Part shown: in pieces, positions 1 to 41,457 of the stretch
How the letters are laid out: every line of letters begins with the position of its first letter
Position numbering within the stretch: the first letter of the stretch is position 1
Origin: Alienimonas chondri
GTDB lineage: Bacteria > Planctomycetota > Planctomycetia > Planctomycetales > Planctomycetaceae
Length of the DNA stretch: 41,457 bases
Reading direction: 5' to 3'
NCBI RefSeq assembly: GCF_013036045.1
Contig: NZ_WTPX01000028.1
Span: 1-41,457, forward strand
Translations under genes and position numbers: made by a program
The notes under the pieces: model-generated
What the model was told of the DNA's origin: nothing
Database searches by the model: none
The model's input: only the letters and a program-made list of their open reading frames with translations

Positions 1-71
1 GCGGGAACGGAAGGGGGAAGGTGCCCGTTCATTCGCCCCCTCCCTCATCACCTCATCCCCTCTCCCCCGCA

Positions 72-542
72 ATGACGCCCGAGGAAACGCTGCTGCACGA
101 TTCGATCAACCTGCCGGCCCCGCCGGAGGCGATCGGCGTCTACGAACCGATCGTGCGGTGCGGGAACCTGCTATTTCTCTCCGGGCACATCGCCCCGCCG
201 GCGGACCCCCGGTTCGTGGGCCGGGTGGGCGACGACGTGACCTTGGAGACGGCTCAGAAGGCTGCCGACTACGTCGCCCGGCAGATGCTGTCGACGGTCC
301 GCATGGAGGTCGGGAGTCTGGACCACGTGCTGCGGCCAGTGAAGGTCACCGGATTCGTGCAGTGCACGCCGGACTTCCGCGACGTGCCGAAGGTGATCAA
401 CGGGTTCAGCCAGATGCTCACGAAGGTCTTCGGCGGACAGGGCCGCTGCGCCCGCAGCGCCGTCGGCGTCGCCAGCCTCCCCGCGGGCGTCTGCGTCGAG
501 GTCGAAGCGATCTTCGAAGTGAAGCCGAACACGCCGCGCTGA
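72..542 (+). CDS. RidA family protein (YjgF/YER057c/UK114)
   Basis: A 156-residue protein of the RidA superfamily, small trimeric proteins that in the best-studied members hydrolyse reactive enamine/imine intermediates made by PLP enzymes. The N-terminal stretch around residues 13-40 (NLP..PEAIGVYEPIVRCGNLLFLSGH) and the C-terminal block ARSAVGVASLPAGVCVEVEAI (about 127-147, with R128 at the expected substrate-binding arginine) are diagnostic. I chose ATG 72 because the family begins with an MTPEE-like sequence at this point. An upstream GTG at 21 lies just after a purine-rich stretch (GGAAGGGGGAAG) but would add only a Pro/Ser-rich, unconserved 17-residue leader. A dehydratase-like PLP enzyme at 8760-9833 is a conceivable functional partner, though not adjacent. 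Family assignment is firm; the substrate is unknown. Confidence 0.9.
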   Translation: MTPEETLLHDSINLPAPPEAIGVYEPIVRCGNLLFLSGHIAPPADPRFVGRVGDDVTLETAQKAADYVARQMLSTVRMEVGSLDHVLRPVKVTGFVQCTPDFRDVPKVINGFSQMLTKVFGGQGRCARSAVGVASLPAGVCVEVEAIFEVKPNTPR

Positions 543-575
543 GCATCGAGCCGAGCGCCCCGAACGGCCTGCCGA

Positions 576-604
576 TTGCCCGTCCCTCCGCGGAGCGGTA
601 TCGT
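576..604 (+). promoter_or_regulatory. Possible sigma70-like promoter for the cytochrome/DUF1552 pair
   Basis: TTGCCC at 576-581 and TATCGT at 599-604 are separated by 17 bp, each matching 4 of 6 consensus positions. It lies 43 bp upstream of the GTG chosen for the next gene. The same TATCGT box with a TTG-type -35 at 17 bp spacing occurs before dxr. Such matches occur by chance, so this is tentative. Confidence 0.25.
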
Positions 605-646
605 CACATCAGTTGGTTCCAATCGGTCTTCTACCAGGCTGCTCGT

Positions 647-3337
647 GTGTTTCATGCGTCCCGTACGGCGTTCGCCGCGGCGTTGATCCTCTGCGGGTGC
701 GCGATCGCTTCGGCGGGCGACTCGGCGGTCCACAGCGGCGCCGAACGTCGGTTCTTGACGGAGGTCGCCCCGGTTCTGGCGAAGCGGTGCCTGGAGTGCC
801 ACGGGCCGACGTCGCGGCAGGGCGGGTTCGATCTGTCGCATCGGGACCGGCTCGCCGTCGGGGGGACGAGCGGCGTCGCGGTGGTCGCGGGGAAGGCGAA
901 CGACAGCCCGCTGTGGCAGTACGTCGAATCCGACGCCATGCCCCCGGACGGCCCGCCGCTTTCAAAGGCAGAGAAGCAGATTCTGAAACGCTGGATCGAC
1001 GCCGGCGCCGCCTGGCCGGAGGACGAACCCTGGGCGGTGCTGCACGAAGCCGACGCCGCGGCGCTGGGCGCCGGTTGGGTGCGTCGACTGACGACCCCGG
1101 AGTACGTCGCCAGTGTGAAAGCGGCGCTGGGCGTGGATCTCGCCGCGGACGCCGCCCGCTTGCTGCCCCGCGATCTGCGGGCCGACGGCTTCCACAACAC
1201 GGCGTACAACCTCTCGGTCGATCTGGCCCACGTGGAGGCCTATGCGGAACTCGCCCGCCTCGCGGTGCAGCGGGCCGATCTGCCGACGGTTCTGAAGAAA
1301 CAGGCGCCGGGCAAACGCCTCGAAGACCGCATCGCCGCGCTCGGCACGACCGTGCTGCGGGGGCCGCTGTCGGAGGAGGAGACCAAAGCGTTCGGAACCG
1401 TCGCGGACGCCGTCGCCGAGGCGGGCGGGGACGAGACGGAGGCGCTGGGGTACGTGCTGGAAGCGATGCTGCAATCGCCGCGGTTTCTCTATCGGCTCGA
1501 AACGCAGCGCGGCGACGGGGGCACGCGGCCGGTCGAGGGGTACGAACTCGCCGCGCGGCTCAGTTACTCCCTGTGGGGCGCCCCGCCGGACGCCGAACTG
1601 CGAGCCGCCGCCCAGCAAGGCGAGTTGAACGGTTCCCCCGCCGGCCGCACGGCGGTCGCGGAGCAGGTCGCCCGCATGCTGGACGATCCCCGGGCCCGGG
1701 AACGCTCCGCCCGGTTCGCTCATGAATGGTTGAACCTCGATCGGCTCGACGCCCTCTCCCCGGCGAAGGAATTGTTCCCGGATTGGAACCCCGCCCTCGC
1801 CGCCGACATGCGTCGGGAGACGCTCGCGTTCTTTAACCATATCGCTTGGCCCCAATCCGATGGGAATGACGGCGGCGCCGGCGCCCCGCCGTTGACGGAG
1901 TTACTGACGGCTGGCGTCGCGTTCCTCACGCCCCGCCTCGCGGAGCATTACGGGTTGGAATGGAAGGGGTTCGAGAACGCCGTCCTGATCCCTTCGCCGG
2001 AGCCGGCGGGCGTCGTCGCCCTGTACGATTTCTCGGGCGAAGGGGACACGGTTCGAGACGTCGCCGGCCCGTTGAGCGCGAACCCGGGGGAGCCGCTGGA
2101 CCTCGTCATTTCCAGCGACTCAAAGGCCCGCCGCGTCGCGGGGGGGCTGAAGATCGACGGCCCCTCGCAGATCGCCTCCCCGCAGCCGGCGAAGCAGCTG
2201 ACCGACGCCCTCAAAGCGACCGGGGAGATCACGATCGAAGCGTGGGTCACCCCCGCGAACGCCAGGCAAGACGGCCCGGCCCGCATCGCGACGCTGTCCG
2301 GCGGGTCGTCGGTACGAAACGCCACGCTCGCTCAGAACGGGAAGAAGTACGACGCCCGCTTGCGGACCACCGTCAACACCGACCGCAACGGCATGCCCTC
2401 GACGAACACGGACGACGCCGTTCGCGATGATCGGCCGACTCACCTCGTCTTCACTCGCACCAAGGCGGGCCTCGCCCGGTTGTGGGTCGATGGGTCCATG
2501 GAGGGGAACCGCAACACCGAAGGGTCGTTCGACAACTGGGACGACGGCTTTCGGTTCGCCCTGGCCGGGGAGATCGGCGACGCCCGCCCGTGGCTCGGCA
2601 CGCTGCACCGCGTCGTGCTCTACGATCGGGCGTTGACGGAGCCGGAGGTCGCGGAGCGGGCCGCTTCGCCGTGGCGGGTCGATCTCAGCGACGAACCGTC
2701 GCGGGCCGGGCTGCTGACGCAGGGTTCGACGCTGACCGTCGGCGGGGACGAGGCCAGCACCGTCACCCGCGGATTGTTCATCCTCCGCGATCTGCTGCTG
2801 GGCGACGTGAACGATCCCCCGCCGGGCGTCGACACCACCCCGATCCCCGCGGAGCCGGGGCTGTCCGCACGGGCGATCGCGGAGAAACGGCTCGCGGACG
2901 CCTCCTGCGGGGGCTGTCATGTGCAGTTTGAACCGTTCTCCTTCGCCTTCGAGCGGTACGACGGCCTCGGCTCCTATCGCGAGAAAGATCATCACGGCAA
3001 CGCCCTGCGCTCCGAGGGCACGATGCGATTGCCCGGCGCCGGCGGGGAGACCCGCTTCGAATCGACGAACGAATTTCTCGCCCTGATCGCCTCCAGCGAA
3101 GCGGTCCGGCGCGGGCTGACCCGCAAGCTGACGCAGTTCGCCCTTGGTCGTCCGCTGACCGCGGCGGACGAACCCGCGGTGCAAGCAATCCACGACGCCG
3201 GCTGGGCTGACGACGCCCCGTATGGTCGCGGTTCGTATCGCTCCCTGATGAGCGCCCTCGCGACCAGCGACTTGATGACGACCGCCCCCACCGAACCCGC
3301 CCCGCCTCAACCCGCTTCCGACCGGAGCACCCGATGA
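647..3337 (+). CDS. Secreted haem-binding DUF1587/DUF1592/DUF1588/DUF1585 protein with inserted LamG domain
   Basis: A large exported protein typical of planctomycetes (about 896 residues from GTG 647). After a signal peptide (hydrophobic AAALILCGCAIASA) comes a planctomycete cytochrome-c-like domain with a CLECH haem motif at C48, C51, H52. Then follow DUF1587 (about 145-205), DUF1592 (about 265-375), a concanavalin-A/LamG-like domain (about 446-680), DUF1588 with a second CxxCH at residues 754-758, and a C-terminal DUF1585 (about 805-880). The open frame continues upstream to 158, but that part is the shadow of the RidA gene; GTG 647 immediately precedes the signal peptide, although no good ribosome site is visible. 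The stop overlaps the next start (ATGA), so the two are coupled. The biochemical function of this family is not established; covalent haem binding is likely from the motifs. Confidence 0.87.
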   Translation: MFHASRTAFAAALILCGCAIASAGDSAVHSGAERRFLTEVAPVLAKRCLECHGPTSRQGGFDLSHRDRLAVGGTSGVAVVAGKANDSPLWQYVESDAMPPDGPPLSKAEKQILKRWIDAGAAWPEDEPWAVLHEADAAALGAGWVRRLTTPEYVASVKAALGVDLAADAARLLPRDLRADGFHNTAYNLSVDLAHVEAYAELARLAVQRADLPTVLKKQAPGKRLEDRIAALGTTVLRGPLSEEETKAFGTVADAVAEAGGDETEALGYVLEAMLQSPRFLYRLETQRGDGGTRPVEGYELAARLSYSLWGAPPDAELRAAAQQGELNGSPAGRTAVAEQVARMLDDPRARERSARFAHEWLNLDRLDALSPAKELFPDWNPALAADMRRETLAFFNHIAWPQSDGNDGGAGAPPLTELLTAGVAFLTPRLAEHYGLEWKGFENAVLIPSPEPAGVVALYDFSGEGDTVRDVAGPLSANPGEPLDLVISSDSKARRVAGGLKIDGPSQIASPQPAKQLTDALKATGEITIEAWVTPANARQDGPARIATLSGGSSVRNATLAQNGKKYDARLRTTVNTDRNGMPSTNTDDAVRDDRPTHLVFTRTKAGLARLWVDGSMEGNRNTEGSFDNWDDGFRFALAGEIGDARPWLGTLHRVVLYDRALTEPEVAERAASPWRVDLSDEPSRAGLLTQGSTLTVGGDEASTVTRGLFILRDLLLGDVNDPPPGVDTTPIPAEPGLSARAIAEKRLADASCGGCHVQFEPFSFAFERYDGLGSYREKDHHGNALRSEGTMRLPGAGGETRFESTNEFLALIASSEAVRRGLTRKLTQFALGRPLTAADEPAVQAIHDAGWADDAPYGRGSYRSLMSALATSDLMTTAPTEPAPPQPASDRSTR

Positions 3338-4857
3338 CGCCGCAATCCGCCACCTCCCGCACGCCGTTGCCGCGGCGCTCCGTCCTTCGTTCGTTGGGAA
3401 CCGGGATCGGGGCGGTGGCGATCGGGCTGCCCTTCTTCGAGGAGATGCTGGGGGCGAAGGTCGCCTCGGCGGCGCCGAATCTCGCCGCCAAGCCGACTGC
3501 CGAAGGCGGCGTGCCGGCGCGGGCGTTCAACGTGTTCTTCGGGCTGGGCATCCCGGCGCCGGTTCAGGCGGAGGCCACGAAGAACGGGCGACTGGAAGGG
3601 GTCCTCGAACCGCTGGCACCGCTGGCGGACAAATTGGCGGTGCTGAAGAACGTCGACCAGGTGCGATGCGACGACCGAGGCATCAACGCCCACTTCGACG
3701 GGGCGAGCGGCGCCTTCACCGCGGAGCCGCCCGACGGCGACGCGAAAAGCGGCGGGCCGAGTATCGATCAGCTGATCCGCAACGCCGCCCACCCGGGCGG
3801 CCGCACGCCGGACGGCGTCATTCCCACGCTGGTCGCCGGGACGTATTTCCGCCGCAGCCGGATCAGTCGCTACGTGCACAGCTACCGGGAGAACGGCACG
3901 GTCGCCGCTCCGATGCAGGAGAGTCCCGGAGAACTGTTCGCCCGGGTGTTCGGCGCCCAGGCGGGCAGCGACGGCAGCGGGGTGCCGATGGACCCGCGGC
4001 GCCGCCGGCTCACCCGCAGCGTGCTGGATGCTGTGCAGCAGCAAACGAAGTTCCTCGCCGGCCCCCGCGGCCCGTTGGGCGCGGCGAGCCGGGAGCGATT
4101 GGCCGATCACCTCGATCGCGTCCGCGAGTATGAGCGCCGCACCCTCGCCTTCGAGGATGAGAAAGCCGCGAAGCTCGCCGCCGGCCCCGCGCCGCCGCCC
4201 GAATCGAAGCTCCGCCACGGCGCTGATGCCGACCCTGGCGGCGAGGGCATCGACATCACCCTCGCGGATCTCACCGGGGAATGGCGCCTCGTCGCGGACC
4301 TCTATTCCCACGCGATTCTCACCGATCGGGTACGGTTCGGTTCGCTGACCTACCTCGCCGCCGGAGAACGGATTCGCCTCACCGGCGACTACGAATACGA
4401 CGGCCGCAAGATCTTCACGTTCGACGACAAGAAGCAGCACGGCAAAAGCGGCTCCGGCGGTTGCAGCCACGAGTGGTGGCACAAATTCCGCGAGGACAAG
4501 CCGAACGAAGCCCTCAAAGCGCACGCCCATCTGAAGATGCGGGAGGTCGCCTACTTCCTCAGTCAGTTGGCCGGGGAGGAGGCCGTCGAGGCCAACGGCA
4601 AGACCGTGCTGGAGAACGCCCTGGTGACGATCTCCACCGAGTCCGGCGACGGCCGTCACAACGACGTGAAACGCGAACTGAGCGGCGTCTTCCACGCGAT
4701 CACCGGCGCCGGCGGGCGGTTCCGCACCGGCGGCGTGCTGGACGTCGGGGCGGAGGGAATCGACGTCTACAACACCCTGCTGGCGGGTATGGGCGTGGAT
4801 CGCCGGCTCGGTCCGCAGAACCGGCAGGGTCGTTCGATCGATGCGTTGCGAACCTGA
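3334..4857 (+). CDS. DUF1552 domain protein, Tat-exported
   Basis: A 507-residue protein whose N-terminus carries a twin-arginine signal: R14-R15 in PRRSVLRSLG followed by the hydrophobic GTGIGAVAIGLPFF. The body matches the DUF1552 family, which in planctomycetes is nearly always encoded beside a DUF1592/DUF1588 cytochrome protein, as here. Recognisable blocks include FNVFFGLGIPAP near residue 65, the GPSIDQLIR segment, and the C-terminal TISTESGDGRHN region. Overlap with the upstream gene by four bases (ATGA) indicates one operon and probably joint action in the periplasm, perhaps as a metal- or haem-dependent redox pair; that role is inference. The family has no established function. Confidence 0.88.
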   Translation: MTPQSATSRTPLPRRSVLRSLGTGIGAVAIGLPFFEEMLGAKVASAAPNLAAKPTAEGGVPARAFNVFFGLGIPAPVQAEATKNGRLEGVLEPLAPLADKLAVLKNVDQVRCDDRGINAHFDGASGAFTAEPPDGDAKSGGPSIDQLIRNAAHPGGRTPDGVIPTLVAGTYFRRSRISRYVHSYRENGTVAAPMQESPGELFARVFGAQAGSDGSGVPMDPRRRRLTRSVLDAVQQQTKFLAGPRGPLGAASRERLADHLDRVREYERRTLAFEDEKAAKLAAGPAPPPESKLRHGADADPGGEGIDITLADLTGEWRLVADLYSHAILTDRVRFGSLTYLAAGERIRLTGDYEYDGRKIFTFDDKKQHGKSGSGGCSHEWWHKFREDKPNEALKAHAHLKMREVAYFLSQLAGEEAVEANGKTVLENALVTISTESGDGRHNDVKRELSGVFHAITGAGGRFRTGGVLDVGAEGIDVYNTLLAGMGVDRRLGPQNRQGRSIDALRT

Positions 4858-4957
4858 AACTTACCGGCGAGATCGGTGGTGACGGAATGATCCGTCCCGT
4901 TGTAAGAGCGTGACCTAGGGTCGTTTCGCCCTACTCGCTCCCAACGTAGACGCCATC

Positions 4958-6451
4958 GTGGTCGCCACACTCGCCCCCGCCCGTTCCGCCTGTCAGGCCG
5001 GATCGACTTCGCCCGTTCGGCTCGCCGAGACGGCGACGCCGGGGCGGCTGTTCACGAACACGCAAATCCGGCGTTCGGAGCTGCTCGCCGCGATGTCCAC
5101 CGCGTTGGACCTCACCGAGGGCCAACCGGCCGGGCACGCCGCGCGCAGTTGCCTGATTGCCTCGAAGCTGGCGGTGAAGCTCGGCCTGCCCGCTCTCGAT
5201 CGGGCCGACGTCTTCTACGCGACGATGTTGAAGGACCTCGGCTGTAGCTCCAACGCCGCGAAGATGACCTGGCTGTTTGGCGCCGACGACCGCACCGTCA
5301 AACACGACATCAAAACCGTCGACTGGCGGCGGGCGCAAAGCAAATTTCAGTTCGTGAACGCCCACGTCGCCCCCGGCGCCGGGATGTTCACCCGGGTGAT
5401 GCGGTTCGCCGCGCTCGCCCGCAGCGGCTCACGCGGGGAGAAGGCACTCGTCGAAACCCGCTGCGAACGCGGCGCGGACATCATGCGGGAACTGCGCTTC
5501 CCGGAGTCCGCCGCCCAAGCCGTCCGGCACCTCGACGAGCACTGGGACGGCGGCGGACATCCCACCGGGGCGAAGGGGTTTGAGATCCCGGTCGCCGCCC
5601 GGCTCGCCGGCCTCGCTCAGACGGTCGAAGTCTTCCTGAACACCCTCGGCGCCCGCGGGGCGATCGGCGTGGCCGAATTGCGTCGCGGCACCTGGTTCGA
5701 ACCGAGCCTTGTCGATGCGCTCGTCGACCTCGCCGACGATAAACCGTTCTGGGATCGGCTCTCCACCGTCGATCTGCAGGTTCAGTTGGCGGAGTTCGAG
5801 CCGGCGGACAGCGTCCGCGTGACGGACGAAGACGAACTCGACCGGATCTGCGAAGCGTTCGCGAAGGTCGTGGACGCCAAAAGCCCTTGGACCCACAAGC
5901 ACAGCGAGGGCGTGGCGAACATCGCCGTCGGCATCGGGGCTGAACTGGGCCTGCCGCCGATCATGCTCCGCGACCTGCGGCGGGCCGGCTTGCTGCACGA
6001 CCTCGGCAAGCTGGGCGTATCGAACATGATCCTCGACAAGCCCGGCCGCCCGACCGACGCGGAGTACGCCGAGATCCGCAAGCACCCGGAGTACTCGGAG
6101 CAGATCCTCAACCGCGTCCACGACTTTAAACGCGTCGCGGACGTCGCCTGCGCCCACCACGAACGCCTCGACGGCCGCGGCTACCACCACCGCACCACCG
6201 GCGACCACCTCCCCACGGAGGCTCGCCTGTTGGCCGTCGCCGACGTCTGCGAAGCCCTCACCGCCGACCGCCCCTACCGCGACGGCATGCCCTGGGAGAA
6301 AACGAAGTCGATCCTGCGGAACGACATCGGCAGCGCCTTCTGCGGCGACTGCGTCGAGGCGTGCGAATCCTGGCACGACAAGACGACGATCACCCCGCGG
6401 ATCGAAGCCCAACTCGAAGAGATCGAACGCCTCGTCGGGTCGATCGTCTGA
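4958..6451 (+). CDS. HD-GYP-type phosphohydrolase with duplicated HD domains
   Basis: A 497-residue soluble protein with two HD-like halves. The N-terminal half (about 45-220) has the TALDLTEGQPAGHAARSC...LKDLGCSSNAAK pattern, with the usual HD pair read as K-D. The C-terminal half has an intact HD at H347-D348 (HDLGKLGV) and an HHE..DGRGYH block at residues 400-410, corresponding to the HHExxDGxGYP signature of HD-GYP c-di-GMP phosphodiesterases, but with His in place of the final Pro. There is no receiver domain, so input is unclear. Start is GTG 4958; ATG 5092 is possible but would cut into the conserved IRRSELLAAMS helix. It ends four bases before the convergent lipoprotein gene. Probable role: cyclic-dinucleotide phosphohydrolase; activity on c-di-GMP is inferred. 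Confidence 0.85.
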   Translation: MVATLAPARSACQAGSTSPVRLAETATPGRLFTNTQIRRSELLAAMSTALDLTEGQPAGHAARSCLIASKLAVKLGLPALDRADVFYATMLKDLGCSSNAAKMTWLFGADDRTVKHDIKTVDWRRAQSKFQFVNAHVAPGAGMFTRVMRFAALARSGSRGEKALVETRCERGADIMRELRFPESAAQAVRHLDEHWDGGGHPTGAKGFEIPVAARLAGLAQTVEVFLNTLGARGAIGVAELRRGTWFEPSLVDALVDLADDKPFWDRLSTVDLQVQLAEFEPADSVRVTDEDELDRICEAFAKVVDAKSPWTHKHSEGVANIAVGIGAELGLPPIMLRDLRRAGLLHDLGKLGVSNMILDKPGRPTDAEYAEIRKHPEYSEQILNRVHDFKRVADVACAHHERLDGRGYHHRTTGDHLPTEARLLAVADVCEALTADRPYRDGMPWEKTKSILRNDIGSAFCGDCVEACESWHDKTTITPRIEAQLEEIERLVGSIV

Positions 6452-6455
6452 GAGT

Positions 6456-7877
6456 TCAATCGTTCGACGGACTCTGCGGACGGAGGTCGAGACACACCAT
6501 CTCGACCTCCGTGCGCAGCAACAGCCGCCCGCCGGAGAAGGCGGGGGTCGTGTAGCCCTGCCCGTCGATCACCGGATCGGTCGCCCGAGCCGCGACGCGC
6601 GGCTCCGTCGGGTCGATCTCCAGCGCCGCCAGCCGACCGCGTTCGCCCAACGCGATCAAGTGGCCGTCCACGGCGAGGAGATTGCCCCGTCGCAGGTCGT
6701 CGTCCCACAGCCAAGTTAGCTCGCCGGTCGCCAGATCCAAACAGCGCAGCTTCTGCTGCTTGTTGAGGTTCGAACCGAACCCGTAGACGAAGCCGTCCGC
6801 CGCGACGAGCGAGTTGTACTGCGGATCGAGGCCGCGCCGGTTTCGCCAGAGTTCCGTCAGGGAACCGTCCGGCTCGATGCGGGCCGCCATGCAGCCCGCC
6901 GTCCGACCGCTGGGCCCGCTGCCGACGAAGAGCACGTCGCCCCAGACGGCCGGGCTGACGGCGTTCATCGCGTCCACAGTTCGCAACTCGAACGGCAGGG
7001 AACCCAAATCCTCGCCCGTCGCGAGGTCTGCGATCAGCAGGCGGGTCTTCATCAGCGCCGCGACGAACCGTCGGCCGTGGGCCTCGACGATCAGCGGCGT
7101 CGAATAGGACTCGCGGGCGTCGATCGCCTGCCAGACGGTCTCGCCGGTCTCGCCGTCGAGGCAGGTGAGCCCGGTCCCGGGCGCCGTCCCCCCGGTCGCG
7201 ATCAGCACGCGCTCGCGGCCGTCGGACTGGAAGACGACCGGGCTGGTGGACGAGGCGAACGGCTTCTCGGCCGGTTGGGTCGCCGCGGCGAGATCCCGCG
7301 ACCACCGCGGCTCGGCGGAGTCAAAGTCGACCGCCCGCAGCGTGCCTGCGGCGCCGTGGGCATAGATTCGACGCTGCCCGTCGGCGCCGCGCACGCCGAT
7401 CGCGGGCGTCGCGTACGGGGCGCCGCTGTGACCGGGATAGTCCGATTCAAATCGAGCGGGCACGTCTACCACCGGCCCCGGCTCGCCGGTGTCCAGATCG
7501 AACCACGCCAGTCGCTCGACCGGCTCCTCGCCGCCCAACGCCGCGGCGCTCTCCGAGTAGGGGCCGACATCCGGCCCGACGCGATGCAGCAGGACGACCG
7601 TCCCGTCGGCGATCACGGGGCAGGCATAGCCCGTGCCGCAGGGAACCCGCCAGGCGACCGGCGGGCCGGCGTCCGGCCAGTCCCAGTCCAAACCCTGGTC
7701 CGCCGCGACGTTCCGGCCCCCGGGGCCATGCAGATTCGGCCACTCGCCGGGGGGCGCCGCGTCGGACGGGGCGTTCGTGCTGACAGGGTCGGCGGCGCGA
7801 TCGACCTCCGCCGCGGGTTCAGGGCCGCAACCGATCAGCGGGACGGCGGCGATCAGCAGCGAAAGCGAGCGACGCAT
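6456..7877 (-). CDS. PQQ-like beta-propeller lipoprotein
   Basis: A 473-residue protein beginning MRRSLSLLIAAVPLIGC, a lipoprotein signal with cysteine at residue 17, so it is likely membrane-anchored and faces the periplasm. The rest is a run of beta-propeller blades of the PQQ/YWTD-like type, with blade motifs such as LTCLDGETGETVWQ, RCLDLATGELTWLW and WFDLDTGEPGP spaced through the sequence. This organisation is common in planctomycete outer-membrane-associated or scaffold proteins; the enzymatic PQQ-binding residues cannot be confirmed by eye, so it may be purely a binding scaffold. It is convergent with the HD-GYP gene (4-bp gap) and lies 85 bp downstream of the RNA methyltransferase gene on the same strand. 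Confidence 0.85.
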   Translation of the reverse strand: MRRSLSLLIAAVPLIGCGPEPAAEVDRAADPVSTNAPSDAAPPGEWPNLHGPGGRNVAADQGLDWDWPDAGPPVAWRVPCGTGYACPVIADGTVVLLHRVGPDVGPYSESAAALGGEEPVERLAWFDLDTGEPGPVVDVPARFESDYPGHSGAPYATPAIGVRGADGQRRIYAHGAAGTLRAVDFDSAEPRWSRDLAAATQPAEKPFASSTSPVVFQSDGRERVLIATGGTAPGTGLTCLDGETGETVWQAIDARESYSTPLIVEAHGRRFVAALMKTRLLIADLATGEDLGSLPFELRTVDAMNAVSPAVWGDVLFVGSGPSGRTAGCMAARIEPDGSLTELWRNRRGLDPQYNSLVAADGFVYGFGSNLNKQQKLRCLDLATGELTWLWDDDLRRGNLLAVDGHLIALGERGRLAALEIDPTEPRVAARATDPVIDGQGYTTPAFSGGRLLLRTEVEMVCLDLRPQSPSND

Positions 7878-7962
7878 GAACGGTCCGAAGGCGAATTCCC
7901 AACGGAGAGCATGCCCGGCGGCGTGATCGACCGGAAGCTGCGGCGCCCGGTCGAAACGATCT

Positions 7963-8724
7963 TCAACGGGTCTTCACACGGGAGACCTCATAAAGCAACA
8001 CGCCGGCGGCGACCGCGGCGTTCAAGCTCCCGACGGGGCCGGTGGGCAGACGGAGCCGCACGTCCGCGAGGGCGGCGATCTGCGGGGAGACGCCCCGCCA
8101 CTCCGCCCCGACGACCAACGCCAACGGCCGCTCCGGCGTCGCGGCGAGATCCGCCTCCCACGGGCCGACCGCATCCCCGGAGAGCGTCGCCGCGGCGATC
8201 CGCACGCCCTTCGCTTTCAGTTCCTTCAGCGTCTCGGCGAGATCCGGCACGCGGGCGATCGGCGTCGCCCCGACCGCGCCGGCGCCGCTGTGGACCGCTC
8301 CCGCGGACACTCCCGCGGCGCCGCTGGCGGGCAGCAATACGGCATCCGCATCGAACTCCGCGGCGCTGCGGAGAATCGCCCCCAGATTGTGCGGATCCTG
8401 CACGCCGTCCAGCACGACGGTGAGCGTGGGCGGCGTCCGCAGCAGCCCGGCAGCGTTTGCGTAGGGGAAGGGCGGCATCTTCGCGGCGAACCCCTGATGG
8501 TCCGCCCCGCCGCACAGCTTGGTGAGATTCGCCGCATGCGAGGCGATCACCGGGATACCGCGGTGTTCGCAGGTGAGGGTGATCTCGTCCGCGGCGCCGG
8601 GATCGGCCGTCTCCGCGATGCGGACCTCATAGGGATCCCACCGTACGCGAAGCACGCCGGCGACCGCGTGCCGTCCGCGGACCCAACACTTCTGATGATT
8701 ACCGAGGAGCGGACTTTTGGGCAC
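7963..8724 (-). CDS. SpoU/TrmH-family RNA 2'-O-methyltransferase (RlmB-like)
   Basis: A 253-residue SAM-dependent methyltransferase of the SPOUT (SpoU) class, which 2'-O-methylates rRNA or tRNA. All three class motifs are present: DGVQDPHNLGAILR (about 106-119, with the catalytic-region Asn and Arg), LVVGAEWRGVSPQIAALAD, and RLPTGPVGSLNAAVAAGVLLYE near the C-terminus, which forms the trefoil knot. An N-terminal RlmB-type substrate-binding domain (about 12-95, WVRGRHAVAGVL) makes an rRNA methylase of the RlmB subgroup the best guess. I chose GTG 8724 since it directly precedes the conserved part; the open frame reaches 8817 but would then overlap the end of the dehydratase gene by 58 bp. Which nucleotide is modified cannot be told from the sequence. 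Confidence 0.87.
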   Translation of the reverse strand: MPKSPLLGNHQKCWVRGRHAVAGVLRVRWDPYEVRIAETADPGAADEITLTCEHRGIPVIASHAANLTKLCGGADHQGFAAKMPPFPYANAAGLLRTPPTLTVVLDGVQDPHNLGAILRSAAEFDADAVLLPASGAAGVSAGAVHSGAGAVGATPIARVPDLAETLKELKAKGVRIAAATLSGDAVGPWEADLAATPERPLALVVGAEWRGVSPQIAALADVRLRLPTGPVGSLNAAVAAGVLLYEVSRVKTR

Positions 8725-8759
8725 GAGCGGCCTGAAACGAAGCGGGAACGAAGGGGCGA

Positions 8760-9833
8760 CTAGCGCGGGGCGGGGAGCAGACGGCCGAACGCCACGAGGT
8801 CGACGTTCCCGCCGCACAGGATCACGCCGACCCGCTGGCCGGCGAGATCCGGCGACGCCGCCGCGACGGCCAGCGTGACCGCGGCGCTGGGTTCGACGAC
8901 CAGCTTGGCCCGCTCCATCGTATGTCGGGCGAACGCGACGATGCGCTCCTCCGGGGCGGTGCGCACGTCATCGATCAGCCGTTTGATGATCGGCAGGTTC
9001 CAGCGCCCCAGACAGGTTTGCAGGCCATCGCCGACGGACGGGGCGCCCGTGGTCGGCAGCGGCTCGTCATCCGGCCAACCGGCGGCGAACCCGCGGGCGG
9101 CGTCGTCGACCAGTTCCGGCTCGCAGCCGATCACCCGCACGTCGGGGTTCGCCGCTTTCACCGCCAACAACGTCCCGGCCGCCAGCCCTCCCCCGCCGAT
9201 CGGGACGAGCACGACGTCGAGATCCGGGCGGTCTTCGATCAGTTCCAAGGCGCTGGTGCCCTGCCCGGCGATCACGAACGAGTCGTCGGAGGGATGAATG
9301 GAGACGGCGCCCTCCGCTTCGACCCGGTCCGCGGCGGCTTTGCGATCGGCGAGCGTCGGCCCGCATTCGATCAGCCGTCCGCCGGCGGGGTTCGCCGCGA
9401 GATACGACTCCACGGCGGCCCGCTTGGTGCGGGGAGCGTTCTCCGGCACGACGATCGTGCACGGGATGCCGGCCCCGTCGAACGCTTGCCCGGCGGCCCA
9501 GGCCAACGCGGCGCCGTGGTTCCCGGATGATTGCGTGACCACGCCCCGGCGGGCTTCGTCCGGCCGTTCCTCACACAACTGCAGGACCGCGTTCAACGCT
9601 CCGCGGGCTTTGAACGAGCCGGTTCGCTGGAACGTCTCGCATTTCAGAGCCAGGCGCGGCGGCTCCGCTCCCGCGGCGCACAGTGCGTCGAGTCCCCGAC
9701 AGGTCAGAACCGGCGTCCGTACGATGGACGCCCCGATCCGGGCGGCGGCGGCCGCGACGTCCGCGGGAGAGACCGGCAATCCGTCGAACGCGTCGGCAAA
9801 CTTGGGCGCCTCCTGTCGGCCGGGGGATTGCAT
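8760..9833 (-). CDS. PLP-dependent threonine/serine dehydratase-like enzyme (fold type II)
   Basis: A 357-residue fold-type-II PLP enzyme. The PLP lysine is K75 in TGSFKARGALNA, the asparagine loop is SSGNHGAALAWA, the phosphate-binding loop is GGGGLAAG, and the C-terminal CGGNVD motif is typical of threonine ammonia-lyase and serine racemase/dehydratase relatives. There is no C-terminal ACT regulatory domain, so it is the short, catabolic or racemase-like form rather than biosynthetic IlvA. Likely reaction: deamination of L-threonine or L-serine (or a hydroxy-aspartate) to a 2-oxo acid plus ammonia. ATG 9833 begins MQSPGRQEAPKF. It is 35 bp upstream of the methyltransferase gene and could share its transcript. 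RidA proteins act on the enamine products of such enzymes. Confidence 0.88.
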   Translation of the reverse strand: MQSPGRQEAPKFADAFDGLPVSPADVAAAAARIGASIVRTPVLTCRGLDALCAAGAEPPRLALKCETFQRTGSFKARGALNAVLQLCEERPDEARRGVVTQSSGNHGAALAWAAGQAFDGAGIPCTIVVPENAPRTKRAAVESYLAANPAGGRLIECGPTLADRKAAADRVEAEGAVSIHPSDDSFVIAGQGTSALELIEDRPDLDVVLVPIGGGGLAAGTLLAVKAANPDVRVIGCEPELVDDAARGFAAGWPDDEPLPTTGAPSVGDGLQTCLGRWNLPIIKRLIDDVRTAPEERIVAFARHTMERAKLVVEPSAAVTLAVAAASPDLAGQRVGVILCGGNVDLVAFGRLLPAPR

Positions 9834-9957
9834 CGTGCGGAGGCCGGTTGTGGGGGCGGGAAACGGGCTCGTACACTACCGACGCCCCGCCCGCTCCGCA
9901 GTCCGACCGGCGTTCGCCGGTCGCCCCGCCCGCCGGCCGAACCCGCACCGCTTGCCG

Positions 9958-10863
9958 ATGGTCCATCGACTCCCCCCCCTCGCCCCGGCGCTGCTCGCCG
10001 CCGCGCTCCTGTTCCCCGCTCCGGCGACCGCTCAAGAGGCGGAACCGAAGCCGGAGCCGGCCCCGGCCGAAGCGACCAAACCGGTGCCGGACCCGGCGCT
10101 CGAAGCCGCCGTCCGTGAGGAGCTCCGGCTCGCCGACGACAAGGAGTTGAAGGCCGACGACCTGCGAAACCTCTATTTCCTGCGGGCGCCGGACGCGGAG
10201 GTGAAGTCGCTGGACGGTTTGGAGCGGTGCGTGAACCTCTCGCTGATCGACCTGTCCGGCAACGCGATCGAAAGCCTCGACCCGCTCGCCTCGCTGACGA
10301 ACCTGCAATCGATCGATCTGTCCGGGAACGCGATCACGTCGCTCGACCCGCTCTCCAAGCTGACCGGCTTGCAGTACCTCAAGCTGGACGACAATCAGGT
10401 GACGGATCTCACGCCGCTGGTGGCATTGGAGCGGCTGTCGGCGCTGTATCTGGCCGACAACAAAGTCACGAACCTCGGCCCGCTGGAGAACCTTGAACGA
10501 CTCACCTCGCTCGATCTGGCGAACAACGGCGTGACGGACGTCGGACCGCTCGCGGGACTGAAATGGCTCAGCACGGTGACGCTGACCGGCAATCAAATCA
10601 CGGACATCACCCCGCTGGCCGGACTGACCGACCTGCGGTTCCTGATCCTTAAAGATAACAAGGTGACCGACCTCGCCCCGCTGGCCGCCGCGGCGACGGA
10701 GGACGCCGCCGGTCCGAAGCGGTTCGCCCCCTACTTGCAGCTCTATCTGGCCGGCAATCCGCTGGGGGACGCGGCGGCCAAGCAGATCGAAACGTTGAAA
10801 GCGGCCGGCGTGCGGGTCACGTTGAACGAACCTCAGGACGAACCGGGCCCGACCGATGAGTGA
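9958..10863 (+). CDS. Secreted leucine-rich-repeat protein
   Basis: A 301-residue protein with a signal peptide (MVHRLPPLAPALLAAALLFPAPATAQ) and a charged Pro/Glu linker, then about seven 22-residue leucine-rich repeats of the SDS22/internalin type. Repeats read like LxxLxxLxLSGNxIxxLDPLaxLtn, with LSGN, LDDN, LADN, LANN, LTGN and LKDN variants (about residues 70-245), and a capping segment follows. Such proteins are protein-protein interaction surfaces; the partner is unknown. ATG 9958 is chosen because the signal peptide starts there; upstream open frame is shadow of the opposite gene. The 3' end overlaps the next gene by 8 bp (ATGAGTGA), so the two are co-translated. It is divergent from the dehydratase gene with a 124-bp spacer. 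Confidence 0.88.
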   Translation: MVHRLPPLAPALLAAALLFPAPATAQEAEPKPEPAPAEATKPVPDPALEAAVREELRLADDKELKADDLRNLYFLRAPDAEVKSLDGLERCVNLSLIDLSGNAIESLDPLASLTNLQSIDLSGNAITSLDPLSKLTGLQYLKLDDNQVTDLTPLVALERLSALYLADNKVTNLGPLENLERLTSLDLANNGVTDVGPLAGLKWLSTVTLTGNQITDITPLAGLTDLRFLILKDNKVTDLAPLAAAATEDAAGPKRFAPYLQLYLAGNPLGDAAAKQIETLKAAGVRVTLNEPQDEPGPTDE

Positions 10864-11296
10864 CGCCGCCGTCGCCGCCTCGCCCCCGGCCGATTCGCTC
10901 CACGCCGACCCCTTTGAAAGCGGCGCCGCGCCGCCCGAAGCGGACGCCGAAGAACCGAAACGTCGCACGCCCACGGAGGCGGACCGCATCGCCGCCGCGG
11001 TGCGGGCACTGAAGACCCGCGGCACGCCGCATCAGGTCCGCGCTCGCCTGATCGCCGCCGGTTGCGACCCGGATCAGGCGGACAAGATCGTCAACCGGGC
11101 CCGGACCCAGTTGCTGACCGACAGCCGTCGGCTCGGCGCCCGGATCGCGGAGATAACCGTGATCGTGATGTGCGGATCCTTGCTGTTGCTGTTCCTGCCC
11201 GGCGGGGAGGTGTTTTGCGGCATCGTCCAGGTGGTCGGCATGATCGTGCTGGCCGTCGCGGCGCTGGTCTGGCTCAGCGGCGTCGGCGGCGACTGA
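10856..11296 (+). CDS. Small two-helix membrane protein of unknown function
   Basis: A 146-residue protein I do not recognise. An acidic, Pro/Ala-rich N-terminus is followed by a charged helical region (about 40-85; DRIAAAVRALKTRGTPHQVRARLIAAG...) and two predicted membrane helices at the C-terminus (about 101-115, ITVIVMCGSLLLLFL, and about 122-140, IVQVVGMIVLAVAALVWL). The soluble part may bind a partner or nucleic acid, but nothing specific is visible. It overlaps the LRR gene by 8 bp and its stop overlaps the glycosylase start by one base (TGATG), so the three genes form one translational unit. That tight coupling supports it being real. Confidence 0.8.
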   Translation: MSDAAVAASPPADSLHADPFESGAAPPEADAEEPKRRTPTEADRIAAAVRALKTRGTPHQVRARLIAAGCDPDQADKIVNRARTQLLTDSRRLGARIAEITVIVMCGSLLLLFLPGGEVFCGIVQVVGMIVLAVAALVWLSGVGGD

Positions 11297-12186
11297 TGCC
11301 CGAAGGTCACAAGGTTCATCACCTCGCCGCCCAGCACACGGCCGCGTTCGGCGGGCAGGCGTTGGCAGTGACGAGCCCGCAGGGGCGGTTTCATGCCGGG
11401 GCGAGGGCCGTGGATGGGCGAGAGTTGGGATCGGTCACGGCGGTCGGCAAGCATCTGTTCTACTGTTTCCGCGACCCCGGCGGGGCGACCGCCGTTCGCG
11501 GCGGCGACCCGGACGAGCCGCGGGTGGTGCATATCCACCTCGGACGCTACGGGAAGTTCACGCCGCTGACGTCTCCCGTACCGGAAGCGGTCGGCTCCGT
11601 GCGCGTGCGGATGACGCGCTGTGACGGCGGAGCCGCCCCGCTCCCGCCCATCCCCGGCCAGAAGAACGTGGGACCGGTGACCGGCTTCGATTTGCGCGGC
11701 CCGACCGCCTGCGAGACGATTACCCCGAACGACGTGCGGGCAATCCGCGACCGGCTCGGTCCCGATCCGCTCGCCTTGCGAACGGGAGATAAAGCGACGG
11801 TCCGCGCCGCCTTCGCGAAATCGAAGAAGCCGGCCGGGGCGCTGATCATGGATCAACCGGTCGTCTCCGGCGTGGGCAATATCTTCCGGGCCGAGATCTT
11901 CTACGAACTCAAGATGGATCCGACCCGCCCGGCGAGGGACTTGAGCGACGAAGAGTTTGACGCCCTCTGGCAGGTGACGACGCGACAGATGAGGACCGGA
12001 CTGAAGTACGGCAAGATCGTGACCCGCACCGCCCGCGAGGCCGGTCGGCCGCGGGAGGCGCTGAACGGCCGCGATCGTTTCCGCATCTATCGGCAGGAGC
12101 GCTGCCCGACATGTGGCGACGAGACCTACAAATGGGACCTCGGCGGCCGGGCGATGTACGCCTGCCAGCGGTGCCAGGGGATATAG
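11296..12186 (+). CDS. nei: Fpg/Nei family DNA glycosylase/AP lyase (endonuclease VIII-like)
   Basis: A 296-residue base-excision repair enzyme. It begins MPEGHKVHHLA, giving the catalytic proline P2 and E3 after removal of Met, with lysine K52 in VGKHLFY at the conserved position. The helix-two-turn-helix block is SGVGNIFRAEIFYELKMDP, and the C-terminus is a four-cysteine zinc finger (CPTC...CQRC). Substrates of the family are oxidised pyrimidines or purines; the MPEGH start resembles the Nei branch more than classical MutM (MPELPE). The ATG overlaps the previous stop (TGATG). The stop is six bases upstream of the REP hairpin at 12192, which may help terminate the transcript. Confidence 0.88.
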   Translation: MPEGHKVHHLAAQHTAAFGGQALAVTSPQGRFHAGARAVDGRELGSVTAVGKHLFYCFRDPGGATAVRGGDPDEPRVVHIHLGRYGKFTPLTSPVPEAVGSVRVRMTRCDGGAAPLPPIPGQKNVGPVTGFDLRGPTACETITPNDVRAIRDRLGPDPLALRTGDKATVRAAFAKSKKPAGALIMDQPVVSGVGNIFRAEIFYELKMDPTRPARDLSDEEFDALWQVTTRQMRTGLKYGKIVTRTAREAGRPREALNGRDRFRIYRQERCPTCGDETYKWDLGGRAMYACQRCQGI

Positions 12187-12191
12187 TGGTC

Positions 12192-12216
12192 CGTAGTGGC
12201 AGGCTTCAGCCTGCCC
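12192..12216 (+). repeat. Left REP hairpin bracketing the RAYT gene
   Basis: A 25-bp sequence whose exact inverted copy lies at 12926-12950. It starts (after C12192) with the tetranucleotide GTAG followed by TG-free hairpin GGCAGGC-TTCA-GCCTGCC (7-bp perfect stem, 4-base loop). A GTAG/GGAG tetranucleotide beside a short hairpin is the hallmark of REP sequences recognised by RAYT transposases. A further CCACTAC at 12239-12245 could pair with the GTAGTGG at 12193-12199 to form a larger structure over the RAYT start region. Confidence 0.85.
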
Positions 12217-12232
12217 AGTCGTGCGGCAGGCG

Positions 12233-12769
12233 ATGCAAACCACTACTGTCGACCTCGTGAGATATCCCGTCGACAGCCGTCCCATTGAGAGGAACGACGC
12301 TCTAATTGCGGAGCGTGTCCGCCGCGGTTTGCCGTGGCACGCCCCGCCTCACCCCGATTGCGAGGGCGGGTGGTTCCTCATTACGGCGGCCTGTTATCGA
12401 CATCGGCGTCATTTCTCCGCGCCTGCGGAATTGACGGCTCTAACGCGCCGCCTGCAAGAAGCTGTCGCGAATGCGGGTTGGAACTGCGGCGGATGGGTCG
12501 TGTTGACGAACCATTATCACTTGATGGTAAATGTGCCGTCGCTCGAACCGGTCGGGGCGGCGCTGGGACGGGTTCACGGACGGTCCGCCCGATATGCCAA
12601 CGAGCGCGACGGGACGCCAGGCCGTAGGGTTTGGTACCGCTACTGCGACCGGAGAATACGCAGCGAGCGACACTTCGCCACCTGCCTGCATTATCTCTTT
12701 CTCAATCCGGTCAAGCATAGGTATGTCGACGATCCGCAAGAGTGGCGATGGTCCAGTTTACACGAGTGA
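12233..12769 (+). CDS. REP-associated tyrosine transposase (RAYT), possibly C-terminally truncated
   Basis: A Y1-type single-strand transposase of the RAYT group, 178 residues from ATG 12233 (a GTG at 12221 would add four). The HUH-like motif is NHYHLMV, and the candidate catalytic tyrosine lies in CLHYLFLNPVKHRYV, followed by the characteristic EWRWSSLHE. The N-terminal WHAPPH and FLITAACYRHR blocks also fit. It is bracketed by perfect inverted REP hairpins (12192-12216 and 12926-12950), as expected for an enzyme acting on REP/REPIN DNA. The TGA at 12767 is followed in the same frame by 27 sense codons (to TGA 12851) encoding a charged tail ending EFGRGWDD. This suggests a nonsense mutation that removed the C-terminus. 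Inserted between convergent nei and ftr. Confidence 0.85.
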   Translation: MQTTTVDLVRYPVDSRPIERNDALIAERVRRGLPWHAPPHPDCEGGWFLITAACYRHRRHFSAPAELTALTRRLQEAVANAGWNCGGWVVLTNHYHLMVNVPSLEPVGAALGRVHGRSARYANERDGTPGRRVWYRYCDRRIRSERHFATCLHYLFLNPVKHRYVDDPQEWRWSSLHE

Positions 12770-12853
12770 TTGACGGAGAACGGCGAAGAGGCCTTCCACG
12801 ATCTGCAATCGGAATACCCGCTGCGAGAATTCGGCCGCGGATGGGATGATTGA
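12770..12853 (+). pseudogene. Detached in-frame C-terminal segment of the RAYT
   Basis: Immediately after the RAYT TGA the same frame stays open for 27 codons and ends at TGA 12851-12853. The product would begin LTENGEEAFHDLQ and end REFGRGWDD, a plausible soluble C-terminus. Whether homologues carry this tail cannot be checked here; if they do, the gene carries a premature stop or relies on readthrough. Confidence 0.45.
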
Positions 12854-12925
12854 CGCTCGTTCGGATCGATCTGCCTCAAGCGACCGCGTGCGCTTGACTC
12901 TCTGGAACGTTCACTTTGTTCGACG

Positions 12926-12950
12926 GGGCAGGCTGAAGCCTGCCACTACG
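12926..12950 (-). repeat. Right REP hairpin, inverted copy, overlapping the ftr stop codon
   Basis: Exact reverse complement of 12192-12216, so the GTAG end points away from the RAYT and the pair forms a bracket of about 760 bp. Read on the minus strand, the TAG within the GTAG tetranucleotide (12948-12946) is the stop codon of the ftr reading frame. The hairpin can also act as a transcript end for ftr. Confidence 0.85.
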
Positions 12951-13875
12951 AACCGGTCTCCCAAGGCGTCGAGCCTTCAATCAACGGAATAAAGCTCTTC
13001 CCCAGCCGCCCGTTGTAGTTGCCCGCACGGATCAATCGCAGGCCGGGCGTCTCTTTGGCGGCGTCGATGGCGGCGTAGGTGGCGGCGGCGACGCTCTCCA
13101 AATCGCGGCCGTTAATGATGATTTCCTGAATCGATTTCACCCCGTCCGGGACGAGGCTCTTCTCGCCCAGTTTATCTTTTAATGTCGGGCACCACTCCGC
13201 GAAGGTGCTGGCGATCAGGAACTTATAGTTCGACCCCGCTTTGCTGGCCGAGCCTGCAAGGCCGCCCGGGAAGGGCGCGATCACGCCGTCGCACTTCGAC
13301 ACCGCGGCGACCGCGGCGGCGCCGGCGTCGAGGGCGGCGTCGGCCGATTCGCCCAGGAACCAGAGGTTCCCGCCCATCACGCCGTCGCGAAAACCGAAGT
13401 TTCGGTCCATCACGAACTCACCGCCGAGAATGGGTATTACCCAGACGGCGCGGCCGAGGCGTTCGGCTTCGAACTCGTGCCCGTCGCCGAAGTAGGCGAT
13501 CTTTCGGCCCAACGGGATCGACCGCCCGGCGGCGATGTCCTCCGCCATCGGGCTGAACGCCGACGCGGTGGGGCAAGTCAGCACGTTCTGGCTGACGCGC
13601 TTCAACAGCGATTGATAGAGAGCCTCCTCGCGGTCCTTGCGGAAGCGGGGGACGTGAAATTGCAGCACGGCCCCGGGCCGGCCGTCGGGGGTGTCGGCCG
13701 GATCGACGAACGAAGCGACGCCGGCTTCGCAGTCGCACAGAATCGTGCTGCTCGCGTGCCCCGTCGCGTTCGCGCAGGCGTGATCCAGCCAGGTCTTGTC
13801 GCGGGCGGTGACCAGCACCTCCGCGAACAGACTGCGAAAGGCTTCGGCGTAGGTGTCTTCGATCGGGGCGGACAT
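12946..13875 (-). CDS. ftr: Formylmethanofuran:tetrahydromethanopterin formyltransferase
   Basis: A 309-residue homologue of Ftr (FhcD in methylotrophs), which transfers the formyl group between methanofuran and tetrahydromethanopterin in archaeal-type C1 metabolism. Family blocks are clear: IEDTYAEAF at the start, TILCDCEAGV, GGEFVMDRNFGFRDGVMGGNLWF, PFPGGLAGSASKAGSNYKFL, and the C-terminal IRAGNYNGRLGKSFIPL. The pathway is known from methanogens, aerobic methylotrophs and planctomycetes, where it likely oxidises or detoxifies formaldehyde. No other pathway gene is in the window. The last nine residues (after IPLIE) extend past the usual family end, and the stop codon is supplied by the REP copy at 12926-12950. 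It lies 21 bp downstream of the membrane protein gene on the same strand. Confidence 0.93.
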   Translation of the reverse strand: MSAPIEDTYAEAFRSLFAEVLVTARDKTWLDHACANATGHASSTILCDCEAGVASFVDPADTPDGRPGAVLQFHVPRFRKDREEALYQSLLKRVSQNVLTCPTASAFSPMAEDIAAGRSIPLGRKIAYFGDGHEFEAERLGRAVWVIPILGGEFVMDRNFGFRDGVMGGNLWFLGESADAALDAGAAAVAAVSKCDGVIAPFPGGLAGSASKAGSNYKFLIASTFAEWCPTLKDKLGEKSLVPDGVKSIQEIIINGRDLESVAAATYAAIDAAKETPGLRLIRAGNYNGRLGKSFIPLIEGSTPWETGS

Positions 13876-13896
13876 GCGTCTGATCGTAGACGCCCC

Positions 13897-14991
13897 TCAC
13901 GCCGAACGCATGCGTTCGGGTCGCGTCCGCCAGAGCACGACGCCGCTCCACAGCGCCGCGGGCAGCAGGACGTACCAGAGGGAAAGGTCCAGCGACGTCA
14001 GCGATTCGCCGCGTCGCGGGTTGTCCGCTCGGGTGGGAAACCGGGCGAGGACGCCCTGCGAGGCGTTTCTCCGTTCCAGCAGAAGACCACGCTGGCGGTC
14101 GCCCCAGTACCAGCCGACCGGACCCTCCCGGGGATATTCCAACCCCGCAGGCACGACGGCCGGGGGAAGCGGGTGAGCGACGCTCAGGCGAACGAATCGC
14201 GGGTGCGATGGAGAATAGGCGTCGCGCCTCAGATCCATCGACAAACGCGTTTCACCGAAGGACTGCCCTGCATTCTTCGTCCCTCCCAACCAAAGAAGTC
14301 CGGCGCCGAGCAAGCCGAAGGTCACCGCCCACGGACGCACGGCCCGCCGCCATCGACCGAACGGCTTGGGGAGCGGCCAGCCGTGGCGCCACGCTTGCCC
14401 GATCCGCACCAACGTCCAGAGCAGCGGCGCGAGTAGAAACCACACGATGCCGACCGTGGCGTCAATTGTTTTCCATGCCGTGGGAGCCGTCGCGTTCGCA
14501 ACTCGACTGCTGAACCGTGGTCCCTGGAAGTCGTATTTCCGCGAGAGCGACAAACCGACAAGGGGGGCGTCGATCTCCCACACCCAATCGGGCTTCGGCG
14601 GGGGGGCGTAGTACCCTCGAATAGGCAGGTGGAGATCCCTTCGAAGATATTGCTGCGCGAGTTCGTCACTGGAGGCCGGGCCGTCGAACCCGATCTCGAC
14701 GCTTCGCAGGTGGGCGGCGTGAATCCCCGACGGCCGATCAAGCGACACGCTGAACGCCGCGTGGCGTTCCACCGCGAGAATCGCTTCCTCCTCCTCGGTC
14801 AGCGTGCGTTCGCCGCGGCCCGCGCCGGAGAGCTCGGGAGCCGGGGGCGTCTGGTAGATCTGGCCCGGGAACGTCGCGATCAGAGTGCCGAGGATCGCCG
14901 ACGCCCAGCCCCAAGGACCGAGCAAACGCCCCAACGCTAACCGCACGCGAGCGGCGGTCGTGACGGGGCAGGCGGGCGACTCGTCGGTCAT
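13897..14991 (-). CDS. Hypothetical membrane protein
   Basis: A 364-residue protein I do not recognise. It has about four hydrophobic helices: one near the N-terminus (LGPWGWASAILGTLIATFP), two in the middle (TVGIVWFLLAPLLWTLVRI and WAVTFGLLGAGLLWLG) and one near the C-terminus (LSLWYVLLPAALWSGVVLW). Between helices one and two is a roughly 110-residue probable extracytoplasmic region with an acidic TLTEEEEAILAVERH stretch and a PPPKPDW segment. A second soluble loop follows the third helix (about 255-330). It is 24 bp downstream of the barrel-like gene and 21 bp upstream of ftr, so co-transcription with ftr is likely. No functional motif is seen. Confidence 0.75.
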   Translation of the reverse strand: MTDESPACPVTTAARVRLALGRLLGPWGWASAILGTLIATFPGQIYQTPPAPELSGAGRGERTLTEEEEAILAVERHAAFSVSLDRPSGIHAAHLRSVEIGFDGPASSDELAQQYLRRDLHLPIRGYYAPPPKPDWVWEIDAPLVGLSLSRKYDFQGPRFSSRVANATAPTAWKTIDATVGIVWFLLAPLLWTLVRIGQAWRHGWPLPKPFGRWRRAVRPWAVTFGLLGAGLLWLGGTKNAGQSFGETRLSMDLRRDAYSPSHPRFVRLSVAHPLPPAVVPAGLEYPREGPVGWYWGDRQRGLLLERRNASQGVLARFPTRADNPRRGESLTSLDLSLWYVLLPAALWSGVVLWRTRPERMRSA

Positions 14992-15015
14992 ACCCGCGAG
15001 CCTATCGCGGCCGGC

Positions 15016-15963
15016 TCACCGGCGGGCGTCGACGACGAAGCTGGGGCTGCCGGCGGGGCGGAGGATCGGGGCGTATTTCAACTTGCGATAGCATTTCGCC
15101 ACGCCGGCCGGGTGGATATCGATGCCGAGGAAGCTGTCCACGGAGCCGGTATCCGCGGGGAGCACGAAGTTCGCCTCGCCGTACAGGCTGCAATAGTCGT
15201 TCAACGGTGCCCGGAAGTCCGCTCCGAACACCGGGGCGGTGGAGAGGTGTCGGTCGTCCGTGGCGACGAGCGTCATCTCCTCGTGACCTTCGCTCACGCC
15301 GCCCCAGATCGTCGTGTAGGCGCCGCTTTCGTATTGGTGACGCCAGAACAGGTTCAGCTGGCTGATCGCCTGTAAGCGAACCGGCAGATCGAGGGGGGCG
15401 ACGACGCCTTCTTCGCCGCGATCGTTCTTCGTGCCCCAGACGCCGATCTCGTCGCGGGCGGTCATATTGACGCCGACGCGGCCGCGGAACTGCGTGAGGG
15501 TCGAGCGATCCCACTGGTCCTGATAGAGCGCATCGTAAACCAGGCTCCAGTTCCAAAGTTCGTTCTTCTGGAACAGGCCCGCTGTGGTGAACAACTGGCC
15601 GCGGTCGGTGTCGACGGCGACGGATTCAAATACGCGGACAGCGTCGTCCTGATAGGTGCCGGCGACGCCGATCTGGGCGCCGAGGTTCGCTGCATCCACC
15701 AATGCGAAGCCGTAGTTCGCCGCGAGGCGACCGCCGAAATGCGCGTTCACGCCGAGATCCTGCGGCTGCTTGGAGCCGCTGATCCCGCCGAACAGCGTCA
15801 GCGTCTCCGCCCAATCGCCGGCGACGACCGGCGGCGGCAGCCAATCCGGCGGGAGGCCGTCCTGCGTGGCGTACGCCTGGGGCACATAGGCCGGAGCATA
15901 ATCCTGAGCGATTGCGGCCCCGGGCAGGGACAGGAGGACCGTGAGGGCGAGGCGGAGCATCAC
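15016..15963 (-). CDS. Exported barrel-like protein, DUF6666-like
   Basis: A 315-residue protein with a cleavable signal peptide (MMLRLALTVLLSLPGAAIAQ). The mature part is rich in alternating aromatic/polar strands (YGFALVDAANLGAQIGVAGTYQ, LNLFWRHQYESGAYTTIWGGV, YCSLYGEANFVLP), suggestive of an outer-membrane-type beta barrel. It resembles planctomycete exported proteins of the DUF6666 group (segments ETLTLFGGISGSKQPQDLG and GINVHFGGR-like NAHFGGRLAANYG), though I cannot confirm the family by search. It sits between ftsH (154 bp upstream) and the membrane protein, all on the minus strand. Function unknown. Confidence 0.75.
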   Translation of the reverse strand: MMLRLALTVLLSLPGAAIAQDYAPAYVPQAYATQDGLPPDWLPPPVVAGDWAETLTLFGGISGSKQPQDLGVNAHFGGRLAANYGFALVDAANLGAQIGVAGTYQDDAVRVFESVAVDTDRGQLFTTAGLFQKNELWNWSLVYDALYQDQWDRSTLTQFRGRVGVNMTARDEIGVWGTKNDRGEEGVVAPLDLPVRLQAISQLNLFWRHQYESGAYTTIWGGVSEGHEEMTLVATDDRHLSTAPVFGADFRAPLNDYCSLYGEANFVLPADTGSVDSFLGIDIHPAGVAKCYRKLKYAPILRPAGSPSFVVDARR

Positions 15964-16117
15964 AGACAGACGAAGGGGAGCGAGCGCAGCCGGGACGCCG
16001 GCCTATTCCCCGATCGGACCGCAACGGTTCTCCCGATCAGGAGAAATGAAACGCCCGCGCCGCATCCTTGGGAACCGAACTTGGGAGCCGAACGGCTCGC
16101 CCCCGTTTCGAGTCGCC

Positions 16118-18367
16118 TCACGCCACGTCGATGCCTTCGTTCTCGTCCGTGGCCTCTTCCGAGGTCGGCAGTTCGATCTCCGTCGGCCCGGCCTTCGCGC
16201 CGATCTTGGTCCCCAATGACAACCGGGGACCGGTGGTGTCTTCGTCCAGCAGACGTTTGAGGTGGGCGGCGTCCATCACCTCGACCTCCAACAACTCTTT
16301 CGCCATGCGGTCCAGCAGCGGGCGGCGGGCGGAGAGAATCTCCGCGGCGGTCTCGCCGGCCCGGTCGATAATCGCTTTGACCTCCAGGTCGATCTGTCGC
16401 AGCGTTTGCTCCGCGTGGAACCCGTCGCCGGACGCCTGCGGGCCGAGAAAGCTGGTGCGGGCGTCCGAGTAATGCACGCGGCCCAGAGCGTCGCTCATGC
16501 CGAATTCCGTCACCATCCGTCGGGCGATATCGGTGCTGCGTTGCAGGTCGTTTTGGGCGCCGGTGCTGGCTTCCTCATAAATCAGATCCTCCGCCGCGAT
16601 GCCGCCGAGGAAGCAGCAGATGCGATTGAACAGCTCCGTGCGGGTGGTCAGCATCCGCTCGTCGGCGGGGAAATGCAGCGTATAACCGAGGCCCATGCCG
16701 CGGGGGATGATGCTGATTTTATGAACCGGATCCGTGTGCGGCAGGCTGCACGCGACGAGGGCGTGACCGCATTCGTGATAGCTGACGCGCTCCTTTTCCT
16801 CATCATGAATGAGCCGGGTGCCCTTTTCGAGACCGGCGACGACACGTTCGATTGCCTCTTCCAACTCGACCATCGTCACCGCGGGCTTGCCGCTGCGGGC
16901 GGCCAGCAGGGCCGCTTCGTTCATCAGGTTGGCGAGATCCGCCCCGACGAACCCGGGCGTGATCCCGGCGATGCGTTCGAGGTTCACGCCCTCGCCCAAG
17001 GTGATCCGTTTGGCATGCACCTTGAGGATCGCAAACCGGCCGGCCTTATCGGGGCGGTCGACGGTCACGGTGCGGTCGAATCGGCCGGGCCTTAATAACG
17101 CTGGATCGAGCGTCTCCGGGCGGTTGGTGGCGCCCATCACGATCACGGATTGCCCGCTGTCGAAGCCGTCCATCTCGACCAGCAGGGCGTTGAGGGTTTG
17201 CTCCCGCTCTTCGTGCCCGCCGGGGGCGCCGTTGCCGCGGGCTTTTCCCAGGGCGTCTAATTCATCAATAAAGATAATCGCCCGTTCCTTCTCCCCCGCC
17301 TGCTTGAACATATCGCGGACCCGGGCGGCGCCGACGCCGACGAACATTTCCACGAAGTCGCTGCCGGACAGGCTGAAGAAGCTGACCCCGGCCTCGCCGG
17401 CGACGGCCTTCGCCAGCAACGTCTTGCCGGTGCCCGGCGGGCCGACCAGCAATACGCCGCGGGGGATGCGACCGCCGAGCGCCTGATATTTCTGCGGCGT
17501 GCGCAGGAAATCGACGACCTCCTTCAGCTCCTCCTTCGCCTCATCGATCCCCGCGACGTCCGCGAAGGTCACCTCCACGTCGTCCTGAGCCGCCAGGCGG
17601 CCCCGGCTCTTGCCGAAGCTCATCGCGGCGCCGGGACCGCCGAACTTCCGCAGCACCAGCACCAACAGGCCGACCAGCAGCAACAGCGGCAGGAACAGGA
17701 TCGCCAGCCCGGCCCACTCCGGGGGCGGCTCCGAGGCGGAGGTATCCAGCCCGGCCTCGTCCATCTTCGCTCCCAAGGCGGTGAGCGTGTCGCCCGGCAG
17801 GGAGTAGATCGCGACCCGGTAGGCAGTCGTGAGCGGCTCGCCGTCCTCGCCGGTCTTCCCTTCGGCAGCGGCGGCGACCTCCGAGGGGGACTCTTCTTTC
17901 GCTTCGGGATCGACGACCAACCCCGGCGGGCCGGTGAAGGTGATCGCGGAGGTGCCGAACCGCACGTTGTCGACGTTCTCGCCGGTGAGCGTTCCGTCCT
18001 CAATCAATGCCCGGAACCGACTGACGGACATCTCCTTGCCGCCGCGTCCGCCGGTCGTCAGGGCGATCAGCCCCAGGACAGCGACGCCCACCAACCCCAA
18101 CCACAGCAGGTTTCCCGGCCCGGGGCGATTGCCTTTTCCGCCCGGTTTGGGCGAGCCGGGCGCCCGCTTTTTGCGGGGAACGTCGCCTTTGGCGACGCTC
18201 GGCGGGTCGAGCGGCGCGGGATCGCCGGCGGGGTCGCGGGGAGCGTCGGACAAGGCGAGCGGCTTCGGAAAGGCGACGGGCGGAATCGCGGCGTCCGCGA
18301 TCGGCTCGCCGACCGACGGCAGCCCCGAGTACGGGCGGCGCGGCGGCGAACCGTGAACCCTAAGCAA
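16118..18367 (-). CDS. ftsH: ATP-dependent zinc metalloprotease FtsH
   Basis: A 749-residue membrane-anchored AAA+ protease that degrades misfolded and regulatory proteins at the cytoplasmic membrane. Order: a Pro/Arg-rich N-terminal extension (1-85), first membrane helix (about 87-104), periplasmic domain (112-215), second helix (219-240), AAA domain with Walker A GPPGTGKT (309-316), Walker [10 protein letters not shown] (364-372), SRH arginines RPGRFDR (426-432), and peptidase domain with the zinc motif HECGH (531-535). The extension is unusual for FtsH and depends on the start: the only start codons before the first helix are TTG 18367 and TTG 18253, so the N-terminus is uncertain. It is divergent from dxr and appears to lead the minus-strand run ending in ftr. 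Confidence 0.95.
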
Positions 18368-18462
18368 CGACGGGGGGCGGTCAATCCGGCCGAACGCCTC
18401 ACCCCCGCTTCCCCGAGTCGACCGCTTGCCGGCGTGCCCCGACCGCCGGCGCCTCCCGCGGA

Positions 18463-18491
18463 TTGTGACCCGCCGGCCCCGGTCCTATCGT
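18463..18491 (+). promoter_or_regulatory. Possible sigma70-like promoter for dxr
   Basis: TTGTGA at 18463-18468 and TATCGT at 18486-18491 with a 17-bp spacer, in the divergent ftsH-dxr intergenic region and about 38 bp upstream of the TTG chosen for dxr. Each box matches 4 of 6 consensus positions, so this is only suggestive. Confidence 0.25.
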
Positions 18492-18529
18492 GCGGGCTTC
18501 GCCCGACCCGCCCGCAACCGGTTTTGTGC

Positions 18530-19684
18530 TTGTCCGCTCCCCTCTCCCGCGTCGTCGTGCTGGGTTCGACGGGGTCGATCGGCACAAGCGCCTGCGACGT
18601 GTTCGCCGCCCGTGAGGAACTGGTCCCGCTGGCGTTCGTCGCCCATCGGTCGTGGGAAACGCTGGCCCGGCAATGCCGTGAGCACGACGTGAAGATCGCC
18701 GTGCTGGCCGACGAGTCCGTCGCCGACACGGTGGACCGCGAGGCGTTTCCTCCCGGTTGTGAGGTCCGCTTCGGAGAGCGGGCCGTGGAGGAGGTCGCCG
18801 CGCACCCGGACGCGGACGCGGTGCTGTCCGCGATCGTCGGCGCCGCGGGCCTGCGGGGCACGTGGGCGGCGGTGGAGGCCGGGAAGCGGGTCGCCCTGGC
18901 GAACAAGGAGACGTTGGTGGTCGCCGGCCCGCTGGTGACGAAGCGAGCCGCCGAGACCGGCGCCGAGTTGCTGCCCGTCGACAGCGAGCACAACGCGATC
19001 TATCAGGCGCTGCTCGCGGGGCGTCGCGATCAGGTGCGACGGGTGATCCTCACCGCCAGCGGCGGCCCGTTTCGGGGCCGGTCGGCGGCCTCGCTGCACG
19101 ACGTGACCCCCGCGGACGCGCTCGCTCACCCCACCTGGGACATGGGAAAACGCATCAGCGTGGACAGCGCCACGATGCTCAATAAAGCCTTCGAATTGAT
19201 CGAAGCCCGCTGGCTGTTCGATCTGCCGGCGGACCGCATCGACGTCGTCGTGCATCCGCAAAGCGTGGTGCACAGCTTCGTGGAATACGTCGACGGCAGC
19301 GTGCTGGCGCAGCTCTCCCCGCCGGATATGAAGCTGCCGATTCAATACGCCCTCACCCACCCCGACCGCCGCCCGGGGCCGACGGCAAAGTTCGATTGGA
19401 ACCAGGCGTTCGAATTGACCTTCGAGCCGCCCGACCGCGAGGCGTTCCCCGGCTTGAACCTCGGCACGCGGGTCGCCGAACGCGGCGGGACCGCGGGGGC
19501 GGCGCTCAACGCCGCGGACGAGATCGCCGTCGAACGCTTCTTGAACGGGGAGATCCGCTTCCCCGACATCGCCCGCCTCTGCGAGCAGGCTCTGGACGAG
19601 CACCCCTTCGAAGCGGAGCCGACGTTAGAGAGCCTGATGGAAGTGGATGCCTGGGTTCGTGAGCGGACCAAATCGACCGGGTGA
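18530..19684 (+). CDS. dxr: 1-deoxy-D-xylulose 5-phosphate reductoisomerase
   Basis: Second enzyme of the MEP isoprenoid pathway, converting DXP to 2-C-methyl-D-erythritol 4-phosphate with NADPH and a divalent metal. Seen: NADPH-binding GSTGSIG at residues 12-18, ANKETLV, the metal/substrate motif VDSEHNAIYQ, SGGPFRG, and the HPTWDMGKRISVDSATMLNKAFELIEA block with HPQSVVHSFVEY following. From TTG 18530 the protein is 384 residues, the usual family length, and the GSTGSIG loop sits at the normal distance from the N-terminus. An ATG at 18353 would add 59 Pro/Arg-rich residues and overlap ftsH, and TTG 18524 is also possible. Followed 82 bp later by the Coa1-like gene. Confidence 0.93.
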   Translation: MSAPLSRVVVLGSTGSIGTSACDVFAAREELVPLAFVAHRSWETLARQCREHDVKIAVLADESVADTVDREAFPPGCEVRFGERAVEEVAAHPDADAVLSAIVGAAGLRGTWAAVEAGKRVALANKETLVVAGPLVTKRAAETGAELLPVDSEHNAIYQALLAGRRDQVRRVILTASGGPFRGRSAASLHDVTPADALAHPTWDMGKRISVDSATMLNKAFELIEARWLFDLPADRIDVVVHPQSVVHSFVEYVDGSVLAQLSPPDMKLPIQYALTHPDRRPGPTAKFDWNQAFELTFEPPDREAFPGLNLGTRVAERGGTAGAALNAADEIAVERFLNGEIRFPDIARLCEQALDEHPFEAEPTLESLMEVDAWVRERTKSTG

Positions 19685-19766
19685 TCCGGTCGGCCCCGCG
19701 TTACGTTCTCAAGTACCGCTCGCCCCCGCCGCCGATTCCCCCCGTTCCCCAGCCACAGGACTTCCG

Positions 19767-20294
19767 ATGTCGACTCACGACGCCTTCGAACCCGCCGCCG
19801 CACCGCCGCCCCGCAAGGGGTGGTTCGGGAGAAACTGGCTGTGGGTCGTGCCGCTGGGGTGCCTGCTGCCCATCGTGCTGTGCGCCGGCGGCCTCTACTG
19901 GGCGTTCAGCTTCGGGATGGATACCTTGAAGGCCTCCGACGCCTACGTCAGTTCGCTGGCCGCAGCTCGCGAGAACGCCGAGGTGCGGGCGGCGCTGGGG
20001 CAGCCGATCGAGGACGGCTTCCCCACGAAAGCGAATTACGCCAACAACAACGGGAACGAAACCGCGGATCTGGCCTATCCGATCACCGGACCGAACGGCT
20101 CCGCGACGGTGTATGTCGTCGGAAGCGCCAACGGCGGCCCGTGGACGTACACGCGAAAAGCGGTCGTCCTCTCGGACGGAACGGAAATCGATCTGCGGGA
20201 GGGCGTCGTTGAGGACGCCCCCCCGATGGACGATGGCGAATTGGGCGACGGCGCGGAACCGACCTTGGAGATGGGCGGCGACGACACGCCGTGA
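19767..20294 (+). CDS. Coa1-like (cytochrome oxidase assembly factor 1 family) membrane protein
   Basis: A 175-residue protein with a Pro-rich start, one membrane helix (about 25-51, WLWVVPLGCLLPIVLCAGGLYWAFSF) and a soluble domain: LKASDAYVSSLAAARENAEVRAALGQPIEDGFPTKANYANNNG...ADLAYPITGPNGSATVYVVGSANGGPWTYTRKAVV. This matches the bacterial Coa1 (cytochrome c oxidase assembly) pattern in which a small helix-turn precedes a beta sheet ending in a WxY/F-type strand. An acidic C-terminal tail follows. ATG 19767 fits the family; the longer frame upstream is not conserved-looking. Its stop overlaps the next start (GTGA), so the two are coupled. Role in oxidase assembly is inferred only from the family name. 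Confidence 0.72.
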   Translation: MSTHDAFEPAAAPPPRKGWFGRNWLWVVPLGCLLPIVLCAGGLYWAFSFGMDTLKASDAYVSSLAAARENAEVRAALGQPIEDGFPTKANYANNNGNETADLAYPITGPNGSATVYVVGSANGGPWTYTRKAVVLSDGTEIDLREGVVEDAPPMDDGELGDGAEPTLEMGGDDTP

Positions 20295-21157
20295 TCGGCG
20301 ACGCGGTCCTGACCGGCGACGACTGGGTCGTCTGGACGGTGCGGGTCTCGCTGGCGCTGCTGACGGCGGGGTTCGTGGGGCGGAACCTCGGGTTCGATCG
20401 ACTCGCCCGGCTCTGTTGGGCGGGGGGAGCGGCGGCGATGTGGGCGCACCTCGCCGCCGCGTTCGAGGTGAAGCACGGTTGGAGCCACGCCGACGCGGTC
20501 CGGGAGACCGCCCGCCAGACAGACGCCCTCACCGGGATCGATTGGGGCGGCGGGGTCTGGATCAACTACCTGTTTGCCGCCGTGTGGACGGTCGACGCGG
20601 CCTGGGCCTGGGTGCGGCCGCGGTCGTACGACACGCGGTCGCCACGAATCGCCGCCGCCGTGGGGGCGTTTCTGGGCTTCATCGCCGTCAACGGAGCGAT
20701 CGTGTTCGAGGAGGGCCCGACCCGTTGGATCGGAGCGGCCTGCTGCGGAGCGATCGCCCTGGCATGGCTCGCCGATCGAGCGAGCCGCTCGCGAGCCGCA
20801 CCTCAGTCCGGCGAACGCCCCTCAGCGATCGGCGTCGGCTCATCATCCGACCGCGAGCGCGGCGATTCTTGGGCCTCGTCGTCTTGGTCGTCGTCGCCGG
20901 TGACTTCCCCATCCATTGAGGCGCCGGAGTCTCCGGCGGCGGGAGCCGAGGCGTTCTCGACCTCCGCGTCGTCCGGCTCGGGATCCAGTTCTTCGTCGTC
21001 GCCGTCCTCCGGGTCGTCGTCGGATTCCGGATCGTCGCCGTTCTCAAGGTCGTCGTCGGATTCCGACCCCGCCAGAGTCGGTCGCGTGGCCCGATACTCC
21101 TCCTCGACATCGACATACTGCTCCTTCGGCAGGCCGGCGAGGTTGGCGCGAATATAG
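20291..21157 (+). CDS. Multi-helix membrane protein, 3' end antisense to the STAS gene
   Basis: A 288-residue frame beginning at GTG 20291, coupled to the Coa1-like gene (GTGA). Residues 1-165 look like a real membrane protein with several helices (WTVRVSLALLTAGFVG, LCWAGGAAAMWAHLAAAF, INYLFAAVWTVDAAWAW, AAVGAFLGFIAVNGAIVF, WIGAACCGAIALAWLA). The pattern WAHLAAAFEVKHGWSHADAVRETARQT is seen in other planctomycete membrane proteins of unknown function. From about residue 172 the frame has no stop and runs into a Ser-rich stretch that is simply the complement of the acidic tail of the opposite gene. The natural product either really has this Ser-rich tail, or the frame has lost its stop. Function unknown. 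Confidence 0.7.
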   Translation: MIGDAVLTGDDWVVWTVRVSLALLTAGFVGRNLGFDRLARLCWAGGAAAMWAHLAAAFEVKHGWSHADAVRETARQTDALTGIDWGGGVWINYLFAAVWTVDAAWAWVRPRSYDTRSPRIAAAVGAFLGFIAVNGAIVFEEGPTRWIGAACCGAIALAWLADRASRSRAAPQSGERPSAIGVGSSSDRERGDSWASSSWSSSPVTSPSIEAPESPAAGAEAFSTSASSGSGSSSSSSPSSGSSSDSGSSPFSRSSSDSDPARVGRVARYSSSTSTYCSFGRPARLARI

Positions 21158-21915
21158 GCAAAGCCCGCCTCGACGCCGCGGGCCCGCGGATCGGGCGACC
21201 GCGGATCTAGCAGAATCGGCTTCATTCGTTTTTTCGCCACCGAGAGCATCGTCGTTCGGGCGGCGTACTTCGTGTGCAACAAGGCCTGAAGTTCGTCGAT
21301 TTCTTGATCCAAACGTTCCACCAGCGGCGGGGTATGCTCCCGCCATTCCTGCACGGTGGCGTACTGTTTGCGGATCTTGGCGTAGTCCGCCCAGATGCTC
21401 TCCAGTTCGGCGAAGTGCCGACGTTCGACATGCCGCCCGCTCAGCAGCCAGGCGCCGAGTCCGATCAATAAGAGCACGGTCACGACGGTCGCGATCGTGG
21501 GCGTCCACCTCGCCAGGGTTTGGCCGACGGTCTCCGTCGCGACGGTTTTCAAGGCGTCGTCGCGGGTCTCGAAGAACTCCCAGTCCTCCGCGGTCCGGGA
21601 AACTTCCAACCCTTTCCGCATGTCGCCGCTGACCTCGCAGGCCACGGCTCGACCGCCCTGCTCCCGGGTCTGCGTCACCCATCGCTGAAGCTCTTTGACG
21701 ACGTTCCCGCCGACGTAGTTCGTCAGCGAGAAGTCCAGAACGAGATTCTTATAGTGCGGGTCGCGCAGCGCCGCGGAGACGCGCCCGCATTCGACCCGGA
21801 AATCGGCATCCCCGAACCCCGCCTTATCTCCCTTCGGGAGCACGATCAACGTGTCCCCGAACGTTTCGACCGGGAAGATTACGTTGCCACGAGCGGCGAG
21901 GACGGATGCGGACAT
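20803..21915 (-). CDS. STAS-domain membrane protein with acidic tail
   Basis: A 370-residue protein. Residues 12-125 read as a STAS (anti-sigma-antagonist-like) fold: VIFPVETFGDTLIVLP...YKNLVLDFSLTNYVGGNVVKELQRWVTQTREQGGRAVACEVSGDMRKGLEVSRTAEDWEFFETRDDAL. No phosphorylatable serine in the classical DSSG context is seen (the loop is SLTNYVGG). One membrane helix follows (about 138-160), then a charged coiled-coil-like region (about 165-230), and a C-terminal tail of Asp/Glu repeats (SDDD, GDDPESDDD). ATG 21915 is chosen; the frame extends to 22143 but that part is low-complexity. It may be a membrane-bound signalling or scaffold protein; role unknown. Its last 355 bp are antisense to the gene at 20291-21157. 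Confidence 0.8.
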   Translation of the reverse strand: MSASVLAARGNVIFPVETFGDTLIVLPKGDKAGFGDADFRVECGRVSAALRDPHYKNLVLDFSLTNYVGGNVVKELQRWVTQTREQGGRAVACEVSGDMRKGLEVSRTAEDWEFFETRDDALKTVATETVGQTLARWTPTIATVVTVLLLIGLGAWLLSGRHVERRHFAELESIWADYAKIRKQYATVQEWREHTPPLVERLDQEIDELQALLHTKYAARTTMLSVAKKRMKPILLDPRSPDPRARGVEAGFAYIRANLAGLPKEQYVDVEEEYRATRPTLAGSESDDDLENGDDPESDDDPEDGDDEELDPEPDDAEVENASAPAAGDSGASMDGEVTGDDDQDDEAQESPRSRSDDEPTPIAEGRSPD

Positions 21916-22097
21916 GACGGCATGGCGACGGACCGGGGCGGGCCGGCGGCGTCCGGGCGGGGACCGGGCGAGACCGGGGGCAACTCGCTGATCCTGCCGG
22001 CCGGCCGGCGACCGCGTCAAACCCAAGGGGGGTCCGTCGTCGATTGTCGCCCCCTCAGGCCGCATTCCTTCCGCCTCCGACCCAGTCAAGCAGACGA

Positions 22098-22127
22098 CGC
22101 CGGGGCGGGAGAAACCCGACCCCGGCG
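22098..22127 (-). terminator. GC-rich hairpin downstream of the 22157-22978 gene
   Basis: A 12-bp stem with one bulged base and a five-base loop: arms CGCCGGGGCGGG (22098-22109) and CCCGACCCCGGCG (22115-22127). It lies 30 bp after the minus-strand stop at 22157. There is no T-run after the stem on the minus strand, so it may slow polymerase or stabilise the 3' end rather than act as an intrinsic terminator. Confidence 0.4.
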
Positions 22128-22156
22128 CCGACCGACCCTTCACCCGTTCAAGCCCC

Positions 22157-22978
22157 TCACGCCGCTCGCATCAGCATCCGTTCCCGAACCCGCAGCGCCT
22201 TGCGGACGGTGCGGCGCTCCTTCTTCGACAGGCCCTTCAGCAGATCCTCCTTGCCGCCGTCGAAGTCCATCTCCGTCAGATCCACCACCCGGTTGCCGAC
22301 CTCGACGGTCCGCGGGACGTCCTCGAATCGGATCACGGACGGTTCGTTTCCCTCGTCTCCCCATTCCTCCGGCCACTCCTGATGCGACGCGACCGTCTCC
22401 TCGACGACCTCTTCGTCGGCCGACTCCGCCGCGGCGGGGAACGGGATCGTGGCGGGCGACTCCGACTCGGCTTCGTCGTGGGCGACCTTCGAGGCAGACG
22501 CGGACCAGGTCGACCGCACCGCCGCGGGGTCCACATCGTCGACCCGTTTGACGGGGCGAGCCTCCGCCGACTTCGAGGCGGCGCCGTTGAACGGCAGGGA
22601 GACCGTCTCGGAGTCGCTCGACTCCGCCTCGCGGGTCCGAGCGTCTTCGTTCCGAACCGATGTCGGGGCGACGTCCCACCGCGGGCGACGCGTCAACGAC
22701 AGGAGCGTCCACACGCCGGCGACGGCCAGCAAACCGACGCCGGCGGCTTCCGCGGCGGTCCAGCCCGCGGTGACTTCCGCGACGACCCCCGGGCCGATCT
22801 TCGCCGCGAGGAGGTCCGCCGGCGCCAGCATCAAGGCGGCCCCGGCGGCGCCTAAGGAGAGGCGGGTCAACAGACCCATAGCCCGACCGGCGGCGCCCCG
22901 CCGGGCCGGCCGCAAGGCCGCGACCTCCGGAATGGGGGTGGTCGCCTGATGAGTGGTGTGTGCAGCGTGGTTGGCCAT
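22157..22978 (-). CDS. Hypothetical membrane protein with acidic tail
   Basis: A 273-residue protein I do not recognise. An N-terminal soluble stretch (MANHAAHTTHQATTPIPE) leads into two hydrophobic helices (about 37-58, LLTRLSLGAAGAALMLAPADLLA, and about 70-92, TAAEAAGVGLLAVAGVWTLLSL). A long Ser/Glu-rich, probably disordered, acidic region follows (about 95-225), and then a short ordered C-terminal part with EDVPRTVEVGNRVVDLTEMDFDGGKEDLLKGLSKKERRTVRKALRVRERML, basic at the very end. ATG 22978 precedes the first conserved-looking residues; the frame extends upstream without structure. The upstream stretch 22979-23363 up to the divergent Hsp20 gene holds no convincing gene. Confidence 0.72.
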   Translation of the reverse strand: MANHAAHTTHQATTPIPEVAALRPARRGAAGRAMGLLTRLSLGAAGAALMLAPADLLAAKIGPGVVAEVTAGWTAAEAAGVGLLAVAGVWTLLSLTRRPRWDVAPTSVRNEDARTREAESSDSETVSLPFNGAASKSAEARPVKRVDDVDPAAVRSTWSASASKVAHDEAESESPATIPFPAAAESADEEVVEETVASHQEWPEEWGDEGNEPSVIRFEDVPRTVEVGNRVVDLTEMDFDGGKEDLLKGLSKKERRTVRKALRVRERMLMRAA

Positions 22979-23363
22979 CGCCCTGCCCCGTCCGTGCGGC
23001 TGTGCGGAATGTTGACTGAGTCCCCCCGCCTGAGCGGGGCGCCCTGCATCTCGCGGGGCGTGCAGCGGGCATCGGCGGACCGACGGGGGCCGGATCAGCG
23101 GCGGACCCGCCGTCCCTCCGGGTCGCGGCGAACCGTCCCCGAACATGTCGCTCCGGCCGATCGCCCCGGCGGCGGCGATCGTGCCGGTCACGCCGTTTTC
23201 GAGGCGTCGATCCGTCGACTTCAGAAAACCGGGAACTCCCTGAGCCGCCGATCCGGAGTGGACATGCGAACGGTTCGGCACGCCGCTTGCAGAATGTCAA
23301 CCGTGGGCTGACCAAAGTGGCAGCCGCGAGTATCCCCTATCTCAATCGATCGAGAACACTCCC

Positions 23364-23822
23364 ATGCGATTCGTCACCCGCTCTCCGCTTGCCGAGCTTC
23401 CCTTCGCCCAGCTGGACAACGTCCGTCAGGAGATGAACGGCCTGCTGCGGTCGTTCGACCGGGCGCTGTCCGGGCCGTCGTCCTCGGCCGATTCGTCCGT
23501 TCCGCCCTTCAATCTGCATGAGGCGGAAGACGCCGTGATCCTCACCGCGGAATTGCCGGGCGTCGATCCGGCGGCGGTCGAGGTCTCCGTGAAAGCGGAC
23601 GAAGTCACGGTCCGCGGCGCCTGGCCGACCGCCGAAACGCCGGAAGGCGGCCACTGGCTCCGCCGCGAGCGGCCCCGCGGCGAGTTCGCCCGCACCGTGC
23701 GATTGCCGTTCACCCCGCCGGTCGACGGCGTGGAGGCGCAGTTCGCCCGCGGCGTGCTCACCCTCGTGCTCGACAAACCGGCCGAGAAGCAGGCCCGCCG
23801 GATCGAGGTCAAAGTCTCCTGA
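23364..23822 (+). CDS. Hsp20/alpha-crystallin family small heat shock protein
   Basis: A 152-residue small chaperone that holds unfolding proteins in oligomeric particles. The alpha-crystallin domain spans about 50-150: FNLHEAEDAVILTAELPGVDPAAVEVSVKADEVTVRGAWP, then GEFARTVRLPFTPPVDGVEAQFARGVLTLVLDKPAEKQARRIEV, containing the conserved A-x-x-x-x-G-V-L motif (AQFARGVLTLVL). Start ATG 23364 is followed by the short N-terminal arm MRFVTRSPLAELPFAQLDNVRQEMNGLL. It is the first of two tandem Hsp20 genes separated by 85 bp. Sequence differs enough from the second copy to indicate an old duplication. Confidence 0.92.
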   Translation: MRFVTRSPLAELPFAQLDNVRQEMNGLLRSFDRALSGPSSSADSSVPPFNLHEAEDAVILTAELPGVDPAAVEVSVKADEVTVRGAWPTAETPEGGHWLRRERPRGEFARTVRLPFTPPVDGVEAQFARGVLTLVLDKPAEKQARRIEVKVS

Positions 23823-23907
23823 GTCGCGGCGCCCCGCGCCGCCGCGCCGAGGATCTATCAAGACCTATCCCCCACTATCCATTCCTACTCTTATAGAAAC
23901 CGATTCG

Positions 23908-24408
23908 ATGAACGATCAGACCACTGTCGAAACCTCTGCCGACGAAACCGCCGCCGACGAGACCGCCGTGGAGGAGACCACTATGGAGGAGACCCTGACG
24001 AAAACCGATGCGCCGTCCTCCGGCGACTCGTCCGCCCATGAGGACGGCGAAGCGCTGCGGTCCCGCTATCTACCGCGGGTCGACGTGCTCGAAACCCCGG
24101 ACGCCTTCCTACTGACGGCAAACGTGCCGGGCACGAGCGAAGACGGCCTGGAACTCACCGTCGAGAAGGACGTGCTGACGCTGTGGGCGAAAGTCCCGGA
24201 GGCTCCCCTCGCCGGGCGCTCGCGTGATTCGCTGTTGAACCGCGGGATCGGTTATCCCGAGGGCGACTGGCATCGCACCTTTCGACTCGGCCAGACCGTC
24301 GACCGCGACGCCGTCGAGGCGCAATTGCGTCACGGCGTGCTGACGGTCACGCTTCCGAAGACCAAGGAGCAGCAGCGGCGGACGATCGCGGTCACCACCG
24401 CCGCCTGA
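23908..24408 (+). CDS. Second Hsp20/alpha-crystallin protein with acidic N-terminal arm
   Basis: A 166-residue small heat shock protein. Its first 50 residues are a Thr/Glu/Asp-rich arm (ETSADETAADETAVEETTMEE and onward), unlike the basic arm of the upstream paralogue. The alpha-crystallin domain follows (PRVDVLETPDAFLLTANVPGTSEDGLELTVEKDVLTLWAKVP, then WHRTFRLGQTVDRDAVEAQLRHGVLTVTLPKTKEQQRRTIAV), including the AQLRHGVLTVTLPK signature. Different arms in a tandem pair suggest that the two might form mixed or distinct oligomers. A strong terminator follows at 24440. Confidence 0.92.
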   Translation: MNDQTTVETSADETAADETAVEETTMEETLTKTDAPSSGDSSAHEDGEALRSRYLPRVDVLETPDAFLLTANVPGTSEDGLELTVEKDVLTLWAKVPEAPLAGRSRDSLLNRGIGYPEGDWHRTFRLGQTVDRDAVEAQLRHGVLTVTLPKTKEQQRRTIAVTTAA

Positions 24409-24439
24409 TCCCCGGTAAGCAGAGGTCACGCAGGTTCAC

Positions 24440-24473
24440 CGTCCCGGGCGCCGCGCGGCGTCCGGGACGTTTT
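24440..24473 (+). terminator. Rho-independent terminator after the Hsp20 pair
   Basis: A 13-bp stem (24440-24452 with 24457-24469, one G-T wobble) and a GCGC loop, followed by TTTT and further T-rich sequence. It lies 31 bp after the second hsp20 stop. On the other strand it sits just beyond the stop of the VOC gene at 24490, so it may serve both convergent genes. Confidence 0.85.
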
Positions 24474-24489
24474 CATTTCTCGCCACGAA

Positions 24490-25248
24490 TTATTCTTCGA
24501 CGATTTCCGTCGCTTCTGCGGCCGCCTCTTCGACGGCTTCCTCAGCCGCTTCTTCCGTCGCTTCGGCGGCTTCGCCCGCCGCTTCGCCGGCCTTTTCCGC
24601 AGCTTCGCCGGCCTCTTCGGTCGCCTCAGCGGCTTCCTCGGTCGCCTTGTCCGCGGCCTTCTCGACCGGTTCCTCCGCCTTCATGTTCGGGCGGGGGCCG
24701 ACCAGTTCGATAAAGTTGCCGTCCGGGTCGCGGAGCAAGGCCAGATAGCCCTTCTCCCCGATCTTCACCGGCCCCTTCGCCAGCGGCTTGAGCTTGTGCT
24801 CCGCGGCGGCTTTCAGGATCGGGTCCATATCTTTCACGTGCAACGTGAGATAGCTCGGCCCGTAGGTGCTGCTGATGAACTGATTGTCGACGCGGGCCGC
24901 GGGACGGCCGGCCATTTCGATCAGCTTGATGCGGGTGGCGTTCTCGCCCCAGCCAATCGCCATCACGTCCGCGGTGAATTTCCGGTAGTCCGTCAGCCCG
25001 CTGTCGCCGGCGATCTGCTCGGAGACGGTGAATTCGTCGATTTCCTCGAAGCCAAGTACAGATTCGTAAAACTCTTCGGCGGCCCCCACGTCGGAGACGA
25101 TCACGCCGACGTCGATCGTCGGCTTGCGGTAGTGACCGAAGTCCTCCGCCTTCTCCCCCTCGTGGTGATCCGCCGGAGCGAACGAACCGAGGGCGGCGAA
25201 CAGGGCGGCGACGGGCAGCAAAGCCAGGGCGGAAACGGGACGGGGCAT
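24490..25248 (-). CDS. Exported VOC/glyoxalase-fold protein with Ala/Glu-rich tail
   Basis: A 252-residue protein: signal peptide (MPRPVSALALLPVAALFAALGSFAPA), one vicinal-oxygen-chelate domain (about 40-190) with TIDVGVIVSDVGAAEEFYESVLGF, YLTLHVKDMDPIL and the ending RDPDGNFIELVGPRP, then a 60-residue tail made almost only of Ala, Glu, Lys and Thr (EEAAEATEEAGEAAEKAG and onward). The tail should form a long amphipathic helix or coil like LEA-type repeats. Signal peptide placement outside the cytoplasm is unusual for this fold. ATG 25248 begins the signal peptide; the open frame upstream to 25545 is only shadow of the divergent gene. Substrate not predictable. Convergent with the Hsp20 pair. 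Confidence 0.82.
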   Translation of the reverse strand: MPRPVSALALLPVAALFAALGSFAPADHHEGEKAEDFGHYRKPTIDVGVIVSDVGAAEEFYESVLGFEEIDEFTVSEQIAGDSGLTDYRKFTADVMAIGWGENATRIKLIEMAGRPAARVDNQFISSTYGPSYLTLHVKDMDPILKAAAEHKLKPLAKGPVKIGEKGYLALLRDPDGNFIELVGPRPNMKAEEPVEKAADKATEEAAEATEEAGEAAEKAGEAAGEAAEATEEAAEEAVEEAAAEATEIVEE

Positions 25249-25384
25249 CGCGGGGAAGCTCGATCGGTGAGGAGGAACGCGACCGTCACGGTAGAATCGT
25301 CCGCCGCGGGGTGCGACCGTCTGCGGGATCGACCGTCTCAGCGATCGGTTAGAATGACCGGTCCCCCGTCGCCCGAGCGCCGTC

Positions 25385-26572
25385 ATGACTCGTCTCCGTC
25401 CCCTCGCCGCCGTCGCCGCGGTTTCGGCGCTGCTGCTGACCCCGGCGGCCTCCGCCTGCCTCTGGGACACCGACACGCTGTGGCAGGAACGCCAGGAGTT
25501 CCCCGGCACGCTGGAATTGATCGTCGGCAAGTTCCCCCGGCACACCGACGCCTTCTACGAGCACCGCATCTCGACTCGCGGGGCGGCGCTCCGCCTGCAC
25601 GCCCTCGGCGAGCGGGCGATGTCGGCCGAAGATCGCGCCGCCGCCTATGACGACCTCGCCGTCGCCCTCGACAAGCTTGGCCGTCGCGACGAGGCGCTGG
25701 CGACGCTCGACAAGAAGGTCGCGGACGTCGGCGAATTGGGCGAGTACGAAACCGCCGCGAATCGCGGCACGATTCTGATCCACGCCGGCCGCTTCGAGGA
25801 AGGGCTGGGGGAGATCGACCGGGCGCTGGCGATCAACCCGGACGCCCACTTCGGCCGTGAGCGGATCCAGAAGCTGTTGGTCGAATACATGCTGGAGAAG
25901 AAAAGCGATGCGGAGGCCATGCCGGCGCCGCTGGCCCCGATCGGCCCGAACCGGGAGGGCTTCGCCAAGTTCCTTCAAGAGCGAAAAGTCTCTTTGAAGG
26001 ACGGGCGGAAGGGCGTCGAGGGGATGATGCGGTTCGGCGACTATCGCAGCCCGGCGCTCTTGGAAGCGTTGGGCGATCTGCTGATGGCGCCCCAAGTCAC
26101 CTCCGAATTCCCAGACCCCGCCGCGGCCCGCTTGCTCGCCTCGCGGGCCTATCTCGCAGCGGGCCGATCCGCCCCCGAGGCCGCGGACGCCTTCCATGAA
26201 CTGGCCGCGACCGCTCTTCAAATGCAGCAGATCGACGGCCAGGACGTGGAGACGAAGCAGGTCGCCGAAGCGCTCGAACGGGAGTTCGCGGAGACCGACG
26301 AGTGGTTCGAAAAGGTCCGCGAGGACGAGGCGTTGTGGATCGAGAAATCGCCCGATCCCGACGCCCGCTTTCAGGAAAAATACGGCGTCGCGATTCTGAA
26401 GGTCGGCGACACCTCCGGCCGGCCGTCGCACATCCAGGATCAATGGTCCGCGGACGCTCGGCACTGGCCGCTCGACGCGGCGATCGGCGTGGGCGGGCTG
26501 CTCACCCTGGCCGGGATCTGGGCGCTGATCGCCTGGCGTCGCCGGTCGCCGAGCGGTTGGGAAGGCTCTTGA
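25385..26572 (+). CDS. Secreted TPR-like protein with C-terminal membrane anchor
   Basis: A 395-residue protein with a signal peptide (MTRLRPLAAVAAVSALLLTPAASA) and mature N-terminus CLWDTDTLWQERQEFPGTLELIVGKFPRHT, a conserved-looking planctomycete motif. Helical TPR-like repeats follow (about 75-155: AAAYDDLAVALDKLGRRDEALATLDKKVADVGELGEYETAANRGTILIHAGRFEEGLGEIDRALAINPDA). A mixed central region precedes a single membrane helix near the C-terminus (about 363-384, AAIGVGGLLTLAGIWALIAW) with a basic tail. It is therefore probably a periplasmic protein anchored by its end. It starts 137 bp from the divergent VOC gene. No enzymatic motif was seen. Confidence 0.8.
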   Translation: MTRLRPLAAVAAVSALLLTPAASACLWDTDTLWQERQEFPGTLELIVGKFPRHTDAFYEHRISTRGAALRLHALGERAMSAEDRAAAYDDLAVALDKLGRRDEALATLDKKVADVGELGEYETAANRGTILIHAGRFEEGLGEIDRALAINPDAHFGRERIQKLLVEYMLEKKSDAEAMPAPLAPIGPNREGFAKFLQERKVSLKDGRKGVEGMMRFGDYRSPALLEALGDLLMAPQVTSEFPDPAAARLLASRAYLAAGRSAPEAADAFHELAATALQMQQIDGQDVETKQVAEALEREFAETDEWFEKVREDEALWIEKSPDPDARFQEKYGVAILKVGDTSGRPSHIQDQWSADARHWPLDAAIGVGGLLTLAGIWALIAWRRRSPSGWEGS

Positions 26573-26582
26573 AGGCGGCCGT

Positions 26583-27269
26583 TCAGAACCCCGCGCGGGG
26601 ATCGGCGGCGAGCCGGTCCAACACCCAAACTTCGACCCGATCGACGGGCGGAGCGTCCGGCGCATCCACTGCTTGTTCGGCGGCGAACCCGCCGGTCCGC
26701 ATACGGAATCGCCCCGGTCGCACGCCCCGAGCCGTCAGTTCGTCCAAGACCTTGCGGGCGCGGCGGTAGGCCAACGTGGTCTCGGCGCCATCTGCGGCGT
26801 ATCCGCGAAGTTCGATCATCTGCGGCTTCCCCGCGATCGCAGCGGCAAGGGCGTTCAAGGTCGCCGGCTCGCCACTCGCCGGAGCGTCCGCGCCGGGATC
26901 GAATCGCACCGCGGCGCCGGCGGACACCGGGCGGCCGGGGCGCTCCCGCGTCAGCATCGTCTGCACGCCGGGGCTGGTGGGCCGCGGCGTGCCCCCGTCG
27001 CCGGCCTGATCCACCGGCGCTTCGCCCGCTTCGGCATCGATGGAGGCCGAAGCCGTCCCCGCTAATTCATCGCCGGGGCTGGATCGGGCGCCGCCCGCGT
27101 AGCCCAGTCGATCGTGCAAACTCGCGAGAACCTCCCGGTACTTCGATTTCTCGGAGATCTCCGACATGCTGACCAGCATAATAAAAAAGGTCAGCAATAA
27201 ACTCATCATATCGCCGTACGTCACCACCCATTCCGGGACCCCCGGCGGCGCATCGTCGTCGGCGTCCAT
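26583..27269 (-). CDS. MotB/OmpA-family membrane protein
   Basis: A 228-residue homologue of the flagellar motor stator protein MotB. The N-terminus PEWVVTYGDMMSLLLTFFIMLVSMSEIS (residues 11-40) has the membrane helix and an aspartate, D20, at the position of the proton-binding Asp of MotB. After a linker there is an OmpA/MotB-type peptidoglycan-binding domain (about 120-210), with LNALAAAIAGKPQMIELRGYAADGAETTLAYRRARKVLDELTARGVRPGRFRMRTGGF. There is no motA next to it. It may therefore belong to a non-flagellar ion-driven or stator-like machine, or the partner may be elsewhere. ATG 27269 chosen; the longer open frame upstream is unstructured. Convergent with the TPR gene (10-bp gap), divergent from the RNase D gene. 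Confidence 0.82.
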   Translation of the reverse strand: MDADDDAPPGVPEWVVTYGDMMSLLLTFFIMLVSMSEISEKSKYREVLASLHDRLGYAGGARSSPGDELAGTASASIDAEAGEAPVDQAGDGGTPRPTSPGVQTMLTRERPGRPVSAGAAVRFDPGADAPASGEPATLNALAAAIAGKPQMIELRGYAADGAETTLAYRRARKVLDELTARGVRPGRFRMRTGGFAAEQAVDAPDAPPVDRVEVWVLDRLAADPRAGF

Positions 27270-27549
27270 CGTAGCTGTTCGGGGGAGGGGGCGAAGACGA
27301 GGTCGGTCGCGGCGCCGGACCGGCGGCACGGGAACGCCCATCGGCCTGTCGGGCGGTGCGGGTTGAAGGGGCGTCCGCGAACCGTTCCGACCGGACCGCC
27401 CGCCGTGAACGGCACAGCGGTTGCGTCCGCGGAGCCGGAACGGACCATCGGGGGAATCCCTGTTTCGTCGACGCTTCAAGTCCCCCGCCGACCGCCTCGC
27501 CCGCGGGCGTCGCCCTGTTCAACCAACCGCTTGCCGCGGCACTGCCCGA

Positions 27550-28917
27550 ATGCCCCGCTCTCGTCGCTCGCCCCGTTCCGACAGCCGCGGCGCCCCCGGC
27601 CGAACGTCGTCACGCGGCGATTCTGAAGGCGGGAACGCGGCCGCACGGAAACCGACCCGCCGGAAGTCCGGCGGATCGAAGTCCTCCGGCGGGTTCCGCC
27701 GTGGCGGCGGAAGCGGCCCCCCGGCCGACGAAGACGCCCTCATTACCGATCAGGGGGAGTTCGACGACTTCTGCCAACGAGCCCGCGACGCCCGGCTCGT
27801 CGCCTTCGATACGGAGTTCGTCTCCGAGAGCACCTTCCGCCCCGAACTGTGCCTGATGCAGTTCAGCGCCGACGGCGAGACCGTCGGCGTTGATCCGTTC
27901 GAGTTGCAGGATCTCACCCCGTGGTGGGATTTGATGACGGACGATCGCACCACCGTGATCGTCCACGGCGGACAGGCTGAGGTGAAGTTCTGCCTCGAAG
28001 CCACCGGGCAGGCGCCGCGACGTTTGGTCGACGTGCAGCTTGCCGAGGGGTTACGTTCCACGAGCTACCCGTTGGGCTACGACGCCCTCGTGCAGCGGGT
28101 GCTGAACGTCCGCCCGCAGAAGGGATCGCAGACCCGCACCGACTGGCGCCGCCGGCCGCTCTCGGCGGATCAACTCTCGTACGCCCTCCGCGACGCGGAG
28201 TTTCTGCCGAAAATCTGGGAGATCCAGCGAAAAGATTTGCAGGCGCGAGGCCGCACGGCGTGGGCGGCGGCGGAGTTCGTGCGCTTCGTCCGGAATCTCG
28301 CGGAAGACCATCGACGCGAACCGCACGAGAAGCTGTCCGGCCTGTCGAAGCTGTCGCGAAGGGATCTGGCGATCGCGCGGGAGGTCGCGTTGTGGCGTTG
28401 GAACGAGGCGGAGGAGCGCAACCGCCCGGTGCGCCGGATTCTGCGAGACGACCTCGTCATCGACGTGGCGAAGCGGCAGCCGGAGACTGCGGAGGAACTG
28501 ACCGCCCCCCGCGATCTGAACCGCGGCGACATCCACCGCAGCGCGGACGACATCCTCGCCGCCATCGAACGCGGCAAGTTGGTGCCCGAAGAGGAGCTTC
28601 CCCCCCGCATCCGCCGCGAGGGACCGGATAAGAACCCGGACGAGCACGTGCTCGGTCAGTTACTGGGCATCGCGCTCAGCAGCCTCTGCAACGAGCACGA
28701 GGTGGCCCGCACGATCGCCGGGACGGCGAAGGATCTCCGCGATCTGGTCCGCTGGCACACCGCCGGCCGCCCGGAGAACGTGGAGGTCCCGCAATTGGCG
28801 GCGGGCTGGCGCAAAGACCTGTGCGGTCAGCTGCTGACGGACCTGCTGGACGGTGAGATCGCCCTGCGCGTCGCGGACACGCAGGGCGATCACCCGCTGG
28901 CGTTCGAGCGGGACTGA
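27550..28917 (+). CDS. RNase D-like 3'-5' exonuclease with HRDC domain
   Basis: A 455-residue DEDD exonuclease-fold protein. After a basic, Ser/Gly-rich 60-residue N-terminus, the exonuclease domain (about 62-225) has motif I FDTEF (D87, E89) and motif III YALRDAEFLPKIW (Y211, D215). In motif II (VHGGQAEVKF) the usual Asp aligned with the HAGSEDLEVF-type site is replaced by E144. A C-terminal helical region with HRDC-like sequence (LSGLSKLSRRDLAIAREVALWRWNEAEERNRPVRRILRDDLVIDVAKRQP) follows. RNase D trims tRNA 3' ends. The D-to-E change might reduce or alter metal binding, or be a lineage norm. ATG 27550 chosen because upstream sequence is shadow of the opposite gene. Confidence 0.85.
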   Translation: MPRSRRSPRSDSRGAPGRTSSRGDSEGGNAAARKPTRRKSGGSKSSGGFRRGGGSGPPADEDALITDQGEFDDFCQRARDARLVAFDTEFVSESTFRPELCLMQFSADGETVGVDPFELQDLTPWWDLMTDDRTTVIVHGGQAEVKFCLEATGQAPRRLVDVQLAEGLRSTSYPLGYDALVQRVLNVRPQKGSQTRTDWRRRPLSADQLSYALRDAEFLPKIWEIQRKDLQARGRTAWAAAEFVRFVRNLAEDHRREPHEKLSGLSKLSRRDLAIAREVALWRWNEAEERNRPVRRILRDDLVIDVAKRQPETAEELTAPRDLNRGDIHRSADDILAAIERGKLVPEEELPPRIRREGPDKNPDEHVLGQLLGIALSSLCNEHEVARTIAGTAKDLRDLVRWHTAGRPENVEVPQLAAGWRKDLCGQLLTDLLDGEIALRVADTQGDHPLAFERD

Positions 28918-28939
28918 CCGCCGGTCCGCAGACCGGCGG
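28918..28939. terminator. Hairpin between rnd-like gene and convergent lipoprotein
   Basis: A perfect 9-bp stem (CCGCCGGTC / GACCGGCGG) with a CGCA loop starts on the base after the RNase D-like stop codon. No T-run follows on either strand. It may stabilise the 3' end or act as a weak terminator between the convergent genes. Confidence 0.45.
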
Positions 28940-28979
28940 CTCTGCCATCGTTCCACGCTCAAGATCGGCCTCTGCCGAT

Positions 28980-29192
28980 TCAGTCGTTCTGCATCGCTTC
29001 GTTGGCCATGCGGTCGTTCTCTTCGTTCTCAGCTTCGCGTGCCGCGACGGCTTCGGGGCTCTCATCCAACTCGACAGTTCCAGACTCAACGTCGCTGCAT
29101 CCAGCCGCGGCGACCGCGCACAGGCAGATGGAGGCGGCCGCGGCGGAGCGGAGGGCGAACGAGAGGGCAGACAGGGGGGCGGGGAGACGCAT
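28980..29192 (-). CDS. Small lipoprotein of unknown function
   Basis: A 70-residue protein with a basic/hydrophobic leader and a lipobox ending AAAGC at residue 32 (SICLCAVAAAGC), followed by a short acidic mature part of 38 residues (SDVESGTVELDESPEAVAAREAENEENDRM). The mature region is likely a lipid-anchored acidic peptide. A 6-bp hairpin (28964-28979, ATCGGC with GCCGAT) overlaps the sequence directly after its stop codon on the minus strand. No function can be assigned. Small size lowers confidence, but the clean lipoprotein signal supports it. Confidence 0.7.
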   Translation of the reverse strand: MRLPAPLSALSFALRSAAAASICLCAVAAAGCSDVESGTVELDESPEAVAAREAENEENDRMANEAMQND

Positions 29193-29446
29193 CGAGCAAT
29201 CCTAATGGAGAGGGAGGGGGCGAAAGCCGTGCCTAAGCAGATTGCCGCCGGCGGCCGCTGTCAACCGTCGGCTTCGTTCCGGTTTCAGGTCGGGATCGTA
29301 TGAGTTGCGGTCGGCGGACAATCCCGTCGCCCACGTGAAAAGCTGCTCCGTGGATCGCCGTTCGATCGGATCGGGGTTTTGCCTTGTCTGAAGCCCTCAG
29401 CCTTGGGCAGCGGTCTTTTTGTCTGTTGGAACGACGAATCGGATAC
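29193..29446. other. Intergenic stretch upstream of the first DUF1559 cassette
   Basis: About 250 bp between the divergent small lipoprotein gene and the DUF1559 promoter. No open frame of note and no clear repeat were seen; the region presumably holds the minus-strand promoter of the lipoprotein, which I could not pinpoint. Confidence 0.5.
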
Positions 29447-29475
29447 TTGAAAGCCGATGTCGGATCTGCTACAAT
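29447..29475 (+). promoter_or_regulatory. Sigma70-like promoter of the first DUF1559 gene
   Basis: TTGAAA at 29447-29452 and TACAAT at 29470-29475 with an ideal 17-bp spacer, each 5/6 to consensus, in an otherwise GC-rich background. Transcription from about 29482 would give a 95-nt leader. The equivalent boxes (TGGAAA, TACGAT, 17 bp) and the adjacent GGATGCGTCAG are kept upstream of the second copy, which supports function. Confidence 0.75.
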
Positions 29476-29576
29476 GGATGCGTCAGCTACTGCAAAGACC
29501 ATTCGGTCGCGTCCTCCGCTGACACTTTACTTTGTGACGCCCCAGTCTTCTTTCACCCCTGTCCTTAAGGGTTCTC

Positions 29577-30674
29577 ATGTTACGAACGAATCAACGCCGG
29601 CGCGCCGGCTTCACCCTCATCGAACTGCTGGTGGTGATCGCGATCATCGCCATCCTGGTCTCGCTGCTGCTGCCGGCCGTGCAGCAGGCCCGCGAAGCGG
29701 CTCGCCGCAGCCAGTGCCAGAACAACCTCAAACAACTGGGGCTGGCTCTGCACAACTACCACAGCACCTACAAGTCCTTCACCATCGGACGCGGCGGCAC
29801 CACCACCGGCAGCATCCACAATAGCGGTCGCCTGAGCGGCCTGGTCGGTCTCTCCCCGTACATGGATCAGACCGCCCTCTGGAACCAGATCAGCCGGCCG
29901 TCGCTGCTGAACGCCAACGGCACCTCGCGTGCTGTGGACGATCCGTGGCCGCCGATGGGTCCCCAGCCCTGGAACGAAACCTACGCCCCGTGGGCGACGG
30001 TGACCGCCACGCTGCTCTGCCCCTCCGACGGCGCCCGCGTCACCAACGAAGCGGATACGAACTACGCCTTTAACTGGGGCGATAACCCGGACGGCAACGA
30101 CGACGTGTTCGGCACCAACCCCCGCGTCCGCGGCATGTTCGGTCGGGTCTACCCCTCCAGCCTCCGCGACATGCGGGACGGAACGACCTCCACCCTGCTG
30201 ATGTCTGAGATCGGTCGCGGCCAGGGCACCCGGCATTACCAGTCCGGTTTTGCTCGTGGCCTCACCCGCGAGATCTTCAACAACCCCCAGGCGAACTGCG
30301 TGGACGTGGTCGCGGACCCGAACAACCCGGGCTTCTACAACAGCAGCGCGGACGTTCGCGCCGGCGACCAGGAACGCGGCACCCGCTGGGCCGACGGTTC
30401 GGCCGTGTTCACCGGGTTCAATACGGTGCTCCCGCCGAACGGCCCGAGCTGCATGCATGACGGCAGTGACTCCAGCGACGGCATCATGTCCGCCGGCAGC
30501 TACCACTCCGGCGGCGTGCAGGTCGTGTTCGGCGACGGCTCGGTCAAGCTGATCAGCGAAACCATCAATGCCGGGAACCAGACCGCCCAGACGGTGCAGT
30601 CCGGCAAGAGCCCCTACGGCGTTTGGGGCGCCTTGGGCAGCCGGGACGGCGGCGAAGTCGAGAACGAGTTCTGA
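29577..30674 (+). CDS. DUF1559 prepilin-like protein, copy 1
   Basis: A 365-residue protein with a type-IV prepilin-like N-terminus: basic [11 protein letters not shown], cleavage site before F (G11|[23 protein letters not shown]), with glutamate at +5. The DUF1559 body begins [27 protein letters not shown] and ends in the H-X9-DG type strand [19 protein letters not shown]. The family is expanded in planctomycetes and is thought to be surface-exposed pseudopilin-like; function is not established. Ribosome site AAGGG lies five bases before ATG (leader ...CTTAAGGGTTCTCATG). Promoter at 29447 and terminator at 30710 make it a single-gene unit. About 90% identical by eye to the second copy at 31584. 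Confidence 0.93.
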
Positions 30675-30709
30675 GACGCGACTCACCGCAGTCGCACAGC
30701 CGAATGTTG

Positions 30710-30743
30710 CAGCCCCCCGCCCCCGTGGCGGGGGGCTGTTTTT
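30710..30743 (+). terminator. Rho-independent terminator of DUF1559 copy 1
   Basis: A 12-bp GC stem (CAGCCCCCCGCC with GGCGGGGGGCTG) with a five-base loop CCCGT, followed by TTTTT. It begins 36 bp after the stop codon. The identical hairpin follows the second copy at 32703, so the terminator was duplicated with the gene. Confidence 0.92.
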
Positions 30744-30926
30744 GTGCGCACTCGGTCCATCGCGTCAGTTACGGCCCGCGCACGGCCCACGACCATCGGA
30801 GGGCCGCAGTTCCCGCCCGGCGGGGAGGCGCCTTCCGCGACTCAGGGACCGACAGCCCGAGGCATCGGCCAAGGCCAATGCGGCTGCGTGTATCGGTCCC
30901 CCTCGAGCTGCCATTGGTCATGCGCC

Positions 30927-30976
30927 AGCCTGCGACCGACGGCTCTGGCGACGCTTCGGGTTGATACGTCGGTTCG
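30927..30976 (+). repeat. Decayed half-copy of the planctomycete palindromic repeat
   Basis: The run from CCTGCGACCGACGG through GGCGACGCTTCGGG and TTGATACGTCGGTT parallels the right half of the element at 39977-40102 (there CCTGCGGCCGACGC, CTAACGCTTCGGG, TTGGTACGTCGGTT). The left arm is not recognisable, so this looks like a degenerate or truncated copy. Confidence 0.55.
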
Positions 30977-31105
30977 GCAACGGACTCATAACGCACCGGA
31001 TCTCTGATGATTCAACACGTGTTGTTCAGCGCGGGGAATTCATGGTTGGTTGACGGGTCTCTCGCTCCAGCAGGTTTCCGAAATTCGCCGATTGCACGTT
31101 CCTTT

Positions 31106-31246
31106 ATTAGTGCGTCCGGCGGATAAGCACGGCGTCCCTCAGTGAGCCCGAAGCGCCAGCGAGGTGGGCGAGTCGTAATCCTCGCTGGCGCTTCGGGCTC
31201 ACTTCGCCTCCAGCGAACGCCAGACTGATCTGGCGGACGCACCAAG
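31106..31246. repeat. Palindromic intergenic element between the DUF1559 copies
   Basis: The core is a perfect 24-bp inverted repeat, arms 31141-31164 and 31180-31203 around a 15-nt loop. It contains GAGCCCGAAGCGCCAGCGAGG on one side. Outer flanks ATTAGTGCGTCCGGCGG... and ...GATCTGGCGGACGCACC are also imperfect inverted repeats, so the whole 140-bp unit is palindromic. Its outer parts recur at 32951-33226 with a different interior. No coding potential. Confidence 0.85.
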
Positions 31247-31332
31247 ACGTTCCACGAACTACCGCGGCACTCTCCTAAGCCCTCTGTGAGTTCTAAGGAC
31301 AAGCAAGGCGGAGCGGTCCCGGGCCTCGCTTT

Positions 31333-31379
31333 CGCTTTGGGCTCACGGACAGGCGCCGCACTGATCTGGCGGACGCATG
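31333..31379 (+). repeat. Partial copy of the palindrome right flank
   Basis: CGCTTTGGGCTCACGG...ACTGATCTGGCGGACGCA repeats the right half of the element at 31106-31246 (CGCTTCGGGCTCAC...ACTGATCTGGCGGACGCA) about 150 bp downstream, without its left half. It suggests repeated insertion or internal duplication and decay. Confidence 0.6.
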
Positions 31380-31447
31380 AGGGTCGGCCCAGGCGCCCCT
31401 GCCCCACGGTTTTCGGTTTTCCTCCGTGGAAGCGGCGAAATGGCGAG

Positions 31448-31476
31448 TGGAAATGGGCTCTCAGATTTGCTACGAT
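31448..31476 (+). promoter_or_regulatory. Sigma70-like promoter of the second DUF1559 gene
   Basis: TGGAAA at 31448-31453 and TACGAT at 31471-31476, spacer 17 bp, aligned with the promoter of copy 1 and followed by the same GGATGCGTCAG. Each box differs from the copy-1 box by one base away from consensus, so this copy may be weaker. The leader would be about 101 nt. Confidence 0.65.
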
Positions 31477-31583
31477 GGATGCGTCAGCCTTCAAATCGAC
31501 CGTTCGGTCACACTCTCGGCTGATCTCCAAAGACTCCCCTGCGGTTCCACAACCTCTTTTCTTCCCCTGTCCTTAGGGATCCC

Positions 31584-32669
31584 ATGTTACGAACGAATCA
31601 ACGCCGGCGCGCCGGCTTCACCCTCATCGAACTGCTGGTGGTGATCGCGATCATCGCCATCCTGGTCTCGCTGCTGCTGCCGGCCGTGCAGCAAGCCCGC
31701 GAAGCGGCTCGCCGCAGCCAGTGCCAGAACAACCTCAAACAATTGGGGCTGGCTCTGCACAACTACCACAGCACCTACAAGTCCTTCACCATCGGACGCG
31801 GCGGCACGAGCGATAACCGTGGTCGCCTGAGCGGCCTGGTCGGTCTGTCCCCGTACATGGACCAGACCGCCCTCTGGAACCAGATCAGTCGGCCGTCGCT
31901 GCTGAATTCGAACGGCACCACCCGCGCCGCGGATAACCCGTGGCCGGCGATGGGTCCCGTTCCGTGGAACGAGAACTACGCCCCGTGGGCGACGGTGACC
32001 GCCACGTTGCTCTGCCCCTCCGACGGCGCCCGCGTCACGAACGAAGCGGACACCAACTACGCCGTGAACTGGGGCGATAACGGCGACGGCAACGACGACG
32101 TGTTCGGCACGAACCCCCGCGTCCGCGGGATGTTCGGCCGCGTCTACCCCTCCAGCCTCCGCGACATGCGGGACGGGACGACCTCGACCCTGCTGATGTC
32201 TGAGATCGGTCGCGGCCAAGGGACTCGGCACTATCAATCCGGGTTCGCCCGTGATCTGACCCGCGAGATCTTTAACGACCCGGAAGCGAACTGCTCCGAC
32301 GTGGTCGCGGACCCGAACAACCCGGGCTTCTACAACCCCAGTGCGAACGTCCGCCGCGGCGACCAGGAGCGCGGCACCCGCTGGGCCGACGGTTCGGCCG
32401 TGTTCACCGGGTTCAACACGATCCTCCCGCCGAACGGCCCGAGCTGTATCCATAACGGCGGCGACTCCAGCGACGGCATCATGTCCGCCGGCAGCTACCA
32501 CTCCGGCGGCGTGCAGGTCGTGTTCGGCGACGGCTCGGTCAAGCTGATCAGCGAGACCATCGATGTCGGCAACCAGAACGCTCAGACGGTTCGTTCGGGC
32601 AAGAGCCCCTACGGCACCTGGGGCGCCCTGGGCAGCCGGGACGGCGGCGAAGTCGAGAACGAGTTCTGA
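31584..32669 (+). CDS. DUF1559 prepilin-like protein, copy 2
   Basis: A 361-residue paralogue of the protein at 29577, with an identical first 74 residues (prepilin leader, hydrophobic helix, [27 protein letters not shown]) and an identical [18 protein letters not shown] ending. Differences cluster after residue 74: a four-residue deletion ([12 protein letters not shown] versus GTSDNRGR), and scattered changes such as [15 protein letters not shown] to [15 protein letters not shown]. At DNA level the first 220 bp differ at only two or three sites, while the middle is more diverged. The ribosome site TTAGGGA precedes ATG by about four bases. Own promoter (31448) and own terminator (32703). Likely surface pseudopilin-like; function unproven. 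Confidence 0.93.
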
Positions 32670-32702
32670 GACGCGACTCTCCAGTCGCACAGCCGGATGT
32701 CG

Positions 32703-32736
32703 CAGCCCCCCGCCCCCGTGGCGGGGGGCTGTTTTT
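32703..32736 (+). terminator. Rho-independent terminator of DUF1559 copy 2
   Basis: The same 12-bp stem, CCCGT loop and TTTTT tract as after copy 1, beginning 34 bp after the stop codon. The short sequence between stop and hairpin (GAGACGCGACTC...CAGTCGCACAGCCG) is also shared. Confidence 0.92.
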
Positions 32737-32950
32737 GTTGGCGACTCCGCGTGGATTCGACCTCAACCGGCCGAGCACGTCGGGGGCACGGGTTCGGCGT
32801 GGCTGCCTCTTTCCCCAAGGGCTCAAACCGAAGCGTGCGAGAAAGGAAGGCCTGCAGCCACAGGGCCTGTCGACGAACACGCGGATCCTGCCGCCGCAAT
32901 TCACCCGCGGCGGGCAAGCGGAGACGGGCGCCGACCGGGTGCTGCGCGCG
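32737..32950. other. Intergenic stretch after the second DUF1559 cassette
   Basis: About 210 bp between the terminator and the nested palindrome. No plausible open frame or repeat match was found by eye. Confidence 0.45.
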
Positions 32951-33226
32951 ATTAGTGCGCCCGGCGGATCAGTGCGGCGTCCCTCAGTGAGCCCGAAGCG
33001 CAAGAGCTTTTTGCACGAAGCATTGGCAGCCTGAGGCGCGAGCCGAAGTTGTTCGACGTTCACAGCCTCACCCGGCCTCGGCTCGCGCTTCGGGCTGCCG
33101 TCGCATCGAACGACCGAAGTTCCGAGTAGGTCGAATGTTGCGTCTCTTCGTGCAAAAATCTCTTGCGCTTCGGGCTCACATCGCCTCCAGCAAACGCCAG
33201 ACTGATCTGGCGTGCGTACCAGGACG
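32951..33226. repeat. Large nested palindromic element
   Basis: Outer flanks match those of 31106-31246. Inside are 34-bp inverted arms (32987-33020 and 33146-33179, 33 of 34 paired, including CAAGAGCTTTTTGCACGAAG). Between them lies a second inverted repeat (33025-33048 with 33076-33099, 21 of 24), whose arms contain GCGCGAGCCGA. The outer and inner palindromes share the CGAAGCGC-type core, suggesting one family member inserted into another. No gene encoded. Confidence 0.85.
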
Positions 33227-33309
33227 CCAACGAACCAGGCGGCCACGGCGCTCGGGAATGTTCCGGGCGCCGCGACCGCGTCAGATCGGATGAGGCGGGT
33301 CGGGCGTGA

Positions 33310-35358
33310 TCAGCGATCGTCGTCCGGTTCCATCGGGCGGGGGAACTCGCCGCGGGATCCTTCGTTCGGCGATTCGCCTTCGGGTCCCAGGCCGCGGGGC
33401 GATTCCTCCCCTTCGCCCACGTCCGCCCCGGGCTCGGGCAGGTTGAAGATTCCGCCGAAGAGCTCTTCAAAGAGTCCTTCGCCTTCTTCAGCGATCTTGG
33501 AGCCGTCTCGTTCGGTGTCGTCGTCGAGGTTCCCTTCGAGGGCTTCGTCCTGAGCGTCTTTGTAAACCCGACGGAAATCGCCGAAGAACTGCATCAGGCG
33601 GAGGCTCCAGCCGGGCGGCACCTTTCCGGTCACAATCGACATCGGGGAAAGCGTGCCGATCTCGCCTTTGTGCGTCCACACCCGGCAGAACAGGTTCTGT
33701 TTGGAGTCGTCCTCCGTGTCCGGCACCACGACTTCGGCTTCCAACGTGACGACCATCACGCTGCTGCCCCGCTCCTTCGGCTCCACGTCCATCTTGATGA
33801 CCATGATGGCGATATCGATCCGTTCCGGGCGTTTCCAGACGACCGACATATTGGATTTCTCGACAGCCTTCTCCGCCTGAGAATCGACGTATCGGCGGAC
33901 GCCGTCGAGCGACGGATCGCCGCCCTCCTGATATTTGACGAACAGAACCTCGGTCATCGAGGCGAGAATCCGCTTGCCCTTGTTGGTGCCGATCTCGTTC
34001 TCGACCAGTTTCCGGCCGAGGTCGCCGTCGAACTCTTTCAGTTTCTCGGCGCTCCAGCGTTGGATGCTGCTCTCGCCTTGATAGGCATCCAGAACGCCCC
34101 GGACCTTCTCCCGGATGTCGACCGAGGAGATGGCGAAGTTCAGGTTCTGAGCGACTCCGCCCCCGCCCATCACGAACGTGTTCATACCGACGACGTTGCC
34201 GCGCATGTCGCACAGCGGGCCGCCGCTGTTTCCGCTGGAGATCGAGGCGTCGAACTGAATCCAAGTGCCGCGATGATCGGTGTTGGTCTTATTACGAATC
34301 TCGTCTTCGTCCCGCACGGCGTTCACGCTGCCCCGGGTCGAACTGAAGTTCAATCCCTGCGGCGTGCCGAAGGCCATCACTTCCGATCCCTGCGCCGGGA
34401 ACTCGCCCATAAGCGGGACGGCGGGCCGCGTGTCGTCGCCTTCCAAATCAATCTTAATCACCGCGATGTCGTATTGGGGTTCGACCAGCAGATAGCCCGG
34501 GCTGTCGTATTTCTTGCCGTCCTGAAACTCCACTTCAATCCGATTGGCTCCGGAGACGACGTGGTAATTCGTGACGACGATGCCGTCCGAATGAACGAGG
34601 TAACCGCTGCCCTGACTGCGGGCTCTCGGGCCGGTGTTGTTGATCCGAACGACCGACGGCATGACCGCGCTGACGAGTTCGGACCCGCGGAGTTCCTCGC
34701 CCCGGACCGCCGGCAGGCCTTCGGAGGACGCCGTCGCGACCGGCCCGGCGGCTTCGCTTCCCTCCGCGTCGCTGGAATCCGCCGGCGCGACGACCGCTTC
34801 GGCTCCTTCGGCATCGCTCGACATTTCGGCGGAGAGGCCGCCTCTCTTGGCGATGCCGAGATCCGCGACCAACCCGCCTTTCGCCATCACGCCGGTCTCG
34901 TCGTCCTCGGCCGGGGAGGGCGCCCGTTCGGAGCGATCCGCATCCGGAGCGGACTCCGATGAAGTCTCGTTTGAAGAATCGCCCGCGGCGTTGCGCGGTT
35001 CCGTCGGGCTGGTCTCCGCGACGACCGGCGTGGGAGCGACGCCGCCGGCGACGGCTGCATCGCCCCCGCCGGCCAGCATCATGCCGAGACCCAGCATGCC
35101 GCCGCCGACGACCAACACCGCGGCGATTCCGCCGCCGATCAGCACCCCGGTGGACGGGCCGGCGGCCTTCGTCGCGGGAGCGGCTTTTCGTTTTCCGCCC
35201 GCCCGGGTCGGCGCCGCGCTGGATTGCGGCGGGGCGGCCGCTCCGCCGCCGACTCGCACGGCGGCGGAGCAGTGCGGACATCGAACTCGTTTTCCCCGTG
35301 CTTTTGTCGGCGCCTCAAAGGCGGTGAAACATTCGTCACAGGTGACCGGAAGAGCCAT
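33310..35358 (-). CDS. HtrA-like trypsin-fold serine protease with zinc-ribbon N-terminus
   Basis: A 682-residue protein. Residues 1-30 form a zinc-ribbon-like motif (CDEC at 7-10 and CPHC at 27-30, MJ0042 type), followed by a Gly/Ala-rich helix (about 72-97) that likely spans the membrane. An acidic, disordered region (about 105-220) comes next. The protease domain (about 225-425) has the triad H266 (TNYHVV), D297 (YDIAVIKI) and S378 (SGNSGGPL). No PDZ domain is recognisable; instead there is a long C-terminal region (about 430-600) of alpha/beta character and a final acidic tail ending EPDDDR. The zinc-ribbon would face the cytoplasm. ATG 35358 chosen; upstream frame has no features. Target unknown; resembles planctomycete membrane-anchored proteases. 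Confidence 0.85.
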   Translation of the reverse strand: MALPVTCDECFTAFEAPTKARGKRVRCPHCSAAVRVGGGAAAPPQSSAAPTRAGGKRKAAPATKAAGPSTGVLIGGGIAAVLVVGGGMLGLGMMLAGGGDAAVAGGVAPTPVVAETSPTEPRNAAGDSSNETSSESAPDADRSERAPSPAEDDETGVMAKGGLVADLGIAKRGGLSAEMSSDAEGAEAVVAPADSSDAEGSEAAGPVATASSEGLPAVRGEELRGSELVSAVMPSVVRINNTGPRARSQGSGYLVHSDGIVVTNYHVVSGANRIEVEFQDGKKYDSPGYLLVEPQYDIAVIKIDLEGDDTRPAVPLMGEFPAQGSEVMAFGTPQGLNFSSTRGSVNAVRDEDEIRNKTNTDHRGTWIQFDASISSGNSGGPLCDMRGNVVGMNTFVMGGGGVAQNLNFAISSVDIREKVRGVLDAYQGESSIQRWSAEKLKEFDGDLGRKLVENEIGTNKGKRILASMTEVLFVKYQEGGDPSLDGVRRYVDSQAEKAVEKSNMSVVWKRPERIDIAIMVIKMDVEPKERGSSVMVVTLEAEVVVPDTEDDSKQNLFCRVWTHKGEIGTLSPMSIVTGKVPPGWSLRLMQFFGDFRRVYKDAQDEALEGNLDDDTERDGSKIAEEGEGLFEELFGGIFNLPEPGADVGEGEESPRGLGPEGESPNEGSRGEFPRPMEPDDDR

Positions 35359-35726
35359 CGGCGTGCAAAAGTGAAAAGAGTTCTGTGTCGCATCAATCGG
35401 CCGCAGCGCCCGGCCCCACATTGAAGAGGGGTCCACAGTACGGCCGACAGTCCGCGACGCCATATGCTGCCCGTCAAATCAGGCATGGAACTTGCAAAAC
35501 TCTTCGTTCGCATCAACGCCGGCGAGTTTAAGGACGAAACCCGTCACTCGGACTCCGACTGCGGGAGCGCAATCGGTCATCGGGCCATCGCAGAGCGCCT
35601 CTAAGACGCGCGATGCGCTGGCGAACGGCCCCGCCGACCCCATCGGAACGGCTTGATCCGTGCGCTGCGCTCCGTAGGCTGACGGGTTCGCAGTTCTTCC
35701 AAGTTCCACGCACCACGGCGCTCGGC
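35359..35726. other. Divergent intergenic region between protease and oxidoreductase
   Basis: 368 bp with no convincing gene, although frames overlap it on both strands. It must contain the promoters of both divergent genes. I found no box pair good enough to call. AT-richer patches occur near 35360-35380 and 35470-35540. Confidence 0.5.
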
Positions 35727-37193
35727 ATGTCTACGCTCGCTCCCCGTCGCAATTCTCGACGCACCTTTCTCGCCACCTCCGCCGCGGCCGGCGGCGGGCT
35801 GATTCTCGCCGGCACCCGGGCGTCCGGGGCGGTTCAGGGGGCGAACGACCGCGTGCGGATCGCGGTCGCCGGGCTGAACGGTCGCGGTAAAGCGCATCTC
35901 AGCGGGTGGCTGGGCCAGAAAAACGTGGAGATCGCCTACGTCATCGACCCGGACGCGAACGTCCTCGCCAAGACGTTGAAGAATCTGGAGGGGAAGGAGG
36001 CCGCGAAGAACGTCAAGGGCGTCGCCGACGTCCGCGAAGCGTTGGACGATCCTTCGCTGGACGCCATCAGCGTGGCGACGCCGAACCACTGGCACTCCCT
36101 CATCACGATCTGGGCGGCCCAGGCCGGCAAGCACGTTTATGTTGAGAAGCCGATGAGCCACGACATCGCCGAGGGGCGCGTCGCGGTGGCGGCCCAGGAG
36201 AAGTACGGCGTGGTCGTCCAGCACGGCACCCAGCGGCGGAGCAACAGCGGCATCGCCGGCCTGCATGAAGCGTTGCACACGGGCAAGCTGCCGAAGCTGA
36301 AGATCGCCTACGGCTACTGCTGCAAGCCCCGCGGCGGCATCGGCGTCGCCAAGCCGGAGGCCCCGCCCAAGAACCTCGATTGGAACCTCTGGAAAGGCCC
36401 GGCGGAGATCGACCAGTATCACGACAACTACGTGCATTACGACTGGCACTGGTTCTGGCCGACCGGCAACGGGGACCTCAATAACCAAGGCACCCATCAA
36501 CTCGACGTCGCCCGCTGGGCGATCGACCCGGACCAGACCCACCCGATTCGGACGACTGCGGTCGGCGGACGGTTCAAGTGGGACGACCAGGGCGAAACGC
36601 CCAACACGATGTTCAGCGTCGCGGAATATCCGAACGGCCAGATGGTCATGTTCGACGTTCGCAACGTGAATTACGACGGCTACGAACGTCAGGTGTATAA
36701 CGAGTACTACCTCGAAGACGGCAGCCGGATCGTCGGCGAGGGGAACTACAAGATCTATCGCCCCGGCAGCGATCAGGCGGAGCCGCTCAGCTTGCCCCAG
36801 GGGGACGTGACGCCCGGCGGCAATTGGGGCAGCTTCATCAGCGCGGTGCGCGCCGGCGACCCCGGCATGGCCAACGGCAACGCCCTCGACGCCCACTACG
36901 GCTGCGTGTTGGGCCACGTGATGAACAACTCGTATCGACTCGGCGAACCGGCGCCGGTGGAATCGATTGAGTTCGCCAACGACGACGCCACGGAGCACTT
37001 CGAGCGTCTGCACGCGATCATGCGGGACGGGGTCGGACTCTCCGACGCCGATACCCGTTACACCGTCGGCCCGACGCTGGAGTTCGACCCGGGGTCGGAG
37101 CGGTTCACCGGCAACCGGGCCGATCAGGCCAACGCCCTGCTGCAAGATCCGCAGCGGAAAGGCTTCGAAATCCCCGCCGCGGACAAGGTCTGA
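35727..37193 (+). CDS. Gfo/Idh/MocA-family oxidoreductase, Tat-exported
   Basis: A 488-residue NAD(P)-dependent oxidoreductase with a Tat signal (R11-R12 in NSRRTFLATSAAAGGGLILAG), meaning it is folded with cofactor in the cytoplasm and then exported. The Rossmann domain starts VRIAVAGLNGRGKAHLSGW (44-61) and the family motif EKP is at 140-142 (YVEKPMSHD). The C-terminal sheet domain carries DWNLWKGPA, WHWFWPTGNGDLNNQGTHQLDVARWAI, a layout typical of the large secreted planctomycete set that probably acts on carbohydrate derivatives. ATG 35727 is chosen as the first before the Tat motif; upstream extension has no conserved features. Substrate unknown. The next gene on the strand begins 180 bp downstream. 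Confidence 0.9.
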   Translation: MSTLAPRRNSRRTFLATSAAAGGGLILAGTRASGAVQGANDRVRIAVAGLNGRGKAHLSGWLGQKNVEIAYVIDPDANVLAKTLKNLEGKEAAKNVKGVADVREALDDPSLDAISVATPNHWHSLITIWAAQAGKHVYVEKPMSHDIAEGRVAVAAQEKYGVVVQHGTQRRSNSGIAGLHEALHTGKLPKLKIAYGYCCKPRGGIGVAKPEAPPKNLDWNLWKGPAEIDQYHDNYVHYDWHWFWPTGNGDLNNQGTHQLDVARWAIDPDQTHPIRTTAVGGRFKWDDQGETPNTMFSVAEYPNGQMVMFDVRNVNYDGYERQVYNEYYLEDGSRIVGEGNYKIYRPGSDQAEPLSLPQGDVTPGGNWGSFISAVRAGDPGMANGNALDAHYGCVLGHVMNNSYRLGEPAPVESIEFANDDATEHFERLHAIMRDGVGLSDADTRYTVGPTLEFDPGSERFTGNRADQANALLQDPQRKGFEIPAADKV

Positions 37194-37373
37194 CCGGCCG
37201 CGTCGCACCGCAGCCCCGCGAACCCGCGACCCGTTCCGCCCGCGAGGCGGGGCGGGTCGTCTTCATGTCGGCTCGTCGCGGCGCCTCGGCGTCCGCCGGT
37301 CGGTGGCGAACCGGGCGGGCGCCACGCCACACTCGCGGCCATCCCGGCCCCGCCGACGTTTCCCTGCCGTGTC

Positions 37374-38180
37374 ATGACCGACGACCTGCTGTTCTGGGCG
37401 ATCGCCGTGCCCCTCGGGATCGGGGCGTTCTTCTACCTGGTCAGCCCGGCACTGATCCGCCTCGCCACGGCCCAGAACGCCGAGGCCGGACCGGTGGCGT
37501 TCGACCCGGACAAAACGCCCCCGCCGCAGCCCGTCGCCGAGTTTTGGGACGACGTCGAAGCGGACCTCGCCCCCTTGGGCTTCGCCCGTGAAACCCACGT
37601 CGCGGTGCACGGGTTGGTGCCGAACGTCTCCATTCTCGTGGCGATCTTCGGCAATCGGACGACGGACACCGCGTTCCTCGCCACCTTCGCCTACGCCTCC
37701 GGCCAGGGCGGCGGCTTCACGGAGACCCAGCGGGCCTTCGAGTTGAGCAACGAATACGAATCGTCCGACTCCGAGGACGGCGTGCTGGAGGTCGGCGTGG
37801 TGAACTCCGGCGACTCCGCCACCTTCCCCCGCGATCCGACGAAGTGCCGCAAGCTGCTGTGCGAGTGGATCGACGATCCGGCGACGCTGGTCCGCATCCA
37901 GAAGGCGATCGCCAGCGAATGGGGAACCGGCCGCCTCCGCCCCCTGCCGGACCCCGAAGACTGGGAAGCGACCGCCCGCGCCGATATGCAACGCGAATTC
38001 GCCGACTATCACGACGGCGGCCACTTTGAACGGGTGAAGAACGGCAAACGGTTGATGACTTGGACCGGCGCCTACCGGGCGACCTGGAAGCTGCTCCCGC
38101 CGATCAAGCAGATCATCAAAGCCCGCCGCGCCGCCCGCGCCCGCAACCTGCTGGACACCTGGGGCATCGAGGCGCCCTGA
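37374..38180 (+). CDS. Hypothetical protein with one N-terminal membrane helix
   Basis: A 268-residue protein I do not recognise. The N-terminus (LLFWAIAVPLGIGAFFYLVSPALIRL, about 5-30) is a membrane helix, followed by a soluble alpha/beta domain: VEADLAPLGFARETHVAVHGLVPNVSILVAIFGNRTTDTAFLATFAYASG, then FELSNEYESSDSEDGVLEVGVVNSGDSATFPRDPTKCRKLLCEWIDDPATLVRIQKAIASEWG, and a basic C-terminus (AYRATWKLLPPIKQIIKARRAARARNLL). It looks like a complete small membrane-anchored protein rather than a remnant. No active-site motif is visible. It precedes the M32 gene by 143 bp on the same strand. Confidence 0.72.
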   Translation: MTDDLLFWAIAVPLGIGAFFYLVSPALIRLATAQNAEAGPVAFDPDKTPPPQPVAEFWDDVEADLAPLGFARETHVAVHGLVPNVSILVAIFGNRTTDTAFLATFAYASGQGGGFTETQRAFELSNEYESSDSEDGVLEVGVVNSGDSATFPRDPTKCRKLLCEWIDDPATLVRIQKAIASEWGTGRLRPLPDPEDWEATARADMQREFADYHDGGHFERVKNGKRLMTWTGAYRATWKLLPPIKQIIKARRAARARNLLDTWGIEAP

Positions 38181-38190
38181 GAGTCTCTCA

Positions 38191-38230
38191 TCCTGAGGGC
38201 CTATCGTCCTGAGGGCGGCCTGTCCTGAGG
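38191..38230. repeat. Short 16-bp-period repeat of TCCTGAGG
   Basis: TCCTGAGG occurs at 38191, 38207 and 38223, exactly 16 bp apart, in the gap between the hypothetical gene and the M32 gene. The units are TCCTGAGGGCCTATCG, TCCTGAGGGCGGCCTG and TCCTGAGGAGGTCGCC. Could be chance or a small binding array. Confidence 0.5.
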
Positions 38231-38323
38231 AGGTCGCCGCCGGGATCCGGCCGGCAGACTTTCCCCGCCAGCGCCGGCGCCGCACGATGTTCGATTCCCC
38301 ACCCTGCTGACGGAGCCGCACCG

Positions 38324-39877
38324 ATGTCGTCCTCCCCCACGGATTTCGGCCCGCCCACGAGCGGCCCGCTGGCCGATCTTCTCGCCCTGTTGAAGGACGC
38401 CGCGACCCTGAAGACCGCCGCGGACACGCTGGCGTGGGACGAGCAAACCTATCTGCCGGATCGCGGCGGGGACTTCCGGGCCGATCAACTCGCCGCGTTG
38501 GCGGGCCTGACGCATGACCGCTTGACCGGGCCGGCGTTGAACGACGCGCTGCTCGCCGCGGAGGGCGAAGGCTTTCCGGACGACTCCGCCGCCGCGGCCT
38601 GCGTGCGCGAGGCCCGCCGCGACTTCGATCGCCGCACCACGTTGCCGCGGCAATTGGTCGAAGAACTCTCGCGGGTCACCACGCTCGCCCAACGCAACTG
38701 GGCGGAGGCCCGAAAAGCGGCGGACTTCGCAGCGTTCCGTCCGCACCTCTCCGCCGTCGTCAAACTCAAGCGGGAGGAAGCGGCCGCGGTCGCGGCGGGT
38801 CGGACGGACCTCGCCGATCGCCCGGCTTACGACGCCCTCCTCGACGACTACGAACCCGGCGCGAGCAGCGAGCAGGTCGCCGCGGTCTTCGCCGAACTAC
38901 GCGACGGATTAGTGCCGTTGGTGCATGGAATTGCCGAATCGAACGTCTCGCCGGATCGTTCGATTCTTTCGCGCAACTATCCGATCGCCGCTCAGGACGC
39001 GTTTTGTCGATCCGGGGCCGAAGAATTGGGCTTCGATTTTGAAGCGGGCCGGCTCGACACCGCCGCCCACCCGTTTTGCACGACGCTCGGCCCGGCGGAT
39101 TGCCGCCTGACGACGCGATACAACGTCAACGACTTCTCGCAATCCTATTTCGGGGTGTTGCATGAAGCGGGACACGGCATTTACGAACAGGGCCTCCCCG
39201 CCGAGTGGTTCGGCGCCCCGCCCGGAGAGGCCTGCGGGCTGGGCGTGCACGAATCGCAAAGCCGTTTATGGGAGAATTTCGTCGGGCGATCGGCGCCCTA
39301 TTGGAAGCACGTCGGCCCGCAGGCGCGGGCGGCGTTTCCCGAACAACTAGAGAACGTTTCCGACGATGATCTCTATCGCGTCGTCAACGACGTGCGGCCG
39401 ACGCTCATCCGGGTGGAGGCGGACGAAGTGACGTATAACCTGCACGTCCTGCTGCGATTTGAGCTGGAACAGGCGCTGATCAGCGGCGATCTGCCCGTCG
39501 CGGACGTGTCCGACGTGTGGGACGAGAAGTTCGATGCGATGTTCGGTTTCCGCCCGCCCAGCCCCGCGGACGGGTGTTTGCAAGATATCCATTGGGCCGC
39601 GGGACTGATCGGCTATTTCCCGACCTACGCCCTCGGCAACGTGTATGCCGCGATGCTGTGGAACGCGGCTCAGAAAGAGTTGGGCGACCTGGACGATCAA
39701 CTGGCCGGCGGGAACTTCGCGCCGCTGCGGGGGTGGCTCACGGACAAGATTTATCGCCACGGCCGCCGCTATGCCCCGACGGACCTGATCGAACGCGCCG
39801 CCGGCTCGCCCCCGGTTCCGGGTCCGTTACTGACGCACCTCCGGGAGAAATACGGGGCGTTATACGGCTTAAATTGA
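38324..39877 (+). CDS. M32-family carboxypeptidase (Taq-type)
   Basis: A 517-residue zinc metallocarboxypeptidase that removes C-terminal residues from peptides, probably in the cytoplasm (no signal peptide). The HExxH motif is HEAGH at 280-284 and the third zinc ligand is E310 in VHESQSRLWENFV. Other family blocks are LAWDEQTYLP (36-45), TTRYNVNDFSQSYFGVLHEAGHG, and the C-terminal DIHWAAGLIGYFPTYALGN. Length is as usual for M32. ATG 38324 is the natural start. It is followed directly by an intergenic palindrome cluster (39915-40102), which may help end the transcript. Confidence 0.92.
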   Translation: MSSSPTDFGPPTSGPLADLLALLKDAATLKTAADTLAWDEQTYLPDRGGDFRADQLAALAGLTHDRLTGPALNDALLAAEGEGFPDDSAAAACVREARRDFDRRTTLPRQLVEELSRVTTLAQRNWAEARKAADFAAFRPHLSAVVKLKREEAAAVAAGRTDLADRPAYDALLDDYEPGASSEQVAAVFAELRDGLVPLVHGIAESNVSPDRSILSRNYPIAAQDAFCRSGAEELGFDFEAGRLDTAAHPFCTTLGPADCRLTTRYNVNDFSQSYFGVLHEAGHGIYEQGLPAEWFGAPPGEACGLGVHESQSRLWENFVGRSAPYWKHVGPQARAAFPEQLENVSDDDLYRVVNDVRPTLIRVEADEVTYNLHVLLRFELEQALISGDLPVADVSDVWDEKFDAMFGFRPPSPADGCLQDIHWAAGLIGYFPTYALGNVYAAMLWNAAQKELGDLDDQLAGGNFAPLRGWLTDKIYRHGRRYAPTDLIERAAGSPPVPGPLLTHLREKYGALYGLN

Positions 39878-39920
39878 GGCCGGGAACGATGCCTCCACGG
39901 CAGCTTGAGAGGGTTTCCCG

Positions 39921-39964
39921 TGAGACCGGAGCGCAAGCTCCGGCAGTGCGTCGCTCCGGTCTCA
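39921..39964. repeat. Palindrome with alternative GNRA-tetraloop hairpin
   Basis: Perfect 13-bp inverted arms TGAGACCGGAGCG (39921-39933) and CGCTCCGGTCTCA (39952-39964). The left arm can instead pair locally as CCGGAGC-GCAA-GCTCCGG (39926-39943), a 7-bp stem with a GCAA loop. The two structures are mutually exclusive. It lies 43 bp past the M32 stop. Confidence 0.75.
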
Positions 39965-39976
39965 AACTCAATCCCG

Positions 39977-40102
39977 CACGGGCCGGTTTAAAAACTAACC
40001 CGAAGCGTCAGCGAGGGACGCGTCGCGTCCGGCACGTCGGCCTGCGGCCGACGCCCTCGCTAACGCTTCGGGTTGGTACGTCGGTTTTGAAACCGGCTCG
40101 TG
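39977..40102. repeat. Compound palindromic element
   Basis: Outer arms CACGGGCCGGTTT (39977-39989) and AAACCGGCTCGTG (40090-40102) pair at 12 of 13 positions. Middle arms 39997-40017 and 40054-40074 (AACCCGAAGCGTCAGCGAGG type against CCTCGCTAACGCTTCGGGTT) pair at 20 of 21. In the centre CGTCGGCC-TGC-GGCCGACG forms a further hairpin. The CGAAGCG..AGCGAGG core is shared with the element at 31141-31203. Confidence 0.85.
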
Positions 40103-40114
40103 CTTCGGCTGCGT

Positions 40115-40789
40115 TCAATACCGCATCAACAGCGAGGCGAACCAACCGGCCCGTTTCTCGTCGCCGAGCGAGACTTTATCGTAGCCGGTGCGGATCTCCG
40201 CGAGCCCCCACACCCAGCCGAACTCCGCCCGCCAGCGGAACAGGGCGTCGTCGCCGATCGCCCCCCAGTCGATCTCGAACCCCGCGGTCGCGGGGCCGAG
40301 CAGGTTCGCATCGAGCGCCACAGTCGCCTGCGGGCCGAAGTGCGATTCGCCGGAGGAGTCGATCACCCAGGCCGCCCCGGCGCCGGTGCGGGCGGTCCCG
40401 CGGGCGTGGCTGATCACCTCGGCCACTAGGTTCACGTCGCCGGTGTAGTACTCTCCGCCGAACAGCTCTCCCGGGGCGGCGAGGTCGTCCGAGTCCCAGG
40501 CGTACCCCTCCGCATCGATCGCCGTGCGGAGCCAGGTGGTGGCGACCAATTGCCCGCCGAAGCGGCTGGTGTCGTCGAAGTCGCTCCAGGCGTCGAATCG
40601 CAGGCGGCCCCGGCTTTTCAGGGCGCGGCCCAGCAGCGAGGTCTCCGTGAGAACCAGTTCGCCGCGATCCGGCGCGAGCAGCGTGACGACCTGGTCATCG
40701 GCGTCCTCACGAGCGGTCAACCAGTCCGTCCGCGTCCAATCGGGCCGCGGGGGGAGGGCGCCGCCGTCGCCGTCGAACGGCGTCAGCAA
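40115..40789 (-). CDS. Exported barrel-like protein, unclear 5' end
   Basis: The annotated frame from TTG 40789 is 224 residues, beginning MLTPFDGDGG, but coding sequence evidently starts upstream (see 40790-40948). The sequence is a series of amphipathic strands: LRFDAWSDFDDTSRFGGQLVATTWLRTAI, DVNLVAEVISHARGTARTGAGAAWVIDS, GPQATVALDANLLGPATAGFEIDWG, ALFRWRAEFGWVWGLAEIRTGYDKVSLGDEKRAGWFASLLMRY. The final tyrosine is typical of outer-membrane barrel C-termini. It is probably an outer-envelope protein of unknown function. The stop lies 12 bp beyond the compound palindrome. Confidence 0.65.
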   Translation of the reverse strand: MLTPFDGDGGALPPRPDWTRTDWLTAREDADDQVVTLLAPDRGELVLTETSLLGRALKSRGRLRFDAWSDFDDTSRFGGQLVATTWLRTAIDAEGYAWDSDDLAAPGELFGGEYYTGDVNLVAEVISHARGTARTGAGAAWVIDSSGESHFGPQATVALDANLLGPATAGFEIDWGAIGDDALFRWRAEFGWVWGLAEIRTGYDKVSLGDEKRAGWFASLLMRY

Positions 40790-40948
40790 CGAAAACGGCA
40801 GCCCATCGCTCGCGCTCCGTTCCTCGAAGGGGGCAAGGCTTTCGGAGAGCGTTTGCAGTTCGATCGGTCCCTCGGCCGCTTGAACGACTCCGCCCGCGGA
40901 GCCGGCGCATGCGAGACACCACAGCAGCGCCGCCGCCGCACGGTCGAT
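40790..40948 (-). other. In-frame signal-peptide-coding stretch lacking a standard start
   Basis: Read in the frame of the gene above, this encodes IDRAAAALLWCLACAGSA then GGVVQAAEGPIELQTLSES and onward into the barrel: a good secretion signal with an A-x-A-like cleavage region. Back to the in-frame TAG at 41014 there is no ATG, GTG or TTG. The options are a rare start (ATC 40948 or CTG 40927), or a one-base change in the CGG-rich run after GTG 40941 in the neighbouring frame. That run would give MRRR then LLWCLACAG. Confidence 0.6.
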
Positions 40949-41014
40949 CGTCGGGAGCGTGCGGAGGCGGATCGGGCGAGTCCTGCGGGGCGAGCCGGTC
41001 GATCGGGCACGCTA

Positions 41015-41269
41015 GAACGAACGTCCCGCATCGGGACAGCCCAATCGACGCGACATGCTCCGATGCGCCCCAGACGAACGGTTCTCCGACCTTCAGCGCG
41101 TCGCCCGGATTCCCGACGTCCCCGCCGGATCGCGGTCGGTCTGGGCGAACGCCGGTGTGTCAGGGGGTGTCGGGGGCGTAGAATGCGGCCGGCCGATCCG
41201 GCGGCGTGCGAACGCACGACGCTCGCGATCAAGGCTCCGCTGACCTCCCTCCCTTCTCAAAGGGCCCGG
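41015..41269. other. Divergent intergenic region before the last gene
   Basis: About 255 bp with no supported gene. A small palindrome GTCCCG-CAT-CGGGAC lies at 41023-41037. TAGAAT at 41179-41184 is a plausible -10 for the downstream gene, with a poor -35 (GTGTCA, 16-bp spacing). Confidence 0.4.
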
Positions 41270-41457
41270 ATGCTGTTGCAAAGCTGGCTGGACCGTCTGC
41301 GTCAGGATTTCGTTCGTTTCGCCCCGAATTGGGCGGACGCAGCGGGAGTCGCCGCTCCCCTGAAGCCCGCCGTGGTTCCCGTCTGGAGCGGCGCCCCCGG
41401 CGACGTGCGCAAGCGGGGCGGACGCCGCGCCCGACGCGACCCCCGCCCCCTCTCGAC
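41270..41457 (+). CDS. Start of a gene cut by the window end, possibly a large secreted protein
   Basis: From ATG 41270 the frame is open to the end of the window, encoding 62 residues that begin MLLQSWLDRLRQDFVRFAP and later become Arg-rich (VRKRGGRRARRDPRPLS). An N-terminal SWL-type helix followed by an Arg-rich stretch leading to a P-L motif is how many planctomycete large extracellular proteins start (ahead of an LExLExRTLL-like signal). This is inference from the first 62 codons; the rest lies outside the window. Confidence 0.5.
   Translation, partial: MLLQSWLDRLRQDFVRFAPNWADAAGVAAPLKPAVVPVWSGAPGDVRKRGGRRARRDPRPLS

Follow-up and report, generated by a model that had tools for sequence, protein, structure and literature searches.

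The window, the 41,457-nucleotide stretch of Alienimonas chondri DNA analysed here, carries a RAYT gene enclosed by a pair of inverted REPs, and the unit sits between convergent genes for an Fpg/Nei-type DNA glycosylase (nei) and ftr/fhcD (Table 1). The sequence CGTAGTGGCAGGCTTCAGCCTGCCC at 12192-12216 is the reverse complement of 12926-12950, exact over 25 bp, and a repeat search of the window finds arms of 34 nt that are 94% complementary (12188-12221 and 12921-12954). Folded as single-stranded DNA, either REP gives a 7-bp stem with a 4-nt loop at -8.1 kcal/mol (z -4.07 and -3.61). An earlier note, made from the letters alone, had described exact 25-bp inverted copies of a GTAG-plus-hairpin sequence, with a GGCAGGC/GCCTGCC stem and a TTCA loop, around a transposase gene between convergent nei and ftr, and this anatomy is borne out in every part. 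The note also took the arrangement to be the one expected of a RAYT, and in the available text of Nunvar 2010 the published arrangement is indeed a RAYT gene enclosed by inverted REPs. The right REP overlaps ftr, and its GTAG supplies the ftr stop codon (12946-12948).

Table 1. Features of the RAYT unit and its neighbours in the window
Feature	Position	Strand	Details
Fpg/Nei-type DNA glycosylase (H2TH)	11296..12186	+	Profile matches; 6 nt separate its stop from the left GTAG
Left REP	12193..12215	+	GTAGT, 7-bp stem GGCAGGC/GCCTGCC, TTCA loop; within the exact 25-mer 12192-12216
RAYT ORF	12233..12769	+	ATG start (GTG at 12221 also possible); NCBIfam, alignment, 4ER8 by profile and fold
Untranslated rest of the RAYT frame	12770..12853	+	Conserved C-terminal tail (...EYPLREFGRGWDD); stop 12851-12853
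Right REP	12927..12949	-	Identical and inverted; within the exact 25-mer 12926-12950; GTTC outside on the minus strand
ftr/fhcD	12946..13875	-	Profile matches; TAG stop is the TAG in the right REP's GTAG

The proposal that the transposase gene is a RAYT is upheld by several lines of evidence. The ORF scores 89 bits against NCBIfam REP_Tyr_transpos (cut-off 80). It has no match in Pfam-A at E<=0.001 and falls outside the nine Y1_Tnp matches of its own genome, yet is within the 11 NF047646 matches. Sequence and predicted fold both correspond to TnpA-REP: a profile search of the PDB puts 4ER8 (TnpA-REP) first (E 1.8e-16), followed by ISDra2 TnpA (4e-4), and Foldseek with an AlphaFold model (mean pLDDT 86.2) again ranks 4ER8 at the top (E 7.3e-8; runner-up 1.2e-4). 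The HUH motif and catalytic tyrosine of Y1 transposases are present as H94-Y95-H96 (HYH) and Y154, numbered from the ATG. A single scan found 242 relatives, the best 80 of which were kept and fetched, and in an alignment of 36 sequences (the window protein and 35 of these homologues) all four residues are invariant, contrary to the lack of conservation that the earlier note had named as grounds for doubt. W134, D139 and R143 are invariant as well and may, tentatively, be the counterparts of the region that contacts GTAG in E. coli TnpA-REP, according to the text available, with the spacing off by one residue.

Among known systems, the closest description is that of TnpA-REP subclass 2.8 in the accessible text of Quentin et al. 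2018 (PMC6006769). The HYH motif, proline-rich N-terminus and GT[AG]G REPs given there are all found in the window unit, and by this description its RAYT fits the subclass. The published sample, as given there, holds Cyanobacteria only, with relatives noted in other phyla, and the window copy differs in being truncated. The E. coli TnpA-REP REPtron (PDB 4ER8) is the best profile and fold match and also has GTAG REPs, but the proteins are only about 21% identical, and the E. coli REPs, as far as the source describes them, are longer and have bulges, whereas the window has one REP per side. IS200/IS605 elements (IS608, ISDra2) share the HUH/Y1 fold; they differ in that the window ends are identical and inverted and its protein is nearer TnpA-REP. 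Rather than several whole-unit copies, as in IS200/IS605, the own genome has one copy with this REP type.

The association of such RAYTs with such hairpins extends across phyla. The best 80 of the 242 relatives are largely cyanobacterial and chloroflexal and come from Cyanobacteria, Chloroflexi, Poribacteria, Planctomycetota and others. HYH is kept in 79 of these 80 frames. At 64 of the same 80 loci there are hairpins nearby that are built as GTAGT-stem-TT[CT]A, giving 347 REPs, counts that are not independent because the loci are related; a stricter script, which asks for the same REP start on either side of the gene, finds it at 17 of the 80. Immediately before GTAGT stands GTTC in 120, GTTT in 80 and GCTC in 24 of the 347 (sum 224), and mostly the same tetranucleotides precede GTAGT in the REPs of the own genome. 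This tetranucleotide may be a candidate cleavage or target site of the RAYT subclass; known TnpA-REPs cut at CT or CA in the available text of PMC8266576.

The coding frame of the window RAYT is interrupted. An in-frame TGA (12767-12769) closes the ORF ahead of a conserved tail, and among the best 80 of 242 homologues the match reaches query residue 190 or beyond (at least 190) in all 80. In comparison with an intact paralogue on contig C343, the core (138 codons) has a pN/pS of 0.276 and the tail (27 codons) one of 0.285, with synonymous change close to saturation. The tail thus looks as constrained as the core, and the stop is therefore either recent or an assembly error. In the model of an intact homologue the tail forms two short helices with an end of low confidence; the truncated protein may therefore still fold. 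The stop removes the conserved tail and spares the HUH core and tyrosine, and if it is genuine it has probably left this copy impaired. An assembly or sequencing error in an intact gene is a real though rather unlikely possibility. The assembly is in 355 contigs, and constraint on the tail equals that on the core, as an error would have it. Nothing speaks directly against an error, but an earlier in-frame stop, before the end of the match, occurs in 4 of the best 80 of 242 homologues, and a RAYT of Pseudomonas Pf-5 is on record with a stop codon beside 999 REPs (PMC3390384, in the text available).

The earlier note had suggested that a genome search for GTAG and its stem-loop could reveal a dispersed REPIN population, and such a population is present. 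The exact 23-mer REP core occurs five times in the 5.30-Mb assembly and a reversed-pattern control never, and the repeat is therefore neither confined to the locus nor due to chance. At <=3 mismatches the 23-mer has 11 sites in the genome (control 0). The pattern GTAGTGGCNNNCTTCAGNNNGCC at <=2 mismatches gives 16 REPs at nine places (control 2), and at <=1 mismatch the same 16 (control 0). All nine places are inverted pairs, comprising the window unit and eight short REPINs, two of which have a partner REP with a one-base insertion. The <=3-mismatch search adds a tenth place, on contig C57, also an inverted pair. This brings the total to ten places, nine short REPINs and the RAYT unit, where inverted doublets akin to the REPs of the RAYT are found. 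The eight short REPINs measure 71-104 bp (two ends corrected by eye; C57 left out). Their stems have diverged, and the variants keep pairing, in part through G-T. Like the REPINs of Bertels and Rainey 2011, they are inverted pairs dispersed in intergenic sites; they differ in number, with about ten places here as opposed to hundreds, and in combining two stem classes in seven of the nine short REPINs (by eye).

The unit is very probably a REPtron, in which a 2.8-like RAYT is accompanied by its own REP pair, REPINs spread in trans, and the present gene copy is probably impaired. From the E. coli and Stenotrophomonas TnpA-REPs we infer that the RAYT would bind a REP in single-stranded form, by way of GTAG and the stem-loop, that its tyrosine would cleave beside the REP, and that it would rejoin the ends after cleavage. 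By the same analogy it would act in trans on short REP pairs, of which nine lie elsewhere in the genome. It is highly improbable that the unit is instead an active autonomous IS200/IS605-like transposon, moving whole between its two REPs. Identical, inverted ends around an enclosed gene would suit such an element, as would the absence of the unit in G001, the same-genus genome. The interior beside the right hairpin is also common to a short REPIN, which is in keeping with the REPtron reading too; the alignment beats 500 of 500 letter shuffles (for the left hairpin, the score is equalled by 12 of 500). Yet the other three places with exact 23-mers flank short pairs and no RAYT, the one further RAYT of the clade in the genome has different REPs, the RAYT has an in-frame stop, and published REPtrons, in the available text of PMC6006769, seem not to move as units.

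That further RAYT is the intact paralogue on contig C343 (L048:1424-2102), 66% identical to the window RAYT. It has its own perfect inverted REP pair with an unrelated stem, and one dispersed further copy of its REP, degenerate with three mismatches. The pair bears on another suggestion of the earlier note, that perfect identity of the ends points to recent activity or selection. With a perfect pair at C343, few and diverged REPINs, and a nonsense codon in the window gene, end identity alone does not show mobility; the case for recent activity is thus not borne out as worded, and selection on the REP pair is as possible as current mobility. The two RAYTs, whose REPs differ wholly in stem and contrast in number, should be useful for testing RAYT-REP specificity.

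Across 119 genomes, a RAYT match at E<=1e-10 is found in 10 (own included), some of the weaker ones being other RAYT types. The REP pattern at <=1 mismatch is found in nine: the own genome with 16, G012 with 56 and seven with one each, where the control pattern likewise gives single hits in several genomes. The REPs of G012 (L057-L068) have the same form, with stem GGCCGGC, and many are arranged as REPINs. The RAYT behind them was sought, and no HYH-type candidate was found in the 93%-complete G012 assembly. With 56 REPs and no such RAYT in G012, and a RAYT with hardly any REP population at C343, RAYT and REPIN numbers appear uncoupled here. The window copy, possibly inactive, is not necessarily the one that spread the REPINs. 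In G001, the only same-genus genome of the set, neither a RAYT (E<=1e-10) nor REPs (<=1 mismatch) were found, and the RAYT is absent from the gap orthologous to C343. The window unit thus documents an HYH-subclass RAYT with its REPINs, next to a same-genus relative that lacks both.

Some REPs lie at the very ends of host genes. The TAG of GTAG ends four genes, namely ftr and those for a class-I glutamine amidotransferase, a DUF885 protein and a molybdopterin-binding oxidoreductase. Donation of a stop codon was dropped as a novelty, being already stated in the available text of Di Nocera 2013, where GTAG REPs often supply the stop; E. coli REPs near stop codons are also known (PMC12306157, in the part accessible). 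Hairpins at gene 3' ends, four of them supplying the stop, and a sister species in which a different palindrome often occupies the corresponding gap would be in keeping with REPs that chiefly serve the host, as bidirectional terminators or mRNA 3' ends, and flank the RAYT gene by chance. As the main account this is improbable, given the outer GTAG tag, the TTCA/TTTA loop, the pairing with RAYT genes across phyla and the absence in G001. A host role and the REPtron reading are not exclusive, and both can hold.

Comparison with G001 gives the most unusual observation, which is incidental to a unit otherwise of a known kind, a REPtron of a known subclass. An empty site for the window unit was sought there and not found: between nei and ftr, G001 has an extra gene, DapA-like by eye, and a palindromic pair. 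Seven own sites were located in G001, six REPIN places (the window's included) and the C343 RAYT, while C257, C349 and C15 were sought and not located. Three of the gaps are filled by a palindromic pair whose core is CGAAGCGYMAGCGAGG (P): that of C201, where it lies between the extra gene and ftr, and those of C287 and C294. A pair whose core is CGCTTGCGGTTTCGC (Q) fills that of C290. The C351 gap has a small hairpin only, and the C343 gap has no P- or Q-type pair. At C316 the gap is empty of the REPIN and of any palindrome found; by eye, 31 nt lie between the genes in G001, as compared with own flanks of 17+14 nt. A GTTC/GAAC target read from C316 is only suggestive, as the letters match poorly. 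P and Q are uncommon in G001, where 1.70 Mb yields 49 hits to the P motif and 29 to Q, roughly two for each element.

The co-occurrence was assessed over 67 orthologous gaps, with C351 and C343 left out. The G001 counterparts contain a palindromic repeat for 4 of 5 own REPIN gaps, compared with 4 of 56 gaps without an own palindrome (Fisher p 6e-4), and for 9 of 11 own gaps with any palindrome (again vs 4/56; p 8e-7). All seven located sites give 4/7 against the 4/56 control gaps (p 0.0035). These values come from contigs picked for carrying REPINs, with gene calls from a simple ORF script, and from a test devised once the first cases had been seen. Among nine shared gaps, one has the same hairpin in both species and the others differ, one of them with variants of similar form (all by eye). 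Divergent gaps have a palindrome in 0 of 12, in either species. Tentatively, then, unrelated REPIN families with different Y1 transposases might make use of the same slots at gene 3' ends in sister species, a suggestion somewhat more doubtful than not. The transposases may insert at hairpins already present or take their place, or selection may keep the gaps palindromic while families turn over; tolerance of gene-3'-end gaps could account for part of the sharing. No report of slot sharing by unrelated palindromic families was found in the open-access literature. If it holds on whole genomes, slot reuse would bear on insertion-site choice by RAYTs and on REPIN persistence.

Several further palindromic pairs were seen in the two species. 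In G001, a P pair surrounds an ORF for an HVH-type Y1 transposase (L288:7083-7704; NCBIfam matches below cut-off), and the matching gap of the own genome has a different palindromic pair. P repeats also surround the Y1 transposase of contig C224 in the own genome, and judged from these sequences the P family seems to have its own transposase. A Y1 transposase with the Q motif on both sides lies on contig C116 of the own genome (L011, L027). The window itself has two palindromic pairs with the P core, at 31142-31202 and about 39996-40084, and five hits to this motif at <=2 mismatches (0.33 expected). On contig C316 of the own genome, one gene from a REPIN, there is a further GTAG hairpin pair (GTAGGGTCCGC...; L035:778-854), and the corresponding gap in G001 has a Q repeat instead.
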